Shown one piece after another: positions 1-62,017 of a stretch of DNA of 62,017 nucleotides. Made by a program: the position numbers and the translations under genes. The notes beneath the pieces were generated by a model, which saw only the letters and a list, made by a program, of their open reading frames with translations, made no database searches and was not told where the DNA came from. Each line of letters begins with the position of its first letter. Position 1 is the stretch's first letter. The stretch is taken from NCBI GenBank assembly GCA_945905765.1, contig CAMDPZ010000004.1, forward strand, positions 1 through 62,017, given 5' to 3'. The DNA is from Nitrospira lenta (lineage in GTDB: Bacteria > Nitrospirota > Nitrospiria > Nitrospirales > Nitrospiraceae).

Positions 1-536
1 AAGACCACTGTAATCGCCCCGGATAGTACAAACACAAGCCCCAACCCGACAATCCCGAAGGCCAACACGACTCCGCCGGCTGAGCTCAGTTCGCCTTCCA
101 GGAACAAAGCAATCAAAGCCCCCACTGTGCCGACCAGCACCAGAACGAACCAGATACCGGTGAACAGAGCCGACGACCAGGGCGTGAGCTTTCGGTAGAG
201 CACCGAGATTTCGTCGCCTTCGGGAGCGAGGGCGATCAACCCCTTTAACGGCCACAAGGTTCGGAACCCGATTGCGAAGAGCCGGTATTTTTGACGAATC
301 ACAATCTGGTTGAGAGAAGGAAAGAACCGCGCGGTCCCATGCGGCAGGGTCAAGAGGCCGCCCGCATCGAACCGATCGGCCAGCTGCGCCATCGTCGTCC
401 GGGTGAAGCGATCCTGCGTGCGGGCCACTCCGCATCCATACCGGCTCGCGTCCGGCGTGAGACGCACGAAGTAGAGCCAGTCTCCAAGAATGAGACCGAG
501 ACATAAGATACCGGCGAAGAAACCAGCGAGGATCAT
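1..536 (-). CDS. membrane protein of unknown function, 3' end outside window
   Basis: An open frame runs from an ATG at 536 on the minus strand to the window edge without a stop (178 codons). It begins with a hydrophobic segment at residues 1-20 (MILAGFFAGILCLGLILG) followed by DWLYFVRLTPDASRYGCG. The middle is soluble, with TLPHGTARFFP and LIALAPEGDEISVLYRKLTP. Two further hydrophobic segments lie at about residues 125-178, so the protein appears to have at least three membrane passes with a soluble loop between the first and second. I do not recognise the family. It is divergent from pmtA, and the 233 bases between them hold the pmtA promoter. Confidence 0.6.
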   Translation of the reverse strand, partial: MILAGFFAGILCLGLILGDWLYFVRLTPDASRYGCGVARTQDRFTRTTMAQLADRFDAGGLLTLPHGTARFFPSLNQIVIRQKYRLFAIGFRTLWPLKGLIALAPEGDEISVLYRKLTPWSSALFTGIWFVLVLVGTVGALIALFLEGELSSAGGVVLAFGIVGLGLVFVLSGAITVV

Positions 537-595
537 GCTCGTACCTATCCCATAGGGGCCCGGCCTGAATCAAGTCACGGAACCGAGGGTATCTG

Positions 596-624
596 TTGAC
601 TCACCACGGCGAGTTGGCTACAGT
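596..624 (+). promoter_or_regulatory. predicted sigma-70 promoter for pmtA
   Basis: TTGACT at 596-601 and TACAGT at 619-624 are separated by 17 bases, a near-consensus -35/-10 pair. A transcript would start near 631 and leave a leader of about 140 bases before the pmtA ATG at 770. The promoter lies inside the upstream extension of the open frame, which argues for the shorter pmtA start. Confidence 0.5.
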
Positions 625-769
625 AGCGCGGCTTGCAGTGCAGGCGGGGCTCCGCGCTCCAGTCGAATGCTCTGCCGTACAAATTCCCCCCACTGGAGCT
701 GCGATCTTCGCATCATCCCTGCTTCGGCTGGGTCCTGTAAATTGCACAAGCTGTGGAGTCGGAGGTGAG

Positions 770-1492
770 ATGGATTTAGCAAAAGTTGAACGAGTCTATA
801 CGTCCTACGCCGGGATCTACGATCGGATTTTCGGCAAAGTGTTCCACGAGGGACGTGAATCGGTCATCCGGAATCTGGATGTCCAGCCTGACGAAAAAAT
901 CCTTGAAGTGGGAGTCGGCACCGGGCTGGCCCTGCCGATGTACCCGCGCCACTGTCAAATCGTCGGCATCGATTTTTCGGAAGGCATGCTGGAGAAAGCG
1001 CGGCAGCGGGCGGCAGAACACCGGATGGACCATGTGCAGCTCCACCGGATGGATGCCGGCGCCATGGATTTCGCAGACGATAGCTTCGACACCGTCGTGG
1101 CAGCCTACGTCGTTACCGCCGTGCCCGACTACCGCAAGCTGATCAATGAAATGGTCCGTGTCTGCCGGCCGGGCGGGCGCATCATCATGCTCAACCACTT
1201 CAGCACCGACAATAAGATCATCGCCGCAATGGAGCGAGTCATCTCGCCGGTCACGAAACATTTGGGATGGCGGACGGACCTCTCCCTCCAGACGGTGCTC
1301 GAAGGCACGTCGTTGCACGTCGCCCGGAAGCAAAGCGTGAACCCCTTGCGGTTCTGGGTCTTAGTGGAATGTGTGAACGAGAAGAACGGGAAGGCCCATG
1401 CCAGTACCGTGAAGAATGGAAACGGCGCCGCCTATGCTCACAGCAACGGCACGCGTCTGTCGGAACATGCCAACGGAGAAGCCCTCGCGTAA
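770..1492 (+). CDS. pmtA: SAM-dependent phospholipid N-methyltransferase (PmtA-like)
   Basis: Class I SAM methyltransferase of 240 residues, resembling bacterial phosphatidylethanolamine N-methyltransferase of the Rhodobacter type, which methylates PE stepwise toward phosphatidylcholine at the membrane. SAM motif I is EVGVGTGLALP (residues 46-56), followed by GIDFSEGML, DAGAMDFADDSFDTVV and RVCRPGGRIIMLNHF. The latter, with the following LGWR, matches the PmtA branch rather than generic methyltransferases. The ATG at 770 was chosen because GGAGGTGAG precedes it directly; the frame stays open upstream to a TTG at 596, but that TTG is the -35 box. The last 35 or so residues are a polar, low-complexity tail rich in Asn, His, Ala and Ser with no counterpart I know. 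A ubiquinone/menaquinone-type methyltransferase is a weaker alternative. Confidence 0.8.
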   Translation: MDLAKVERVYTSYAGIYDRIFGKVFHEGRESVIRNLDVQPDEKILEVGVGTGLALPMYPRHCQIVGIDFSEGMLEKARQRAAEHRMDHVQLHRMDAGAMDFADDSFDTVVAAYVVTAVPDYRKLINEMVRVCRPGGRIIMLNHFSTDNKIIAAMERVISPVTKHLGWRTDLSLQTVLEGTSLHVARKQSVNPLRFWVLVECVNEKNGKAHASTVKNGNGAAYAHSNGTRLSEHANGEALA

Positions 1493-1499
1493 CGAACGG

Positions 1500-1709
1500 C
1501 TAAAACAAGGGCTGCTGCTGCTTGAGCCCTTCGACCTCGCGCACTAATTCTTCCACGCGATCCTGCAAACGGACATTCTCGCGCCGCAACAAGTCCAGAC
1601 GATCCAGCAACTGCTCCTGCTGGATGGCTGTCCACTGCAGCGTGCGTTTCAACCCCTCCAGCTCCAGCTGGATCTGTATCTGTGCGGGATCGTCAGACGG
1701 AAATGCCAT
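1500..1709 (-). CDS. small coiled-coil protein
   Basis: A 69-residue, highly charged protein predicted to be one long helix: IQIQLELEGLKRTLQWTAI, then LLDRLDLLRRENVRLQDRV and EELVREVEGLKQQQPLF, with leucines in heptad spacing. The start at 1709 is preceded by GGAGGAG with good spacing; a start at 1748 would only add a short extension without a better ribosome site. It is convergent with pmtA, with 7 bases between the two stops. The architecture resembles SlyX-type or cell-division coiled coils, but nothing specific fixes a role. Confidence 0.6.
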   Translation of the reverse strand: MAFPSDDPAQIQIQLELEGLKRTLQWTAIQQEQLLDRLDLLRRENVRLQDRVEELVREVEGLKQQQPLF

Positions 1710-1901
1710 CACTCCTCCACGTCGCAGGCTGTCGGAAAAGTCCGCCAACCCTCGGCCCAGTATAAATCCAGAAACAGCGGGCGTCCATCACGACCTTTGA
1801 GACGATGTTCGTCGCAAGCCTCAGCTTGCAGTCCCCACCCGAATCGGGTATTTCTCGAACCTACCACAGCCAAAGCCTAGTTCGACGGCCCCGAGGTGTC
1901 A

Positions 1902-2579
1902 ATGCGCGCGGTCTGCCTCCAACATGTCCCCTTTGAAGGCCCTGGCGCCTTTGCTGCCTCCCTCGCCAAACGTGGCGTCACGATCGAGTCCTATCTGGTT
2001 CCCTTGCAAGGGCTGCCTCAAGATGCGGGAGACCTCCTGATCGTCCTGGGCGGGCCTATGTCCGTGAACGATCCCCAGCCCTGGATTGCGGACGAAACCT
2101 CATTTATTCGGTCAGCGCTCCTGGCGGGCAAGCCGGTGCTCGGAATCTGTCTGGGCAGTCAGTTTATGGCGAAGGCCTTGGGAGCGACGGTCCGGCCAGG
2201 CAAAAAACTTGAAATCGGGATGACGCCGATCCACCTGACCAAGGAAGGTCAGCAAGATCCAGTGTTCAGCTCATGTCCTGAAACGTTCGAAGTCTTCGAG
2301 TGGCACGGAGAAATCTTCGACCTGCCTGACGATTGCATCCCGCTGGCTGGCTCTGACATTGCCCCGCTGCAGGCCTTTCGCTATGGCCCTCGCGCCTATG
2401 GGCTCCTGCTCCATCTGGAGATGGAAGAAGGCGGAATCGATTCGTTATGCCGAGAATGTGCGCCGGACCTCAGGAAAGCGCGCGTAACGGCACAGGAAAT
2501 CACGGCGACGGCGCTACCGCACCTTCCTGCCCTGCACAAGGTGGCGGACCGGCTCATCAGCCACCTCCTCGCTTCTTAG
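1902..2579 (+). CDS. class I glutamine amidotransferase, GMP-synthase-like
   Basis: A stand-alone GATase domain (225 residues). LIVLGGPMSVND is followed by the nucleophile elbow GICLGSQ (Cys about residue 83), and the end of the domain has LLLHLEMEEGG, giving the catalytic His and Glu. The family, often annotated as GMP synthase glutamine amidotransferase-like, releases ammonia from glutamine, or as a gamma-glutamyl hydrolase acts on small peptides. No synthetase partner is adjacent, so the substrate is unknown. ATG at 1902 sits 5 bases after GAGG; a GTG at 1896 is an in-frame alternative. Confidence 0.75.
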   Translation: MRAVCLQHVPFEGPGAFAASLAKRGVTIESYLVPLQGLPQDAGDLLIVLGGPMSVNDPQPWIADETSFIRSALLAGKPVLGICLGSQFMAKALGATVRPGKKLEIGMTPIHLTKEGQQDPVFSSCPETFEVFEWHGEIFDLPDDCIPLAGSDIAPLQAFRYGPRAYGLLLHLEMEEGGIDSLCRECAPDLRKARVTAQEITATALPHLPALHKVADRLISHLLAS

Positions 2580-2638
2580 CGTTGATTGCAGCCTCATTCC
2601 TGCTGTAGTCTTAACTCCTCTTGTCGAAACGTTCGAAC

Positions 2639-2710
2639 GTCATCAAGTCGAAAGTCTGCGGAATCCCACCCCGACTTGAAGACTTGATGACCTGACGACT
2701 TGACGGCTTT
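2639..2710. repeat. degenerate GACTTGA-unit repeat with 11-bp inverted repeat
   Basis: Between the GATase and dapL, GTCATCAAGTC (2639-2649) is the exact reverse complement of GACTTGATGAC (2681-2691). The unit GACTTGA recurs at 2673, 2681 and 2697. The stretch is non-coding and sits upstream of the dapL ribosome site. Confidence 0.5.
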
Positions 2711-2747
2711 AGACTTACCGATCGATTGACGAAAGGAGCCTGTTCGC

Positions 2748-3923
2748 ATGTCTGGTTTCCCCATTGAAGTGGCCACCCGAATCAAAACCCTCCCTCCCTA
2801 TCTCTTTGCCGCCATCGACAAGATGAAGCAGGCAGCGATGGCCAAGGGAGTCGATATCATTAACTTAGGCATCGGCGATCCCGATCTGCCGACGCCGGCC
2901 CCGATTATCGAAAGCCTGGCGCAAGCCGCCAAGAATCCAAAGCACCATCAATATCCCTCCTATGAAGGCATGTTGTCGTTCCGGACGGCCGTCGCCGATT
3001 GGTACAAGCGCCGGTTCAACGTCACGCTGAACCCTGCCGACGAAGTGCTGACGTTGATCGGCTCGAAGGAAGGGATCGGCCATATCCACCTGGCCTTCGT
3101 CGATCCCGGCGATATCGTCTTAGTCCCAAGCCCCGGCTATCCGGTCTATCCGGTCGGCACCAGCTTCTGCGGCGGCATCTCGCACATCATGCCCCTCACC
3201 AAGGCCAACGGATTCCTGCCGGACCTCGATGCGATCCCGAAGGACGTGGCGAAGAAAGCCAAGTTGATGTGGTTGAACTCCCCGAACAACCCGACCTCGG
3301 TCATCATGAGCAAGGACTACTTCAAGCGCGTCGTCGAATTCGCCCGGGAGAACCAGATCATCGTCTGTCACGATGCGGCCTACTCGGAGATTTATTACGA
3401 CGGCAAACCTCCTGTCAGCTTCATGGAAATCGACGGCGCGAAGGATGTCGGCGTGGAGTTCCATTCGCTCTCCAAGACCTACAACATGACGGGCTGGCGG
3501 CTCGGATTCGTCGTCGGCAACAAGGACATCTTGGCCGGGCTGGGCAAGGTCAAGAGCCAGCTGGACTCAGGCGTGTTCGAAGCGGTGCAAGCCGCGGGGA
3601 TCACGGCGCTGGGCTTGGATGACTCAGTCACAGACGGCCTGCGCAAGATCTATCAGGAACGGCGCGACACCCTCGTCCCAGGCCTCAAGCAGCTCGGACT
3701 GGAAGTCGATTCGCCTCCTGCCGCCTTCTACATCTGGGTCACGGTGCCGAAGGGCTATACCTCCGCGTCCTTCACCGCTCATTTGCTGGAGAAGGCGGGA
3801 ATCGTCACGACGCCGGGCAACGGCTTCGGGGCGCCGGGCGAAGGCTATATCCGGATGACCGTGTGCACGACGAAAGAACGATTGGCGGAAGCGGTGGAGC
3901 GGATTAGAAAAGTAGGATTCTAG
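2748..3923 (+). CDS. dapL: LL-diaminopimelate aminotransferase
   Basis: PLP-dependent fold-type I aminotransferase (391 residues) expected to convert tetrahydrodipicolinate and glutamate to LL-diaminopimelate in one step, bypassing the succinylase or acetylase branch of lysine and peptidoglycan precursor synthesis. Family hallmarks are LPPYLFAAIDKMK near the start, NLGIGDPDLPTP (residues 40-51), the substrate loop WLNSPNNPTS, and the PLP lysine K243 in HSLSKTYNMTGWRLGF. ATG at 2748 follows AAGGAG at a workable distance. dapA, dapB and lysA lie together at 16-19 kb; no dapD or dapE is seen in the window, which fits the DapL route. A closely related alanine or aspartate aminotransferase cannot be fully excluded. 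Confidence 0.85.
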   Translation: MSGFPIEVATRIKTLPPYLFAAIDKMKQAAMAKGVDIINLGIGDPDLPTPAPIIESLAQAAKNPKHHQYPSYEGMLSFRTAVADWYKRRFNVTLNPADEVLTLIGSKEGIGHIHLAFVDPGDIVLVPSPGYPVYPVGTSFCGGISHIMPLTKANGFLPDLDAIPKDVAKKAKLMWLNSPNNPTSVIMSKDYFKRVVEFARENQIIVCHDAAYSEIYYDGKPPVSFMEIDGAKDVGVEFHSLSKTYNMTGWRLGFVVGNKDILAGLGKVKSQLDSGVFEAVQAAGITALGLDDSVTDGLRKIYQERRDTLVPGLKQLGLEVDSPPAAFYIWVTVPKGYTSASFTAHLLEKAGIVTTPGNGFGAPGEGYIRMTVCTTKERLAEAVERIRKVGF

Positions 3924-3927
3924 GCTG

Positions 3928-4014
3928 GGGGCGAGATGCCGTGGCGAAGGCTTGCTCGCGGAACGCGCACGATCAGAATGTGCTCGTTCGACGCGCGCAG
4001 TCGCCTCTCGCCCC
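3928..4014 (+). ncRNA. structured 3' element, copy 1, after dapL
   Basis: Starts 5 bases after the dapL stop. GGGGCGAGA (3928-3936) pairs perfectly with TCTCGCCCC (4006-4014), and a second stem GGCGA/TCGCC lies inside. The enclosed 49-base core (3953-4001) is about 80% identical, without gaps, to the core of the element at 11970-12053 when both are read in the direction of the upstream gene. It may be a terminator-like 3' structure, a small RNA, or a mobile palindromic unit. Confidence 0.55.
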
Positions 4015-4068
4015 GGCACCTCGTCTCACGGTGCGCCACGATCATCCTTCAGAAGAGAGTAAGAAAAG

Positions 4069-4626
4069 ATGGGACGCGAGACGGTCTTCATCGGGTTTGG
4101 CTCGAATGTCGGCGATCGGCTGGATTTCTGCGATCGAGCCGTGACATTGCTGAGCCTCTTGCCCCACTCCCAGCTCCTGGGCGTGTCGCTGCTCTATGAG
4201 ACAGAACCGGTGAACGACCATGCCCAGCCGGGAGACGGATGGTTCCTGAACGGCGTCGTGCAGATCGAGACGGATATCACGCCGAACAGCCTCTTAACGA
4301 TTCTACGAGAGATCGAGCGGGCGCTCGGCCGGGATGAAGAGAATCGATCGGGTCCCAGAACCATCGATCTGGACATTTTATTCTACGGCCAACGGATCAT
4401 CGACGAGCCGGATCTCGCTGTGCCTCATCCTCGCATGCACCAACGCCGGTTCGTCCTCATGCCCTTGAACGAGCTCGATCCGCTGTTCCTGCATCCCTCG
4501 CTTCAACGTACAGTCAGTCAGTTGCTTGCCGAGGCGGGGAAACAACCGGAAGTCCGTCTCCTGTTTCCGCAACCCTCGACTCGCTATGGCTCACGCCCCG
4601 CTTGCAGCCAGTCGCCAGGCTCATGA
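4069..4626 (+). CDS. folK: 2-amino-4-hydroxy-6-hydroxymethyldihydropteridine diphosphokinase
   Basis: HPPK of the folate pathway; transfers pyrophosphate from ATP to the hydroxymethyl pterin. The N-terminal FIGFGSNVGDR, the LYETEPV loop, the NGVVQIET strand and the signature GPRTIDLDILFYG with VPHPRMHQRRFVLMPL are all present. At 185 residues it is slightly longer than the usual 155-165 because of a C-terminal tail of about 20 residues. It overlaps panC by the ATGA at 4623-4626, so the two are probably translated together, joining folate and pantothenate synthesis. Confidence 0.93.
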   Translation: MGRETVFIGFGSNVGDRLDFCDRAVTLLSLLPHSQLLGVSLLYETEPVNDHAQPGDGWFLNGVVQIETDITPNSLLTILREIERALGRDEENRSGPRTIDLDILFYGQRIIDEPDLAVPHPRMHQRRFVLMPLNELDPLFLHPSLQRTVSQLLAEAGKQPEVRLLFPQPSTRYGSRPACSQSPGS

Positions 4627-5468
4627 AGATCCTTCGCACCCCACGATCCATGGCTGCCTGGAGTGAACGACTCCGGAAGGAAGGCCTTACCATCGGCTTC
4701 GTGCCCACGATGGGCGCGCTGCATGACGGCCATCGCTCCCTCATCCGAGCCGCGCGACTGCGCTGCGATGCTCTCGTCGTGAGCATCTTCGTGAACCCGA
4801 CCCAGTTCGGCCCGACCGAAGACTTGACGAAGTACCCTCGCCCCATTACCCACGACCGCGCGCTCTGCCGCGCAGAAGGGGTAGATGTCTGTTTTGAGCC
4901 GACGCCAGGCGCGATGTATCCCGAAGGCTTTCAAACCGTCGTGACGGTTCCGGAAATTTCGCAGCGATGGGAAGGACAAGCCCGCCCCCATCACTTCGCC
5001 GGCGTCGCCACAGTCGTGACGAAACTCTTCGGGATCGTACGGCCCCATCTGGCCCTGTTCGGCCAGAAAGATTACCAACAGGCGGCGCTGATCAAGAGGC
5101 TCGTGGCCGATCTAAACCTAGGAGTGGCTATCGACGTCCGGCCCACGATACGGGAGAAGGACGGGCTCGCCATGAGTTCCCGCAACCGCTACCTCACCCC
5201 TGACGACCGACGAGCCGCCACCATCCTCTACCGATCATTTCAGGCTGGTCGCCAGGCTATCGAGGCAGGGGCAAAGACTGCTTCGACGGTCGAACGCATC
5301 ATGAGAAAAACGGTCGCGCAAGAATCGACAGCACACATCGAGTACCTCGCCCTCTGCGACCCGGCGAATTTGGAGCCGCTCAAGCAGGTTAAAGACCGGA
5401 CCCTCTTACTCGGCGCGATTCGAATCGGCAAGGTTCGCCTCATCGACAATATGTTAGTCAAACGCTGA
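4623..5468 (+). CDS. panC: pantoate--beta-alanine ligase
   Basis: Pantothenate synthetase: ATP-dependent joining of pantoate and beta-alanine in the cytosol. The HIGH-type ATP site reads GFVPTMGALHDGHRSLI, followed by SIFVNPTQFGPTEDL, FAGVATVVTKLF, FGQKDYQQ and the KMSKS-like MSSRNRYL, all in the expected order. Length (281 residues) is typical. The ATG at 4623 overlaps the folK stop; a TTG 21 bases upstream (4602) is open but less likely. Confidence 0.93.
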   Translation: MKILRTPRSMAAWSERLRKEGLTIGFVPTMGALHDGHRSLIRAARLRCDALVVSIFVNPTQFGPTEDLTKYPRPITHDRALCRAEGVDVCFEPTPGAMYPEGFQTVVTVPEISQRWEGQARPHHFAGVATVVTKLFGIVRPHLALFGQKDYQQAALIKRLVADLNLGVAIDVRPTIREKDGLAMSSRNRYLTPDDRRAATILYRSFQAGRQAIEAGAKTASTVERIMRKTVAQESTAHIEYLALCDPANLEPLKQVKDRTLLLGAIRIGKVRLIDNMLVKR

Positions 5469-5548
5469 ACAGTGAGTGATACGTGACGGGTGATGCGTGA
5501 TGAGGAAAAACGATACCCGGTTCAGCGCTCATCGCTCAACGTTCAGAG
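5469..5548. repeat. degenerate GTGATG-type intergenic repeat
   Basis: Between the convergent panC and PilZ genes lies a run of related 7-8 base units (GTGAGTGATACG, GTGATGCGTGATGAGG) followed by TCATCGCTCAACGTTCA. The second part resembles, as its reverse complement, the GAACGCTGAACGATGA at 13974-13989. No coding frame is visible. Confidence 0.4.
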
Positions 5549-5550
5549 AA

Positions 5551-6060
5551 TTACTCGTGGGAGCTGAGGTAGGAACGTTGGCTGACCAGAAGACCGAGGA
5601 CGACTTGGCTAAGACGGCGGTGATATTCCGGGGGGATACTCAAAAACTTGAGCCCAGTTGAAGCCGGGCGAACGGAACAGACCAGCGCCCGCTCAATATG
5701 AATCGTGTCTTCCTCCACCGTTGGCTTCAACCGCAATTCGACAACGGTCCCCTTCGAGAGCCCTGTCGCCTGCAGGGCGCAGCCATCCATTGAAATATCG
5801 GTGATTCGGTTGGTCGAGGCAGGCTGATTACCGTCGAGGACCTGAGCCTCGATGAAGGCGGCCAGCCTGGTGTATTGGCGTCGATCGGACGCCTGAGTCT
5901 CGTGGCGCGCACTTGGCGAGAAAGACCGGAAGTGATTCGTGCAGAGCTGACAGCGAAACGACAATACATTCACGAAGCCCAACAGGCGCTCGACCCTGCC
6001 AGCCTGGGACACCACACGCACGAAGGGGGCTCCGCAACTGGGACAATGCAGCTCCTTCAT
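5551..6060 (-). CDS. zinc-ribbon PilZ domain protein
   Basis: 169 residues with two parts. Residues 1-50 hold a zinc-ribbon pattern, CPSCGAPF and CQLCTNHF. Residues 58-160 form a PilZ domain with the c-di-GMP signature RRQYTR (RxxxR) and DISMDGC (D/NxSxxG), which in the family binds cyclic di-GMP and changes the activity of envelope or motility partners. The output is unknown. The start overlaps the stop of the upstream MazG-like gene by 4 bases (6057-6060). Confidence 0.8.
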   Translation of the reverse strand: MKELHCPSCGAPFVRVVSQAGRVERLLGFVNVLSFRCQLCTNHFRSFSPSARHETQASDRRQYTRLAAFIEAQVLDGNQPASTNRITDISMDGCALQATGLSKGTVVELRLKPTVEEDTIHIERALVCSVRPASTGLKFLSIPPEYHRRLSQVVLGLLVSQRSYLSSHE

Positions 6061-6458
6061 GAGCTGAACGGGGCATCACGTTGCATCAAACCCTGCTCCG
6101 CAAGAATCGGCTCGATACGGGCCGGCGAGTAGCTCGCCGGCTTTACCCATTTCCCATCTTCACGCTTGTGCCCGCCGACTTTACTCATATTGGAACGATG
6201 AACCTCCCGAAAGACCGGATCCATATCGATGCCATAGGACACAGCCGTGCCATAGACGACGTAGAGAAGGTCGGCCATCTCCTTGGCAATGGACGGCAGA
6301 TCGCCTGATTCCATCGCCTCTTTCAACTCGTCGAATTCTTCCTGAATCAATTTGACCCGAAGCTCGCGCGTCCGCCCGTCGACGACCGTCGGAGCGGGAC
6401 TGACGACAATATCGAATGCCCGATGGAAATCGTCCACCATCACCTGCTCGTCGATCAT
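6057..6458 (-). CDS. MazG-like nucleotide pyrophosphohydrolase
   Basis: 133 residues of the all-alpha NTP pyrophosphatase superfamily (MazG/HisE-like). The metal-binding pattern appears as KLIQEEFDELKEAM followed by KEMADLLYVVYG, the ExxE...ExxD arrangement used to bind Mg and cleave NTPs to NMP and pyrophosphate. The later SNMSKVGGHKREDGKWVKP is typical of a phosphoribosyl-ATP-pyrophosphohydrolase-like branch seen in phages and bacteria. It is more likely a house-cleaning enzyme than HisE, because no other his genes are near except hisC far away. It leads an overlapping pair with the PilZ gene. Confidence 0.75.
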   Translation of the reverse strand: MIDEQVMVDDFHRAFDIVVSPAPTVVDGRTRELRVKLIQEEFDELKEAMESGDLPSIAKEMADLLYVVYGTAVSYGIDMDPVFREVHRSNMSKVGGHKREDGKWVKPASYSPARIEPILAEQGLMQRDAPFSS

Positions 6459-6467
6459 ACGAACTCC

Positions 6468-7859
6468 CTATTCAGCCTCGAAGGGCAAGGCCTTGCGTGA
6501 AACAAACTCAACCGGGTCTAACCGGGGAATCTCTTTCTCCGACGACACACCCAACTCCTTGAACCGGCGGGCCGCCGGCAAGATTCTGGTTTCAAGCGAC
6601 CCGACCGCCTTGTTGTACGAAAGAACGCTCTTCCCCAGCGCCTGTCCGACGTCGTTCAAATGTTCCGTCAACACGGCCATCCGCTCGTAAAGATCCTTCC
6701 CTAGCCGCCCGGCCTCCTCGGCATGCTCGGTCATTTTCTCCTGTCGCCATCCGTAGGCGACCGCCCGAAGCAATGCCATGAGCGTCGTCGGGGTCGCCAG
6801 GACCACGCTCCGCTGAAATCCGTCTTCGATCAGTCTGGGGTCATGCTCCAGCGCGGCGCCCAGAAACTGTTCGCCCGGCAAAAAGAGCACGACAAACTCC
6901 GGCGCCTGCGCAAATTGATTCCAGTAGGCTTTCAGACTCAACTCGTCCATGCGGGACCGGACTTGGGCCGCGTGACGGCGCATCCCTTCGAGTCGCAGTT
7001 CTTCGGTCGCCGCTTCGTGCGCGTCCAGGTAACCGGCCAGCACGGTCTTGGCATCCACGATGATCTGCCGCCCGCCCGGCAACTGGACCACCATGTCGGG
7101 ACGGAGCCGGCTGCCGTCGACCGTGATAGATTCCTGCTCGAAAAAATCGCAATGGGCCACCATGCCGGATAACTCGGCCACACGCTTGAGCGTAATCTCG
7201 CCCCATTGCCCACGAACGGCCGGCGCGCGCAGCGCCTTCACGAGGTTGCCGGTCTCCGATTGCAGTTTCTGCTGGGATTCGGCCAGGAGCTTGAGGTGCT
7301 GATCGAGGCCTCCATAGGCCGCTTGCCGCGACTGTTCCAGCTGCCGGAGCTGGTCGTCGTATCGATGCAGCGAGTCTTGCAGGGGTTTGACTAAACTGTC
7401 GATCGCCTGTTGCCGCTGGGCGAGATCGCCCTTGGCCTCGGCTTGGAGCGTTTCGAATGAGCTGCGCGCGAGATTCAGGAAGGCTTCGTTGTTCTGTTTG
7501 AGGGCTTCGCCGGAAAGGGCCTGGAAGGTCTCGGCCAACTCCAGTCTCGCCTGGCCCAGCAACGTCTTTTGTTCGTTGAGATGGAGCGCCGCCTCCGCCG
7601 CTCTGGTCTCCGCCACGGCACGGGCCTGGGAGGCCTCCGCAAGATTCTGTCTCACCTGGTCGAGATCGAGGCGATCCTGCAACGATTGACGGCGCAATTC
7701 CTCCGCCAGCGACTCAGCCCGCTGCGCCCGTTCGCCGGTCGTCAGCAGTTGTCCCTGCCATGTCGCGCGGACGCGGGCCGCCACCCAAAACCCGGCGAGC
7801 AACGCGCCGAGGAGACTTCCGACAAGAGCCCCGAGGCTAAAGGCCGTGCCGTCAATCAT
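6468..7859 (-). CDS. rmuC: DNA recombination protein RmuC
   Basis: 463 residues. One N-terminal membrane anchor (about residues 5-27, FSLGALVGSLLGALLAGFW) is followed by a long Ala/Gln/Arg-rich coiled coil (about 35-200) and the RmuC nuclease-like domain (RGQWGEITLKRVAELSGMV, IIVDAKTVLAGYLDA, FVVLFLPGEQFLGAAL). RmuC limits inversions at short inverted repeats in E. coli; its fold is related to restriction endonucleases. Such a role could matter in a genome with many palindromic repeats, but that is inference. It is followed by the MazG-like gene after 9 bases. Confidence 0.9.
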   Translation of the reverse strand: MIDGTAFSLGALVGSLLGALLAGFWVAARVRATWQGQLLTTGERAQRAESLAEELRRQSLQDRLDLDQVRQNLAEASQARAVAETRAAEAALHLNEQKTLLGQARLELAETFQALSGEALKQNNEAFLNLARSSFETLQAEAKGDLAQRQQAIDSLVKPLQDSLHRYDDQLRQLEQSRQAAYGGLDQHLKLLAESQQKLQSETGNLVKALRAPAVRGQWGEITLKRVAELSGMVAHCDFFEQESITVDGSRLRPDMVVQLPGGRQIIVDAKTVLAGYLDAHEAATEELRLEGMRRHAAQVRSRMDELSLKAYWNQFAQAPEFVVLFLPGEQFLGAALEHDPRLIEDGFQRSVVLATPTTLMALLRAVAYGWRQEKMTEHAEEAGRLGKDLYERMAVLTEHLNDVGQALGKSVLSYNKAVGSLETRILPAARRFKELGVSSEKEIPRLDPVEFVSRKALPFEAE

Positions 7860-7963
7860 AGGTGGCCATCCCGGTCATGCCGTCGACCGATATTCAAGCC
7901 CGTTGTTGGGTGGTGCGATGAGAAAATAATGATTTCGGAGAGTACGAAAACTGTCGCGAAAGG

Positions 7964-10585
7964 TCAAGGGCGTCGGATGATGATTTCCCCTCGCGCCCCA
8001 TCCAGACTGACTCGATCGCCTTCCCGGAGTCTCGTCGTGAGGCCCGGCACATTGGCAATGGCCGGCAATCCGTACTCGCGAGCGATGATGGCGCCATGGG
8101 AGAGCGTGCCGCCCATTTCGGCGACCAACCCCGCCGCTACACCGAATAGGGGAGCCAGACCCGGGTCGATGACCGAGACCACAAGAATGTCGCCTCGTCT
8201 GACGCGGCTCCAATCCTCCATCGACCGGATAAGACGCACCGGCCCCTCGACCAATCCCCCGCTGATCGGGATGCCCTGCAACGTCCCCTCGGACACCGCA
8301 GAGGGAAATGTGCCCAGGCCGTGGACCGCATCTCGCCAATCCCGGATTGTGTCCGGCACGTTGACTGCGGCAGACCGCTCTCGATCGGCCCTGCGAGTCT
8401 GGATTCGTTCCAGCCAATCGCGTGACCCTCTTGCTAACAAGTCGGCTCGTTCGTTATTCGTGAGATAAAAGATATCCTCCTGCGTCGAGAGGAGCCCCTG
8501 CTCAACCAATCGCTCGCCGAGGCGCAGCAGCAGACTGCGCGCCGCGGCCGAGTAATACATCAGATGATGCCGGTTCGCCTCCCGGAGGGCGAAGAACCGG
8601 CAGAGCCTGCGATACAGCCAAGAAAAAACGGCCCATCGATGGAGGCGCCAGCTAAAGCGGGCGCGAATCTCTGCCACGGCCGCTTCCCGTGTCACGGTTT
8701 GGCGCTGAAGGATGTCGGCGGGAGTGACGCCGGTGGGGGAGAGAATCTGTGTGCGCAAGACCGCCAGCAATAATTCCGGCCGATCGGAAAACCTGGGCGA
8801 CTGGACGTCCGACTCGCCGACCCCTCGATGGCCATAGTCGTCGAGATAGCGATTGAAGGCACGGAGAACCGCCGTCCCCTCCAACCTACGCCGAACCTCA
8901 CGCTGATCCCATCCCTCTGCGGTGAACAGAGACAGGACGAAAGGATCGCGTCGAGCCCTGTCCGCCAATTCCGCCAGCCGCACAATCTGCTGCGCGCTGA
9001 TTACCGTCGACTGACCCTGGAGCGCCCCGTTCAACAAAGCTCGCCAGTCTTCGCCCAGCCAGCGAGGCAGCACACCGCCCAGCGCTTGCAAACATTGCGA
9101 CACCCCTCCCGCAATGGCAAAGGTCAATTCATGCCGGTCGAGCCATCGCTCGATCTCATCGAGGCGCAACGCGAGGTCTTCGCAGGAGACAAGACTCAGC
9201 CGCTCGGCGCGATGCTCGTCCGCCAGCGCCTTCATCTCCGCGAACCAGGCCGGCCCATGTCTCACCGCCCTTCTCATCTCGACCATCATCACGAAGCCGG
9301 CGCGGGCGAAAGCCAACCATCCCAGCGGGCGGACCTCCGGCACCCTGACAAGCGCAGCCCCTCCCATCTGCTCCATCAACAAGAAGGGATCGCCCCGCAG
9401 TTGCGCGATGAGCATATGGAACAGGGTCATATTGATGTAGGGCCGGCCCTGGAATATGCGGACCGATGAAATCCCCTCTGGGATTCGGCAGCCCAAACGC
9501 CGATAGGGTGTTAGGATGTAACGCTCCATGAACTGTTCGAGAAACGACAGAGCGAGCGGGCTCGGCAGCTCCGGCAGGGTTTCCTTGAAGTTAGCCCGCG
9601 ACCATTCGCAGTCATCGTCGGTCAGTTGCGGGGACCGGGCTCTCCCTGAAATGGGACGGGCTTGAAGCAGCCAGAGGCCGCGATCGTCGCAGAGCCATTC
9701 GAGGTCCACCGGATGGCCGAACGTTTGCTCGATCCGCTTGGCGGTGCGGGCCACATCAAACAGTTGACCGTCCGACAGGATGGCGCGGCCCAGGGCCTCA
9801 TCCGGCAAGGGCAGGTCGCGAAGGCCTTGCCCGGTCATCCGCAAGGCGTGAATCTGGCCGGCGATTCTCCTGTCGCAAATCAGGAGAGGCTGCCCCTGCT
9901 CGTCCATCTCCACCACATAGTGGTCCGGCGTCGTTCGCCCCTCCACGAGGGCTGCCGCAAGCCCCGCCACCGCATCGATCACCACCTGAGTCGCCCGCCC
10001 TGTGATCGGATGGATGGAATAGGCTACACCGGCTGCTTGCGCCTCTAACATCGGCTGGAGCAGAACCGCCATAGCAGGAACATCGCGCAAGCCGGACGTC
10101 GCATGATAATTCAACACCCGCTCATTCCACATCGACAGCCAAAGGTCTTTCATCGCCAGACCGATCTCCTCGGACGGAATGCCAAGGCGCGTGAGGTAGA
10201 TCCCCGCAAAGCTGGCCGAAGCTCCGTCCTCGTTCGTAGCCGACGACCTCACGGCCCAGCGCCTCCGCAACGAAGGATCCAGTAACCGCGCCTGCTCAAG
10301 GATCTGAGCTGTCAGTTCAGCGATGTCAGAATTTTTAATGGTGATGCGGCACTGGGAAAGGATCTTCTGACGCTCTGCCCCGGACGTATGTAGGGCTGCG
10401 CTCCATCGTTCCGCCGGAGAAAACCCCGTCGAGCGGAGCGCGCGATCATACGCAACCGTCGTCACGCAAAACCCCGGGGGGACGGAGAATCCTCCTGCAA
10501 GCAGGCGAGCCAAGCCAACGGCTTTCCCTCCAACGAGAGCTGGTTCTGTGCAGGCAGCCAAAGGAAGGATGAAAGGGCGATCCAT
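7964..10585 (-). CDS. rifampicin-phosphotransferase-like / PEP-synthase-like enzyme
   Basis: 873 residues in three parts. Residues 1-320 are a PPDK-type ATP-grasp domain (GGKAVGLARLLAGGFSVPPG, WAVRSSATNEDG, VDLEWLCDDRGLWLLQARP). About 330-770 is a long helical middle with DDYGHRGVGESDVQSPRF, which resembles the substrate domain of rifampicin phosphotransferases. The C-terminus is a swivelling phosphohistidine domain with the catalytic His in GGTLSHGAIIAREYGLPAI. There is no C-terminal PEP/pyruvate TIM barrel, so this is not a normal PEP synthase. The family moves a phosphate from ATP through histidine to a small acceptor; the true acceptor here is unknown. The glycerate kinase gene lies 15 bases upstream in the same direction. 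Confidence 0.75.
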   Translation of the reverse strand: MDRPFILPLAACTEPALVGGKAVGLARLLAGGFSVPPGFCVTTVAYDRALRSTGFSPAERWSAALHTSGAERQKILSQCRITIKNSDIAELTAQILEQARLLDPSLRRRWAVRSSATNEDGASASFAGIYLTRLGIPSEEIGLAMKDLWLSMWNERVLNYHATSGLRDVPAMAVLLQPMLEAQAAGVAYSIHPITGRATQVVIDAVAGLAAALVEGRTTPDHYVVEMDEQGQPLLICDRRIAGQIHALRMTGQGLRDLPLPDEALGRAILSDGQLFDVARTAKRIEQTFGHPVDLEWLCDDRGLWLLQARPISGRARSPQLTDDDCEWSRANFKETLPELPSPLALSFLEQFMERYILTPYRRLGCRIPEGISSVRIFQGRPYINMTLFHMLIAQLRGDPFLLMEQMGGAALVRVPEVRPLGWLAFARAGFVMMVEMRRAVRHGPAWFAEMKALADEHRAERLSLVSCEDLALRLDEIERWLDRHELTFAIAGGVSQCLQALGGVLPRWLGEDWRALLNGALQGQSTVISAQQIVRLAELADRARRDPFVLSLFTAEGWDQREVRRRLEGTAVLRAFNRYLDDYGHRGVGESDVQSPRFSDRPELLLAVLRTQILSPTGVTPADILQRQTVTREAAVAEIRARFSWRLHRWAVFSWLYRRLCRFFALREANRHHLMYYSAAARSLLLRLGERLVEQGLLSTQEDIFYLTNNERADLLARGSRDWLERIQTRRADRERSAAVNVPDTIRDWRDAVHGLGTFPSAVSEGTLQGIPISGGLVEGPVRLIRSMEDWSRVRRGDILVVSVIDPGLAPLFGVAAGLVAEMGGTLSHGAIIAREYGLPAIANVPGLTTRLREGDRVSLDGARGEIIIRRP

Positions 10586-10600
10586 TGAAACGGATAGTAC

Positions 10601-11929
10601 CTACCGCACGAGGAGGAGGTAAAGATCATTCACGTTCGTGCCGGTGGGGCCAGTGACGATGAGCTGATCGAGCTTCTTCAAAGCCGGATAGGTATTGTGG
10701 CCCTTCAGGGCCCCTGCGAGATTTACCTGAAGCCGCTGCGCTCGGGCCACCGTGCCGCCGTCGACCACGGCACCAGCCGCATCGGTCGGACCATCGGTCC
10801 CATCGGTGCCGATCGCTACGACCCACACCTCGGCCAGACCGGCGATTTCCAGCGCGGCGGCGGTCGCGAATTCCTGCGCCCGCCCGCCTGTGCCCCTCCC
10901 CGTCACGGTCACGGTGGTTTCGCCACCGGCCACGAGACAGCAGGGTTTGCGCACCGGTCTACCCTTGCGCAACAGCGTCTTCGCCCTGGCGCCAAACCGC
11001 TGCCCCGCCTCACGAGCCTCTCCGGTTATGGCCTCTTGCACGATAGTCAGAAAACCAGCCTCCCTGGCTGCGCGGGCGACAGCCCTGACCGCCACTCCGT
11101 TATTCCCGACGATATGCTGGCGGACACGACGGAATAAAGGGGAGCCTGGCTTCGGCGTTTCACTCACAAGACCCCGGCAGCCCCGGTCGAGATGCTGCCG
11201 TACTCGTTGCGGGACCGTCATCCAGATACGATAGCGCTTTAAAATCGCAATCGCGTCGCAATACGTCGTGGGGTCTGGAACCGTCGGCCCCGATGCGATG
11301 GTGCTGAGGTCGTCCCCCAACACATCGGACAGGATCAGCGTCACCACGGTGGCATCGCTCAGCTCAGCGAGCCGTCCGCCTTTAATGCGCGAGAGGTGTT
11401 TGCGAACGGTATTGATGTCACGAATGGTCGCGCCGCAACGCAGAAGTTTTTCTGTGGTCCGTTGCTTGTCGGCTAACGTCACCCCTGCGACAGGAGCCGG
11501 CAAGAGACTGGAGGCGCCGCCGGACAGGAGCACGATCAAGAGATCGCGCCGCCCGAGTGCTGACACCATGGCGCAGAGCTTGGCTGCCGCGCGCTGACCT
11601 GACCGGTCGGGAACCGGATGGCCTGCTTCCGCCACGAGGATCCGTTTCATCGGCAGGCCATGGCCCTGCTTCACCACGATAAACCCGCTGTGCAACCAAT
11701 GGCCCAGCCTCTGCTCTACCGCCTGGGCCATCGGAGCCGTGGCCTTGCCTGCTCCGACCACGACCACCCGTTCATAGTTGTTCAAATCGTATCGGCGGCG
11801 GCCGATGGTGAGAGCCGCTCCGTCCCTGGAAATGGCGCGGCCGACCGCCGCATAGGCGTCGACCGCGTCCAGTCCTCGACTGAGTATTTTCTTTAGCAGT
11901 GGCTTGATAGGAGAGGAAGGAATCTGCAT
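10601..11929 (-). CDS. gckA: glycerate 2-kinase (GckA/MOFRL family)
   Basis: 442 residues of the DUF4147/MOFRL glycerate kinase family, which phosphorylates D-glycerate to 2-phosphoglycerate. Diagnostic segments: VVVVGAGKATAPMAQAVE, GHPVPDRSGQRAA, LIVLLSGGASSLLPAPV, NTVRKHLSRIKGGRLA, LILSDVLGDDLSTIASGPT, and at the C-terminus VAGGETTVTVTGRGTGGRAQE and AIGTDGTDGPTDAAGA. It starts the pair with the phosphotransferase-like gene. A 2-phosphoglycerate product would feed enolase and PEP. Confidence 0.88.
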   Translation of the reverse strand: MQIPSSPIKPLLKKILSRGLDAVDAYAAVGRAISRDGAALTIGRRRYDLNNYERVVVVGAGKATAPMAQAVEQRLGHWLHSGFIVVKQGHGLPMKRILVAEAGHPVPDRSGQRAAAKLCAMVSALGRRDLLIVLLSGGASSLLPAPVAGVTLADKQRTTEKLLRCGATIRDINTVRKHLSRIKGGRLAELSDATVVTLILSDVLGDDLSTIASGPTVPDPTTYCDAIAILKRYRIWMTVPQRVRQHLDRGCRGLVSETPKPGSPLFRRVRQHIVGNNGVAVRAVARAAREAGFLTIVQEAITGEAREAGQRFGARAKTLLRKGRPVRKPCCLVAGGETTVTVTGRGTGGRAQEFATAAALEIAGLAEVWVVAIGTDGTDGPTDAAGAVVDGGTVARAQRLQVNLAGALKGHNTYPALKKLDQLIVTGPTGTNVNDLYLLLVR

Positions 11930-11969
11930 CGGACTGCTGATGGGCTCGCTGGATATATTATCTTACGAT

Positions 11970-12053
11970 GGTCCGGTGAGTCCCCCACTGCGCGCGTCCA
12001 ACGAGGGCCTTCTCAGACCGCGCGTTGCGCGAGCACAGGGGACTCGCCGGACC
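11970..12053 (-). ncRNA. structured 3' element, copy 2, after the transglycosylase homologue
   Basis: Begins 10 bases after the stop of the transglycosylase-like gene. GGTCCGGTGAGTCCCC (11970-11985) pairs with GGGGACTCGCCGGACC (12038-12053) with one mismatch. The 49-base core at 11987-12035 aligns without gaps to the core of the dapL element at about 80% identity, while the outer stems are unrelated in sequence. In the core, CAACG/CGTTG here replaces GAACG/CGTTC there, so the pair is kept. Confidence 0.55.
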
Positions 12054-12062
12054 AGCCCCCCG

Positions 12063-13121
12063 TTAGGGGGCCTTCTCCTGCTTGAAGCACCGAGTCGGAC
12101 AGCTTTGCCGCGGGACTCGCATCTGATAGACCCCACGCGGGAGCGCATCCTTTTTGAACTCAGGATTCAACATCTTAAGTTCAAGGAAATAGGTCCCGAA
12201 TTCCTCGGCAATCGAGGTGAGGGCTCGCTGAGAATCTTTCACATTGATGGTAACCGTTTCGGTTTCCATCGGCATGTAGAGGTCCTTCTTGCTGAGCCCC
12301 AAATACTTCTCCGGCTGCGAGTAGATTTCCTTGGCGGCAATGATGCGCGGAACATAGCGCATCGTTTCCCGCGGCCCATGCATCTTCCAATAGTCGGTAA
12401 TGTTCTGTTCCTTCAGGAGCCGGCGCACTCGCTCTTCTCCGGCATTGTACGAGGCCATGGCCATGAACCAATCGTTCTTCTCAAAGTCCTTGAGATAGCG
12501 CAAATACTTGACCGCCGCTTCCGTCGACATTTCCAAATTGCGACGTTCGTCAAGAACCTCGTCGCTCTTGAGGCGATAGCGCTTCCCGGTGGAGGGGATA
12601 AACTGCCAGGGGCCCGAGGCTTTTGCCTTTGAATAGGCGGCGGCCACGCACTTGCTCTTCACCAGCAACATGTACTTGAGATCGTCCGGCAATCCGGCCT
12701 CAGCCAGCTGCTTTTCGGCTGGAGGGAAACAGCGCCCGGTGCGCTTGGCCAGGATGATGCTTTCGCCCTGATCTTCCAAGAACTGATAGAACTCGTACTC
12801 GATGCGTTCGCGCACCTGCCAGTTATCGAGAGGGACCGGCTTGCCGGCAAAGGTCAATTTATCAGGCAGCTTAAACGAACTGAGGAAGTAGCGGTCGCCT
12901 TCTCGCTTAATTTCAGGAAGGATGACGAGACGCCCCTCTGACTCGTTGGGATTATCGAGGGGATCGATCAACCCCAGATCGCGCTCAAGGTCACCATTCA
13001 CTCCAGCATGCGGCGTACTTTCCTTCACCGCAGGCTGCGGTTGAGTCCCTGCTGAAACCGGGAGCGTGACGGCCATCCACAAGCCACTGATCACTAATGC
13101 GCGCTGAGCCCGCGTCGTCAT
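12063..13121 (-). CDS. lytic transglycosylase (MltD-like) homologue lacking the catalytic Glu
   Basis: 352 residues: signal peptide (residues 1-24), a linker, an SLT domain (about 100-290) and a weak LysM-like C-terminus (SIAEEFGTYFLELKMLNP). The SLT motifs SGPWQFIPSTGKRY and ASYNAGEERVRR are intact, and MRYVPRIIAAKEIYSQP matches MltD-type enzymes. However, the motif normally reading [IV]-E-S reads LVKSKC: Lys155 (codon 12657-12659, AAG) stands where the catalytic glutamate belongs, a single G-to-A step from GAG. The protein may bind peptidoglycan without cutting it, or the base may be a sequencing error. It is followed by structured element copy 2. Confidence 0.85.
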   Translation of the reverse strand: MTTRAQRALVISGLWMAVTLPVSAGTQPQPAVKESTPHAGVNGDLERDLGLIDPLDNPNESEGRLVILPEIKREGDRYFLSSFKLPDKLTFAGKPVPLDNWQVRERIEYEFYQFLEDQGESIILAKRTGRCFPPAEKQLAEAGLPDDLKYMLLVKSKCVAAAYSKAKASGPWQFIPSTGKRYRLKSDEVLDERRNLEMSTEAAVKYLRYLKDFEKNDWFMAMASYNAGEERVRRLLKEQNITDYWKMHGPRETMRYVPRIIAAKEIYSQPEKYLGLSKKDLYMPMETETVTINVKDSQRALTSIAEEFGTYFLELKMLNPEFKKDALPRGVYQMRVPRQSCPTRCFKQEKAP

Positions 13122-13243
13122 GCCAATCCTACCTCCTATGATCTATCGGAAGAATCATCTAACGTTACGGCTTCATGCTATCAGCACAGCGAAAGACCGG
13201 CAAGCAGGATCGACTTTCAAATTCATGCTAGACTGCACCGACT

Positions 13244-13966
13244 ATGCGCGCACTCACTCTCCTCAACGATCGCATCGCCGGCTGTACTATCTGCCCTCGG
13301 CTCGTCGCCTATCGAAACACGGTCGCGGCGGAAAAACGAAAGCAGTTTGAAGACTGGACCTATTGGGGGAAACCGGTCCCGGGGTTCGGAGACCCCCAGG
13401 CCCGCCTCTACGTGCTCGGACTTGCGCCGGCCGCCCATGGCGGCAATCGAACCGGGCGGATGTTTACCGGCGATCGCAGCGGGGATTGGCTCTATGACGC
13501 CTTGCATCGATTCGGCTTCGCCAATCAAGCCGCCTCGCACCACCGAGACGATGGACTGAAGCTGTCGGATTGCTACATCGGCGCGACGGTCCGCTGTGCG
13601 CCGCCTGATAATAAGCCGGCTCCTGAAGAGTTCACGGCCTGCCGGCCCTATCTGCGGGAGGAACTGAAACTGTTACGGAACACCCAGGTGGTGGTAGCTC
13701 TGGGCAAGATTGCCTTCGATCACTATCTGAGGGCTTGTCGCGATGAGGGGCTGAAACTCCCCTCACCGCTCCCGAAGTTTTCCCATGGAGTCGTCAAAGC
13801 ACTTCCCTGGGGCATCACGCTAATCGGCTCCTACCATCCGAGCCAGCAAAACACTTTTACCGGACTCTTAACCCGCCCGATGTTTCAGCACATTTTTTCC
13901 ACGGCACGCCAGCGACTCACCGAATCAACAGGCACTCGAACCAGCAAGGCCGCAGCACACACATAA
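13244..13966 (+). CDS. uracil-DNA glycosylase, family 5 (UdgB-like)
   Basis: 240 residues. N-terminal iron-sulfur cysteines CTICPRL, then the family 5 motif GLAPAAHGGNRTGRMFTGD and the C-terminal motif SYHPSQQNTFTG. A second cysteine area is DCYIGATVRCAPP. Family 4/5 enzymes remove uracil and, for family 5, hypoxanthine and other deaminated bases from DNA; family 5 lacks the polar catalytic residue of motif A, as seen here (GLAPAAHG). It stands alone on the plus strand, divergent from the transglycosylase homologue. Confidence 0.88.
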   Translation: MRALTLLNDRIAGCTICPRLVAYRNTVAAEKRKQFEDWTYWGKPVPGFGDPQARLYVLGLAPAAHGGNRTGRMFTGDRSGDWLYDALHRFGFANQAASHHRDDGLKLSDCYIGATVRCAPPDNKPAPEEFTACRPYLREELKLLRNTQVVVALGKIAFDHYLRACRDEGLKLPSPLPKFSHGVVKALPWGITLIGSYHPSQQNTFTGLLTRPMFQHIFSTARQRLTESTGTRTSKAAAHT

Positions 13967-13967
13967 C

Positions 13968-14057
13968 TGTGAACGCTGAACGATGAAACGAGATTAGCTT
14001 CCTCGTTCATCGCTCGCCGTCTCCTGGCCTGGCGGACTTTTTCAGCAGCCCGCTAGA
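13968..14057. repeat. intergenic repeats: GAACGATGA units and half of an inverted-repeat element
   Basis: Between the convergent glycosylase and transaldolase genes. CGATGAAACGAG and CTCGTTCATCG form an imperfect inverted repeat. Directly after it, 14031-14057 reads GGCGGACTTTTTCAGCAGCC then CGCTAGA, which matches the right arm of the element at 46657-46785 with only a few changes; no matching left arm is present. The pair may act as a bidirectional terminator. Confidence 0.5.
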
Positions 14058-14059
14058 TA

Positions 14060-14707
14060 TTATTTTTTGGCCTGGGCTTCCCAATCCGCCAAAAACTTCT
14101 TGAGGCCGATATCGGTCAAGGGATGTTTCACCATCTGCTGAAAGATCGAGAAGGGCATCGTACAAATGTGCCCCCCGATCAGCGCGGCCTCGACCACATG
14201 CTGAGGATGGCGCACACTGGCAACCAACACCTGGGTTTTATAATCGTAATTGCGGTAGATGGTCAAAATCTGACGGATCAGCTCCATCCCGTTCGAGCTG
14301 ATGTCGTCGAGCCGGCCGATGAAGGGGGACACGCACCAGGCGCCGGCTTTCGCCGCTAGAAGCGCTTGAGTCGGAGAGAAGCAGAGGGTGACGTTCACCT
14401 TGATGCCTTCGGCAGCCAATCGTTTAGTGGCCTTCAATCCCTCCGCAATCAAGGGCACCTTCACGACGATATTCTTATGGATCTTCGCGAGCTCCTTCCC
14501 TTCCTTCACCATGTCATCGGCCTCAAGGCTGACGACTTCTGCGCTGATCGGCCCATCCACAATCTTGCAAATCTCAACCAGCATTTCCTTGAAGCTGCGC
14601 CCTTCCTTTGCCACGAGCGACGGATTCGTGGTCACTCCGTCGAGCAGTCCCAGGCTGGCTGCTTCCTGAATTTCTTTCACGTTGGCGGTATCAAGAAAAA
14701 ACTTCAT
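14060..14707 (-). CDS. tal: transaldolase / fructose-6-phosphate aldolase-like (TalC type)
   Basis: 215 residues, the short class of transaldolase. [16 protein letters not shown] and [17 protein letters not shown] are the standard N-terminus, and the Schiff-base lysine is K83 in [41 protein letters not shown] and [16 protein letters not shown] complete the barrel. It moves a dihydroxyacetone unit between sugar phosphates in the non-oxidative pentose phosphate pathway; an aldolase role cannot be told apart by sequence reading. Monocistronic. Confidence 0.88.
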
Positions 14708-14906
14708 GGGGTTATCCTTTCATATCGAGATGAGACGTTCGTGTATACATTTGATGGCAGCCATTCTATGAAGAACTCGAACGATGCGCAACGGTCTGCC
14801 GAATCGCCCGGTTTGACAGGTCTCTGCATGGCAGTTAAGATTCGATTGTGATCGGCCCGTTGATTGATTTATCTATCGACCGACGCCTACGACGAGGAGA
14901 CCTACC

Positions 14907-15218
14907 ATGAAACGATCTACCTGGCTGCTGTTCTGCTGTCTGCTCCTCACTGCCTGCGGCGGCAGTAACCCCTATCTTGAACAGTCGCTCAAACCGGCTG
15001 AGCTGCAGGGCAAAGATAAAGCCTGGTTTGAGAAAAACTGGGGAACGCCAAACGGCAAGGCCCCAAGATTTTTCGGCGGCGAAACCTGGACCTATTACCG
15101 CATCGCCGGCGGCAAATCCAGCTTGCCTCTCTTTAATTTCTCGCCCAATGAATGCCAAATCACGCTTAAGTTCGATAAAGAAGAAAAACTCTCAGACTAC
15201 AGTTACTCTGGCTGCTAA
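14907..15218 (+). CDS. small lipoprotein
   Basis: 103 residues. A signal peptide ends in the lipobox LLTAC (Cys about residue 17), followed by GGSNPYLEQSLKPAELQG. The mature part (KAWFEKNWGTPNGKAPRFFGGETWTYY, CQITLKFDKEEKLSDYSYSGC) resembles BamE/SmpA-like folds, in which a short domain compares gene products of outer membrane assembly, but the match is only by general pattern. GAGGAGACC precedes the ATG. It converges with and overlaps the YHS gene by 4 bases. Confidence 0.75.
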   Translation: MKRSTWLLFCCLLLTACGGSNPYLEQSLKPAELQGKDKAWFEKNWGTPNGKAPRFFGGETWTYYRIAGGKSSLPLFNFSPNECQITLKFDKEEKLSDYSYSGC

Positions 15219-15466
15219 CCGGCGAGCTGCTCCTGAAACTTGTGCGCGCAGGATCGGCTGCAAAAATAATAGGTCTGCCCCCCGATATCTTCCGTCACCG
15301 CTACGCCCCGGGGCACAAAAACCCGGCAAACCGGATCCTGCACCATCTGATCCTTGCCTGAAGAGAGCCGTTCTGGCTGGCCCTGGCCCTTGAATTCCCG
15401 CAAGGCCCTCCGAAGAAGAAAGTACAGTACTGCAAGTAGCCCAAGAATAAAGATGATCCTATACAT
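15215..15466 (-). CDS. membrane-anchored YHS-domain protein
   Basis: 83 residues: one membrane helix (about 3-20, IIFILGLLAVLYFLLRRA) and a C-terminal YHS/TRASH-like metal-binding domain, DPVCRVFVPRGVAVTEDIGG and YYFCSRSCAHKF. The Cys-x-His-like pattern (C...C...C) is used for metal sensing or handling in related proteins. The gene ends inside the last codons of the neighbouring lipoprotein gene. Confidence 0.78.
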   Translation of the reverse strand: MYRIIFILGLLAVLYFLLRRALREFKGQGQPERLSSGKDQMVQDPVCRVFVPRGVAVTEDIGGQTYYFCSRSCAHKFQEQLAG

Positions 15467-15679
15467 GGTGGTACCCTTTCATGATGCCACATCCTATGGG
15501 ACAGTCCACACTCTGTCAAGAACTCCATAAGCCGTTTTATCCAAGCGTTAACTGCCTTTTATCCATGGTTTACGTCCAAATGGCCCATATGGCCCTGCGC
15601 ATCAAGGGCCCTCATCCCCAATAAGACCTAGTACTTCAGATGTATATGCCTCTAGCCCGCAACGTGCTAGAGTGTTGCT

Positions 15680-15832
15680 ATGATGACTTGTGATAAATGC
15701 CGCGGGTCAATGTTACCGGAACGGGCAGTGGATCTGAACGCAGGGCTTGCGATCACAGTGTTTGCATGTTTGAACTGTGGCCGTCGGAAATCAGCGGGTC
15801 AAGAACCTCGGCCTATTACCGCTCGACATTAA
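15680..15832 (+). CDS. 50-residue zinc-ribbon protein
   Basis: A short frame starting ATGATGACT encodes MMTCDKCRGSMLPERA and, after a hydrophobic stretch, FACLNCGRRKSAG, ending at TAA (15830-15832). The two CxxC knuckles make a minimal zinc ribbon. The pattern CxKC[RK]GxM[LM]xER...CLNCG is shared with the 62-residue protein at 44234-44422, which supports it being a real gene even though no clear Shine-Dalgarno is seen. Confidence 0.6.
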   Translation: MMTCDKCRGSMLPERAVDLNAGLAITVFACLNCGRRKSAGQEPRPITARH

Positions 15833-16233
15833 TCCGCGCGATAACAGTACCAGCTCACGCACGACGAGCAGAAGGCAGCTCACGCTATCTTTCATAGCGG
15901 TTTGCCTTCTGACTGCCTCGCCCCCTGTAGGGGATTGAGATTCGTCACTCCACTGCGATGACCAAACGGAGAACGACTGGTCTCCCTACCTCGTCTATAC
16001 GAGTATCGGGTGAGCCCTGTCCGTGATCCATGATGGACTTCTTTGCCCATAGGCGAACCTATGGCATAGAGGCCCCTATCTCCAGACTCGTCCATCCCGC
16101 ACAGGGCTACTGCAACTACCTCCCGCTCTGGGAAGTAGCGCAACCATTACGTTCGACCATGTTAATTGGGATACCACGCCGACGATTGGTGGAGGATTCG
16201 TCACGACCGATCGCACAAGGACAGGGCAGGATT
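15833..16233. other. 401 bases with no convincing gene
   Basis: Short open frames cross this stretch on both strands but none has a recognisable domain or ribosome site. It holds a CCCCTGTAGGGG palindrome near 15922-15933 followed by ATTGAGA, and CCGATTG-rich sequence before the dapB stop. It may be decayed DNA or an unrecognised regulatory area. Confidence 0.4.
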
Positions 16234-17037
16234 CTAGCGAAGACTCAGCACATCCATCATGTCGTATAGGCCGGGAGGCTGCTGAACCACCCACCTGGCA
16301 GCTCGCAAGGCGCCTCCGGCGAAGGTGTCACGGCTGCTCGCTCGATGCGTGACCTCGATGCGCTCGCCCATCCCGCCAAAGAGAATCGTATGGTCGCCGA
16401 CGATGTCGCCGGCCCGGATCGTTTGAATCCCGATCTCGCCTTTTTTCCGTTCCCCGATGAGGCCTTTTCTGGCATAAACGCCAACCTGGTCCAAGTCGCG
16501 ATTCACGGCTTCCGCCAAGACCTCCGCAATCTTGAGCGCCGTTCCGCTCGGCGCATCTTTCTTGAGCCGATGATGGGCTTCGATTACCTCGATGTCGTAT
16601 TCGTCTCCCAAGGTTTTCGCCATCTCGCTGATGACCTTGTAGATCAGATTGACGCCCACGCTCATATTGGGAGACATCACACAAGGCACTTGGCTGACCA
16701 ACGATTTCACCTCTTCGAGCTGGGCAGGCGAAAACCCCGTCGTGCCGATCACCATCGCCCGCCGATGGTGCGCCGCCACTCGCAGGTGATTCAAGGTCGC
16801 TTCAGGAGAGGAGAAATCAACGACGACTTCGCCGCGAGCAAGCAGCGCCGCGAGATCGTCGGTAATCGGAACGCCCGCGCGTCCGCAACCAGCCGTCTCC
16901 CCGGCATCGGCACCCAACGCGCCATGGCCCTTCCCTTCGATCGCACCAGCCAGAGTCAGGACGGTCGAGTCTTTGATCAGCGCCACCAGCCGACAGCCCA
17001 TCCGACCGGCAGCCCCTGCAACAATCACATTGGTCAT
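16234..17037 (-). CDS. dapB: 4-hydroxy-tetrahydrodipicolinate reductase
   Basis: 267 residues. N-terminal Rossmann motif VIVAGAAGRMG, then GTTGFSPAQ, MSPNMSVGVN and the substrate motif EAHHRLKKDAPSGTA, ending with EVTHRASSRDTFAGGALRAA. Reduces the DapA product to tetrahydrodipicolinate with NAD(P)H. Last gene of the argD-to-dapB run, 30 bases after dapA. The product would go to DapL, encoded at 2748-3923. Confidence 0.95.
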   Translation of the reverse strand: MTNVIVAGAAGRMGCRLVALIKDSTVLTLAGAIEGKGHGALGADAGETAGCGRAGVPITDDLAALLARGEVVVDFSSPEATLNHLRVAAHHRRAMVIGTTGFSPAQLEEVKSLVSQVPCVMSPNMSVGVNLIYKVISEMAKTLGDEYDIEVIEAHHRLKKDAPSGTALKIAEVLAEAVNRDLDQVGVYARKGLIGERKKGEIGIQTIRAGDIVGDHTILFGGMGERIEVTHRASSRDTFAGGALRAARWVVQQPPGLYDMMDVLSLR

Positions 17038-17067
17038 AGCATCATCACCTGTACCGGAAGATCCCGG

Positions 17068-17940
17068 CTAAATAAGGCCTGCGTCCTTCAAGGCCCGCGT
17101 TAACTGGCTCTTCGCGTCCGTCGCCATCTCACAGAGCGGCAGCCGCAATTCCGGATCGATTTTCCCCATCATACCCAACGCCGTTTTCACCGGAATAGGA
17201 TTGGTCTCGTAGAAGAGCGCGGTAAAGAGCGGCGACAAGGCGAAATGAATCCGCCGCGCTTCCTCGACCTGCCCGCTCAGGAAGGCCTTGACCAATTGCG
17301 CCATCTGGAGCGGAACGATATTTGAGGTCACACTGATGACGCCCTTGCCTCCGACCGCCATCATGGGCAGGGTCAGGGCATCGTCGCCGGCCAGCACGGT
17401 CATCCGGTCGCCGCACATATTCGCGATATCGGAGGCCTGCTGGACCGATCCGCTCCCCTCCTTGATCCCGACAATGCTCGATAACCCGCAGAGCCGTGCC
17501 ACAGTGGCAGGCAACATGTTCACGCCGGTTCGACCGGGAATGTTATACAGCACCTGGGGCAGATCCACGGATTCCGCAATCAACTTGTAATGGCGATACA
17601 GCCCTTCCTGCGTCGGCTTGTTGTAATAGGGCGTGATGATCAAGGCCCCGTCGGCCCCCGCCTCCTTGGCATGCTTCGTAAGGGACACAGCCTCCGCCGT
17701 GCTGTTGGAGCCGGTCCCGGCAATCACGGGGACGCGACGATTGACCACCTCAACCGTCAGTTCGACCACCCGGTGATGTTCCTGGTGCGAGAGAGTGGCG
17801 GATTCGCCGGTGGTGCCGCAGGGCACGATCCCGTTCGTCCCGTTGGCAATTTGCCATTCGATGAGGTCGCCAAAGGCCCGCTCGTCGACCTTGCCGTTCC
17901 GGAACGGAGTCACGATGGCGATCAATGCACCTGTAAACAT
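17068..17940 (-). CDS. dapA: 4-hydroxy-tetrahydrodipicolinate synthase
   Basis: 290-residue TIM barrel that condenses pyruvate with aspartate semialdehyde, the first committed lysine step. PCGTTGESATL, Tyr132 in LYNIPGRTGVN, and the Schiff-base Lys160 in VGIKEGSGS are in place, with the ITPYYNKPTQEGLYRH loop. It lies 39 bases after lysA and 30 bases before dapB. Confidence 0.96.
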   Translation of the reverse strand: MFTGALIAIVTPFRNGKVDERAFGDLIEWQIANGTNGIVPCGTTGESATLSHQEHHRVVELTVEVVNRRVPVIAGTGSNSTAEAVSLTKHAKEAGADGALIITPYYNKPTQEGLYRHYKLIAESVDLPQVLYNIPGRTGVNMLPATVARLCGLSSIVGIKEGSGSVQQASDIANMCGDRMTVLAGDDALTLPMMAVGGKGVISVTSNIVPLQMAQLVKAFLSGQVEEARRIHFALSPLFTALFYETNPIPVKTALGMMGKIDPELRLPLCEMATDAKSQLTRALKDAGLI

Positions 17941-17979
17941 GCTGGCTCCTTCACACAGACGCGTCTGCCGCGCCGCTCA

Positions 17980-19242
17980 TCAGTCGAGAAATGCCGGAAT
18001 CGTTTCGCCTTTGACCAAATCCTCGTAGGTCTCCCTAGTCTTGATAACGTGAATCTCCCCGTCTTTAATCAAGACTTCCGGCACCCGCGGCCGCGAATTA
18101 TAGTTGGAGGCCATCACGAAGCCATAGGCGCCGGCGCTCATCACCGCCAGCATGTCGCCGGGATTCACCTCCGGGAGCAACCGGTCTTTTGCTAGAAAAT
18201 CGCCCGACTCGCAGACCGGACCGACGACATCCACATTATGTTTGGGCCGCTTCAGAACCTCTTCCGATACGGGGCGGATCTCGTGATAGGCCCCGTAGAG
18301 GCTCGGCCTGATCAGATCGTTCATCGCCGCATCGACGATGATAAACCGTTTCGCTTCGCCGTCCTTCCGATACAGCACCTTCGTCACGAGAATGCCGGCG
18401 TTGCCGACAATGACGCGGCCCGGCTCCATGATGAGGGTCACATTCAAATCCTTCAGCAAGGGCGACACCGCATCCGCGAGCTCCTGCGGCAGCGGCGGCG
18501 TTTCGTCCGAGTAGGTAATGCCGAGTCCGCCGCCGATATTGACGTACCGGATGTTGATGCCCTGTTGCTTCAAGGCTGCCACCAATGTCACGACCTTCTT
18601 CACGGCCTCGACGAAGGGAGTGACTTCGGTCAATTGCGACCCGATATGTTTATGCACCCCGACGACATCGATATTGGCGAGCGACGCGGCCAACGTGAAC
18701 TCTTCCAGCGCCCGATCGGCGGCGATCCCGAACTTGCTCTTCTTGAGGCCGGTCGAAATGTAAGGATGCGTTTTCGGATCGATATCGGGATTGATGCGCA
18801 GGGCGACCCGCGCCTTAACCCCGACGGACTTCGCCACTTCATTGATCGCCTGCAGCTCAGCCGGAGATTCGACGTTGAACATGAGGATATCGGCCTTCAA
18901 GGCCTCGCGAATCTCCTCATGGTTCTTGCCGACCCCCGCGAACACGATCTTCGAGGGAGGCACGCCGGCCTTGAGCGCGCGAAACAATTCTCCGCCCGAC
19001 ACAATATCCACTCCGCTCCCCTCCTTCGCCATGAGGCGGAGGATCGCGATATTGGAGTTGGACTTCATGGCGAAGGCAATCACATGGGGCAGACTCTTGA
19101 AGGCCCCGTCGTAGGCCCGGAAATGGCGCACGAGTGTGGAATAACTATAGATATAACAGGGCGTGCCAACTTCTTTCGCAATCCGGCTGACCGGGACCTG
19201 TTCGCAATATAATTCGCCCTGTCGATATTCGAAATTGTTCAT
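17980..19242 (-). CDS. lysA: diaminopimelate decarboxylase
   Basis: 420 residues, PLP fold-type III. The PLP lysine is in AFAMKSNSNIAILR, with VSGGELFRALKAG, GVHKHIGSQL, YVNIGGGLGI, EPGRVIVGNAG and the catalytic GPVCESGDFLAKDR. Removes CO2 from meso-DAP to give lysine. Lies 66 bases after the LptM-like gene and 39 before dapA. No dapF epimerase is seen in the window, so it must lie elsewhere. Confidence 0.96.
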   Translation of the reverse strand: MNNFEYRQGELYCEQVPVSRIAKEVGTPCYIYSYSTLVRHFRAYDGAFKSLPHVIAFAMKSNSNIAILRLMAKEGSGVDIVSGGELFRALKAGVPPSKIVFAGVGKNHEEIREALKADILMFNVESPAELQAINEVAKSVGVKARVALRINPDIDPKTHPYISTGLKKSKFGIAADRALEEFTLAASLANIDVVGVHKHIGSQLTEVTPFVEAVKKVVTLVAALKQQGINIRYVNIGGGLGITYSDETPPLPQELADAVSPLLKDLNVTLIMEPGRVIVGNAGILVTKVLYRKDGEAKRFIIVDAAMNDLIRPSLYGAYHEIRPVSEEVLKRPKHNVDVVGPVCESGDFLAKDRLLPEVNPGDMLAVMSAGAYGFVMASNYNSRPRVPEVLIKDGEIHVIKTRETYEDLVKGETIPAFLD

Positions 19243-19308
19243 CCTGAAAATCCTTATTGAGAAATTCGAGGCCGGCGAGCGAGACGCCCTCCGGCTGCGC
19301 CATCACGG

Positions 19309-19584
19309 CTAGCGAGTCCCCACCGGTCGTAACGGGGGAAGATCCACACCCTGCTCCTCCAACAATAATAATTGCTCCAGCGGCAGATCAGGGAATTCCT
19401 CCCCCGCTGCGGCCTTACGCTGTCGCAACAACTCCAGCTTCTCTTTCTTCTGCTGCTCTTTAATCGTCAAATTCACCCCGGCATTTCCTGGAGGAACCGG
19501 CTGCCCCACGGCCCCGCAAGCCACCAAGAGTCCCATCATCACCGTAGCCACAATGGATGTCGCGCTGGGCCTCCGTATCCTCAC
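19309..19584 (-). CDS. small lipoprotein in the LptM (YifL) position
   Basis: 91 residues. A signal peptide ends in LLVACGAVGQPVPPGNAG, giving an acylated Cys at about residue 22. The rest is charged (KEQQKKEKLELLRQRKAAAG) with FPDLPLEQLLLLEEQG. A small lipoprotein gene just before lysA is the usual place of lptM, whose product helps the LPS transport protein LptD mature. Only the lipobox area and the position agree; the mature part is longer than typical LptM. The start overlaps the argH stop by ATGA (19581-19584). Confidence 0.6.
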   Translation of the reverse strand: MRIRRPSATSIVATVMMGLLVACGAVGQPVPPGNAGVNLTIKEQQKKEKLELLRQRKAAAGEEFPDLPLEQLLLLEEQGVDLPPLRPVGTR

Positions 19585-20993
19585 GAGAGCCTCCGTTCCA
19601 GTTCTTTGATGCGCTGCTCCACTCGCGCCCTGGCCGTTCCGCCTATCTGAGACTTCTGGTCGATCGCGGCCATGACCGTCAGCCGGGCGAAGAGGCCCTT
19701 GTCAATACGCGAAGAAAATTCCCGCAACTCCTGAAGCGAGAAATCCGTCAGTTCACGGCCTTGATCCAAGGCGGCCCGCACCACACGGCCCGTGATCGCA
19801 TGGGCTTCACGAAACGGCACCCCTCGGCCCACGAGATAGTCCGCCACTTCCGTCGCTAACATCCCGCCACCCTCTACCGCCCGCTTGAGGACCTCCCGAT
19901 TCAGGGTGAGGCGGCGCATCAATTCCGTCAAGACCTCCACTGAGGCGGTGACAGTATCGAGAGCATCGAACAAGGCCGGCTTGTCCTCTTGAAGATCCCG
20001 ATTATAACTCAAGGGCAAGGCCTTGAGCGTCGTCAGCAGATTCACCAAATGGCCATAGACCCGGCCCGTCTTGCCCCGCACCAGCTCCGGCACATCGGGA
20101 TTCTTCTTCTGCGGCATCATGCTGCTGCCGGTGCAGAAGGCATCGGGCAAATCGACGAACCGGAACTCCTGCGACGACCAGAGGATCAATTCTTCGCTGA
20201 GCCGGGAGAGATGCATCATCGTGATCGAGAGCGCCGAGGCCACCTCGATCATGAAGTCGCGATCAGACACAGCATCAAGACTGTTTTGCGTGACGGAGGG
20301 AAAGCCCAGCAGCTTAGCCGTAAACGCACGATCGACCGGATAGTTGGTGCCGGCCAGCGCGCCGGACCCCAGCGGCATGACATTCAACCGCGCCACAGCA
20401 TCGCGCACCCGCCCCTTGTCCCGTTCGATCATTTCCACATAGGCCAGAAGATGATGGGCGAACAGGACCGGCTGCGCCCGCTGCAGATGCGTATAGCCAG
20501 GCATCGCCACAGTGCGGTTGGCCTTCCCCTTCGCCACCAGGACCCGTTGGAAATTCTCTAAATGCACCATGAGCTGGCCGAGCTGATCCCGCAAATACAG
20601 TCGAATATCCAGCGCCACCTGATCGTTCCGGCTCCGGCCCGTATGGACCTTGCCGCCAAGAGGCCCGATCAATTCCGTTAACCGGCGCTCAATCGCCATG
20701 TGAATGTCTTCATCTTGTGGCGTGAAACGAAAGCGGCCCCGATCCAGCTCCTTCTTCACCGATTCCAGCCCCTTCACAATCGTCTTGGCCTCAGCGGCGG
20801 TCAATACGCGCGCCTTCCCCAAGGTCTGGCAATGGGCGATGCTCCCCTGAATGTCATACGCATAGAGCCGGCGATCGACCGCCACCGAGACGGTGAAGGC
20901 TTCCACCAACCGATTCGTCTTTTGCGTGAACCGCCCGCCCCAGGCCTTTTCGCCTTTCGACGCGGCGGGGCTGCGGCCCTTTGCTCGTGCCAT
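19581..20993 (-). CDS. argH: argininosuccinate lyase
   Basis: 470 residues of the fumarase/aspartase superfamily. WGGRFTQKTNRLVEAF at the N-terminus, HTGRSRNDQVALDIRLYLR, PGYTHLQRAQPVLFAHH and the signature GSSMMPQKKNPDVPE are complete. Splits argininosuccinate to arginine and fumarate. Its ATG shares one base with the argG stop (TAATG), and its own stop overlaps the following lipoprotein gene. Confidence 0.96.
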   Translation of the reverse strand: MARAKGRSPAASKGEKAWGGRFTQKTNRLVEAFTVSVAVDRRLYAYDIQGSIAHCQTLGKARVLTAAEAKTIVKGLESVKKELDRGRFRFTPQDEDIHMAIERRLTELIGPLGGKVHTGRSRNDQVALDIRLYLRDQLGQLMVHLENFQRVLVAKGKANRTVAMPGYTHLQRAQPVLFAHHLLAYVEMIERDKGRVRDAVARLNVMPLGSGALAGTNYPVDRAFTAKLLGFPSVTQNSLDAVSDRDFMIEVASALSITMMHLSRLSEELILWSSQEFRFVDLPDAFCTGSSMMPQKKNPDVPELVRGKTGRVYGHLVNLLTTLKALPLSYNRDLQEDKPALFDALDTVTASVEVLTELMRRLTLNREVLKRAVEGGGMLATEVADYLVGRGVPFREAHAITGRVVRAALDQGRELTDFSLQELREFSSRIDKGLFARLTVMAAIDQKSQIGGTARARVEQRIKELERRLS

Positions 20994-22204
20994 TAGGTCG
21001 TGGCCTTCTTTCGCTGGGCTCGGATCTTCAACCGCAGGGCGTTCAACCGGATGAACCCCTCGGCATCTTTCTGGTTATAGACCTGGTCTTCTTCGAAGGT
21101 GGCGATATCGAGACGATAAAGCGAGTTCTTCGACTTACGTCCCGCCAACGTGCAGCTCCCCTTATACAGCTTCACCCGCGCCGTGCCAGTCACGTCCTGC
21201 TGCGCCGCATCGATGGCCGTCTGGAGCATCTCCCGTTCCGGACTGAACCAGTAGCCGTTGTAAATCAGATCGGCGAAGCGCGGAATCAAACTGTCCCTGA
21301 AGTGCAGCACCTCGCGATCCATCGTCAAGGACTCGATCCCGCGATGCGCCACATGGAGAATCGTCCCGCCCGGCGTTTCATAGACCCCGCGCGACTTCAT
21401 CCCGACGTACCGGTTCTCGACCAGATCGACGCGGCCGATGCCATGGGCGCCACCCAGCTTATTGAGGTGGGCCAACAGGGTGGCAGGGCTCATTTTCTTG
21501 CCATCGACCGAGACAGGATTGCCGGCTTCGTAACTGATCTCGACTTCGAGCGGCTTGTTCGGCGCCTTCTCCGGCGACACGGTCATTTGAAAAATTTCGT
21601 CCGGCGGCGATTTCCAAGGGTCTTCCAAAATGCCGCCTTCATAACTCACATGGAACAAGTTCAGATCCATGCTGTAGGGCTTGGCTTTCGTCACTGTGAC
21701 GGGGATGCCGTGCCGATCGGCATATTCGATCAATTCGCGCCGAGACCCCATCGTCCATTCACGCCACGGCGCGATGATCTTGAGATCCGGCGCCAATGCC
21801 GTGTAGGTCAGCTCGAACCGGACCTGGTCGTTGCCCTTTCCGGTGGCTCCATGCGACACAGCCTCGGCGCCTTCCTGGATCGCGATCTCGGCTTGCCGCC
21901 GCGCAATGAGAGGCCGCGCGATCGAGGTCCCGAGCAGATAACAACCTTCGTACATGGCGTTGCCACGCAACATCGGGAAGACATAGTCCTTCACGAAGGT
22001 CTCGCGCAAATCCTCGACATAGACTTTCTTCACGCCCAGGTTTTTCGCCTTGGCCTTGATCGCTTGCAGATCTTCGCCCTGCCCCAGGTCGGCGCAAAAT
22101 GCGATAACCTCGCAATCATGGGTCTCCTGCAGCCACTTCAAAATCACGGAGGTATCGAGCCCGCCGGAATAGGCCAACACGACTTTCTTCTTGCCACGAC
22201 TCAT
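20993..22204 (-). CDS. argG: argininosuccinate synthase
   Basis: 403 residues from the ATG at 22204 ([20 protein letters not shown]), which overlaps the argF stop as ATGA. The frame stays open upstream but the extension lies in argF. P-loop [43 protein letters not shown] and [13 protein letters not shown] fit the family. Joins citrulline and aspartate using ATP. Confidence 0.96.
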
Positions 22205-23172
22205 CGTTTCGTTCGACTCCTCTTGCCTAATAGGTTCGTTAAGATCGCCTTCTGCATATGCAAGCGATTCTCCGCCTGGTCGATGATCACGGACTGAGGA
22301 CCATCCAACACCTCGGCGCTGATTTCTTCCCCCCGGTGGGCGGGCAAACAATGCATAACGATCGCGTCAGGCTTGGCCCGCTGCAACAGGCGGCTGTTCA
22401 CTTGATAGGGAGCCAATACTTTTAACCGTCGCGCATGCTCCCGCTCGCGGCCCATGCTGATCCAGACGTCCGTGTAGATAACATCCGCGTCCTTCGCCGC
22501 GATATGGGGATCCTGGCTGATCTCAATCAAGGCGCCGGTTTTTTCGGCTTCCACTCTGGCCCGGTCCACAATATGCTGCTCCGGCTGATACCCGGACGGA
22601 CAACCGAGGGCGATCACCATCCCCATCTTTGCCGCCGCCTCGATCAGGGAATTCGCCACATTGTTGCCGTCGCCGATGTAGGCGATCTTGACCCCCTTCA
22701 ACCGGCCCTTCTTCTCGCGAATGGTCAACAGATCGGACAGGGCCTGGCAGGGATGGCTCAGGTCGGTCAATCCATTGATGACCGGCATCGTCGCTTCCCG
22801 CGCCCATTCCTCCACGATCGCATGGTCGTAGGTGCGGATCACGATCGCGTCGAGATAGCAGGACAACACGCGCGCCGTATCGGCGACGCTTTCCCCGCGC
22901 GAGAGCTGAATCTCGCCCATGGGCAACACCAGCGCATGGCCGCCCAACTGGTTCATGCCGGCTTCGAAGGAGACTCTCGTCCTCGTCGAAGGTTTCTGGA
23001 AGAGGAGCCCTAGCGTCTTCCCGGACAGTAGGGGATGGGGAATCCCGCGTCGTTGCTTCTCTTTCAGCAGGACTGCGGACGTGAGCAAACGCTCCATCTC
23101 CGCCCTGCTGATGGTGGCGATATCCAGAAGATCTTTTTTGCCGGCCGACGCTTTTACCGTTCGTGTCGTCAT
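22201..23172 (-). CDS. argF: ornithine carbamoyltransferase
   Basis: 323 residues from the ATG at 23172. Carbamoyl phosphate site [13 protein letters not shown], then [32 protein letters not shown] and the ornithine loop [16 protein letters not shown] at 23202 is open upstream but crowds the argD stop. Forms citrulline in the arginine pathway. The argG start overlaps its stop. Confidence 0.95.
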
Positions 23173-23203
23173 GCCCGTCTTGTCCAATCGGCGTGAGTAC
23201 AAT

Positions 23204-24400
23204 TCATGCGGCCTGCGTGCTGAAAATCTGTCCGAGCGTCTCGATCAGTCGATCGATGTCCGGCTGGCTGATAATCAACGGGGGCACGAACCGCAGCACA
23301 TGCTCGCCGGTCCCATTGATCAAAATGCCGCGAGCTAGACATTCGCTCACGACGACTTTCCCCTCCATGGCGAGCTCCATCCCCTGCAAGAGCCCGAGGC
23401 CCCGCACCTCTCGCACGACCCGGTGCCGTTCCTTGCAGTCGGCTAACCCCTTGGCGAAATAGTCCCCCATCCGGCGCGCCTGATCGAGCACCTGCCCTTC
23501 CAGCAACACACGGCACACAGCCAATCCCGCGGCGCAAGCCAAGGGATTGCCGCCGAATGTCGAGGCATGGCTGCCGGGCGAAAAGGCCTGGGCCACGGAA
23601 TCGGTCGCGAGACAGGCGCCGATCGGCATGCCTCCGCCCAACCCCTTTGCCAGGGTCATGATGTCAGGCTGCACTCCCAACTGCTCATAGGCAAAGAGAG
23701 TCCCCGTCCGTCCCATCCCCGTCTGCACTTCATCGAAGATCAGTAGCACGTCTCGTTTCGTACAGAGGTCCCGCACCTGCCTCAGATATTCGCGATCCGC
23801 GACGTGAACGCCCCCCTCACCCTGGATCGGCTCGAGCATAATGGCCGCGGTCTTGTCGGTCACAACCTCGGTCAGCTCTTCCAAACTGTTGAAGGTCACG
23901 TAACGAAAGCCCGGAAGCAACGGCTCGTAGCCCTTCTGAATCTTATCCTGGCCTGTGGCCGTCAAGGTCGCCATCGTCCGCCCGTGAAACGAGTTCTTCA
24001 TCGTGACGATCTCGAAGCGCCCTGCTCCATATTTGTCATGCGAATAACGGCGGGCCAGCTTGATCGCCGCTTCGTTCGCCTCTGCCCCGCTGTTGCAGAA
24101 GAACACCTTATCGGCGAACGAATGGTCCACCAGCACTTGCGCCAGCTTCACTTGCGGTTCCGTGTAATAGAGATTCGAGGTGTGGATCAGCTGCGCGGCT
24201 TGGCGCTGGATGGCCTGAACCAGGTCCGGATGGCCATGGCCCAGGATGTTCACCGCAATCCCGCCGACGAAATCGAGGTACTCGCGCCCCTCAAAATCGT
24301 AGACCTTCGTCCCCCGTCCCCGCGCAATCGCGAGTGGTTGACGCGTATAGGTCTGCATTAAATACCGTGCGGCGTCTTGCTTCAGTTCTTCTGTCGGCAT
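23204..24400 (-). CDS. argD: acetylornithine aminotransferase
   Basis: 398 residues, PLP class III aminotransferase. FVGGIAVNILGHGHPD, FCNSGAEANEAAIKLAR, SFHGRTMATLTATGQ, PIQGEGGVHVAD, DEVQTGMGRTG and the PLP lysine in TLAKGLGGGMPIGA identify it. In DapL organisms the same class can also act as succinyl-DAP aminotransferase, but here that branch is not needed. ATG at 24400 was chosen over an upstream open extension. First gene of the arginine-lysine run; argF starts 31 bases after its stop. Confidence 0.92.
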   Translation of the reverse strand: MPTEELKQDAARYLMQTYTRQPLAIARGRGTKVYDFEGREYLDFVGGIAVNILGHGHPDLVQAIQRQAAQLIHTSNLYYTEPQVKLAQVLVDHSFADKVFFCNSGAEANEAAIKLARRYSHDKYGAGRFEIVTMKNSFHGRTMATLTATGQDKIQKGYEPLLPGFRYVTFNSLEELTEVVTDKTAAIMLEPIQGEGGVHVADREYLRQVRDLCTKRDVLLIFDEVQTGMGRTGTLFAYEQLGVQPDIMTLAKGLGGGMPIGACLATDSVAQAFSPGSHASTFGGNPLACAAGLAVCRVLLEGQVLDQARRMGDYFAKGLADCKERHRVVREVRGLGLLQGMELAMEGKVVVSECLARGILINGTGEHVLRFVPPLIISQPDIDRLIETLGQIFSTQAA

Positions 24401-24543
24401 GACAGACGTATCCCCTTGTAAAGTAAGGGAAGGTAGCATAGGCCAGACGATGGAAGCAACTTGAAATGGGCGGCCGCGGACGGGGCACAGGACCACGCTG
24501 CTTCTTTACCCGGATGACGCTGCATTATGATAGTCTCTGGCGG

Positions 24544-25188
24544 ATGAAACCCTGCGCTCAGTGCCAACAGCAAAATCAAGAAGACTCCAAATTCTGCTAC
24601 CAATGCGGAAACTCGCTGGCCGCCGCGCCTGAGGCTCCGATCGTCGCACCAGCCGCCGTCGCACCCAGCGATGAAGCCATCTGGCGCCAATTCATCGGCC
24701 CCCATGCCGACCGCTACATGGGACATTTCAAGAAGTTCGGCTTAGGCGACGAGCCAAAATTTGCGCTGACCTGGAATTGGCCGGCCTTTCTCTACATTTC
24801 CTTCCTCTGGTTTCTCTACCGGAAAATGTATGTCTATGCGTTGGTCTATGCCCTCGGCCCCATGCTTTCGACCTACCTGACCGGCGACTTCACCGTGGGT
24901 CTTGTCTGGAGCATCATGGCCGGAGCCACCGCGAACTATCTGTACTATTGGCATTGCCGCGAGCAGATCGGCGAGATCAAGAAGAGCGCCTGGACCGATC
25001 CGGTGAAACAGGACGAGGCCTTGAAGGAAGCCGGAGGCGTCCAGCCCTACGTGATCTGGGTCGGAGTCGCCATGTACATCTTCTTTGCGCTGACGATGAT
25101 CAAGCTGCTGCAGGATGGTCTGCCGGGCGGAGATCAGCTGCCGGCCAAACCGGCCAAGCCAGCAGCAACGGGCACGACGAGTACCTAG
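24544..25188 (+). CDS. zinc-ribbon membrane protein (DUF2628-like)
   Basis: 214 residues. N-terminal zinc ribbon CAQCQQQNQEDSKFCYQCGN, a Pro/Ala linker, then WNWPAFLYISFLWFLYRKMY and two more hydrophobic segments, YALVYALGPMLSTYL and YVIWVGVAMYIFFALTMI. The layout matches small DUF2628-type inner membrane proteins. An upstream open extension to 24466 lacks the family features. Ends in a Pro/Ala/Thr-rich tail. Role unknown. Divergent from argD. Confidence 0.7.
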   Translation: MKPCAQCQQQNQEDSKFCYQCGNSLAAAPEAPIVAPAAVAPSDEAIWRQFIGPHADRYMGHFKKFGLGDEPKFALTWNWPAFLYISFLWFLYRKMYVYALVYALGPMLSTYLTGDFTVGLVWSIMAGATANYLYYWHCREQIGEIKKSAWTDPVKQDEALKEAGGVQPYVIWVGVAMYIFFALTMIKLLQDGLPGGDQLPAKPAKPAATGTTST

Positions 25189-25336
25189 CTCCACGCTGGA
25201 TACACAAGTCGATCAAATTACGCGCAGAAAAATGCGGAACGCATCACGCCATGCGTCCTGCTCGATTGACGACCGACGTATGACGGTCATGACGAGGAGC
25301 GTGAGAACGACGCTGGCAGCCGCTTTCACCATCCTG

Positions 25337-26161
25337 CTACCGGCTCCGCTGCCATCCGATCCAAGCCTGAAACCACCCGAAATCCTGTTCGTAGGCGGCG
25401 CCGCCCGAGTCGGAAGATTCCTGCTTCTGCTCTAGCTGCGTATAGGTGCGCGGCCAGTTCTTCTGCCACCAGGACTTCAATTCATCCGGCGCATAGGCCT
25501 GGCCGTTCGGCTGAAGGATGGCCGCCGCCGCACAGACCGGCGCAATCAACTGCCAGTAGCGATCCTTGCCGAGGCCGAGGCTGCGAAAATGCTCGCGCAG
25601 CAAGAACACCACCCAGAGCTCGGCGCTGTGTTTTTTATTGTGCTTAAAGGGTTGCGTCTGTCGAAGAGGAACCGGGTCGAATTGCTTGATGACCGAGGTA
25701 TAGTCCGGGCCTCCGTAGCTCCCTGCCACCTCGGCAATGCCTTCCAACATCTTGCCCAGTTCGACTTCCGCGACCGGAGACGAGGCCCCTCCCCCTCCGA
25801 AGACTGGCTCTGCCAAGGGATTCGGCGTGGTCAACAATTCAATGAGGGGCTTGAGCTCTCGCAGGCGCGCGGTGGCCGCCTTGAGAATCTGCTCCGATTC
25901 CAGCCAATAGTCGGGGTCGTTCTTGGTAAGCCGCTCTCGGCCCGGCGGCGGAAGCACCGTCGGCACCCAATAACGCATGAGCACAAAGAGGATATAGTCG
26001 GCCTGGCCGCCGGCCTGCGCGATCCGGTCAAAGACGCGGCCCGCTCTCATGCCTGTGAAGAAATCGCAGGCCCGGTCGGCGACCTGTAACCGCTCACCGA
26101 TTCCGCTCCACCATACTTCCAGTGCGGACCAGTTCATATCGGGGGGGGGCGAGGCAGTCAT
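25337..26161 (-). CDS. hypothetical protein, 274 residues
   Basis: Soluble, Trp- and Pro-rich protein that I do not recognise. Visible segments are MNWSALEVWWSGIGERL, GGQADYILFVLMRYWVPTVLPPP, a helical middle with many Leu, and a C-terminus SWWQKNWPRTYTQLEQKQES and DFGWFQAWIGWQRSR. No signal peptide or membrane segment. Codon use resembles the neighbours, so it is likely a real gene. It stands alone, divergent from gpmA. Confidence 0.6.
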   Translation of the reverse strand: MTASPPPDMNWSALEVWWSGIGERLQVADRACDFFTGMRAGRVFDRIAQAGGQADYILFVLMRYWVPTVLPPPGRERLTKNDPDYWLESEQILKAATARLRELKPLIELLTTPNPLAEPVFGGGGASSPVAEVELGKMLEGIAEVAGSYGGPDYTSVIKQFDPVPLRQTQPFKHNKKHSAELWVVFLLREHFRSLGLGKDRYWQLIAPVCAAAAILQPNGQAYAPDELKSWWQKNWPRTYTQLEQKQESSDSGGAAYEQDFGWFQAWIGWQRSR

Positions 26162-26231
26162 ACGGGCAGTCTATCCTCTCTGGAGAAAACCAGGCGGAAT
26201 GGTACTGCCAGCGCCAGGCGAAAGCAACCGC

Positions 26232-26259
26232 TTGACTTGATCGGCTGTTCCAGTATGCT
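26232..26259 (+). promoter_or_regulatory. predicted sigma-70 promoter for gpmA
   Basis: TTGACT (26232-26237) and TATGCT (26254-26259) with a 16-base spacer, about 45 bases before the gpmA ATG at 26304. AAGAGGAA precedes the start codon as ribosome site. Confidence 0.5.
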
Positions 26260-26303
26260 TGCGACCTGCCGCGAAATCCCTTCCGGCGCAAGAGGAATAG
26301 ACC

Positions 26304-26909
26304 ATGGCTCGATTAGTGCTGCTGCGTCACGGCGAATCACAATGGAATCTGGAAAACCGTTTCACCGGATGGGTCGATGTGCCCTTGACGCCGAAAGGAA
26401 TCCAGGAGGCCAAGAATGCGGGGGAGAAACTCCGGGGCTTCACCTTCGATCGCGCCTTCACCTCCGTGCTCGAACGGGCGAACGAAACGCTCCGGCTGGC
26501 GCTGGACGTGATCGGTCAACCGAAAATTCCCATCGAGCGGGACAAGGCCCTCAACGAACGGATGTATGGCGACCTACAGGGATTGAACAAGGCCGAGACC
26601 GCAAAGAAATACGGCGACGCTCAGGTGAAAATCTGGCGGCGGAGTTACGACGTGCCTCCGCCGGGCGGGGAAAGTCTGAAGGACACAGCGGAGCGAGTGC
26701 TGCCCTACTATGAACAGACCATCAAGCCCTATCTCCTGAAAGGGGAAACGATCCTCATCGCGGCGCACGGCAACAGCTTGCGGGCCCTGATCATGGAGCT
26801 GGAGCAGCTCTCACGTGAACAAGTGCTGGAGTTGAATATCCCGACCGGCGCGCCGCTGCTCTATGAGCTGGATGGAACGGGGAAGGTCCTCGACCACCGC
26901 TACCTCTGA
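26304..26909 (+). CDS. gpmA: 2,3-bisphosphoglycerate-dependent phosphoglycerate mutase
   Basis: 201 residues. Phosphohistidine motif [20 protein letters not shown], the acid pair [27 protein letters not shown] and the second histidine [15 protein letters not shown] are present, as in GpmA. It is shorter than the E. coli enzyme (about 250) because part of the middle insert and the tail are reduced, as in many bacterial dPGMs. Interconverts 3- and 2-phosphoglycerate. Confidence 0.93.
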
Positions 26910-26931
26910 CAGGCTTCGGCACAGAGAAAGA

Positions 26932-27426
26932 TTACCCGACGTCTTGCAACAACTGCCCGTAAGTCTCGACCGGCGCGAAATCAATCAAAAAGGTCAGGAG
27001 ATTCCGCCGCTCGTCCTCATTCACCAGTTGGCGTTCCTCCATCAAATCGGCTGCGGCTGCGCTGATCCCCAGCGGATTCATCCCTTCTTCCACTAGACGG
27101 CCATAGCGACCGCGACGCTCCTGCCATTCGTTGAGGTAGGAAGCCCAAGCCATCGACCCGACGGGAATGGTCGTGCCCCAACCTGCCTCCATCGTATCCA
27201 GAATGAACTCCGACAGCACAGCCTGATATTTCTGCGGAATATGCGCCTCAATCGAGGCGAAGATCCAAAACAGGTTCAGCGACAGCACTTCGCTCGTAAT
27301 CGCCTGGGCCTGCTCCGTCGTCGCCGCAATCCCATATTCCTCTAACTGCTGAACCGACACACCGGTCGGCATCGCGGCGATCAGCGCAACCGCTGCTTGT
27401 TTCGGTGTCATGGCATGAGCGGACAT
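26932..27426 (-). CDS. hypothetical protein, 164 residues
   Basis: Mostly helical soluble protein without a domain I know: MTPKQAAVALIAAMPTGVSV at the start, ITSEVLSLNLFWIFASIEAH in the middle and RRNLLTFLIDFAPVETYGQ at the end. No signal peptide. It converges with gpmA (22 bases apart). The start could be ATG 27426 or the Met five codons in. Confidence 0.55.
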   Translation of the reverse strand: MSAHAMTPKQAAVALIAAMPTGVSVQQLEEYGIAATTEQAQAITSEVLSLNLFWIFASIEAHIPQKYQAVLSEFILDTMEAGWGTTIPVGSMAWASYLNEWQERRGRYGRLVEEGMNPLGISAAAADLMEERQLVNEDERRNLLTFLIDFAPVETYGQLLQDVG

Positions 27427-27530
27427 AGACCCATCCTTCCCTCGTTCAAGAGCCGAGAGAATACGCTACTCGCACCGGCCGCCTCAAGCAACTTGTCTGC
27501 GCCGCGCGCCCCATGCTAAAGTCCGCCACT

Positions 27531-28097
27531 ATGATTCAATCTATCGCCAACTCATTCTCTCGATGGGCCTGTGCTGCAGCCCTGGCGGCGATCGTCGCCG
27601 CGAGCACCGTATCTGCCACTCCCGCCCTCGCCGACGAACAACGCTGGGGATTCGGAAGCGACCTGGGGCTCACCTCGGGAACCGTCAACGGCACGGTCTT
27701 CACCATGGCGCTCAGCGCCGACTACTATCTCGATCGCAACTTTTCCATCGGGCCGATGATGCAGCTCAGCCCGGTCGGCGATCTCTTTCAAGTCTCCTTC
27801 GCCGGGGTCAGCCGCTATCACTTTCGCTTGAAGAACGGCATCAACCTGGTGCCCTTCACCGGAATCGGCTTGATCCACGCGGATCTCGACCGGGGAGCCG
27901 GCGCGGCCCGCATCGACCGCAACGACACAAGTTGGTATATCCCCCTCGGCCTCTCAGTCGAATATCAGACGTCCCATAACCTCGCGCTGTCCTCAACCCT
28001 GATCGTCAATCTCCACGATATCAACCTCGCGCCGTCGCTCCAGGAAAAGGACAGCACGAGCGTCGCCCTGCTGTTCGGCTTCCGCTTCAGCCCATAG
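27531..28097 (+). CDS. outer membrane beta-barrel-like protein
   Basis: 188 residues from the ATG at 27531 (another Met at 27513). A signal peptide (ACAAALAAIVAASTVSATPALA) is followed by alternating strands with aromatic ends (WGFGSDLGLTSGTV, ALSADYYLDRNFSIGPMMQL, GVSRYHFRLKNGINLVPFTG, STSVALLFGFRFSP). The C-terminal Phe-x-Phe-Ser-Pro resembles a BAM signal. It looks like an eight-stranded OmpA/OmpW-like barrel of unknown function. Confidence 0.7.
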   Translation: MIQSIANSFSRWACAAALAAIVAASTVSATPALADEQRWGFGSDLGLTSGTVNGTVFTMALSADYYLDRNFSIGPMMQLSPVGDLFQVSFAGVSRYHFRLKNGINLVPFTGIGLIHADLDRGAGAARIDRNDTSWYIPLGLSVEYQTSHNLALSSTLIVNLHDINLAPSLQEKDSTSVALLFGFRFSP

Positions 28098-28127
28098 TAT
28101 GGATGAGGGGTTCGAACCAGTGAGGTG

Positions 28128-28146
28128 AAGCGGCGCTACGCCGCTT
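28128..28146. terminator. hairpin at the convergent OMP/ATP-grasp gene ends
   Basis: AAGCGGCG (28128-28135) and CGCCGCTT (28139-28146) with loop CTA; it overlaps the last codons of the ATP-grasp gene on the minus strand. No U-run, so its role as a terminator is uncertain. Confidence 0.35.
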
Positions 28147-29158
28147 TAGCCGGCTGCCAGCGAAGACCGATGTTGATCAATTCCTGCAACAGATCTTTAT
28201 AGCTATAGCCGGCCTTCTGCGCCGAATCCGCAAAATCTTCGTCATGCGCGATTTGCGGGTTGGGATTGGCCTCCAGCACGAAAACATTCCCCTGTTCGTC
28301 CATCCGCACGTCGATGCGCGCATAGCCGCTCAGGCCGAGCGAGCGATAGACACGTTTCGCGAGATGTTGAATCTCCTCAGCCTTCCCCTTCGGGAGGTTC
28401 TTGGCTTCGCCGGAATCGATCCCATACTTATCTTGATAGGTCCGGCTCCATTTGACTCGCTCAGTCGCAATCCGCCTGGCATCATCCGGAAGCTTATCCA
28501 GGATCAACTCCCAGACCGGCAAGACCTCTGCATGGCCGTTGCCCATCACCCCGACATAGAGTTCGCGCCCTTCGATATATTGCTCGATGAGCGCGCCAGT
28601 CCCGATGCTCGTATGAATGAAGGCCACTCGTTCCTTAAGCTTCTCGTCGTCCTGAACGATGGAGGCCTGGGAAATCCCCAGCGACGCGTCCTCGGTCACT
28701 GACTTGACGATCAGCGGGAACGACAGGCCCTTGGGCCGCTTCACAGCCCGCCCCTGCGGCACCACCATGAAATCAGGAAACGGAATGCGATGAAACGAGA
28801 ACAGCTTCTTGGAGAGAACCTTGTCCCGCGCCAGCATCAACCCACGAGGGCTGCACCCGGTATAAGGCACATGCAGCAGCTCAAGATATGAGACGACATT
28901 CTGATCGTACACCGCCACTCCATCGAACTCCTCAAGCAGATTGAAGGCGATGTGAGGCTTCCATTCTTCGACGGCGGATCGAAGCACGCCAAGATCGCTC
29001 CTGACCCCGATCGGTTTGACGTCATGGCCGAGCTTCCGCAAGGTAGAGACCACGTCGTATTCCGTCCTCCAGGCGGCGCGGGTTGCATCCTGCCCGCTGA
29101 GGTGATCCGGAGGGACCAGGTCTTCGTGCATGAGGACGAGGACGCGCAGCCGCCTCAT
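28136..29158 (-). CDS. D-Ala-D-Ala ligase-like ATP-grasp protein
   Basis: 340 residues of the ATP-grasp superfamily. The pre-ATP-grasp half has HEDLVPPDHL and HIAFNLLEEFDG; the ATP-grasp half has FPLIVKSVTEDASLGIS, ALIEQYIEGRELYVGVMG, the Mg site YARIDVRMDEQGNVFVLEANPNPQIA. These fit the Ddl-like ligases that form peptide or amide bonds through acyl phosphates. It differs from true Ddl in the substrate loops, and no mur genes are near. Its start overlaps the stop of the zinc metallopeptidase gene by 4 bases, so both proteins are probably made together. Substrate unknown. Confidence 0.8.
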   Translation of the reverse strand: MRRLRVLVLMHEDLVPPDHLSGQDATRAAWRTEYDVVSTLRKLGHDVKPIGVRSDLGVLRSAVEEWKPHIAFNLLEEFDGVAVYDQNVVSYLELLHVPYTGCSPRGLMLARDKVLSKKLFSFHRIPFPDFMVVPQGRAVKRPKGLSFPLIVKSVTEDASLGISQASIVQDDEKLKERVAFIHTSIGTGALIEQYIEGRELYVGVMGNGHAEVLPVWELILDKLPDDARRIATERVKWSRTYQDKYGIDSGEAKNLPKGKAEEIQHLAKRVYRSLGLSGYARIDVRMDEQGNVFVLEANPNPQIAHDEDFADSAQKAGYSYKDLLQELINIGLRWQPAKAA

Positions 29159-30246
29159 ACCGCCACCTTATGCCGCCCGCTGCGTAAATAGTTCATCGTG
29201 TGGACCGTCAGCAGAATCGTGAAGTCCAGCTTCGCCTGCTCCTCCGCCAGCGGAAGCCGCAAATGCAGCTGGCGGCAGCGTTGAATCATGTCCTCCAGCA
29301 CCTGGTCGATCGTATATTGATATTCCCCCGTCCAGGCCGACACTTTACGGCGCACCTCTTTGCGGAAACGATTCAGGAAAGTGGCGGCGCTCATTTTGTC
29401 GGCATGGGCCGGCGAGTCGGAAAACAACCGCTTTAAATCCGGATCGTAAAACGACCGGTGCTCGATGCCATAATGTTTGCGCTTTCGCTCGTAATGCTCT
29501 CGCAGGGTCTTCTTCAGCACGGGCAACGGATCGATTTCCTCGTTCGTCACCACCTTGGGCGGAACGCCGGCCAGCCCCTGCATCAACCCGTTCACATACT
29601 GCAGCTTCCTGAGAACCGGCCAACCCTTGTAGCGATCGGCCCAGGTCGAATCGGGCGTGAGCCAAACCGCAAAGGTTTCGGCAAAGTCTTCATCCGGATG
29701 GCTCTGCGCATACCACACGTCGAGGTGGCGCACGAAGCTCCGGCTATAGGGTCTTGGACTGTAATATTTCGGGTAGGGATCCGACGAGCGGCCGAATACT
29801 TGCTGCCGGCTGCGGAGACGGCGGAGGCGATAGGCATTCTCAATGGCATGACCTGCCTCATGCCGCAAGATGCGCATGCACCATTCCGCGGTCCCTCCCT
29901 CGATCTCGAGCATCTGCCCCATTTCAAGTTTGGCGAGGCGCGGATGGGCCAGATAAAATGGAATGGCGATTCCCGGCACACCATCCGGGGTAAACCATTC
30001 GTTCGACAACCAGAAGTGGGGACGGAAGGTAAGCTGCCTGGCTTCGAGCTCGGCATAGAGTTGGGCGATCTGCTCTGACAGGAATCCCCCTTCAAGGGTG
30101 AGACCCAGGCGACAGATGGGAAGAGCCAGAATTTTCTCGTCGGACCACGAGACCCATTCAGGCTCCGGCTGGCTCCCCTCTGACTGGGCAGCTGTCTGTA
30201 TCTGCGCTCGATGCATGGACACAATCCTCCGTCCGGCACTCTGCAA
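29155..30246 (-). CDS. putative zinc metallopeptidase (gluzincin-like)
   Basis: 363 residues, cytosolic by sequence (no signal peptide). The zinc site is LRHEAGHAIENAYRL (HExxH) with a distal acidic motif HPDEDFAETFAVWL, as in the family annotated putative zinc-binding metallopeptidase. A long C-terminal helical domain (about 235-363) follows. The start may be ATG 30246 or Met11 (30216). Overlap with the ATP-grasp gene suggests a linked bond-making and bond-breaking pair on one substrate; that is inference. Confidence 0.75.
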   Translation of the reverse strand: MQSAGRRIVSMHRAQIQTAAQSEGSQPEPEWVSWSDEKILALPICRLGLTLEGGFLSEQIAQLYAELEARQLTFRPHFWLSNEWFTPDGVPGIAIPFYLAHPRLAKLEMGQMLEIEGGTAEWCMRILRHEAGHAIENAYRLRRLRSRQQVFGRSSDPYPKYYSPRPYSRSFVRHLDVWYAQSHPDEDFAETFAVWLTPDSTWADRYKGWPVLRKLQYVNGLMQGLAGVPPKVVTNEEIDPLPVLKKTLREHYERKRKHYGIEHRSFYDPDLKRLFSDSPAHADKMSAATFLNRFRKEVRRKVSAWTGEYQYTIDQVLEDMIQRCRQLHLRLPLAEEQAKLDFTILLTVHTMNYLRSGRHKVAV

Positions 30247-30441
30247 GAATCCCTCTAGAGAATATAGCAGGTGTTTCAGGATTGGCCTGAGTCAGGAGGC
30301 CATCCAATGGATAGTCCTGCAAGATGGAGAAAAATGTCCGATTGAGTGCAAGAATGAACCGGCCTAGGCAATATATGCCGTCACGCCAGATGCTGGATGG
30401 TGATCGACAGTGGCGCAACTGACCGAGTAAAATGCCGACCC

Positions 30442-31296
30442 ATGTCACAGTCTACCCGCTCCCCGCGCACACCTCGCAAACTCGACGATGCCACCGAGCA
30501 GTTGCAAACCAAACTGCTGCGGCTCGTCGGGGGAACCGTCGGCGACTATGGCCTGATCGAAGAGGGCGACAAAATCATGGTCTGCCTCTCAGGAGGGAAG
30601 GACAGTTACGCCCTGCTCGACTTACTGCTCGTCTTGCAACGCCATGCCAAGGTTCACTTCGACCTGGTCGCGGTAAACCTGGATCAAAAACAGCCAGGCT
30701 TCCCGGCCCATGTGCTCCCCGACTATCTCACGAAGATCGGCGTGCCCTTTCATATCGAGGAGCAAGACACCTACGCCATCGTCAAACGGCTCATCCCTGA
30801 GGGAGAGAAAACTTGTTCCCTCTGCTCCCGACTCCGGCGTGGCATCCTCTACCACGTCGCCACGAAATTAGGGGCCACCAAGATCGCGCTAGGCCACCAC
30901 CGTGACGACATTGTGGAAACCCTGTTCCTGAACCTCTTCTACACCGGCAAGCTCAAGACAATGCCGCCGAAACTGCGCTCGAAAGACGGCAAACATCTGG
31001 TCATTCGGCCATTGGCTGCCGTGCGGGAAAGCGACCTCGCGCGTTATGCGGAGCTGCGCGCCTTTCCCATTATTCCCTGCAATCTCTGCGGCTCACAAGA
31101 GGATCTCAAGAGGAAAGAGGTCAAAGAATTTTTGCGGGAATGGGAACAGCGCTCACCCAGCTGCACGGATAGCATGTTCGCCGCCCTGTCGAACGTATCG
31201 CTGCCGTTCCTCCTGGACCAGAAGCTGTTCGACTTCAAAGCGCTGCGCACATCGGACCAGACAGCGGGGCACGACGATGCCTGGCTAGACGAGTAA
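30442..31296 (+). CDS. ttcA: tRNA 2-thiocytidine synthetase-like protein TtcA
   Basis: 284 residues. PP-loop [17 protein letters not shown], the iron-sulfur cysteines [11 protein letters not shown] and [14 protein letters not shown], and [19 protein letters not shown] match TtcA, which adds sulfur to C32 of some tRNAs using a 4Fe-4S cluster and ATP. ATG at 30442 was chosen; the open extension from 30397 has no family match. It stands alone. Confidence 0.9.
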
Positions 31297-31338
31297 ACCG
31301 GTTCGCCCGGCGCAGCAAGAGCTACACGTTGAGGCAGG

Positions 31339-31902
31339 CTACGGTTTGAGTTTTGCGGTAAACAGTTTGCGAAACTTGATAACCTTGGGCAGGACGACTG
31401 CAGTACAGTATCCTTCGAAGGGATGCCGCATGAAATACTCTTGATGGTAGGGTTCAGCCTCGTACCAGATCCCAGCCTGCGCCACTTGCGTCACGATGGG
31501 GTTGGGGTAGAGGCCCTCTTTGGTGATCGCCGCGATCACGTCCTCCGCCACCTGCTGTTGCTCCGGCGTATGGAAGAAAATGGCGGAGCGGTATTGCGTC
31601 CCGCTATCATGCCCCTGCCGGTTGAGTGTCGTCGGGTCATGGATGACGAACAAAACTTCGAGCAACTCACGATAGCTAACGATGGCGGGATCGAAGGTGA
31701 TGCGCACCGCTTCGGCATGGCCGGTTCTTCCGCTACAGACCGCTTCATAAGTCGGGGCATCCACCTGGCCGCCAATATAGCCTGACTCGACCGACACCAC
31801 ACCCTGCATCTGGTCATAGACCGCTTCAAGGCACCAAAAACACCCGCCGGCCACGGTGGCGATTTCGTATCGCGAGACTGTTGGCCGCACTGCTTGTTCC
31901 AT
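31339..31902 (-). CDS. msrA: peptide methionine sulfoxide reductase MsrA
   Basis: 187 residues from the Met at 31902 (an upstream Met at 31923 repeats the same MEQxVR pattern). The catalytic AGGCFWCLEAVYDQM, SGYIGGQ, HDPTTLNRQGHDSGTQYRSAIF and PYHQEYF are all present. Reduces methionine-S-sulfoxide with thioredoxin. No fused or adjacent msrB. Confidence 0.95.
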   Translation of the reverse strand: MEQAVRPTVSRYEIATVAGGCFWCLEAVYDQMQGVVSVESGYIGGQVDAPTYEAVCSGRTGHAEAVRITFDPAIVSYRELLEVLFVIHDPTTLNRQGHDSGTQYRSAIFFHTPEQQQVAEDVIAAITKEGLYPNPIVTQVAQAGIWYEAEPYHQEYFMRHPFEGYCTAVVLPKVIKFRKLFTAKLKP

Positions 31903-32105
31903 CCTACGAACCCCTTGCTCCATGATTGAGACGGTACGATATCAGAATCGAAGCATCTTCGCGTCGAATCTTGCGCAGGCCTTATACCATAGCGAGACTC
32001 TGGCTCGCGAATACATCACGGGACGAACGGAAGCGGCCTCGTCCGTACGGGAAGGGCGATTCGTCCGACCTATATTGAATAGTACTAAAACGGGGGAGGG
32101 AGAAA

Positions 32106-32495
32106 CTACACAGCGCCTTCTGCGTCGAGGTTGGCAATGACTTGTTTGAGCTTCGCCTTCTCATCCGCCTGAATCTTGGTGAACTGGATCCCGAAGGTCT
32201 TGGCCTTCACCCAACGCACATGAGCCTCGTCGATGCGCAGGGGCCAATCGAGCCCTGGAACATAGATGCGGCATTCGAAAGACGTGCCCTCGACAACCGG
32301 GAAATCCGTTTCGATCATACAACCACCGATGGAGAGGTCCCTCGTCCGGCCTTGGCCCTCCCGTTGCCCTCCAGAAAAGGTGCTCCTGAACTGCGACGTA
32401 AAACGCGGTTGCTGGCGTTGCTCCTTGAACGATTCTTCCTTGCCGGCACGGGGCTTCGATTTCTTCGCGCTGGCCTTGGCGGAATTCTTCATCAT
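32106..32495 (-). CDS. PilZ domain protein
   Basis: 129 residues. A Lys/Ser-rich start (about 1-22) leads to a PilZ domain with QRQQPRF (RxxxR-like) and RDLSIGGCMIET (DxSxxGG). The shift from Arg to Gln in part of the first motif may lower c-di-GMP binding. The end, AKTFGIQFTKIQADEKAKLKQ, is typical. Second PilZ protein in the window; it lies downstream of pal but behind a terminator. Confidence 0.8.
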   Translation of the reverse strand: MMKNSAKASAKKSKPRAGKEESFKEQRQQPRFTSQFRSTFSGGQREGQGRTRDLSIGGCMIETDFPVVEGTSFECRIYVPGLDWPLRIDEAHVRWVKAKTFGIQFTKIQADEKAKLKQVIANLDAEGAV

Positions 32496-32525
32496 GGCCC
32501 GGCCCCCTTCAGTCCAACTTAAACA

Positions 32526-32565
32526 AGAAGCCCCGGGCTCATCGACTGAGCGGGCCGGGGCTTCT
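32526..32565 (-). terminator. terminator of pal
   Basis: AGAAGCCCCGG and CCGGGGCTTCT form an 11-bp stem with a smaller CTCA/TGAG stem within the loop. On the minus strand it is followed by TGTTTAAG, and it begins 21 bases after the pal stop. Confidence 0.65.
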
Positions 32566-32586
32566 CGAACAGAGTAAATATTTTCA

Positions 32587-33204
32587 CTACTGCTTCAGCT
32601 TCAACAACACATGTCCGCGACGATTCTGCTGATAGCAGGCTTCGTCTTGATCCCGGCAGAACGGACGTTCCTTGCCATACGACAGGATCGCCACCTGCTT
32701 GGGGCTCACGCCGGACTCAACCAGATAGCTACGGGCGGCCTTCGCCCGCTTATCGCCCAGCACCACATTGTAGTCAGCCGTTCCCCGTTCATCGCAATGG
32801 CCTTCCACCTTCATCACAGCGCCAGGATGGTCCTTGAGCCACTGTGCGTCACGGTTTAAGGCGGCCATGCCGCTATCCGACAACAGCCACTGGTCATAGC
32901 CAAAAAACACATCTTGCAAGCCGGCTTCGATGGCCGCCTGTTCTTCTTTGCTTAATTCTGCACGTTGACGGGCGCTCATCCCGGTAGAGGCGAGCGATGC
33001 GATATCTCCGCCACGGCCCAACCGCTCTTCCATGGGATTCCTGGAAAAACCACTCAATCCTCCGTCCGAACGACCTTGAGTCAGACCGCCTTCGGCTCCT
33101 GTCTCTCCATCAGACTGCAGCCATTTCATGCTACAGCCCTGTCCTGCCAGCAGGACAAGTCCCATCGCGATTACAACACTGGTCTTCGTCGGACGTCCGA
33201 TCAT
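32587..33204 (-). CDS. pal: peptidoglycan-associated lipoprotein Pal
   Basis: 205 residues from the ATG at 33204. A signal peptide ends LLAGQGCSMKW (Cys about residue 24, a somewhat loose lipobox). A Gly/Ser-rich linker is followed by an OmpA-like domain (about 95-205): VFFGYDQWLLSD, VEGHCDERGTADYNVVLGDKRAKA, YGKERPFCRDQDEACYQQNRR. Part of the Tol-Pal system tying the outer membrane to peptidoglycan. tolB and the other tol genes are not adjacent, which is unusual. Confidence 0.9.
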   Translation of the reverse strand: MIGRPTKTSVVIAMGLVLLAGQGCSMKWLQSDGETGAEGGLTQGRSDGGLSGFSRNPMEERLGRGGDIASLASTGMSARQRAELSKEEQAAIEAGLQDVFFGYDQWLLSDSGMAALNRDAQWLKDHPGAVMKVEGHCDERGTADYNVVLGDKRAKAARSYLVESGVSPKQVAILSYGKERPFCRDQDEACYQQNRRGHVLLKLKQ

Positions 33205-33343
33205 GATTGTTCCCCTCCCTTGGAATAAGGTTTCGCCTATGTAGGTAAAATATAGCACCTGAATGAAAAAGCGAGTCCACTAACGGATAGCGTGAATTTC
33301 ACCTGAATTATCAAGCAGTTGAGAGGCGAAACAGAGGGGCAAG

Positions 33344-33383
33344 CAGCTCTTGAGCGCACGGAGAGCCGCGCGCTCAAGAGCTG
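33344..33383. terminator. long hairpin between the 48-residue membrane protein gene and pal
   Basis: CAGCTCTTGAGCGC (33344-33357) is the exact reverse complement of 33370-33383. Inside, CGG/CCG pair around an AGAG loop. It lies 29 bases beyond the stop of the small gene at 33412-33558. There is no U-run on either side in the expected place, so it may stop or protect the transcript rather than act as a simple terminator. Confidence 0.5.
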
Positions 33384-33411
33384 AAAAATGAGAGGGTAAA
33401 AAAGAAACTCT

Positions 33412-33558
33412 TTAGAATTGGGCTAACTTGCGATCAGCCCAGCGAGGTGGATGCATCACAGTGCTCAATGCGGCAATTGCGCAAATGAAGGCCAACATGG
33501 TCAGCCCCACCATCAGAAAAAATCCAGCCCGGACATCGTGAAGGACAACATGGTTCAT
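33412..33558 (-). CDS. 48-residue membrane protein
   Basis: Short gene with an excellent ribosome site: AGAGGAGGGG lies 5-7 bases before the ATG at 33558. It encodes MNHVVLHDVRAG, one membrane helix (FFLMVGLTMLAFICAIAAL) and a short tail PPRWADRKLAQF. Codon use and the hairpin after the stop support it. Function unknown. Confidence 0.65.
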   Translation of the reverse strand: MNHVVLHDVRAGFFLMVGLTMLAFICAIAALSTVMHPPRWADRKLAQF

Positions 33559-33699
33559 ACTGGCCCCTCCTCTTGTTGGCTGCTCGTATCCGCGCTACCG
33601 CCCACAGGAACAAACCCGCAAGCCTGCACAGTATAGCACTGGGCCAAGGCTTCCTTAAAGTGAGCCGATTTCATACAGGAATACAGAGAGATAGGATGG

Positions 33700-33773
33700 T
33701 GCGCCCGGAGGGAATTGAACCCCCAACCCCCGGATCCGAAGTCCGATGCTCTATCCAATTGAGCTACGGGCGC
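33700..33773 (-). tRNA. tRNA-Arg (anticodon TCG)
   Basis: A 74-base cloverleaf on the minus strand. The acceptor arm GCGCCCG pairs with CGGGCGC, the D arm is GCTC...GAGC, and the anticodon stem TCGGA/TCCGG encloses CTTCGGA, giving anticodon TCG (arginine, CGA/CGG-type codons). The T loop is TTCAATT, with A in place of the usual G. CCA is not encoded. It lies 34 bases after aroK and could share its transcript. Confidence 0.95.
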
Positions 33774-33807
33774 ATCGGCTATTTCAAACACTTCGAGTGA
33801 AGCCTTG

Positions 33808-34317
33808 TCAAGAACGGGGAAGCAGCGCAAACAGCGCCTCGACTAATTGATCGATCGTTCGACCGTCCGTCGCAATGATGTGATCGGCGGCGGCTCGATA
33901 CTTCGGTTCCCGCTCCCGCAACACGTCCTGAATTTCCTCGACGAACGATTTGGTCCCGGTCAGCGAGGGACGCTGATTATCCCCGCCAATGCGTTTCGCG
34001 ATCGTCTCGACGGAGGCCGTTAGCCAAAATACGGTGCCGCTCTTTTTGAACGCCTCGACATTCTGCGGACGAAGGATGGCCCCGCCTCCCGTATCGATCA
34101 CGAGCTGGTCGCGGCCGGCAAAATCACGGCACACAGCAGACTCCAGATCGCGAAAATGCTCCCAGCCCTCCTGCGCCACGATCTCCGGAATGGTCCGCTT
34201 CGCCCGAGCGACGATCTCTGCGTCGGTCGACAGACAGTCCCGTCCCAACCGCGCCGCAAGCCGCCGGCCCACCGTACTCTTGCCGGTCCCCCGATAGCCG
34301 ATCAGGACGATATTCAT
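33808..34317 (-). CDS. aroK: shikimate kinase
   Basis: 169 residues. P-loop LIGYRGTGKSTVGRRLA, the shikimate-binding LSTDAEIV and WEHFRDLES, VIDTGGGAILRP and the lid RPSLTG are present. Phosphorylates shikimate before AroA acts. Its start overlaps the aroE stop by ATGA. Confidence 0.95.
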   Translation of the reverse strand: MNIVLIGYRGTGKSTVGRRLAARLGRDCLSTDAEIVARAKRTIPEIVAQEGWEHFRDLESAVCRDFAGRDQLVIDTGGGAILRPQNVEAFKKSGTVFWLTASVETIAKRIGGDNQRPSLTGTKSFVEEIQDVLREREPKYRAAADHIIATDGRTIDQLVEALFALLPRS

Positions 34318-35168
34318 GAGAAGCGGGACTCCAGCACGGCGCGCATGACGTCGGTCGGCGCGGCCTGGTTGGTCCAGAGTTCGAACTGCGCCGCTGCTTG
34401 ATGGAGGAACATCTCGAGCCCTGGAATCGTGCGGCAGCCCGCCGCCTTCGCCTCCCTCAGCAGCCTGGTCTCCCGGGGGTTATACACGATGTCCATGACC
34501 GTCAGCCCCGCATGGAGCAAGGGAGCCGGCACAGAGGTTCCCTGCACATTGGGCGACATCCCCATCGGGGTGCAATGGACCAGCACCTGAGCCTCCGGCA
34601 AAACCTGTCGCAGGGTCGCGTCATCCAGCGGCGCTGCCTGCACTGTCAGCCCTGTCTTCGACTGGAGATCCTGCGCCAGAGCGGTGCGCTCCCCTTCGTC
34701 GATTCCCAGTAAGCTCAACCGTGCGATTCCCGCCTCTGTCCCGAGCGCAAAGGCGATCGCGCGGGCCGCGCCTCCGGACCCGAGCATGACCACATGCTGC
34801 CCTTTTAAGGCTACGCCACCTTCGCGCAACGCGCGCAAGGCGCCGGTCGCATCGGTGTTGTAACCGGTCAGGCTTCCGCCCTCAGCCACGATCGTATTGA
34901 TCGCGCCGATATGACGGGCGGTCGGCTCGACCGTATCGAGAAACGGTACGGCCGCTACTTTATGGGGAATGGTCACGCTGGCGCCACGAAAGTTACCCAG
35001 GGCGCGCAGCCCCTTGATCGCGTCGCCAATCGCTTCCACGCGGAAGGCCAGATAGACAAAGTTCAAACCGAGTTTCTGAAACGCGGCATTATGAATCGCG
35101 GGCGAGAGCGAATGTTCGACGGGATTACCGATGACGCCGCAGAACTGAGTATGTGCGTTGATATCCAT
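34314..35168 (-). CDS. aroE: shikimate dehydrogenase
   Basis: 284 residues from the Met at 35168 (MDINAHTQFCGVIG). GNPVEHSLSPAIHNAAF, VTIPHKVAA with the catalytic Lys, GYNTDATGALRAL and the NADP motif VMLGSGGAARAIAFAL identify it. Reduces 3-dehydroshikimate. Sits between an SDR gene and aroK. Confidence 0.95.
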   Translation of the reverse strand: MDINAHTQFCGVIGNPVEHSLSPAIHNAAFQKLGLNFVYLAFRVEAIGDAIKGLRALGNFRGASVTIPHKVAAVPFLDTVEPTARHIGAINTIVAEGGSLTGYNTDATGALRALREGGVALKGQHVVMLGSGGAARAIAFALGTEAGIARLSLLGIDEGERTALAQDLQSKTGLTVQAAPLDDATLRQVLPEAQVLVHCTPMGMSPNVQGTSVPAPLLHAGLTVMDIVYNPRETRLLREAKAAGCRTIPGLEMFLHQAAAQFELWTNQAAPTDVMRAVLESRFS

Positions 35169-35189
35169 AGGTTCGAGAATCACCGCGCC

Positions 35190-35945
35190 TCAGGAAATGG
35201 TCATGCCACCATCGACCGGGAAGGTTCCGCCTGTGACCCAGGCTGCCTCGTCGGACGCGAGATAGAGGACCATGCCGGCCACTTCTTCCGGCTTCCCGAC
35301 TCGCCTGATAGGATAATGCGCCAGAATGGGATTTAGTTGCTCGGGGTTGCTCATTAAAGGAGCGGCCATCGGCGTATCGATCAGGCCTGGGTTCACCACG
35401 TTGCAGCGGATGCCGTCCTTGGCGTAATCGACCGCAAGGGCTCTGGTCATGGCATCCAGCGCCCCCTTGGAGGCGGCATAGGCAGACAAGGTGGGAAGGC
35501 CGACCAGGCTTGCGATGGAGGAAATCATGACGATCGCGCCATTTCCCTGCTTCAGCATCTGCGGCAGGCACGCGCGCGTCAGGCGAAACACTCCGGTCAA
35601 GTTGACGTCGAGGACCTGCGCCCAGGTCGCATCATCGGTCTCATGCAGACGTTTGCCGAAATCCCCGATGCCGGCATTGTTCACGAGAATATCGATCCGC
35701 CCGAACTGCTGCACCGTCCGCCGCACTGTCTCCTGCACATGCGCTTCATCTGTGACTGAGCCGGTCACGGCCATAGCCTTGCCCTGCTCCTTCACGATAT
35801 CGCCCACGACCCGGTCCAGCTCTCCTTGCCGTCTCCCCGTAATCACGACCGAGGCCCCTTCGCGCGCAAAGGCTTTGGCGATCGCTTCACCGATACCGGC
35901 GTTGCCTCCCGTGACGATCGCGACCTTTCCACTCAACCGATTCAT
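35190..35945 (-). CDS. SDR family oxidoreductase (FabG-like)
   Basis: 251 residues. TGGNAGIGEAIAKAF (cofactor), LVNNAGIGDFG, ISSIASLVGLPTLSAYAASKGAL (Ser-Tyr-Lys catalytic set) and NVVNPGLIDTPM are a classical SDR. VTGGTFPVDGGMTIS ends it. Close to 3-oxoacyl-ACP reductase or glucose dehydrogenase-like SDRs; substrate not known. Overlaps the trmI stop by 4 bases and precedes aroE by 21 bases. Confidence 0.85.
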   Translation of the reverse strand: MNRLSGKVAIVTGGNAGIGEAIAKAFAREGASVVITGRRQGELDRVVGDIVKEQGKAMAVTGSVTDEAHVQETVRRTVQQFGRIDILVNNAGIGDFGKRLHETDDATWAQVLDVNLTGVFRLTRACLPQMLKQGNGAIVMISSIASLVGLPTLSAYAASKGALDAMTRALAVDYAKDGIRCNVVNPGLIDTPMAAPLMSNPEQLNPILAHYPIRRVGKPEEVAGMVLYLASDEAAWVTGGTFPVDGGMTIS

Positions 35946-36805
35946 CGCGCGTCGTCCTCTTGCTCGTCACGGTCATCGGCACCCTCGTCCACAGCCTCAG
36001 CCGCAGTGGGCCACAAACCGGACTCGATTTTCCTGGCCACGGTAATGAAACCTGAATGGGCGACCATACGGTGATCGGGCCGGACGCTGCGGCCCTGAAT
36101 CGACCAGGTCCGCAAGAGCGTTTCAAAGGTTTCGATCATACCGAAGACCATCGCCTTCTCAAGGGCCTCCACTGTCTGCACCACTTGAGGGACGGTGGGC
36201 ACAAAGCTCAAATAAATCCCGCCGGAACGGAGGGCCTGGGCCGCATGGGGCACCACCTGCCAGGGCTCCGGAAGGTCGAGCACGAGACGATCGAAGGGCA
36301 AGCCATCGTCGAGCAGGCTGATCCCCTCATACACGTTCCGGCGAAGCGGAATGAGATTCGGCATCGGACCCATGTACCGTTCAATGTTCGTCATCGCCGT
36401 TTTCGCGAAGTCCTCGCGGGCTTCGTAGGTCACGACCAAACCGCGCGGGCCCACAGCCCGCAAAAGGGCCATCGTCAAAGCTCCGGAGCCGGTCCCAGCC
36501 TCGAACACGCGCGCGCCTGGATAGACATCCGCCCACATGGGAATGAGGGCCAAATCTTTCGGATACAGGACCTGCGCGCCCCGCGGCATCTTCAACACAT
36601 AATCGCCGAAGGTCGGCTTGAGCGCCAACATCGTCTTATTGCCGGAGAGCGTGACCAGAGAGCCGTCCGGCTTTCCGATGAGGTCGTCATGATCGATTTT
36701 GTGACCGCTCAGTTGGTAGCGATCTCCGGCCTTTAAGGTCAGGGCATACTGCCGCCCCTTCTTATCGACCAAGTGGATACGTTCGCCCGATTGAAATTGT
36801 GCCAT
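35942..36805 (-). CDS. trmI: tRNA (adenine-58-N1)-methyltransferase TrmI
   Basis: 287 residues. A small N-terminal beta domain (HLVDKKGRQYALTLKAG) is followed by a Rossmann methyltransferase with RGAQVLYPKDLALIPMWADV, VFEAGTGSGALTMALLRA and LVLDLPEPWQVVPHA. TrmI makes m1A58 in the T loop of tRNA. An acidic tail (about 270-287) ends it. First gene of the trmI-SDR-aroE-aroK run. Confidence 0.92.
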   Translation of the reverse strand: MAQFQSGERIHLVDKKGRQYALTLKAGDRYQLSGHKIDHDDLIGKPDGSLVTLSGNKTMLALKPTFGDYVLKMPRGAQVLYPKDLALIPMWADVYPGARVFEAGTGSGALTMALLRAVGPRGLVVTYEAREDFAKTAMTNIERYMGPMPNLIPLRRNVYEGISLLDDGLPFDRLVLDLPEPWQVVPHAAQALRSGGIYLSFVPTVPQVVQTVEALEKAMVFGMIETFETLLRTWSIQGRSVRPDHRMVAHSGFITVARKIESGLWPTAAEAVDEGADDRDEQEDDAR

Positions 36806-37163
36806 AGGAGCCCATTCTAGAAGCGCTGCTCCTGGTTTTCAACCAGACAAACAACCGGACTCTTCTCTCTTGCCGCTTTTCACGACGATCGTTTCAGCTG
36901 CATGAAATGTGGCAATTGCGCCTGAGCTCTGTCGTTGCACCGACAGACTTGTGCAAGGTTGCCCCACAGCCTCTTGCATCTCCTCATTAAATCGCTCTAA
37001 CAGTCCAGCCTTTTCGATGGATTGCGAGCTGCCGCTCTCATGAACAGTCCAGCACAGGATTTGCTGCATAGAAAGGCAAGAAAACAGATCAAAGATGAAT
37101 CGTTTTACGAATCACTGTCTCTCATGTAGTAGAGCAAAAAACAAACCGACCGAGGTCACAGCC
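36806..37163. other. 358 bases between trmI and the sigma factor gene
   Basis: Divergent promoter area. A 76-residue frame on the minus strand (36839-37069) is open but has no ribosome site or known domain; I do not call it. No clear promoter hexamers were found by eye. Confidence 0.4.
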
Positions 37164-38465
37164 ATGCGGAACACAACATCAGAAGATAGTCAGAGGAGGG
37201 GCGACGACATGAGAGAACATTTATTCCCAACCCCTGAACCGGAAGAGTTGGTCGCGATTGCAAAGGACGTCGATACGGACGATCCCGAGGCAAGCGGACT
37301 TCTGGATGTGATCGGTCGCGATACCTCCGAAGAGGAAGAGCCTGTCGTACCGGCAAAGGCCGTAACTCGCACCGCTGTGAGCGGCGGTCCCTTCATGTTG
37401 GAGTCGCTCTACTTTCGCTCCTTCGGCGAACGGGCCTTGCTGACCAGAGAAGAAGAAGTCGAGCTGGCGAAGAAGATCGATGTCGGAACGAGTACTATCC
37501 GGAAGGCCCTGCGCCGCGCCATCCAAGCGGTCCCCAAGCTCAAACGGACTGATTCTGTGATCGAGGCGATTCAAACACTCCAGCTGGTCAAGGGATTGAG
37601 CGGACTTTCAGCCACGTCGCTCGATAAGGCCGAGCAGAGCCTGACCGAGATCCTCGCACAAGGAACGGGGCAGCAAAAACTTCCGGCGGCCATCGTCAAG
37701 CAGCTCAAGGAAGAATTGGCCACCCTCCGCTCCGCCCGGATTGCGCTTGAACAGGCCAAGGACGAATTGGTGCGCTGCAATCTGCGGCTCGTGGTGGATA
37801 TCGCCAAGCACTACACGGGCCGTGGCTTGACCCTGCTGGATCTCGTGCAGGAGGGCAATATCGGATTGATGAAAGCGGCTGAGCGCTATCAATACCGCAA
37901 GGGATTCAAATTCAGCACCTATGCCACCTGGTGGATCCGCCAAGGCATCACCAGAGGGCTAGCGGATCAATCGCGAACCATTCGCATCCCGGTGCACCAG
38001 ACCGAGGCTTCGCACCGCATCCTTCGCGTGACCAGACGGCTCGGACAGCAGCTGGGCCGTCCGGCTCGGATCGAGGAAGTGGCCGAGGTGCTGAAGATGA
38101 GACCGGAGCGACTCCACGAAACCGTGCAGGCCTTTCAAGAACCGGTCGCGCTGGAGAAGCCGGTGGGTGACGGGACCACGGAATTCGGGGAACTGCTCCC
38201 GGATCTGCAAGCAGTCCCGCCGGACGCCAATGTGCACCTGACGGAAATGGCGCAGCAGCTTGAACGGATTCTCGGCATGCTCACGCCGCGAGAACAAACC
38301 GTCATCCGGCTACGCTTCGGGATCGGCTACGATCAAGCCTGCACGTTGGAACAGGTGGGCCAGAGCCTCTCTGTGACGAGAGAACGGATTCGCCAGATCG
38401 AAGCGAAAGCGCTCAAGAAGCTGAAGACTCCTCAGATTAAAGAAATGTTTGCCGCCATCCAGTAA
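37164..38465 (+). CDS. RNA polymerase sigma-70 family factor (primary-like, group 2)
   Basis: 433 residues from the ATG at 37164 (GAGGT before it); a second good start is 37209 with GGAGG before it. Region 1.2 (ESLYFRSFGERALLTREEE), a helical insert of about 100 residues, region 2 (VRCNLRLVVDIAKHYTGRG, FSTYATWWIRQGITRGLAD), region 3 (QTEASHRILRVTRRLGQQLG) and region 4 (LTPREQTVIRLRFGIG, VTRERIRQIEAKALKKLK) are all present. It is shorter than a housekeeping RpoD and has a degenerate acidic N-terminus, so an RpoS-like or second sigma factor is most likely. Confidence 0.88.
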   Translation: MRNTTSEDSQRRGDDMREHLFPTPEPEELVAIAKDVDTDDPEASGLLDVIGRDTSEEEEPVVPAKAVTRTAVSGGPFMLESLYFRSFGERALLTREEEVELAKKIDVGTSTIRKALRRAIQAVPKLKRTDSVIEAIQTLQLVKGLSGLSATSLDKAEQSLTEILAQGTGQQKLPAAIVKQLKEELATLRSARIALEQAKDELVRCNLRLVVDIAKHYTGRGLTLLDLVQEGNIGLMKAAERYQYRKGFKFSTYATWWIRQGITRGLADQSRTIRIPVHQTEASHRILRVTRRLGQQLGRPARIEEVAEVLKMRPERLHETVQAFQEPVALEKPVGDGTTEFGELLPDLQAVPPDANVHLTEMAQQLERILGMLTPREQTVIRLRFGIGYDQACTLEQVGQSLSVTRERIRQIEAKALKKLKTPQIKEMFAAIQ

Positions 38466-38482
38466 GCGCGGTCATTCAGTAC

Positions 38483-38511
38483 AAAGGGGCGAGGATGCTC
38501 CTCGCCCCTTT
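38483..38511 (+). terminator. terminator of the sigma factor gene
   Basis: AAAGGGGCGAGGA pairs with TCCTCGCCCCTTT around a TGC loop, followed by CCTATTC. Only 17 bases after the stop of the sigma gene. The T-rich 3' arm makes it a good intrinsic terminator in both directions. Confidence 0.75.
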
Positions 38512-38580
38512 CCTATTCTACGGCTTTCCCCCTGAGAGCACTTGTGCGACAATGAGGCCCTCTCGAATAGACGAGGCCCC

Positions 38581-39651
38581 ATGATGACTGTGCGCACAAC
38601 AATGATCCGCTCGCTCCTCTTTCACTTCGTCACAATTCCATTCCTTCTTGCCAGCGCCTGGACCCTGGAGGCGCCGATCGCCTCCGCTGAGCCAATGGTC
38701 GGATCAACCCCCTCCCATGAAAAATCTCTCTCGGTCCCGGCCGTCGTGGCCAAAGTGCGCCCTTCGGTCGTGACCATTCTGACGCGCGGCGTGCCGGCCA
38801 CTCCCTCACAGGCCCAATCAGGGTCAGGATCCGGCGTCATTATCGATGAGGGCGGCTATATCCTGACGAACAATCACCTGGTGGCAGGCATCAAGAGCCT
38901 GGTGGTGGGGCTCTCAACCGGCCGATTGACTCCAGGCCGTGTCGTCGCCCGAGACTTCCTGCTCGACCTGGCCCTCGTCAAGATCACGGCCACGGACTTG
39001 GTGCCGGCCACGCTAAACCCTTCTCCAACGCTTGAGATCGGCGAGTCGGTCGTCGCCATCGGCAACCCCCTCGCGCTCAAGGGAGGCTCGACCGTCACGG
39101 TCGGTGTCGTCAGCGCGATCGATCGCTCAGTCCTCACCCCGGACGGTGAAACCCTCTACGACCTGATCCAAACCGATGCCGCCATCAACCCGGGCAATAG
39201 CGGGGGGCCGCTCGTCGATCTGTCCGGCCATGTGATCGGCATCAACGTGGCCATCGCCCCCTCTGCTCAAGCCATCAGCTATGCGATTTCCATGGAAGCC
39301 ATCTACCCCCATATTCAATCGATGATCGCCCGCGGCTCGGTCCTCCGTCCCGACATCGGATTCACCCCTGCCACCATCACGGCCAGCATCATGGCCAGCT
39401 TCGAACTGGAAGGCGACCGCGGAGTCCTGGCCCTCAATGTCAAACCGACAGGGCCAGCTGCCGGCGGAGGCCTCCACAACGAAGACATCATTACCGCTGT
39501 GGAGCAGCATCAGATTTATAATCTCGGAGACTTCTGGCATGCCCTCCGGAAGTCCGGAGACCAGCCTGTCTTGCAACTGACGATTCAAAGGAAAAACGTC
39601 CAGTCTACGATCTCGATTCAGAAACCCGCATTGCTGAAGTCTGTCCCATGA
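38581..39651 (+). CDS. HtrA/DegP-like serine protease
   Basis: 356 residues from the ATG at 38581. Signal peptide (residues 1-36), trypsin-like domain with the triad in ILTNNHLVAG (His), DFLLDLALVKI (Asp) and DAAINPGNSGGPLVD (Ser), then one C-terminal PDZ domain (GVLALNVKPTGPAAGGGLHNEDIIT written in two parts: GVLALNVKPTGPAAG and GLHNEDIIT). Periplasmic protein quality control protease. Ends overlapping the lipB start by 4 bases. Confidence 0.9.
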   Translation: MMTVRTTMIRSLLFHFVTIPFLLASAWTLEAPIASAEPMVGSTPSHEKSLSVPAVVAKVRPSVVTILTRGVPATPSQAQSGSGSGVIIDEGGYILTNNHLVAGIKSLVVGLSTGRLTPGRVVARDFLLDLALVKITATDLVPATLNPSPTLEIGESVVAIGNPLALKGGSTVTVGVVSAIDRSVLTPDGETLYDLIQTDAAINPGNSGGPLVDLSGHVIGINVAIAPSAQAISYAISMEAIYPHIQSMIARGSVLRPDIGFTPATITASIMASFELEGDRGVLALNVKPTGPAAGGGLHNEDIITAVEQHQIYNLGDFWHALRKSGDQPVLQLTIQRKNVQSTISIQKPALLKSVP

Positions 39652-40430
39652 GTCACGATTTCACGGAGCAGAAGACAGAGCCTCTCTCAATTCCTCCCCC
39701 GCACATGGCGAGGCTCGTCCGATTCTCCGAGCCAGTCCCCTATGCAAAGGCCTGGACCCTTCAACAGCAACTACAGCAAGAACGAATTGCGGAGCGGCAA
39801 GGGGATACCCTGTTGCTCCTTGAACATACGCCGGTCTACACCCTGGGCCGTAGCACCAAGCCAACCCATTGGAACTGCGGAGAGGAAGCTCTTCGTCAAA
39901 CAGGCGCCAGCCTCCAGTCCGTCGATCGGGGCGGCTCGATCACCTACCATGGACCAGGGCAGGTCGTGGGTTATCCCATTCTCAAACTGTCACAATATTG
40001 TTCAGGGCCGAAACAATATGTGCGGATGTTGGAAGAGGTCTTGATCCAGACCCTGGCCCATTGGGGAATTGACGGCTATCGCCTCGACAAGAAACCTGGC
40101 GTCTGGGTCCGCGCGAACCAGGCCGATGCGAAGATTGCCGCGATCGGAGTCCGGATCGATCACGGGGTCACGATCCACGGATTTGCGCTCAACGTGGACC
40201 TGGACCTTTCTCCCTTCTCCCATATCCTGCCCTGCGGCCTGGAACAATGTCCCATCACCTCCATGGCAGAGGTCCGACAGTCTGCCCTCTCCGCTCGAGC
40301 CGTCACACAACAGATCGCGGCAACATTCGCGCGAACCTTCAACATGCAATGGACCGATCTTCCTCCTGACCCCCTGAGGGAGGAGCATCATGATCGCCAG
40401 CTTGCAGCGGCATCCCAACTGCACCCCTGA
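39648..40430 (+). CDS. lipB: octanoyl-ACP:protein N-octanoyltransferase
   Basis: 260 residues; a typical LipB domain covers about 20-235. LLLLEHTPVYTLGRS, DRGGSITYHGPGQVVGYPI and the acyl-carrying motif ILPCGLEQCPITSM (catalytic Cys) with the Lys in AKIAAIGVRI are present. Moves octanoyl from ACP to lipoyl domains. Translation is probably coupled to the HtrA-like gene (ATGA). lipA is not in the window. Confidence 0.94.
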   Translation: MSHDFTEQKTEPLSIPPPHMARLVRFSEPVPYAKAWTLQQQLQQERIAERQGDTLLLLEHTPVYTLGRSTKPTHWNCGEEALRQTGASLQSVDRGGSITYHGPGQVVGYPILKLSQYCSGPKQYVRMLEEVLIQTLAHWGIDGYRLDKKPGVWVRANQADAKIAAIGVRIDHGVTIHGFALNVDLDLSPFSHILPCGLEQCPITSMAEVRQSALSARAVTQQIAATFARTFNMQWTDLPPDPLREEHHDRQLAAASQLHP

Positions 40431-40444
40431 TAAAGGAATAACCC

Positions 40445-41701
40445 ATGCGTGAATTCGACACACAAACGTTCCGGCTGGCGGTGGCGCAATTCGATCAAGC
40501 AGCCGAGGCGATGGAGCTGGATCACAATCTACGCGAGCGGCTGAAGTTTCCGCAGCGGTCACTGATTGTCAGCGTGCCGGTTCGCATGGATGACGGCCGG
40601 GTCGAAGTCTATACCGGCTATCGGGTCCAGCACGATTCGTCCCGCGGCCCCACCAAAGGCGGCGTCCGCTACCATCCGGACGTCAATCTTGGAGAGGTCG
40701 CAGCCCTCGCCATGTGGATGACCTGGAAATGCGCCTTAACCGACCTGCCCTATGGAGGAGCCAAGGGGGCCGTGGCCGTCGATCCCGCACAGTTATCGCG
40801 AGCAGAGCTTCAGCGGCTGACCAGGCGTTATGCCGCGGAAATTTTCCCGCTGATCGGGCCGGAACAGGACATTCCAGCCCCGGACGTCGGCACAGACGCC
40901 CAAGTGATGGCCTGGATGATGGACACCTACAGTCAGCAAGTGGGGTACTCGGTGCCGGGCGTCGTCACAGGCAAGCCGCTCTCGATCGGCGGCAGCCTCG
41001 GACGTGAAGAGGCCACAGGCCGCGGAGTGACCTATGTCACTATCGAAGCCCTTCGTCACCTCAAGCTCGACATGCGGGACTGCACCGTGGCCATCCAGGG
41101 GTTCGGCAATGTGGGGTCCCATACCGCTCGCATCATGCAGGAATGCGGCGCGCGCGTGATTGCCGTGAGCGACGTAACCGGAGGCATCCATAATGCGAAG
41201 GGGCTGGATATTCCTGAGCTCCTCACCCGCTACCAGACCAACGGCCAAACCCTCCGTGAGACCAAGCTGGGGGACTGGCTCTCCAACGACGACTTGTTGC
41301 AGCTCGACTGCACCGTGCTGGTCCCAGCCGCCCTTTCCGAGCAGATCACCGAACGCAATGCCGCAAAACTGCGCTGCCGGATTCTCGCCGAAGGAGCGAA
41401 CGGTCCGACGACGCTGGAAGCCGATCGCATCTTACAAGACAAGGGCGTCTTTATTATTCCGGACATCCTGGCCAACTCCGGTGGCGTGATCGTGTCCTAC
41501 TTCGAATGGGTGCAGGATGTGCAGAGATTTTTCTGGAAAGCCACGGACATTCAAGATCGGCTGCAGGATATTCTAACCAACGCCTTCCATCGGACATTAC
41601 AATTTTCCCTCTCCAGAAACACGTCCATGCGGATGGCCGCCCTGATGAGCGGAATCGATAAAGTGGCCCAGGCCCATCTCCATCGCGGGCTCTACCCGTG
41701 A
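40445..41701 (+). CDS. gdhA: glutamate dehydrogenase
   Basis: 418 residues, hexameric class. YRVQHDSSRGPTKGGVRYHP, the catalytic Lys in DLPYGGAKGAVAVDP, IPAPDVGTD, GREEATGRGV, the NAD(P) motif VAIQGFGNVGSHTARIM and LAEGANGPTTLEAD are in order. Interconverts glutamate with 2-oxoglutarate and ammonium, a point of entry for ammonium. 14 bases after lipB. Confidence 0.96.
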   Translation: MREFDTQTFRLAVAQFDQAAEAMELDHNLRERLKFPQRSLIVSVPVRMDDGRVEVYTGYRVQHDSSRGPTKGGVRYHPDVNLGEVAALAMWMTWKCALTDLPYGGAKGAVAVDPAQLSRAELQRLTRRYAAEIFPLIGPEQDIPAPDVGTDAQVMAWMMDTYSQQVGYSVPGVVTGKPLSIGGSLGREEATGRGVTYVTIEALRHLKLDMRDCTVAIQGFGNVGSHTARIMQECGARVIAVSDVTGGIHNAKGLDIPELLTRYQTNGQTLRETKLGDWLSNDDLLQLDCTVLVPAALSEQITERNAAKLRCRILAEGANGPTTLEADRILQDKGVFIIPDILANSGGVIVSYFEWVQDVQRFFWKATDIQDRLQDILTNAFHRTLQFSLSRNTSMRMAALMSGIDKVAQAHLHRGLYP

Positions 41702-41750
41702 ACGAGCCCTATCATGAGGGCAGGGATCGCGCTGAGGCGGAGGCTCTCGA

Positions 41751-42140
41751 TTGAAGGACTATGCCTTGGCCGCTCTCGCCGGCATTTGGTTGACCGATGG
41801 CATCACTCTGTTGATCGCGCCCCGCTTCATCATCACGCAGATCCGCGAGTTGCTGCAGCAGTCTCCGTCGATATTGCGGTGGGAACTGCTCGCCATCATC
41901 GCTGGCGCCTTCCTGTTTTTTGCCGCGCAGGACCTGCCCTACCGATGGCTTTGGATAGTGACGGCGGGAGGCATGGTCGCCAAGGGACTCTTCTTGTCGT
42001 TCGGATCTCCCTCCTGGCGTGAGCCGGTCATCGCCTGGTGCATTGGACGGGACGACATCGACTATCGATTCTGGGGGCTGGGGCTCTGTGCGCTTGCGGC
42101 CCTGTTACTCCATGCGCTAGGGTGGATCGGTCGGAACTGA
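41751..42140 (+). CDS. small membrane protein
   Basis: 129 residues from a TTG at 41751 with GCGGAGGC before it. Four hydrophobic segments: YALAALAGIWLTDGITLLI, WELLAIIAGAFLFFAA, LWIVTAGGMVAKGLFLSFG and FWGLGLCALAALLLHALGW. Resembles small DUF2065-like inner membrane proteins only in layout. Function unknown. It follows gdhA by about 50 bases. Confidence 0.6.
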   Translation: MKDYALAALAGIWLTDGITLLIAPRFIITQIRELLQQSPSILRWELLAIIAGAFLFFAAQDLPYRWLWIVTAGGMVAKGLFLSFGSPSWREPVIAWCIGRDDIDYRFWGLGLCALAALLLHALGWIGRN

Positions 42141-42168
42141 GGCACGCACTCTCGCGGAGGATTTTGAG

Positions 42169-42462
42169 ATGGACCGGGCATCCGTGCTGACCCTCTGGGA
42201 AACCCACAAGGAGGAACGCTGGCCTCAGGTGGGCAGCCTTCAAGAAGGCCCGCTGATGACATTGGATACGGTGATCAGCGGCTGCGTGGTGTATTTCCTC
42301 GACAGCCCCGAGGGACTTGATGCGCAGCGGCTCGGAATCGTCGAAGATTGTCTCGCCGACCTGGACAGTCTGACCCCCGAACTCGACGAAGACTGTCGGC
42401 CCTACTTTCAACGGCTCCGGCGCCTCGGAGCCCTCCTCATCGCCAGCCACCACACCAACTAA
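42169..42462 (+). CDS. hypothetical protein, 97 residues
   Basis: Small acidic soluble protein: LWETHKEERWPQVGSLQEGP, LDTVISGCVVYFLDSPEG and DCLADLDSLTPELDEDCRP. GCGGAGGA lies 9 bases before the ATG, which supports it as a real gene. Not recognised. It probably shares a transcript with the membrane protein before it. Confidence 0.6.
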   Translation: MDRASVLTLWETHKEERWPQVGSLQEGPLMTLDTVISGCVVYFLDSPEGLDAQRLGIVEDCLADLDSLTPELDEDCRPYFQRLRRLGALLIASHHTN

Positions 42463-42472
42463 CCACCATTCC

Positions 42473-42501
42473 TTGCAAGTTCCCAGGCCGTTCGATAAAA
42501 T
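42473..42501 (+). promoter_or_regulatory. predicted sigma-70 promoter
   Basis: TTGCAA (42473-42478) and TAAAAT (42496-42501) with a 17-base spacer, about 85 bases before the ATG at 42588. Confidence 0.5.
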
Positions 42502-42587
42502 GCGCACACGCTGCATGGCCCCGCCAGTTTTGCCAAACAGATTTCACGCACCAAACAGCTCTCGAAACCCAGGGTAAGGAGGAGTCG

Positions 42588-43121
42588 ATGAAGGATGTAT
42601 TGCGAGTGGTCACGCTGACCTGCCTGGTCATGGCAGGAATCGGCCCATGGATCTCTTCCGGCTATGCCGAGCCCTATGAATTGAGCAAGAACGACGTGAT
42701 GGATGCCAAGAGTTTGAAGAGCACCGAGGTCTCGTTGTTTGGCGTCAAACTGGGAGACTCCGAAGCCACCGCATTGGACTCGCTGGTGAATGAAAAAATT
42801 CCTGGGATCAAAGTAGAGCAGGAAGCCCTGTTTATATTCTTGCTCGACCAACGTAAACCGACCGGTCCGATGGCCGGCGTGCGGATCCAGGACGGCAAGG
42901 TCGATCTCATCTTTATCAATAACCGATTTTCCTATAAAACCCGCGGCATCTTCCGCAACGTCTTAAACAGTGAGAGCCCTGACGACGTGCGCAAGCTGTT
43001 AGGACAGGAAGAGTACGGAGATGAAAATGTGATGGGCGCCATCCTGGCCTACGACAAGCAGGGATTCGTCATCAACTATCTCGGGAAAGACGTCAACGTC
43101 GAGTTCTCCCCTCTTCGGTAG
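42588..43121 (+). CDS. secreted hypothetical protein
   Basis: 177 residues from the ATG at 42588, preceded by AAGGAGGAGTCG. Signal peptide (residues 1-27, cut after SSGYAEP). The mature part has VSLFGVKLGDSEATALDSLV, VRIQDGKVDLIFINNRFSY and GFVINYLGKDVNVEFSPLR. The layout, a start-stop comparison domain of the type seen in periplasmic proteins with GxxLGDxxxxL, resembles a BamE-like pattern but is not a sure match. Confidence 0.65.
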   Translation: MKDVLRVVTLTCLVMAGIGPWISSGYAEPYELSKNDVMDAKSLKSTEVSLFGVKLGDSEATALDSLVNEKIPGIKVEQEALFIFLLDQRKPTGPMAGVRIQDGKVDLIFINNRFSYKTRGIFRNVLNSESPDDVRKLLGQEEYGDENVMGAILAYDKQGFVINYLGKDVNVEFSPLR

Positions 43122-43128
43122 CAAGTCC

Positions 43129-43149
43129 GGCAGGGGCTGGGCCCCTGCC
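43129..43149. terminator. hairpin after the secreted protein gene
   Basis: GGCAGGGGC (43129-43137) pairs with GCCCCTGCC (43141-43149) around TGG, 7 bases after the stop. No U-run. A second GC-rich hairpin, GGCGCAGCC/GGCTGCGCC with loop AGCA at 43234-43255, lies toward the convergent carboxypeptidase gene. Confidence 0.5.
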
Positions 43150-43292
43150 AACTCGCGCCCTCCTTGCCTTCCACACAGACAAGACCTGACGAGTTTTCAC
43201 TGCTCCCTATAATGGTTTACGCGAATGACGCAGGGCGCAGCCAGCAGGCTGCGCCGTCACGCTTCAGCGCTGTCGAGATCATCAGCGGGAAT

Positions 43293-44237
43293 TCAGTGGG
43301 GGACTTCAGAGACCCGGAGCCCGTAGCTAATGAGGTTCGTCGCAGTATTCCAGCGGCGATTCGAGTTGAGAATCACCAGCAGCAAATCGCTCCCGTTCTG
43401 AGAGACCTTGGCAATCAGGCACCGGCCGGCCTTGGACGTAAATCCTGTCTTCACCCCTTCGACACCGGGGATGCGCCCCAACAGTTTATTCGTGGTGTGC
43501 AGGATATAGGCATGCTGTCCGTTGACCGGCGTGATGATCGCCCGTTCCTCACGGACCAACTGCCGGAAGATCGGCTGATCGAGGGCAATGACACTCAAGG
43601 TTGCCAGATCTTCAGCCGTCGAGTAATGGTCCGGGTTATCGAACCCGCAGCCATTACTGAAATGTGTATCGGCCAAACCGAGGGCCGCCGCCTTGGCATT
43701 CATGAGGACCACGAACTGCGCTTCGTCGCCCCCCACATGCTCCACTGCGGCAAGGCAAGCATCGTTTGCGGACATGATCAACATAGCCTTCAAGAGATCT
43801 TCCAACCGGAAGACCTGCCCAGCCTTCACGCGCAAATGCGTCTTGTGTGCCCTGGCGGCATTGGGGCTGATCGTCACAAGATCATCCAGCTGTCCCTTTT
43901 CCAGAATGACCAGCGCCGACATAATTTTCGTAAGACTGGCGGGGGACATGCGCTTCCCGGCATCATGCTCGTACAATACCCGACCGGTCTTGAGGTCCTT
44001 GAGCAAAATGCCATGGGCTGGAGCGACTCGCCAGGGAGGCAGCTGATGCCCGGCCATCGCGGGTTGGACATGCACCGGTTGAGCCGCGACGCTTTTCGCG
44101 AGCACAAGGGAGGGAGTGGCGGTCGCCGCACTGATTATCGCAAGACCAACGAGCAGCCTCGCAGTATTGGCGAGGGATATCCCGCGAGAGGACTTCTCAT
44201 CGTCTCTTGTCATCATGCGCGTATCACTCCTGCTCAT
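43293..44237 (-). CDS. D-alanyl-D-alanine carboxypeptidase (PBP5-like)
   Basis: 314 residues, secreted (signal about 22-48). Active-site set in order: RMSPASLTKIMSALV (SxxK), IMSANDACLAAVE (SxN) and VEGVKTGFTSKAGRC (KTG), as in DacA/DacF low-mass PBPs. The C-terminal PBP5 domain and membrane-binding tail are absent, so it may be soluble in the periplasm. The start overlaps the stop of the small zinc-ribbon gene by 4 bases; translation is probably coupled. Confidence 0.9.
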   Translation of the reverse strand: MSRSDTRMMTRDDEKSSRGISLANTARLLVGLAIISAATATPSLVLAKSVAAQPVHVQPAMAGHQLPPWRVAPAHGILLKDLKTGRVLYEHDAGKRMSPASLTKIMSALVILEKGQLDDLVTISPNAARAHKTHLRVKAGQVFRLEDLLKAMLIMSANDACLAAVEHVGGDEAQFVVLMNAKAAALGLADTHFSNGCGFDNPDHYSTAEDLATLSVIALDQPIFRQLVREERAIITPVNGQHAYILHTTNKLLGRIPGVEGVKTGFTSKAGRCLIAKVSQNGSDLLLVILNSNRRWNTATNLISYGLRVSEVPH

Positions 44238-44422
44238 AGGGTAAAGGACTCCCGCACCTTTCCTCCGCGAAACCCGCTGTCGATCACTTTATGAAAGAAT
44301 CGGAGCAGGTCGGCAAGGTCAATCCAGAATCCGCAATTCAAACAACGGGCATAGAGACGCCGGTTGACCAGCGTATAGTGACGCTCGACCATCATGAAAC
44401 CTTTGCATTTCAAACAGTCCAT
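44234..44422 (-). CDS. 62-residue zinc-ribbon protein
   Basis: MDCLKCKGFMMVERH and, after 13 residues, ARCLNCGFWIDLADLL: two CxxC knuckles of a minimal zinc ribbon. It shares CxKC[RK]GxM[LM]xER...CLNCG with the 50-residue protein at 15680-15832. Its stop overlaps the start of the DD-carboxypeptidase gene. Function unknown; a regulatory or chaperone-like role is only a guess. Confidence 0.7.
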   Translation of the reverse strand: MDCLKCKGFMMVERHYTLVNRRLYARCLNCGFWIDLADLLRFFHKVIDSGFRGGKVRESFTL

Positions 44423-44450
44423 CGGCGCGCCCTAGTTCAGTCGTCGGTCT

Positions 44451-44729
44451 CTACCGAAGTCGTTTCATCACCAGCGCCAAGCAGCCGGCCAGCAAGCCTC
44501 CGCCGAAAATCGTCGTGCCGAACGAGAGGTAGGGGCTCGCCCCGTTCCCGGGAGCGGCTCCATCAAGCAGGTCTCGCACTCCTCCCTGAACCATCAGGAT
44601 AGACAGTGTGAGCAGCGCACCGATAGCAAACCACCACCCAAAGGATCTCACTGATATCCTCAACCCGAGCACGAATAGGCATGAAATTGCACTATTGGGC
44701 ACTCTAGCCGAGGGTCGATGGGCTGTCAA
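44451..44729 (-). CDS. small membrane protein
   Basis: 92 residues with two hydrophobic segments (SFGWWFAIGALLTLSILMV and TTIFGGGLLAGCLALVMK). The Met at 44729 is the longest start; a shorter one is possible near the first helix. I do not recognise it. It may head the run with the zinc ribbon and carboxypeptidase genes. Confidence 0.45.
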   Translation of the reverse strand: MTAHRPSARVPNSAISCLFVLGLRISVRSFGWWFAIGALLTLSILMVQGGVRDLLDGAAPGNGASPYLSFGTTIFGGGLLAGCLALVMKRLR

Positions 44730-44780
44730 GCGGACGGCCCTTTGCCGTCACATCCGTCATCGGCAGAGTTGGAACAAACC

Positions 44781-45977
44781 TTACTGCCGGTCCGCAACGG
44801 GAGCGGTCGCCGCCTTCAAACCTCGATGCAAAAAAATGGAGACGCTGCCATTGCCGTTGTCCGCCGTCACAAGCCCCGGCTCTTCCTCTTCCTTCGTCGT
44901 GACGCGAAACGTCGCGAGGGCAAAGGGGCCCGGCTTCGTCCCGTAATTTTTTGGCGGATATTCGAAGGTTCCATCGCCCCGGCCGAAGAGAATCGACAGA
45001 TCGTTCGACTGGAGATTGACGATGGCGACGTCGATGCGATGATCGCCGTTGAAGTCGCGGGCCAGCCCGAAGTTCGGCCCTGCATCGGCGCCGGAATCAT
45101 GGCCGGGCAGGAACGTCCCATTCCCGTTACCGAGAAAAGTTGTGAAGCTGTCCTTCTCCCCGTTGATCACCAGCAGATCGTGGATCCGGTCATTATTGAA
45201 ATCGGCAAAGCTGACCCCGAGCGGACGCTTGTCCGTCCGATAGTCGGTGGGAAGACGAAAGGTCCCGTCTCCGTTCCCGGCCCAAATGGACACGGCGTTC
45301 GACATCGGCCCCCCGTTCGTCACAGCCAGGTCGATCGTCCCGTCGCCATTCAAGTCTGCCAACGCGATAGATGTCGGGGTATCGCCATATTCATACTGCG
45401 CCCCGGGGGTAAAGTCACCGGTGCCGGCCCCCAGGAAGACTTTGATCTTGTCGTTCCGCAATGCGACCACGAGGTCCGGCGCATGATCGCCGTTGAGGTC
45501 GGCGCTAGCGATGGCAATAGGAGTCCGATGGACCGGATAGCGTGGCCCCTCTTCGAACTTCCCGTCGACGCGACCGAGAAGGACCGACACTTCGTCGCCA
45601 CCTGAACAGGCCAGCGCCACATCGGGATAGGCATCGCGGTTGAACAGTCCCAGCGCAAGCGAGCGGGGCTCCTTACAGACATTCAGTTGGACTTGATCGC
45701 GGAAGGTGCCGTCACCGTTGCCCAGGAGAATCGAAAGCGTATTGCTGCCGATGTTGGTCGTCAGCAAATCGGTCAGCCCGTCTTGATTGACATCCGTCGT
45801 GGTCACGGTGGTCGGGCTCTTGCCGACTTTGTAGCTGGCAAAGTAATAGAAGAGATCAGGCGGGGTATAGGGATCCTGCTTGCTACAGCCACTGACGATA
45901 AAGAAAACAAGACCAATCGCTACGACCGCCAGATTCCAGCGCCGGCGCTCGTTATAACCGTCGCCCCTTCTGTTCAC
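44781..45977 (-). CDS. FG-GAP/VCBS beta-propeller lipoprotein
   Basis: 398 residues from a GTG at 45977 that follows GAGGAG; longer open extension upstream to 46283 lacks a ribosome site and would bury the signal. Signal peptide with lipobox FFIVSGC (Cys about residue 31). Six clear FG-GAP repeats with calcium-loop motifs (DVNQDGLTDLL, DLNGDHAPDLV, DLNGDGTIDLA, DFNNDRIHDLL, DFNGDHRIDVA and the variant LFNRDAYPDVA) each followed by GNGDGTF-like turns, plus a degenerate seventh, which suits a seven-bladed propeller on the cell surface or in the periplasm. Probably binding rather than catalysis. Confidence 0.85.
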   Translation of the reverse strand: MNRRGDGYNERRRWNLAVVAIGLVFFIVSGCSKQDPYTPPDLFYYFASYKVGKSPTTVTTTDVNQDGLTDLLTTNIGSNTLSILLGNGDGTFRDQVQLNVCKEPRSLALGLFNRDAYPDVALACSGGDEVSVLLGRVDGKFEEGPRYPVHRTPIAIASADLNGDHAPDLVVALRNDKIKVFLGAGTGDFTPGAQYEYGDTPTSIALADLNGDGTIDLAVTNGGPMSNAVSIWAGNGDGTFRLPTDYRTDKRPLGVSFADFNNDRIHDLLVINGEKDSFTTFLGNGNGTFLPGHDSGADAGPNFGLARDFNGDHRIDVAIVNLQSNDLSILFGRGDGTFEYPPKNYGTKPGPFALATFRVTTKEEEEPGLVTADNGNGSVSIFLHRGLKAATAPVADRQ

Positions 45978-46165
45978 AGAGGACTCCTCACGTAGGGAAC
46001 CGGCGACAGGGAGACACCTCTCCATACCTGTGCCCTTCACAGGCCGTCTCATTGAAGCAAGCCGCGCCAGTATACAGACCAGCGCTTTCTCCTGGCAATC
46101 AATCCACCCTGCAGCAATCCACGCCAAACCGCAGTTTCCCCAGTCCTGACTGGCGTAGCAAGGCT

Positions 46166-46195
46166 TTGAAAACGGCGTTGGGTTTGGGATATACT
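46166..46195 (+). promoter_or_regulatory. predicted sigma-70 promoter
   Basis: TTGAAA (46166-46171) and TATACT (46190-46195), spacer 18, ahead of AAGGAGG and the ATG at 46218. Confidence 0.5.
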
Positions 46196-46217
46196 GTTTT
46201 CTTGGCAAGGAGGACCC

Positions 46218-46538
46218 ATGAGCAAGATGATGAAAATTGATCTGTCGATGTATGGAATCGCCGAGATACTGCATTGGTGCCACGACCGCAATAAGGGTCG
46301 CATCCCCGGTGTGGACACGGCAGGATTCGAGAAGATGAAGGCGCTCTTGGCTGAGAAGCCCCAGTCAGGAGATTATTTCGCCCTCGATCAGTTCTGGAAG
46401 ACGAGAGTCCTCCTGGAACTGACCGAAGAAGAAGTCGCAACGATCGATCGCTGTCTCTACGATATCCCCAACTTGGACAGCGAACCGCTCCCGCAAATCC
46501 GTCATAAGTTCTGGCCGCAACAAGCAGCGGCAGTCTAG
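46218..46538 (+). CDS. hypothetical protein, 106 residues
   Basis: Small helical soluble protein: MMKIDLSMYGIAEILHWCHD, FEKMKALLAEKPQSGDYF, LELTEEEVATIDRCLYDIPN. The AAGGAGG site 4 bases before the ATG and a promoter upstream make it a sure gene, but I know no family. Divergent from the propeller lipoprotein; followed by a hairpin. Confidence 0.7.
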   Translation: MSKMMKIDLSMYGIAEILHWCHDRNKGRIPGVDTAGFEKMKALLAEKPQSGDYFALDQFWKTRVLLELTEEEVATIDRCLYDIPNLDSEPLPQIRHKFWPQQAAAV

Positions 46539-46542
46539 CTCA

Positions 46543-46571
46543 GAGAGGGGCCGTCTACGACGGCCCCTCTC
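46543..46571 (+). terminator. 13-bp perfect hairpin
   Basis: GAGAGGGGCCGTC and GACGGCCCCTCTC around a TAC loop, 5 bases after the stop of the 106-residue gene. No U-run follows (CGCCTCAAT). Confidence 0.55.
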
Positions 46572-46656
46572 CGCCTCAATAGCAATCAACCCAGCCTGTC
46601 CCTCTACAACGTGGCCAAGAACTGCGCGAGTAATCCGTTGCGTGTTAGTGCGAACT

Positions 46657-46785
46657 GGCAGGATGCTGAAAAAGGCCGCCCAGCAAGGCCGCAGCCGATG
46701 GAAACACCGGAGGCGTAGCCCCTGGCTACGTTGAGGATGCTTTCGAGGCGAGAACGAAGCTGGCGGCCTTTTTCGGCATCCTGCC
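46657..46785. repeat. 129-bp inverted-repeat element
   Basis: The 24-base left arm (46657-46680, beginning GGCAGGATGCTG) and right arm (46762-46785, beginning GGCGGCCTTTTTCGG) are inverted copies with one mismatch. The centre has its own hairpin, CGTAGCC/GGCTACG around CCT. No open frame inside. Half of the same arm occurs at 14031-14057. The layout suits a MITE-like or REP-like element. It ends 2 bases before the stop of the PCP_red gene. Confidence 0.7.
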
Positions 46786-46786
46786 G

Positions 46787-47788
46787 CTAGAGCGACCCTT
46801 CGCCCTTGAGATACCGGCGAAAACGTCCCATCAAATCGGCGCCGAGCGTCCCACCTTCCGGCTTCTTCACGTCCGGATCGGCAAAATGCCCACGGATTTC
46901 CTGAAGGCGTTTTTCCGCCTGATCATTCCCCTGCAGGCGCTTGGTCTTTTCCAGCGCCGTATCGAAGGCCTCAAACGTCAGCTCGTTGTATCCGAACGAG
47001 CGAATCCGTTTGACCGCTTTCATCATGGCCTGATTCCGGAAACCCGTCAGATGCTCCGAATCGATCTCTTTAAGCCCGAGCTTCCGAGCCCGCCGCTCGG
47101 CGGCCTTGCGGATTCCGCTGCGCACGAAGTCCGGAGACGTCTGCAGCCGCTTCCAAGCCTCATCGGTCCAAGCAACTCGCTCCAGGGGCGCGGCCCATAG
47201 CTGTAATAATGTCGACTCGTCGATCTTCGTCACGCCCTTCTCTCTCGCCAAATCTTCCGTGTCCCGCTTCAGCATGTCCGTGACGAACTCCACGGCGATC
47301 GGCGGCGACTCTTTCAACTTCTCGTGCAGCTGAGCCAAGGCCCCCTCGCTCCACTCTAAGGGAGGCGCCGAAGCCTCGCGGAGATCGCCCAGCGCTTCTA
47401 CTTTTTCGAAGAGCTCGACGTTCACCTCGAGATGCCCTCGCTCCTTCGCGATCTCTTCGGCGATCTGCTTGGTCATGCTGCGCATGAATTCCGGAACCGT
47501 GCTCAACCGTTCCTTGGCGGAGGCCGTCCAGGGAAGATGCCCTTGCGCCATCTGTTCAGCCGCATCCGCCATGCCGGCTTCGCCGCCCATCCCACCCATC
47601 ATTTGCCCCTTGAACTGATCAAGAAGCTCCCCCGTAATTTCCGCGTAGCCGAGCTCTCTGGCTTTCTTCTCGGCCAGGCGTCGAACCATGCCACGCAGGA
47701 ACAGTGGTGCCCGCTCAAGACGTTTGGAGGCCTCGTCCGTCCAACGGACATCTATTCCGACCGCATCGTGGGAGTCTGGTGAGTTCAT
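46787..47788 (-). CDS. four-repeat PCP_red (protochlorophyllide reductase 57 kDa-type) protein
   Basis: 333 residues made of four related helical units. Each begins W/S-x-(D/E)-x-A and continues with L-x-x-x-P-x-F-x-R-x-x-x-(R/K)-x-x-A-E: DEASKRLERAPLFLRGMVRR, ASAKERLSTVPEFMRSMTKQ, SEGALAQLHEKLKESPP and TDEAWKRLQTSPDFVRSGIR. This is the small domain found at the end of BchB/ChlB. No chlorophyll genes are in the window. A further helical stretch, SFGYNELTFEAFDTALEK, ends it. Last gene of the pheA-ihf run, 13 bases after ihf. Confidence 0.8.
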   Translation of the reverse strand: MNSPDSHDAVGIDVRWTDEASKRLERAPLFLRGMVRRLAEKKARELGYAEITGELLDQFKGQMMGGMGGEAGMADAAEQMAQGHLPWTASAKERLSTVPEFMRSMTKQIAEEIAKERGHLEVNVELFEKVEALGDLREASAPPLEWSEGALAQLHEKLKESPPIAVEFVTDMLKRDTEDLAREKGVTKIDESTLLQLWAAPLERVAWTDEAWKRLQTSPDFVRSGIRKAAERRARKLGLKEIDSEHLTGFRNQAMMKAVKRIRSFGYNELTFEAFDTALEKTKRLQGNDQAEKRLQEIRGHFADPDVKKPEGGTLGADLMGRFRRYLKGEGSL

Positions 47789-47801
47789 GATCCGCTTCCT
47801 G

Positions 47802-48083
47802 TTATGACTGGTTCAGGAGTTCTTTCAATTCTTTGCCGGCCTTGAAAAACGGCACCTTCTTGGCTGGCACCGCCACGGTCGCGCCGGTCTTGGGGTTCCG
47901 ACCCTCTTTCATCCGGCGAGCCCGCAACCGAAAGCTGCCGAACCCTCGAATCTCCGTCTTGTCGCCGTTCTTCAGCGAGTCCCGCACACAGTCGAAGATC
48001 GTATTGACGACGACTTCCGCCTGTCGCTTCGTCAAGGTCGTCACCTGTTCGGATACACGCTCGATGATCTGGGCCTTCGTCAT
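47802..48083 (-). CDS. ihfB: HU/IHF family DNA-binding protein
   Basis: 93 residues. MTKAQIIERVSEQVTTLTKRQ, IRGFGSFRLRARRMKEGRNP and the DNA-binding arm NPKTGATVAVPAKKVPFF match IHF beta/HU. Position after rpsA-sppA supports ihfB, which in many bacteria follows rpsA. HU or IHF alpha cannot be excluded without alignment. Confidence 0.85.
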   Translation of the reverse strand: MTKAQIIERVSEQVTTLTKRQAEVVVNTIFDCVRDSLKNGDKTEIRGFGSFRLRARRMKEGRNPKTGATVAVPAKKVPFFKAGKELKELLNQS

Positions 48084-48135
48084 AATGGGCTCCCCTTTCG
48101 TGGTGTGAATCGACTCACCAGCCGACCCGACCGCG

Positions 48136-49029
48136 CTAAAACGCCATAAGATACTTCAACCCGACCCCGGAATAAAAATCCAACTTGGGAAAGAGCACCG
48201 ACAGGCGCGACTCGATCAACTCTCTGATCGAAAATCGCCGGCGCGGCTCAATGACTTTCGGCTCTCCCTCGATACCGGCCACATCCGCCGCAAGCTGGAT
48301 GGCATCGTCCAAATCACCGAGTTCGTCTACCAGCTTCGACGCTTTGGCCTGACGACCCGTGAAAATTCTGCCGTCCGCCAAGGCCTGCACAACCGCCAGA
48401 TCGAGTCCGCGCCCCTCCGCCACCGCCTCGATGAACTGCTGATGGACATCGTCCATGACGGATTGGAGCAGCGCGCGCTCCTCGTCGCTCATCTTCCGGA
48501 GCGGCGACCCCACATCTTTATAGCGCCCGCTTTTAATCACGATGCCTTCGACCCCGATCTTCTTCAACAACCCTTCGACATTGGCCATCTCCATGATGAC
48601 CCCGATACTTCCCGTCAGGGTTCCTGAGTTGGCCATGATCCGATCAGTCGCCACCGCAATATAGTAGCCCCCGGACGCCGCCACCGTGCCCATGGAGGTA
48701 ATCACCGCCTTATTATGTTTGCTGCGAACCCGCTGCACCGCATCATGGATTTCCTGCGATGGCACGACTCCGCCGCCAGGGCTATCGATCCGCAAGACGA
48801 TCGCCTTCACGGAGGGATTCTCCGCAAACCGCTTCAGCTCGCTGATCGTAGCTTGCGCATCCAGGATGACCCCTTCGATGCGAATCACTCCCACCCGGTC
48901 CTCCATCGAAAAATCGAGGTCGGGGAAGAACAGATTCATCAGGAAGAGGAACCCCAGTCCGAGGCCGAGCGCCCAGAATACTTTGCGCAGGATGCCGCGC
49001 TTGGCCGGCTTATCTGTTTCAAGAACCAT
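48136..49029 (-). CDS. sppA: signal peptide peptidase SppA (short form)
   Basis: 297 residues. One N-terminal membrane segment (VFWALGLGLGFLFLMNLFF) and an S49 protease domain with IDSPGGGVVPSQEIHDAV, the catalytic Ser in GTVAASGGYYIAVA and catalytic Lys in IVIKSGRYKDVGSPLRKM. Cleaves remnant signal peptides in the membrane. Single-domain form as in Gram-positives and archaea. Follows rpsA after a 30-bp palindrome. Confidence 0.93.
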   Translation of the reverse strand: MVLETDKPAKRGILRKVFWALGLGLGFLFLMNLFFPDLDFSMEDRVGVIRIEGVILDAQATISELKRFAENPSVKAIVLRIDSPGGGVVPSQEIHDAVQRVRSKHNKAVITSMGTVAASGGYYIAVATDRIMANSGTLTGSIGVIMEMANVEGLLKKIGVEGIVIKSGRYKDVGSPLRKMSDEERALLQSVMDDVHQQFIEAVAEGRGLDLAVVQALADGRIFTGRQAKASKLVDELGDLDDAIQLAADVAGIEGEPKVIEPRRRFSIRELIESRLSVLFPKLDFYSGVGLKYLMAF

Positions 49030-49049
49030 AATTTTTCTGTTCGCTCACA

Positions 49050-49079
49050 ATGCCGGGAGCGCCTAGGCGCTCCCGGCAT
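49050..49079. repeat. 30-bp perfect palindrome between rpsA and sppA
   Basis: Fifteen bases, ATGCCGGGAGCGCCT, followed directly by their exact reverse complement. It can fold into a strong hairpin in the rpsA-sppA transcript. It lies 24 bases after the rpsA stop. No U-run, so it may slow or process the message rather than end it. Confidence 0.65.
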
Positions 49080-49103
49080 ATACGGAAACCCGGTGACTCG
49101 GAC

Positions 49104-50819
49104 CTACTTCTCGTCCTCGGCTGAGCCACGCTTCCGGCTCTGCTTCGCCGCGCGCCCCAAGCTCTGGTCCAACGTGCCTTGGGTGGAATGGTATTCATCC
49201 ACCTGCCGGCGATCGCTATCCGACTGGTGATCGCGCAGGCTGAGCGCGATCTTCCGCTCTTCACGATCCACCTTGATGATCTTGGCCGTCACTTCATCGC
49301 CCAGCTTGAACTTCTCTTCCAGCTTGGCTTGCGGATCGAGACCCGCCTCGCTGATATGAATCAAGCCTTCGACGCCTCCATCCAACTCGACGAAGATGCC
49401 GAAATCGGCGATCTTGCTAACCTTCCCGACCGCCACATCCCCGACACCGTACCGGTTCGGGATCTCGGCGTCCCAGGGATCGCTCCCCAGCTGCTTATAC
49501 CCGAGCGACAACCGCTCCTTTTCCTTGTCGATCCGCAGAACCACGGCTTCGACCTTCTGGCCCTTCTTGAAGAGCTCGGAGGGATGCTTGATGTGCTTCG
49601 TCCAGGACATGTCGGAAATATGGATCAATCCATCGATGCCCTCTTCGAGTCCGACGAACGCGCCGAAGTCTGTGAGGCTCTTCACCTTCCCTTCGATGCG
49701 CGTGCCGATGGCATACTTGCCTTCCACCATATCCCAGGGGTTCGGCGCAGTCTGCTTCATGCCGAGCGAGATCTTCCTGCTGCCAGGATCCACGTTCAAC
49801 ACCGCCGCTTCGACCTGATCGCCGATGGAGACGACGCGCGACGGATGGCGCACTTCGTGCGTCCAAGACATCTCGGAGACATGGACCAATCCCTCGACGC
49901 CCGGTTCGAGTTCGATGAAGGCTCCGTAATCGGTCAAGCTCACGACACGGCCGCGAACACGGGTGCCGATCGCGTACTTGCCGGCCACGCCGCTCCATGG
50001 ATCCGCGCTCTTCTGCTTCAAGCCCAGTGAAATACGTCCGGTCTCGCGATCGTACTTGAGGACGCTGACTTCCACCTTATCGCCAATGTTGAACATTTCC
50101 GACGGATGACCGACACGGCCCCAGGACATGTCCGTGATATGGAGCAGTCCGTCGATGCCGCCGAGGTCGATGAAGGCCCCGTAATCCGTGATGTTCTTCA
50201 CCACGCCTTGAATCAACTGCCCTTCCTTCAACGTGGAGAGGGTGTTCTTCCGCTTCGAATCTCTCGTCTCTTCCAGCAACACGCGCCGTGAAACGACGAC
50301 GTTGCCGCGGCGATGATTGATCTTGATGATCTTGAGGGGGAAGGTGCGCCCGACCAACCCGTCGAGATCCCGCACCGGATGGAGGTCGATCTGCGAGCCA
50401 GGCAAAAACGCCTTCACGCCGATGTCCACCATCATGCCGCCCTTGATGCGCGCCACGATCTTGCCGTCGATGCTCTTTTCTTCATTGAAGAGCTTCTCCA
50501 GCTCTTCCCAAATCTTCATCTTGTCGGCTTTTTCTTTCGACAAAACCAGATTGCCGTCCGCGTCTTCGCATTCCTCGATGTAGACTTTGATCGGATCGCC
50601 CACCTTGAGGTTCTGGAGCTCCTCGGTGGAGAACTGATCGTTCGAGATCATGCCTTCGGACTTGTACCCGATATCGACGACGACCTTGTCTTTGCTCACG
50701 GCAACGACGCGGCCCTCCGTAATCGTGCCCTCTTCGAGGTTCTTGAAGGTCTCCTCGTACAGGGCCGCTAAGGCCGCTCGGTCTAACTGCTGGTCACTCG
50801 ATGGCGAAACCGTACTCAT
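49104..50819 (-). CDS. rpsA: 30S ribosomal protein S1
   Basis: 571 residues with six S1 domains of about 72-85 residues. Units three to six carry the strong RNA-binding pattern (VKNITDYGAFIDLGGIDGLLHITDMSWGR split as VKNITDYGAFIDLGG and GLLHITDMSW; LTDYGAFIELEPGVEGLVHV; LTDFGAFVGLEEGIDGLIHI; IADFGIFVELDGGVEGLIHI). The first two, with the N-terminus, bind the ribosome. It sits after plsC and cmk in the common cmk-rpsA-ihf order. Confidence 0.96.
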   Translation of the reverse strand: MSTVSPSSDQQLDRAALAALYEETFKNLEEGTITEGRVVAVSKDKVVVDIGYKSEGMISNDQFSTEELQNLKVGDPIKVYIEECEDADGNLVLSKEKADKMKIWEELEKLFNEEKSIDGKIVARIKGGMMVDIGVKAFLPGSQIDLHPVRDLDGLVGRTFPLKIIKINHRRGNVVVSRRVLLEETRDSKRKNTLSTLKEGQLIQGVVKNITDYGAFIDLGGIDGLLHITDMSWGRVGHPSEMFNIGDKVEVSVLKYDRETGRISLGLKQKSADPWSGVAGKYAIGTRVRGRVVSLTDYGAFIELEPGVEGLVHVSEMSWTHEVRHPSRVVSIGDQVEAAVLNVDPGSRKISLGMKQTAPNPWDMVEGKYAIGTRIEGKVKSLTDFGAFVGLEEGIDGLIHISDMSWTKHIKHPSELFKKGQKVEAVVLRIDKEKERLSLGYKQLGSDPWDAEIPNRYGVGDVAVGKVSKIADFGIFVELDGGVEGLIHISEAGLDPQAKLEEKFKLGDEVTAKIIKVDREERKIALSLRDHQSDSDRRQVDEYHSTQGTLDQSLGRAAKQSRKRGSAEDEK

Positions 50820-50878
50820 GGGTGAATCCTACCCTTCCGACAGGTGTCGGGTGCTGATGGTTAAAGAAACACCGACAT

Positions 50879-51535
50879 TCACTCAGCGTTGCGAATGCCG
50901 GCACTGGACTGCTGAACCGGAAACTCGACGGCACCTAAGGAGGCGATGCGCTCCATCACGGTGCGACTCACCTCCTGATAAAACTGCTTCCCTTCTCCGT
51001 GCTCCCCGTTCCGGGAAAACGTGAGGGGCTCGCCATACAACACGGTCACGGGACGAAAACGCGGCCACATGGTGCCCATCGGCAGCACCTCATAGGTGCC
51101 CTTGAGATAAGCCGGCACCACCGGGCAGCCGGTCTGCGCCACAATCACGCCGATCCCCGGCTTGGGAATTTGCAGCCTGCCGTCCTGACTGCGACTCCCC
51201 TCAGGAAAGATCACCACGATCTTTCCTGCCTTGATCAAACTGACTGCCTTGCCGAATGCGTCACGATCCAATCGACCGGTCCGCAAGGGGATCCATCCCA
51301 GCCATTGGCAGATCGCCTTGCCGCCGGGAACCGAAAAAAGATCGCTCCGCCCCAAATACCAGGCCCGCCTCCCTAGCCCGCAACCCAGGAACGGGATATC
51401 CAGATAACTGGCATGGTTCGCTGCCACGATGAACCCGCCGCTCTTGGGAACAGATCCCACGACCCGATAGCGGAAACACATTTTCCCGATGGCCAGGAAG
51501 AGAATCCGCAAAAACCCATAGATCGCTCCGCTCAC
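50879..51535 (-). CDS. plsC: 1-acyl-sn-glycerol-3-phosphate acyltransferase
   Basis: 218 residues. The acyltransferase motif NHASYLDIPFLG (HxxxxD), GRSDLFSVPGGKAI, FPEGSRSQDGRL and GTYEVLPMG are present. Adds the second acyl chain to make phosphatidic acid. GTG start at 51535 overlapping the cmk stop as GTGA. Found between cmk and rpsA, as in several phyla. Confidence 0.92.
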   Translation of the reverse strand: MSGAIYGFLRILFLAIGKMCFRYRVVGSVPKSGGFIVAANHASYLDIPFLGCGLGRRAWYLGRSDLFSVPGGKAICQWLGWIPLRTGRLDRDAFGKAVSLIKAGKIVVIFPEGSRSQDGRLQIPKPGIGVIVAQTGCPVVPAYLKGTYEVLPMGTMWPRFRPVTVLYGEPLTFSRNGEHGEGKQFYQEVSRTVMERIASLGAVEFPVQQSSAGIRNAE

Positions 51536-52254
51536 AACTTCGCCGCAATCACAGCCATCATCTGATCCACCACCTCGGTCGCGGATAAATTCGAGGTGTC
51601 GATATGTCTGGCATCCTCGGCAGGAACCAGCGGGGAGATCGCGCGGGAACGGTCCCTCGTATCGCGGCTCGCCAGATCGGCGTTCGTCTCTTCAAGCGCC
51701 CCGGAATGGCCCGCAATCACCAGTTCCCGATGCCGGCGCTGCGCCCGGACATTCGGATCCGCTTCGAGGAAAAATTTCACATCTGCGGAGGGAAACACTT
51801 TCGTGCCCATATCGCGCCCTTCCGCCACCACCGCTCCGCCCGCTCCAATCTGTCGCTGGATCGGCAACAGCCAGGCCCGCACTGCGGGAATAGCGGAGAC
51901 CACCGATGCGGCGGCCGACACACCGGGCGTTCTGAGCTCGCCGGTCACATCCTTGCGGTTCACCAAGACCGTAGCGGTTCCGTGATGCAGCGGCATCTCA
52001 ATCGAGAGACTGGGTAGCAACGCGGCAACCGCCACCTCGTCAGCCGGATCCAAGCCTGACTCAATCACCGCCCAGGCCGTCGCCCGGTAGAGGGCTCCCG
52101 TATCGAGATAGAGATAACCCAATCGAGCCGCCAGCGACTTGGCCGCCGTGCTCTTGCCGACACCGGCAGGGCCATCGATCGCCACGATCAACCGATTCGC
52201 TTGCTTTGTTTCCGTCACAGTTCCCACGTCGTGGCCCCGTATTATAGCTGTCAC
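51532..52254 (-). CDS. cmk: cytidylate kinase
   Basis: 240 residues from a GTG that overlaps the aroA stop (GTGA); a shorter start is possible because the domain begins at about residue 20. P-loop IAIDGPAGVGKSTAAKSLA (as VAIDGPAGVGKST), YLDTGALYRATA, VVAEGRDMGTKVFPSADVKFFL and the basic R-rich segment RSRAISPLV match CMP kinase. Confidence 0.95.
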   Translation of the reverse strand: MTAIIRGHDVGTVTETKQANRLIVAIDGPAGVGKSTAAKSLAARLGYLYLDTGALYRATAWAVIESGLDPADEVAVAALLPSLSIEMPLHHGTATVLVNRKDVTGELRTPGVSAAASVVSAIPAVRAWLLPIQRQIGAGGAVVAEGRDMGTKVFPSADVKFFLEADPNVRAQRRHRELVIAGHSGALEETNADLASRDTRDRSRAISPLVPAEDARHIDTSNLSATEVVDQMMAVIAAKL

Positions 52255-53573
52255 TGACGTTCCGTCAATAATTCCAACAGTGTGCGCTGAAAGGCCGGGA
52301 AGGATGTTTCGATGCAGGCAGTCTCATCGATCACGGTCGGCGCCGATGCGGTCAAACCGGCAATGGCCAACGACATCGCCACCCGATGATCTCCATGACT
52401 GCGGCCATGCGCAGCCTGCAAGCAGCCATTCTTCTCTGCCGTGCCCAATCCTCGCACCACCATCCCGTCCGGCTGTTCCGTAATCTGCGCCCCCATCGCG
52501 CGCAATTCCGTCGAGACAGTCGCAATTCGATCGCTCTCTTTCACCCGCAATTCTTCGGCCCCTGAAATAACCGTCTCTCCCTTCGCGACCGCAGCCGCGA
52601 CACAGAGAATCGGAAATTCATCGATCGTCGGGGGAATCAGATCAGGCCCGACCGATACCCCCTGCAATCTGGCCGACTTCACCCGGATATCGGCGACCGG
52701 CTCTCCCGCCTCTTCCCGCCGATTGAGCAATTGAATATCCGCGCCCATGCTCATCATCACATCCAGTAAACCGGTCCTGGTGGGATTGATCCCCACATGC
52801 TGAATCGTCACATCCGAGCCGGGCACAATCGTCGCGCCCACGATGAAGAAGGCAGCGGCAGAGAAATCGCCCGGCACGACAAGTTGCGGAACCCCATTCC
52901 ACCCGACAGAAGGCCGTCCTTCGACCAGCAGGGTCGCCCCTTCCCTCTTCAATCCGATACCGAAAAACTGAAACATCCGCTCCGTATGGTCCCGCGAGAG
53001 ACGGGGCTCGGTGAGACGACTCGTCCCTTCGGCAAACAAGGCCGCGAGCAACAGGGCGGATTTAATTTGCGCGCTCGCCACAGGCGACGCATAGGTGATT
53101 GCACGGAGACGACTCCCCGTCACGGCGAGAGGCGCCAATTCACCGCCCTTACGGCCTGCGATGCTCGCGCCCATGTCCCGCAACGGTTTGACGATCCGCC
53201 CCATCGGACGGCGCCGGATCGATTCATCGCCGGTCAAGACCGTAAAAAAATCCTGCCCCGCCAGCAGACCGGTCAAAAGGCGAATGCCTGTTCCTGAGTT
53301 CCCGCAATCGATCGGTCCGCTCGGCTCAGTCAGACCCCACAAGCCTTTTCCATGTATCTGTAATTCCTCAACCGATTCATCGATACGGACGCCCAGAGCC
53401 TGCAACGCGCGCATCGTGTTGAGACAGTCTTCGCCTCGGCAATAGCGGGCAACTCTGCTAACCCCATTGGCCAAAGCGGTTAGAATGATCGCGCGATGGG
53501 TAATCGACTTATCGCCGGGAACGGCAATCGTTCCCAGTAACGGCCTGCCAGGGGTGATAGTCAAAGACGTCAT
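52251..53573 (-). CDS. aroA: 3-phosphoshikimate 1-carboxyvinyltransferase (EPSP synthase)
   Basis: 440 residues from the ATG at 53573; an open extension runs to 53666 inside tyrA. VPGDKSITHRAIILTALA, GNSGTGIRLLTGLL, RRPMGRIVKPLRDMGA, LLAALFAEGTSRLTEP, EELRVKESDRIATVS and DHRVAMSLAIAGL cover the family sites. Transfers enolpyruvyl from PEP to shikimate 3-phosphate. The second glycine area reads GNSGTG, as in both glyphosate classes. Confidence 0.96.
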   Translation of the reverse strand: MTSLTITPGRPLLGTIAVPGDKSITHRAIILTALANGVSRVARYCRGEDCLNTMRALQALGVRIDESVEELQIHGKGLWGLTEPSGPIDCGNSGTGIRLLTGLLAGQDFFTVLTGDESIRRRPMGRIVKPLRDMGASIAGRKGGELAPLAVTGSRLRAITYASPVASAQIKSALLLAALFAEGTSRLTEPRLSRDHTERMFQFFGIGLKREGATLLVEGRPSVGWNGVPQLVVPGDFSAAAFFIVGATIVPGSDVTIQHVGINPTRTGLLDVMMSMGADIQLLNRREEAGEPVADIRVKSARLQGVSVGPDLIPPTIDEFPILCVAAAVAKGETVISGAEELRVKESDRIATVSTELRAMGAQITEQPDGMVVRGLGTAEKNGCLQAAHGRSHGDHRVAMSLAIAGLTASAPTVIDETACIETSFPAFQRTLLELLTERQ

Positions 53574-53577
53574 AGGC

Positions 53578-54474
53578 CTACTGCGCGGACAGAGCCGGTC
53601 GCGTGGAGAGTTTCTCCCGCTCCTGCCTGGCCCGTTCGAGTTCCTTTTCGATTCCTGCTGCATCACCCACTCGGATGAGCTGCTTCAATTGGCCCAATGA
53701 TCGCTCGTAGGCCTCGATAAACGTGACCACATTGTCACGGTTCCAGAGAAATATATCGCGCCACATTTCAGGCGAACTGGCGGCAATCCTGGTCGTATCC
53801 CGCAACCCGCCGCCCGAGTGATTCGCCAGATCAAGGGAGGGCAGCTGTTGATCGCGAATCTCCGCGAGAGCATTGATCAAGGCAAAAGCCGCTACATGGG
53901 GCAAATGGCTCACCGCGCCGAGAATCTTGTCATGCAGATGGGCATCCATCGTGAGCACCACCGAGCCGGTCTCCCGCCACATCGCGGTCACTTGTTCGAG
54001 CGCCTGTTGATCCGTCGTCTTCGTCGGCGTGATGATGCAGCGCGCTCCCATAAAGAGCTGATCCGATCCTGCTGCCACGCCCGTCTTTTCCTTGCCGGCA
54101 ATGGGATGGGCTCCGACAAAATGGACGCCGGCCGGCATGGCCCGTTCAGCCTGTTCCACCAGGAGCCCCTTCACACTGCCGACATCCGTCACAATCGCGC
54201 CAGGCTTCAAACAGGAGGCCCATTCCGTCAAGTGCCGCTCATAGGTATCGACCGGCGTCGCCAGCACAACCAGATCGGCATCCTTCACTCCCTCTTTGGG
54301 ATCGATGACATAGCGATCGATCGCGCCCAGCTCCACCGCCGTCTTCAAGTTTTCGATGCGCCGCCCGACCCCGACGACCCTTGCCGCCAAGCCCTTCCGG
54401 CGCAGGATCATGCCGAGCGATCCACCGATCAACCCGACTCCGATAATCGTGACCTGTGTAAAATGCGGCGCCAT
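53578..54474 (-). CDS. tyrA: prephenate dehydrogenase
   Basis: 298 residues. NAD motif TIIGVGLIGGSLGMILRRKG, ATPVDTYERHLTEW, VTDVGSVKGLLVEQAE, FVGAHPIAGKEKTGVAAG (catalytic His) and LPHVAAFALINAL, DTTRIAASSPEMWRDIF are complete. Converts prephenate to 4-hydroxyphenylpyruvate, or arogenate to tyrosine; the two cannot be told apart here. No ACT domain. The aroA ATG lies 4 bases after its stop. Confidence 0.94.
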   Translation of the reverse strand: MAPHFTQVTIIGVGLIGGSLGMILRRKGLAARVVGVGRRIENLKTAVELGAIDRYVIDPKEGVKDADLVVLATPVDTYERHLTEWASCLKPGAIVTDVGSVKGLLVEQAERAMPAGVHFVGAHPIAGKEKTGVAAGSDQLFMGARCIITPTKTTDQQALEQVTAMWRETGSVVLTMDAHLHDKILGAVSHLPHVAAFALINALAEIRDQQLPSLDLANHSGGGLRDTTRIAASSPEMWRDIFLWNRDNVVTFIEAYERSLGQLKQLIRVGDAAGIEKELERARQEREKLSTRPALSAQ

Positions 54475-54520
54475 ACTTCACGCTGGATCGAGGCCAAGCC
54501 TCCATCCCTAGTCCTTCAGG

Positions 54521-55534
54521 TTATAGGTCCCGACCGACCGCGACCGCGATCTTCCGCATGTCATGCATCAGCTCTTTGAACTTGCTCGGCTTGATCGATT
54601 CTTCCCCGTCGCACAGAGCACATTCCGGGTTCGAATGGACTTCGATCAGCAGGCCGTCCGCTCCGGCCGCCACGGCCGCTTTCGACATCGGCGCCACCAG
54701 ATTCCATTTGCCGGTCGCATGACTGGGATCGACGATGACGGGCAAATGCGAGAGCTCCTTTAGCGTCGGCACCGCCGCGAGATCGAGCGTGTTGCGATAT
54801 TGCGTTTCGAAGGTCCTGATCCCCCGCTCGCACAACATGACGTTCTGGTTTCCGCGGGACATGATGTATTCCGCCGACAACAGAAATTCTTTGATCGTGG
54901 CAGACAGGCCCCGCTTCAACAGCACCGGCTTGTCGTAGGCGCCGACTTCTTTGAGGAGTTCGAAGTTCTGCATGTTGCGCGCGCCGATCTGGATGATGTC
55001 GGCCTTCTCGAGAAACAGATCGATATCGCGGGTGTCCAGAATCTCGCTGACCACCGGCAACCCGGTCTGCTTCTTCGCCTCCAGCAGATAGTCCAATCCT
55101 TCGCGTCCCAACCCCTGAAAGGAATAGGGAGAGGTGCGAGGCTTGTACGCGCCGCCGCGCAAGATGCTCGCGCCGGCCGCCTTGACCTCGTGGGCAATCC
55201 CAACCGTCAATTCCAGCCGCTCCACCGCGCAAGGGCCCGCCATAATGACCAGCTTGTTGCCGCCGATCTTGACGCCGCCCACATCGATGATCGTGCCTTC
55301 ACGCTTAAACTCCCGACTGACCAATTTCCAGGGCGCGAGAATCGGCAGCACGCTTTCCACGCCGGGCAAAGCCGTGAGCGGCTGATTATGGAGAATTCGA
55401 TCGTCCCCGATGACGGCGATGATCGTCCGTTCCTGGCCGGTCGACAATTGCGACTTCAATCCCAACTCGCGAAGCCGATCGATAATGTGATCGACTTCCC
55501 GTTCGCTGGCTTCTGGCTTCAATACAATGATCAT
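54521..55534 (-). CDS. aroF: 3-deoxy-7-phosphoheptulonate synthase (DAHP synthase)
   Basis: 337 residues from the ATG at 55534 (GGTGAGGG before it; GTG at 55552 is an alternative). A ferredoxin-like N-terminal domain ([16 protein letters not shown], about 1-70) precedes a class I-beta TIM barrel: [67 protein letters not shown] and [12 protein letters not shown]. Condenses PEP and erythrose 4-phosphate. The N-terminal domain is the usual site of feedback control. Confidence 0.95.
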
Positions 55535-55552
55535 GTTGCCCTCACCCTGCAC

Positions 55553-56635
55553 TCAACGCGAATGAAGCACCCGCTTGAGCGCAGCCAAAAATTCCCTGTT
55601 CTCTTCTTCCAGGCCGACGGTCACGCGAACCATAGGCCCCTCGATGTGACGAACGATGAGACCCTCCCGCAACAGAGCCTCGAACACCGTTCGGCCATCC
55701 CGTCCGATATCGACATAGATAAAATTCGCTTCGCTCGGAATCGGCGCAAATCCGAGATCGGTCAATCCCTTGACCACCTGCTCCATCCCTGCTGCATTCA
55801 CCGTCCGGCTCCGCGCCACATGATCGTCGTCCCCGAGGGCGGCGAGCGCGGCGCGTTGCGCCAGGCTATTGGCATTGAAGGGAGGACGGAGGCGGTTTAA
55901 AAAATTCACGATCTCCGTAGTCGCCACGCCATACCCGATACGTAAGCCCGCGAGGCCATAGATCTTCGAAAAAGTCCGCAGCACGATCACATTCCGCCCC
56001 TGCTTCACATAGGCCAGGGAATCAGGAAACTGCGGACTCCGGACATACTCGAAGTAGGCTTCGTCGAAGACTACAACGACATGAGCCGGCACACGCGCGA
56101 GCAGACGTTCGACTTCCTCGGCCGACACCATCGTGCCGGTCGGGTTATTGGGATTGCAGAGAAACAGCAATCTCGTCCGGTCCGTGATGGCGTCCGCCAT
56201 CGCCGGAAGATCGTGCTTCCACTGTTTCAAGGGGACGATGACCGGCTTCCCGTGCGCAGCCGTCACTTCCATTTTATAGATGACGAAGGTCTGGTCCGCC
56301 ATGACCGCTTCATCGCCCGGGGCCAAAAAGGTCCGAGCAAGCAGGCCCAGGATTTCATCCGATCCGTTCCCGAGGATCACCTGATCCGACGTCACCTTGC
56401 AGCGATCCGCCAAGGCTTCGCGCAGACGAAACGCGCCTCCGTCTGGATAACGATGCAGAGTCTCATGGCCCTCGCGCAACGCAGTGAGCGCCTTCGGGGA
56501 GGGGCCCAAAGGATTCTCGTTGGACGCCAGCTTGATGACACGCGCCAGACCCAATTCCCGTTGAAGCTCTTCAATCGGCTTCCCGGGAACATAGGGGCTC
56601 AGCGAGGCGATATCTGGATGGACCTTCAGTGGCAT
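55553..56635 (-). CDS. hisC: histidinol-phosphate / aromatic aminotransferase
   Basis: 360 residues, PLP fold-type I. VIKLASNENPLGPSPKAL, YPDGGAFRLREALAD, NGSDEILGLLARTFL, NPNNPTGTMVSAEEVERLL, the PLP lysine in LRTFSKIYGLAGLRIGYG and the C-terminal RHIEGPMVRVTVG fit HisC. Lying between pheA and aroF-tyrA, it probably also serves phenylalanine or tyrosine transamination, as HisC2-type enzymes do. Confidence 0.92.
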   Translation of the reverse strand: MPLKVHPDIASLSPYVPGKPIEELQRELGLARVIKLASNENPLGPSPKALTALREGHETLHRYPDGGAFRLREALADRCKVTSDQVILGNGSDEILGLLARTFLAPGDEAVMADQTFVIYKMEVTAAHGKPVIVPLKQWKHDLPAMADAITDRTRLLFLCNPNNPTGTMVSAEEVERLLARVPAHVVVVFDEAYFEYVRSPQFPDSLAYVKQGRNVIVLRTFSKIYGLAGLRIGYGVATTEIVNFLNRLRPPFNANSLAQRAALAALGDDDHVARSRTVNAAGMEQVVKGLTDLGFAPIPSEANFIYVDIGRDGRTVFEALLREGLIVRHIEGPMVRVTVGLEEENREFLAALKRVLHSR

Positions 56636-56639
56636 GGTG

Positions 56640-57716
56640 CTAATTGTGTGCCGGGTACGATCCCAGCACTTTCATGAAAAGGCAGCGGCCGGTGATTTCT
56701 TCAACGGCTTTCTTCACCCCCTCTTCCTCGATATGGCCTTCGATATCGACGAAGAAAATATATTCCCAGGCTTTCCGCCTGGAGGGACGCGATTCAATCT
56801 TCGTCATGCTCAGGCCATGCGAGGCGAAAGGCCGAAGCAGGTCATACAAGGCGCCAACCTTGTCTTTCACCGACAACATCAAGGAGGTCTTATCTTTCCC
56901 TGTACGTTGAGGCGGCTTCTGAGACAGGATCAGAAAACGGGTCATATTGTTCATATTGTCTTCGATGCGGGCCTTGATGACCTTCAATCCGTAGAGCTGG
57001 GCCGCTAGCTCCGAGGCGATGGCAGCGAGCGAAGGATTTTCCAAACATAGTTCCGCCGCGCGAGCGGTGCTCGCCACTTCCGACACCGGCACGTTAGGCA
57101 AATTGGTCTCCAGCCAGTTCCGGCATTGGGCAATAGCCTGGGGATGCGAATGGATTTTCTTCACCTCTTCCATCACGCCGGACTTCGAGAGCAAGTGATG
57201 GGACACTTCCTGGAGAATTTCGCCATAGATCAAGAGATTGGAGTCGATGAACATATCGAGCGTATGGTTCACCACCCCTTCCGTCGTGTTCTCGATCGGA
57301 ACCACGCCGAAGTTGGCTCGCCCCCGCTCGACTTCGTTGAAGACGTCCTTGATGCTGTTGACCGGAATATATTGGGCGGAGGACCCGAACTTCTGCATGC
57401 AGGCCATGTGCGTAAACGTGGCGCGAGGCCCCAGATAGGCGACCTTCTGAGGGCCTTCGAGCGAAAGGGAGGCGGACATGATTTCGCGATAGACGGGACG
57501 AATCGCTTCGGAAGGAAAGGGCCCGGAATTCTGCTGGACGAGGCGCGCAATGATAGCCGCCTCACGGGCCGGGGTATGGAGGTTAGCGTCCGCGTCCTGC
57601 TGCTTCTTCAGCTTCCCGATCTCAATGACGCTTTTGGACCGCTCATTAAGCAGACGCAAAATCTCGTCATCGATACGATCGATTTCTTTCCGGTAGTCGG
57701 AAAGGTCTCCGGACAT
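56640..57716 (-). CDS. pheA: bifunctional chorismate mutase / prephenate dehydratase
   Basis: 358 residues. Chorismate mutase helices at 5-85 (LSDYRKEIDRIDDEILRLLN, SVIEIGKLKK), then prephenate dehydratase (VAYLGPRATFTHMA, FGVVPIENTTEGVVNHTLD, HSHPQAIAQCRNWLE, ASTARAAELC) and an ACT domain (KTSLMLSVKDKVGALYDLL, MTKIESRPSRRKAWEYIFFVD) for Phe feedback. Head of the aromatic run. Confidence 0.95.
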   Translation of the reverse strand: MSGDLSDYRKEIDRIDDEILRLLNERSKSVIEIGKLKKQQDADANLHTPAREAAIIARLVQQNSGPFPSEAIRPVYREIMSASLSLEGPQKVAYLGPRATFTHMACMQKFGSSAQYIPVNSIKDVFNEVERGRANFGVVPIENTTEGVVNHTLDMFIDSNLLIYGEILQEVSHHLLSKSGVMEEVKKIHSHPQAIAQCRNWLETNLPNVPVSEVASTARAAELCLENPSLAAIASELAAQLYGLKVIKARIEDNMNNMTRFLILSQKPPQRTGKDKTSLMLSVKDKVGALYDLLRPFASHGLSMTKIESRPSRRKAWEYIFFVDIEGHIEEEGVKKAVEEITGRCLFMKVLGSYPAHN

Positions 57717-57730
57717 AACTAACCCCCTCT

Positions 57731-57770
57731 TTCCAGCCCAGTGAGGCGGTTACCCGTCCGTCGGCTGGAA
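57731..57770. promoter_or_regulatory. hairpin in the pheA leader
   Basis: TTCCAGCC (57731-57738) and GGCTGGAA (57763-57770) form an 8-bp stem about 15 bases upstream of the pheA start. It could be a translation or attenuation control point; no leader peptide was seen. Confidence 0.3.
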
Positions 57771-57907
57771 GTGGCACAGGCCAAGTAGGAAATGATACAG
57801 GAACCATTCCCGACAATGCAAGGAGATCCTCGACCTTTCAGTAGTTTACGCAAGAGTCACGGCCCAATGGAATCTGCGGCCAGCAGGGACTGGCGGCGCC
57901 AGGCAGA

Positions 57908-58915
57908 TCAGGGAAAGAGGGGGGAATTCGGCCGTTTGAAGTGATCGAAGGCCAGCTTCGTGGCCTGGCGGCCGCGGCCGGTTCGCTCGAGAAAGCCGGC
58001 CTGGATCAGATAGGGCTCATGGACGTCTTCGAGGGTACTTTTATCTTCCTGGACTGCAGCAGCCAGAGACTCCACCCCGACCGGTCCTCCGGCAAACTTG
58101 TCGATAATGGTCAGAAGGATCTGCCGATCCATCTCATCGAATCCCGCCGTATCGACTCCCAGCCAGGCGAGCGCCTCCTGGGCAACGGTCTGGGTGATGC
58201 GGCCCTGCGCCTTGACCTGGGCATAATCGCGCACCCGCTTGATCAGGCGATTCACGATACGGGGAGTTCCCCTGGCACGACAGGCGATTTCCCTCGCTCC
58301 CTCGGAATCAATTGGAATCCCGAGCACTCCCGCCGAGCGGGTCACAATGGTCTGGAGCTCTGACGGAGAATAAAACTCCAACCGGTGAACAAGACCGAAC
58401 CGGTCCCTGAGCGGAGAGGTTAGGGCGCCGGCTCTGGTCGTGGCCCCCACCAACGTAAATCTCGGAAGATCCAACTTCACCGTCCTGGCTGCAGGCCCCT
58501 GGCCGATGACGAGATCGAGCTGGTAATCCTCCATAGCCGGATAGAGCGCCTCTTCAACCGAGGCAGGGAGGCGGTGGATCTCGTCGATGAACAGGACGTC
58601 GTGTTCTTGAAGATTCGTCAGAATGGCGGCCAGATCTCCTGCATGAGCCAAGACGAGACCGGAGGTCGAGCGGAGCGACGCCCCCATCTCACGGGCAATG
58701 ATGTGGGCAATCGTCGTCTTCCCTAATCCTGGCGGGCCATAAAAGATCGTGTGATCGAGCGCTTCCTTCCGCTGCTTCGCCGCTTCGATACAAATCCGGA
58801 GGGACTCCTTCATCCGCTCCTGGCCGACATATTCCTCCAGAGTCTGCGGGCGCAGCACATTCTCGATGCTACGCTCCTCGTCCGTGATCTGTGTGCTGAC
58901 AACTCGCTCAGTCAT
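57908..58915 (-). CDS. ruvB: Holliday junction helicase RuvB
   Basis: 335 residues from the ATG at 58915; a longer open extension runs into the cysteine-rich gene. [18 protein letters not shown], Walker [17 protein letters not shown], Walker [37 protein letters not shown] and arginine-finger areas are present, ending with [13 protein letters not shown]. Hexameric motor of branch migration with RuvA. Confidence 0.96.
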
Positions 58916-58937
58916 CGTAACAGAACCTCTCCTGGTC

Positions 58938-59396
58938 TTATTTTTTCTCAGGCGTGGGGAAATACTTGGGTGGAGGAGGCAAGGCCCCCTGCCCCGGCGT
59001 GGCAGTGCTCCCGCAATCAGGAGGACAGGTCTTGAAGCCCTGGGTCGGATCTGGAAGATTCGACTCCATCTTCTCCAACTGACATTGCGTGAGCCTCCCC
59101 CCGTCCTGGCTGCCACAGCGGGTCGGCACAGACGAGCTGCCTATTTCACGGTAGCCCTCGGGGCAGAATCCGCAGACTGGCAAGAGATTGGCCCCCAGGG
59201 GGACACATTGCACCAGGGTCGGATCGCCGTCCTTGCAAATTTCCTTGGACTCGGTCACGCCAGTGGTCGCATAGCCCTCGGGACAAGTACCGCAAGTCTT
59301 GCGAATGCTTCTCGGCTCGCTCGCCTCTCCTGCGAAGCCGGGAATAGCCCCCAACCCCAAGAGGAACAGGACAAGTCCGATGGATAACGTTCGCAT
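58938..59396 (-). CDS. secreted cysteine-rich two-repeat protein
   Basis: 152 residues. Signal peptide (residues 1-22). Two copies of a four-Cys unit follow: [12 protein letters not shown]...C...QC (C35, C38, C54, C64) and [12 protein letters not shown]...C...QC (C75, C78, C94, C105), then CPPDC (C124, C128) and a Pro-rich tail. The pattern suggests disulfide-linked or metal-binding repeats outside the cytoplasm. It sits between ruvA (2 bases) and ruvB (22 bases), which is an odd place for a secreted protein. Family not known. Confidence 0.75.
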
Positions 59397-59398
59397 CC

Positions 59399-60007
59399 TT
59401 ACCCCCTTGCGAGCTCCTTCAGGGACTCACGAATCATGTCTTTGAGCGGGATGGACTCAGGATTGGACTTTCTCACCTGCTTCAACGCCTCTTTGGCATC
59501 TTGCGGACGATAGCCTAAATTCACAAGTGCCGACAGGGCATCGTCGAACGTCGCATCCTGTCCCTGCCTAGGCGAATCGCTGGCCGGAGCGGGGCCTGGC
59601 TGGAGCTTGCCGACTTTATCCTTAAGCTCTAGCACGAGACGGCTGGCCGATTTGTTCCCGATCCCTGGAACCGTCGTCAGTTTTTCAACATTGTCAGACT
59701 GAATCGCAAAAACAAGATCGGACACAGGAAGAGCCGACAGGACGCTGAGCGCCAGCTTCGGCCCAACGCCGGACACGCTGGTCAGTAGCACGAAGGCATC
59801 CTTTTCCTGCGAAGTCAGAAAACCGAAGAGCTGAATCGCATCTTCGCGGACATGGGTATGCACGCTCAGGGAGGTGTTATCGCCAAGATTCGCTAGCCCG
59901 TAGTAGGTGCTGAGGGGAATAAACACTTCGTAGCCGACCCCGTTCACATCAAGGACCAGGGAGGTCGGTGACTTGGAGGCCAATCGGCCTGTCAGTGAGG
60001 CGATCAT
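59399..60007 (-). CDS. ruvA: Holliday junction protein RuvA
   Basis: 202 residues. IASLTGRLASKSPTSLVLDV (OB fold), HTHVREDAIQLFGF, two helix-hairpin-helix motifs (LLTSVSGVGPKLALSVLSAL and TTVPGIGNKSASRLVLEL), and domain III (ALVNLGYRPQDAKEALKQV). Binds the junction and loads RuvB. Confidence 0.96.
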   Translation of the reverse strand: MIASLTGRLASKSPTSLVLDVNGVGYEVFIPLSTYYGLANLGDNTSLSVHTHVREDAIQLFGFLTSQEKDAFVLLTSVSGVGPKLALSVLSALPVSDLVFAIQSDNVEKLTTVPGIGNKSASRLVLELKDKVGKLQPGPAPASDSPRQGQDATFDDALSALVNLGYRPQDAKEALKQVRKSNPESIPLKDMIRESLKELARG

Positions 60008-60025
60008 GCGCTATGAGGCACCATA

Positions 60026-60079
60026 GGCTGAAGGTGTTCAGGCTGAAGACTGAAGTGTTCGGAGCTCCGACCTTCAGCC
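60026..60079. repeat. GGCTGAAG-unit repeat and hairpin
   Basis: In the yebC-ruvA gap, GGCTGAAGG (60026-60034) pairs with CCTTCAGCC (60071-60079); a second GGCTGAAG lies at 60041 and CGGAGCTCCG is a palindrome at 60060-60069. It occupies the place where ruvC is found in many bacteria. Confidence 0.45.
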
Positions 60080-60107
60080 TGGATACCTGAATTGTTACCG
60101 TTGCTGT

Positions 60108-60860
60108 TCATCCGGCAGCGGCCACCTTCTCCATCACCTCGTCGGAAATGTCGAAATTCGCGTGCACCTTCTGCACATCGTCATGCTCGTCCAAGACTTC
60201 CATCAACTTGAGCATTTGCTCGGCAGCCTTCTCCTCGAGCTTGATCGTGTTCTGCGGGACAAAGGTGACTTCCGCCAACACTGTCTCGATCTTTGCATCG
60301 GCGAGAGCCTTCTTCACGGCTTCAAAATGGTGCGGATCCGTGAGAACTTCAAAACTCGCCTCCCCCACCTTCACATCCTCCGCTCCCGCGTCGAGCGCGA
60401 GGGCCAACAACGTATCTTCGTCGACTTTGCCCTTCTCGACCGTGAGCAATCCCTTTTTATGAAACTGCCAGGAGACCGCGCCAGCTTCCGCCATGTTGCC
60501 ATGATTCTTCGTGAGGAGGTTGCGCAACTCGGCAACGGTGCGATTGCGATTGTCGCTTGTGATTTCCAGCAAGATGCCGGTCCCGCCTGGGCCATAGGCT
60601 TCCAGGTGGAACTCCTCATACATCACGCCGGGCAACTCGCCCGTGCCTCGCTGAATGGCTTTCTTCAGCGTATCGCCGGGCATATTGGCTTCTTTGGCCT
60701 TCAAGATCGCCAGCCGAAGCCGGGGGTTGCCATCCGGATCCGCGCCGGTGCGAGCCGCGATCGTGACCTCGCGGATAATGCGCGTGAAAATCTTCCCGCG
60801 CTTAACATCCATGGCACCCTTGTGCCGTTTAACCGTCGCCCAATGGCTATGTCCACCCAT
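60108..60860 (-). CDS. yebC: YebC/PmpR family regulator / ribosome factor
   Basis: 250 residues from the ATG at 60860 (GGHSHWATVKRHKGAMDVKR). IIREVTIAARTGADPDGN, AYGPGGTGILLEITSDNRNR and FVPQNTIKLEEKAAEQMLKL match YebC. Known members act as transcription regulators or as factors easing translation of proline stretches. Upstream of ruvA as usual. Confidence 0.95.
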   Translation of the reverse strand: MGGHSHWATVKRHKGAMDVKRGKIFTRIIREVTIAARTGADPDGNPRLRLAILKAKEANMPGDTLKKAIQRGTGELPGVMYEEFHLEAYGPGGTGILLEITSDNRNRTVAELRNLLTKNHGNMAEAGAVSWQFHKKGLLTVEKGKVDEDTLLALALDAGAEDVKVGEASFEVLTDPHHFEAVKKALADAKIETVLAEVTFVPQNTIKLEEKAAEQMLKLMEVLDEHDDVQKVHANFDISDEVMEKVAAAG

Positions 60861-60996
60861 ATTCACTCCCTACAGCCGGACTCAGAAGGACCGACCGCAC
60901 AAGAAGGTGAAGCTGATCGATAAGAGCTGGTACTCGTAGCACAGGGCTCGGAAAAGTGTCAATTATGCGAGGGGAGGAACAGCGCGACGAGAGCGA

Positions 60997-61833
60997 CTAC
61001 TCTGCATACACGAGCAGCTGGAGCCCGATAAGCAGGATCAATCCGGCCCAGAACAGTTCCCGTTTGGAATACCGCGCCTGCGCTGGAGCCCGCAACCAGT
61101 CCGATAGCAGCTTAGACGAACCGGCCGTTACCGCCATGGTGCCCATCAGCGCATGGCCCATCGCGATTTTGTGGGCCGAGGGATGGAGACCGTGCGAATG
61201 GCCGAACAACATCAGCCCTCCGATGATCGCAAACAAGGGCAGCGGAGCAGCCCAGGCCGCATGCCCGAGCTGTCTCACTCGGCGGAGCAGCTCAATCGCG
61301 CCAACGGTCAATGACAAGAGTGCGTAACTCTTATGCTGAAAAATCTCCGAGTCGCTGCCGAAAAACGTCTGCGCGAAACTAAGCGAGCCGATCGGCCAGG
61401 CATCATGATCGCTCCACACAAGAAGAAACATGCCCGCCGTGAGCAAGGCGCCAGGCAGAAGAAACCTGGTCCAAGCCCAGAACGGGATCGCCAGCGCCTG
61501 GCGCAGCTCGCTGAGCCCAATGATGAGGACCAGCATGCCGGTGAGGTGGTGATTGAACTCGGAATAGGCGGTGCCAGCGACTGACCCCTCCCACCCTTCG
61601 TGGGCAGCCGATCCAGAATGGATGTGGCCGGCGGCGACCCCTCCCTGCACCGCTATTTGCTCATGCTGCGCCCAGAGAGGCAGAGCCGACAAAAAGAGAC
61701 AGGCCAGCATGACGAATCCCAGTGCGAGACCTCGATGCGGTCTCCGCAGGGTGCCACCATCACAACTGCTATCTGTATCTAAAGGAAAGGCCCATCCGGC
61801 TGACCGGATGAGCCCTCGTACCGTTACGCTCAT
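60997..61833 (-). CDS. histidine-rich integral membrane protein
   Basis: 278 residues. N-terminal signal-like segment (about 36-56, ALGFVMLACLFLSALPLWAQ), a His-rich loop (AAGHIHSGSAAHEGW), then five or more membrane helices, with histidines near their ends (NHHLTGMLVLIIGLSEL, SDHDAWPIG, LMLFGHSHGLHPSAHKIAMG). The His pattern suggests metal (copper) handling in the manner of CopD-like proteins, but no certain match. Start could be lower than 61833. Confidence 0.65.
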   Translation of the reverse strand: MSVTVRGLIRSAGWAFPLDTDSSCDGGTLRRPHRGLALGFVMLACLFLSALPLWAQHEQIAVQGGVAAGHIHSGSAAHEGWEGSVAGTAYSEFNHHLTGMLVLIIGLSELRQALAIPFWAWTRFLLPGALLTAGMFLLVWSDHDAWPIGSLSFAQTFFGSDSEIFQHKSYALLSLTVGAIELLRRVRQLGHAAWAAPLPLFAIIGGLMLFGHSHGLHPSAHKIAMGHALMGTMAVTAGSSKLLSDWLRAPAQARYSKRELFWAGLILLIGLQLLVYAE

Positions 61834-61849
61834 ATACTCGCGTATCTGC

Positions 61850-62017
61850 CTACATGAACTTCATAAACTTATCTTTGACGTCATCCATCACTTGCGCCGT
61901 AATCGTGGCCAACCCCCGCTCCTTTGCCACCCGCTCGACTTCTTTGCGGGCCATGGGACGGATGAAGTCAGGAATATTCTCAAGCCGTTTTTCCGCATCG
62001 GGCGTCCAAGTCATCCC
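61850..62017 (-). CDS. PCP_red domain protein, cut by window edge
   Basis: Minus-strand frame ending at TAG (61850-61852): MTWTPDAEKRLENIPDFIR, PMARKEVERVAKERG and DDVKDKFMKFM. It has the same W-x-x-x-A-x-x-R-L-x-x-x-P-x-F-x-R unit as the protein at 46787-47788, in one copy. ATG at 62014 could be the start (54 residues), but the frame is open to the window edge. Confidence 0.7.
   Translation of the reverse strand, partial: GMTWTPDAEKRLENIPDFIRPMARKEVERVAKERGLATITAQVMDDVKDKFMKFM

Follow-up and report, generated by a model that had tools for sequence, protein, structure and literature searches.

What follows the dapL-like gene of Nitrospira lenta, and why does a relative of the same sequence follow a second gene in the window, the 62,017-nt stretch of DNA analysed here? 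The original prediction, made from the letters, placed a self-folding element at positions 3928-4014, five bases after the stop of the dapL-like gene, and a related one at 11970-12053, within 10 bases of the stop of a second gene, and took them either for an RNA repeated in 3' UTRs or for a mobile palindromic unit that favours gene ends. The aminotransferase gene that precedes element 1 (2748..3923, plus strand; PF00155; the name dapL stems from that prediction) has its last base at 3923, and the Transglycosylase SLT-domain gene that precedes element 2 (12063..13121, minus strand; PF01464) ends at 12063. Element 1 as given starts five bases after the first of these stops and element 2, on the minus strand, nine bases after the second, so that both elements do begin within 10 bases of a stop and in the same orientation to the preceding gene. 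The first gene past element 1 is a folK-like HPPK gene (4069..4626, plus strand; PF01288), and that past element 2 a DUF4147/MOFRL gene (10601..11929, minus strand).

Two hairpins of the window and their family

The apical cores of the two elements lie at 3953..4001 (plus strand; T.C and C.T mismatches and a GA bulge in an alignment of 26 copies) and at 11987..12035 (minus strand; from sequence, motif probe and alignment). They can be aligned without gaps, and a hand count returned the predicted 39 of 49 like positions. Self-folding was likewise borne out, as the RNA folds of both elements beat those of shuffled sequences (z -3.2 and -6.0). The outer stem proposed for element 1, GGGGCGAGA/TCTCGCCCC, did not hold: it arises only when the short segment is folded alone and is broken at one or more pairs in all eight other orthologs of alignment A3 (by inspection). 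This stem is specific to the N. lenta genome, while a longer one is retained in orthologs. With flanks (3924-4040, z -4.1 against shuffles), the longer fold appears, and 3924..4032 on the plus strand (MFE -66 kcal/mol, z -4.1) is the better extent of the entire hairpin, comprising outer arms and core and resting on folding, the covariance model and orthologs. The entire hairpin of element 2 spans 11967..12058 on the minus strand (folding and covariance model). Alignment A3 holds nine of the 12 element-bearing dapL sites (L141, L142 and L143 have other arms or an insert and were omitted), and 92.2% of the cells of the longer fold are paired over these nine sequences. Five pairs changed on both sides, which 3 of 500 shuffles reach; 20 of 44 pairs are invariant, 16 deviate through unpaired cells alone, and the 10 further pair types show no excess over the shuffled mean of 10.0.

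Probing the window alone with a 16-base core motif (up to 3 mismatches) gave 8 matches against 4.85 expected, a number reached by 12 of 100 shuffles, and a probe for the 3' half of the core gave 2 against 0.49 expected; inside the window alone, neither excess is significant. The covariance-model search by which the prediction could be checked, with a model built from 26 copies, did find the repeat: 84 matches in the N. lenta genome resolve into 70 forward copies and 14 antisense shadows of the same sites, and further copies were found in related genomes. The window copies score E 3.2e-20 and 8.9e-25, both being part of the training set. The 16-base core motif occurs 51 times exactly in the N. 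lenta genome and 93 times at up to 2 mismatches, as opposed to 13 times for a reversed control. Both window elements belong to a real dispersed repeat family, with hairpins of ~90-109 nt.

Model matches were present in all 31 genus relatives (lowest count 17; in 22 of them, copies were counted among the best 66 candidates scored) and in all five genomes searched from the family's other genera, which hold 2, 8, 19, 35 and 22 copies; two of 24 order-level genomes had one match apiece. These two lone copies (L398 in G049, L399 in G055) come from a sister family within the order, have a longer apical loop and are possibly old or transferred. Among the wider loci, some of which overlap, a fuzzy core match was seen in 23 of 24. 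When named species genomes were scanned for the exact pattern, at least 118 stretches with it were returned; among the matches listed (80 loci), all titles read Nitrospira, Nitrospiraceae, Nitrospirae or Nitrospirota, including Candidatus Nitrospira defluvii, and on these matches the family has so far been met almost only in this bacterial lineage. At its gathering score, Rfam found a tRNA in the window and no match to the element, and against five element loci its best hit reached 32 bits, with a gathering score of 100. The searched open-licence literature on palindromic, REP and hairpin repeats yielded no published description of this repeat family; a table in the excerpted RepRanger paper includes N. 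moscoviensis. Several contigs of the N. lenta assembly G000 (C87, C91, C49, C109, C20, C6, C8) end in, or ~500 bases from, an element or core match. The repeat may therefore interrupt assemblies, and the true number of copies may be higher than the count given here.

Anatomy of the unit and its place behind genes

Each unit has an apical core, marked by a bulge and by conserved mismatches, within a long outer stem that varies between copies yet pairs with itself. In order, the core consists of TGC, a T.C mismatch, a CGCG helix, a GA bulge on the 3' side, an SAACG helix, a C.T mismatch and the apical hairpin. The unpaired T30, C70, C40, T58, G64 and A65 are invariant in the 26-copy alignment, which leaves aside the copies of L007, L008 and L012 that are broken or nested, as well as the second copy of L021; for T30 and C40 this is so by construction, since the copies were chosen by an exact 16-base match, whereas C70, T58, G64 and A65 fall outside the selection probe. 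In a wider set, the core helix covaries (columns 47/172: A-U 59, G-C 10, C-G 8).

Identity of the 5' arms averages 0.40 among the 26 copies, and over both arms of 309 elements the median is 0.46. Double-changed cells nonetheless number 80 in the 26 copies versus 29 when shuffled, and 319 in alignment A4 (77 distinct rows, fitted to the structure and including 7 antisense rows) versus 93 (sd 10) when shuffled and 42-73 for slid structures. Arms pair with their own partners at a mean of -35.7 kcal/mol and with unrelated ones at -18.1; the own partner was better than all sampled unrelated partners in 224 of the 309 elements and failed to beat them all in 85. Within the 26-copy set, it was best in 17, the remaining nine being outdone by arms from similar copies. 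Clustering at 75% identity, moreover, sorts the arms into 131 groups of related sequences, the largest with 45 members. Insertion of the core alone into the loops of pre-existing terminators would be an attractive explanation for the differing arms, but the G015 ortholog of C13:33079 lacks the whole unit and has no palindrome at that site (by eye; z 0.9). Since the arms are absent there together with the core, and since they fall into related groups, we consider them part of the unit.

When positions were mapped relative to stops, using gene calls from a simple codon model, 43 of 69 copies (the 70 model matches minus C49, for which there was no locus) started within 60 nt after a same-strand stop, in support of the predicted preference for gene ends. 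The other 26 lie farther behind a same-strand gene (8), behind an opposite-strand gene (15, one of them within 60 nt) or in loci without an upstream gene (3). Among the 35 exact copies of the N. lenta genome, a stop within 60 nt was found on the sense side only for 21, on both sides for two, on the antisense side only for none and on neither side for 12; the corresponding figures for 78 exact copies in named loci are 37, 1, 0 and 40. Pooled, the 113 copies (16 more near locus ends were set aside) comprise 58 with a sense-only gene end, none with an antisense-only one and 52 with neither. None of these 35 and 78 copies lies inside a gene called by the simple gene caller. That the orientation is fixed at gene ends speaks for a connection of some kind with the transcript or the gene strand. 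Copies in relatives, pairing and a non-random placement, on which the original prediction hinged, were thus all found.

By protein-family assignment, copies sit between nuoA and nuoB, nuoCD and nuoE, atpD and atpC, and sucC and sucD, and further ones between folD and an MTHFR-family gene and between a GatB-domain gene and enolase. A purS gene is flanked by copies on both sides, its downstream neighbour purQ being our own reading of the sequence. Co-transcription of the nuo, atp and suc runs is judged here from gene order.

Turnover, nesting and tip exchange

At the dapL site, the element is present in 12 of 20 genus loci and replaced by other sequence, mostly other palindromes by eye, in eight; at order level it is found in 0 of 10 loci (the partial dapL genes of G002, G014 and G022 gave no locus for the count). 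At the SLT site, 21 genus loci that include a 3' end were read by eye: six hold the element, ten hold shells resembling a second palindrome family, B (one incomplete; L167, L168 and L174 are among these by-eye readings), and five hold something else or nothing, with L182-L184 read as lacking the element. Other long palindromes were seen by eye at the same gene ends in relatives, namely in L131, L144 and L146-L149 (dapL), L209 and L210 (nuoCD) and L217 (atpD); those occupying the dapL, nuoCD and atpD ends are of the GTGAGGCGTGAGGGG, AAAGTAAAAATGTG and GTGAAAAGTGAAACG types.

For 43 gene ends of N. lenta, comparison with the close relatives G001 and G015 gave 77 comparisons, plus nine without an ortholog. 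The element was called in 37 of the 77 (36 after an eye check, as C97 in G001 is a family-B hairpin), with arms at least 70% identical on average in 28 of the 37 calls, and it was absent in 40, although the fuzzy ortholog search may overlook other diverged copies and part of the sites was judged from the table only. At these 40 element-less sites, z lay below -2 in 12 (below -3 in nine) and above -2 in 28. Drift of one ancestral stem as the sole process is ruled out by six sites with the core in both N. lenta and G001 but different self-pairing arms (C72, C13:36430, C29, C1:78343, C27:7003, C80): the own arm pairs with the partner from the other genome at -14 to -23 kcal/mol, while true partners reach -22 to -55. 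Replacement therefore occurs as well. Between close relatives, whole elements, their arms or their tips disappear or give way to others, and this loss, gain and replacement supports the mobile-unit half of the original prediction; an RNA role has fared less well, for reasons given below.

The unit can also replace or occupy the tips of other hairpins, in the manner of Russian dolls. Five inner elements lie inside the apical loop of another element (C25:6335, C26:8834, C8:4346, C41:15413, C83:6618), and the outer arms still pair across the insert at -37.0 to -42.5 kcal/mol, with 0 or 1 of 309 foreign 3' arms doing equally well. In two of the seven nests or tip replacements examined (C91:1876 and C57:6211), a different palindrome occupies the tip and the outer arms pair weakly or not at all. 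The second of these, at 2489-2680 of locus L072, is a chimeric element whose 5' and 3' arms are unpaired and whose tip carries a GTCTGTCTGGT-type palindrome.

Family B is represented in the window by a full copy at 46657..46785 (GCAGGATGCTGAAAAAG...CTTTTTCGGCATCCTGC, with 24-nt arms that are 96% complementary), and elsewhere in the N. lenta genome it forms a shell around some copies of the element. A GCAGGCTGCTGAAA-like family-B motif (up to 3 substitutions) precedes 13 of 69 copies, and the inverted partner (again up to 3 substitutions) follows in 10 of the 13; among the three without it, C80 is an apparent chance motif inside a gene. In G001, the orthologous sites of C28:21088, C97, C39 and C26:15381 have a B shell that holds a B tip instead, and at the SLT site of G003 (L164), arms and core halves of the element enclose yet another palindrome as the tip. 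A family-B-like sequence of the window at 13940-14053, which follows the gene at 14060-14707 on the minus strand, has a different tip (GAACGATGAAACGAG...CTCGTTCATCG) and resembles another tip swap.

Strand asymmetry and possible mechanisms

The mismatches that remain in the arms differ between the strands. With arms aligned so as not to favour wobble pairs, the mRNA strand of 294 elements has 370 A.C, 104 G.U, 57 C.C and 11 G.G mismatches, and clustering at 75% arm identity (131 clusters) leaves 154 A.C and 48 G.U. Under looser single-linkage clustering the ratio holds while power drops (A.C:G.U of 55:15 in 44 clusters, 21:6 in 22 and 2.2:0.3 in 5). Changes between close orthologs, by comparison, comprise 29 G.T and 23 A.C (42 directed comparisons, in which some may be counted twice), which differs from the standing 48:154 at a Fisher p of 1.7e-5 (0.21 with the 5-cluster counts). 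Accordingly, the A.C excess does not look like mutational input, and such an origin is further opposed by the lack of a strong skew at the four-fold sites in 17 genes of the window (G 1391, C 1364, T 327, A 275). Folded as single-stranded DNA, the complementary strand is the more stable one in 285 of 307 elements and in both window copies; it folds better in 235 versus 69 cases for the arms alone and in 297 versus 11 for the core, the latter not being independent cases since the core is one shared sequence. Folded as RNA, antisense was better in 205 and sense in 102 of 309 elements, while both window copies go against this trend. Among 75 family-B shells, whose orientation is ambiguous, we counted 24 G.U and 56 A.C. 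This tilt has the same direction, so the element family may not be alone in its asymmetry; 13 tRNA acceptor stems, too small a sample, had 3 G.U and 0 A.C. The asymmetry is suggestive either of pairing that is used or maintained on the complement of the mRNA strand, or of a mismatch preference in the repair of mRNA-strand hairpins.

How do these observations bear on what the hairpins do? Were they cis-acting RNA elements between cistrons or at 3' ends that protect, process or tune the mRNA and are kept by selection on the sense RNA, this would accommodate the orientation fixed with the transcript, the copies between cistrons of the nuo, atp and suc runs, the very stable RNA fold (better in sense than in antisense for both window copies) and the finding that some of these gene ends carry different long palindromes in relatives. 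Yet selection on the sense RNA fold predicts the opposite of the A.C excess over G.U, fresh ortholog changes do not carry that bias, and z below -2 at just 12 of 40 element-less orthologous sites implies that a hairpin is not generally required there. For the RNA half of the original prediction, the mismatches thus speak against and the fixed orientation speaks for a link to transcript or gene strand, and we hold such an mRNA function as a tentative option, somewhat doubtful on balance. That the hairpins are plain intrinsic transcription terminators sharing a loop sequence by chance is very improbable: a GC-rich hairpin right after stops and in transcript orientation looks the part, but a T-run after the stem is missing in most copies (by eye), the core is conserved beyond what a terminator needs, and the copies within the nuo, atp and suc runs, taken as operons from gene order, disfavour this explanation.

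Alternatively, the complementary strand may fold as single-stranded DNA and be recognised by a recombinase or transposase, as are attC bottom strands or REP/IS200 ends. The stability of this strand as DNA, also for the arms alone and for both window copies, its residual mismatches, which are more often G.T, G.G and G.A, and the core mismatches and bulge, which recall the bulge needed by TnpA_REP (PMC8266576, excerpt) and the extrahelical bases of attC (PMC2727003, excerpt), are all in keeping with such a substrate. Against it, Y1_Tnp, the REP-type transposase, is not detected in the N. lenta genome; of the 23 genus genomes searched it is missing from 11, each of which bears elements (several of these assemblies being incomplete), and an integron integrase scored above cut-off in just 3 of 37 genomes, N. 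lenta not among them. Moreover, the preference of the core stems from one shared sequence, and strand-biased repair of mRNA-strand hairpins would give the same mismatches, to which family B leans likewise. We therefore deem a dedicated strand-specific DNA substrate unlikely.

The reading we prefer, with a probability of roughly 0.7, is a dispersed, non-autonomous palindromic family, REP- or MITE-like, at gene 3' ends. Its most likely account is one of modular palindromes kept behind genes, with tips and arms exchanged through hairpin intermediates. Copies would spread via a single-stranded DNA hairpin, and breaks or template switches at extruded hairpins might allow palindromes to exchange tips, while the arms could stay complementary because one is copied from the other, because pairing is selected for, or for both reasons. 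A putative factor would recognise the core mismatches, the element would survive just behind stops because it harms neither reading frame nor promoter there, and the hairpin probably has a mild effect on the mRNA between cistrons, as a barrier or processing site. Two facts are poorly explained by hairpin exchange. Mere tolerance at gene ends does not explain the fixed orientation, which counts against the REP- or MITE-like account, and the asymmetry of the mismatches indicates a strand-specific process outside it; a new mechanism could hide there. Also counting against this account are the 26 of 69 copies farther than 60 nt from a same-strand stop or without one upstream, the 52 of 113 exact copies away from any gene end, and the mover, sought as Y1_Tnp and not found in the N. 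lenta genome. One such mechanism, which we rate as distinctly improbable, would be a genome-wide set of nestable single-stranded DNA hairpin sites, at which a putative strand-specific enzyme would read the core in the complement of the mRNA strand and exchange hairpin tips, or insert one into another, at gene ends, using neither a REP transposase nor an integron integrase.

Nitrospira, an important group of nitrifiers, are difficult to grow. A repeat present at tens of copies per genome, some of them between genes for subunits of respiratory complexes and ATP synthase, may shape expression, and it complicates assembly. Besides, its conserved tip, self-complementary variable arms, fixed orientation and nesting make it a testable case of how palindromes originate, maintain pairing and exchange parts in bacteria.

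Compared with known systems, the element shares features with several and is filed as a member of none, since size and transposase set it apart from REP-RAYT systems, shared ends from MITEs and the integrase from integrons. Like REP/BIME repeats with TnpA_REP (RAYT), it forms many extragenic palindromes per genome that may touch stops and hairpins with conserved mismatches, and REPs inserted within other palindromes are on record (PMC3733652, excerpt). Unlike these repeats, it combines a conserved tip with variable arms and a fixed orientation at gene ends, and at ~90-109 nt it exceeds the 14-40 nt of E. coli REPs (PMC12306157, excerpt). Membership in REP-RAYT was rejected on the distribution of Y1_Tnp given above and because, at E up to 1, no copy was found in 12 Y1_Tnp loci (8 genus, 4 order; of 38 matches; 33.7 kb in total). 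With MITE-like repeats such as NEMIS, ERIC and Nezha, which are described as transcribed and acting on adjoining mRNA (PMC3733652, excerpt), it has in common a length of ~100 nt, a non-coding nature, a place beside genes and strong hairpins. It differs from them in its variable outer arms and conserved centre and in that no partner transposon was found; the terminal inverted repeats that copies of a MITE have in common are not seen, given the median arm identity of 0.46, and reading orthologous sites that lack the element by eye established no target-site duplication. Sites of the attC type resemble the element in lying behind genes in fixed orientation, and they have conserved ends and a variable tip. 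The element, with its conserved tip and variable arms, is the reverse of this, and it is set in housekeeping gene runs rather than in cassettes; integron membership was rejected on the rarity of the integrase. A second parallel concerns the strand: the bottom strand of attC, with its extrahelical bases, is the substrate (PMC2727003, excerpt), and the complementary strand of the element is likewise computed to fold better as DNA.
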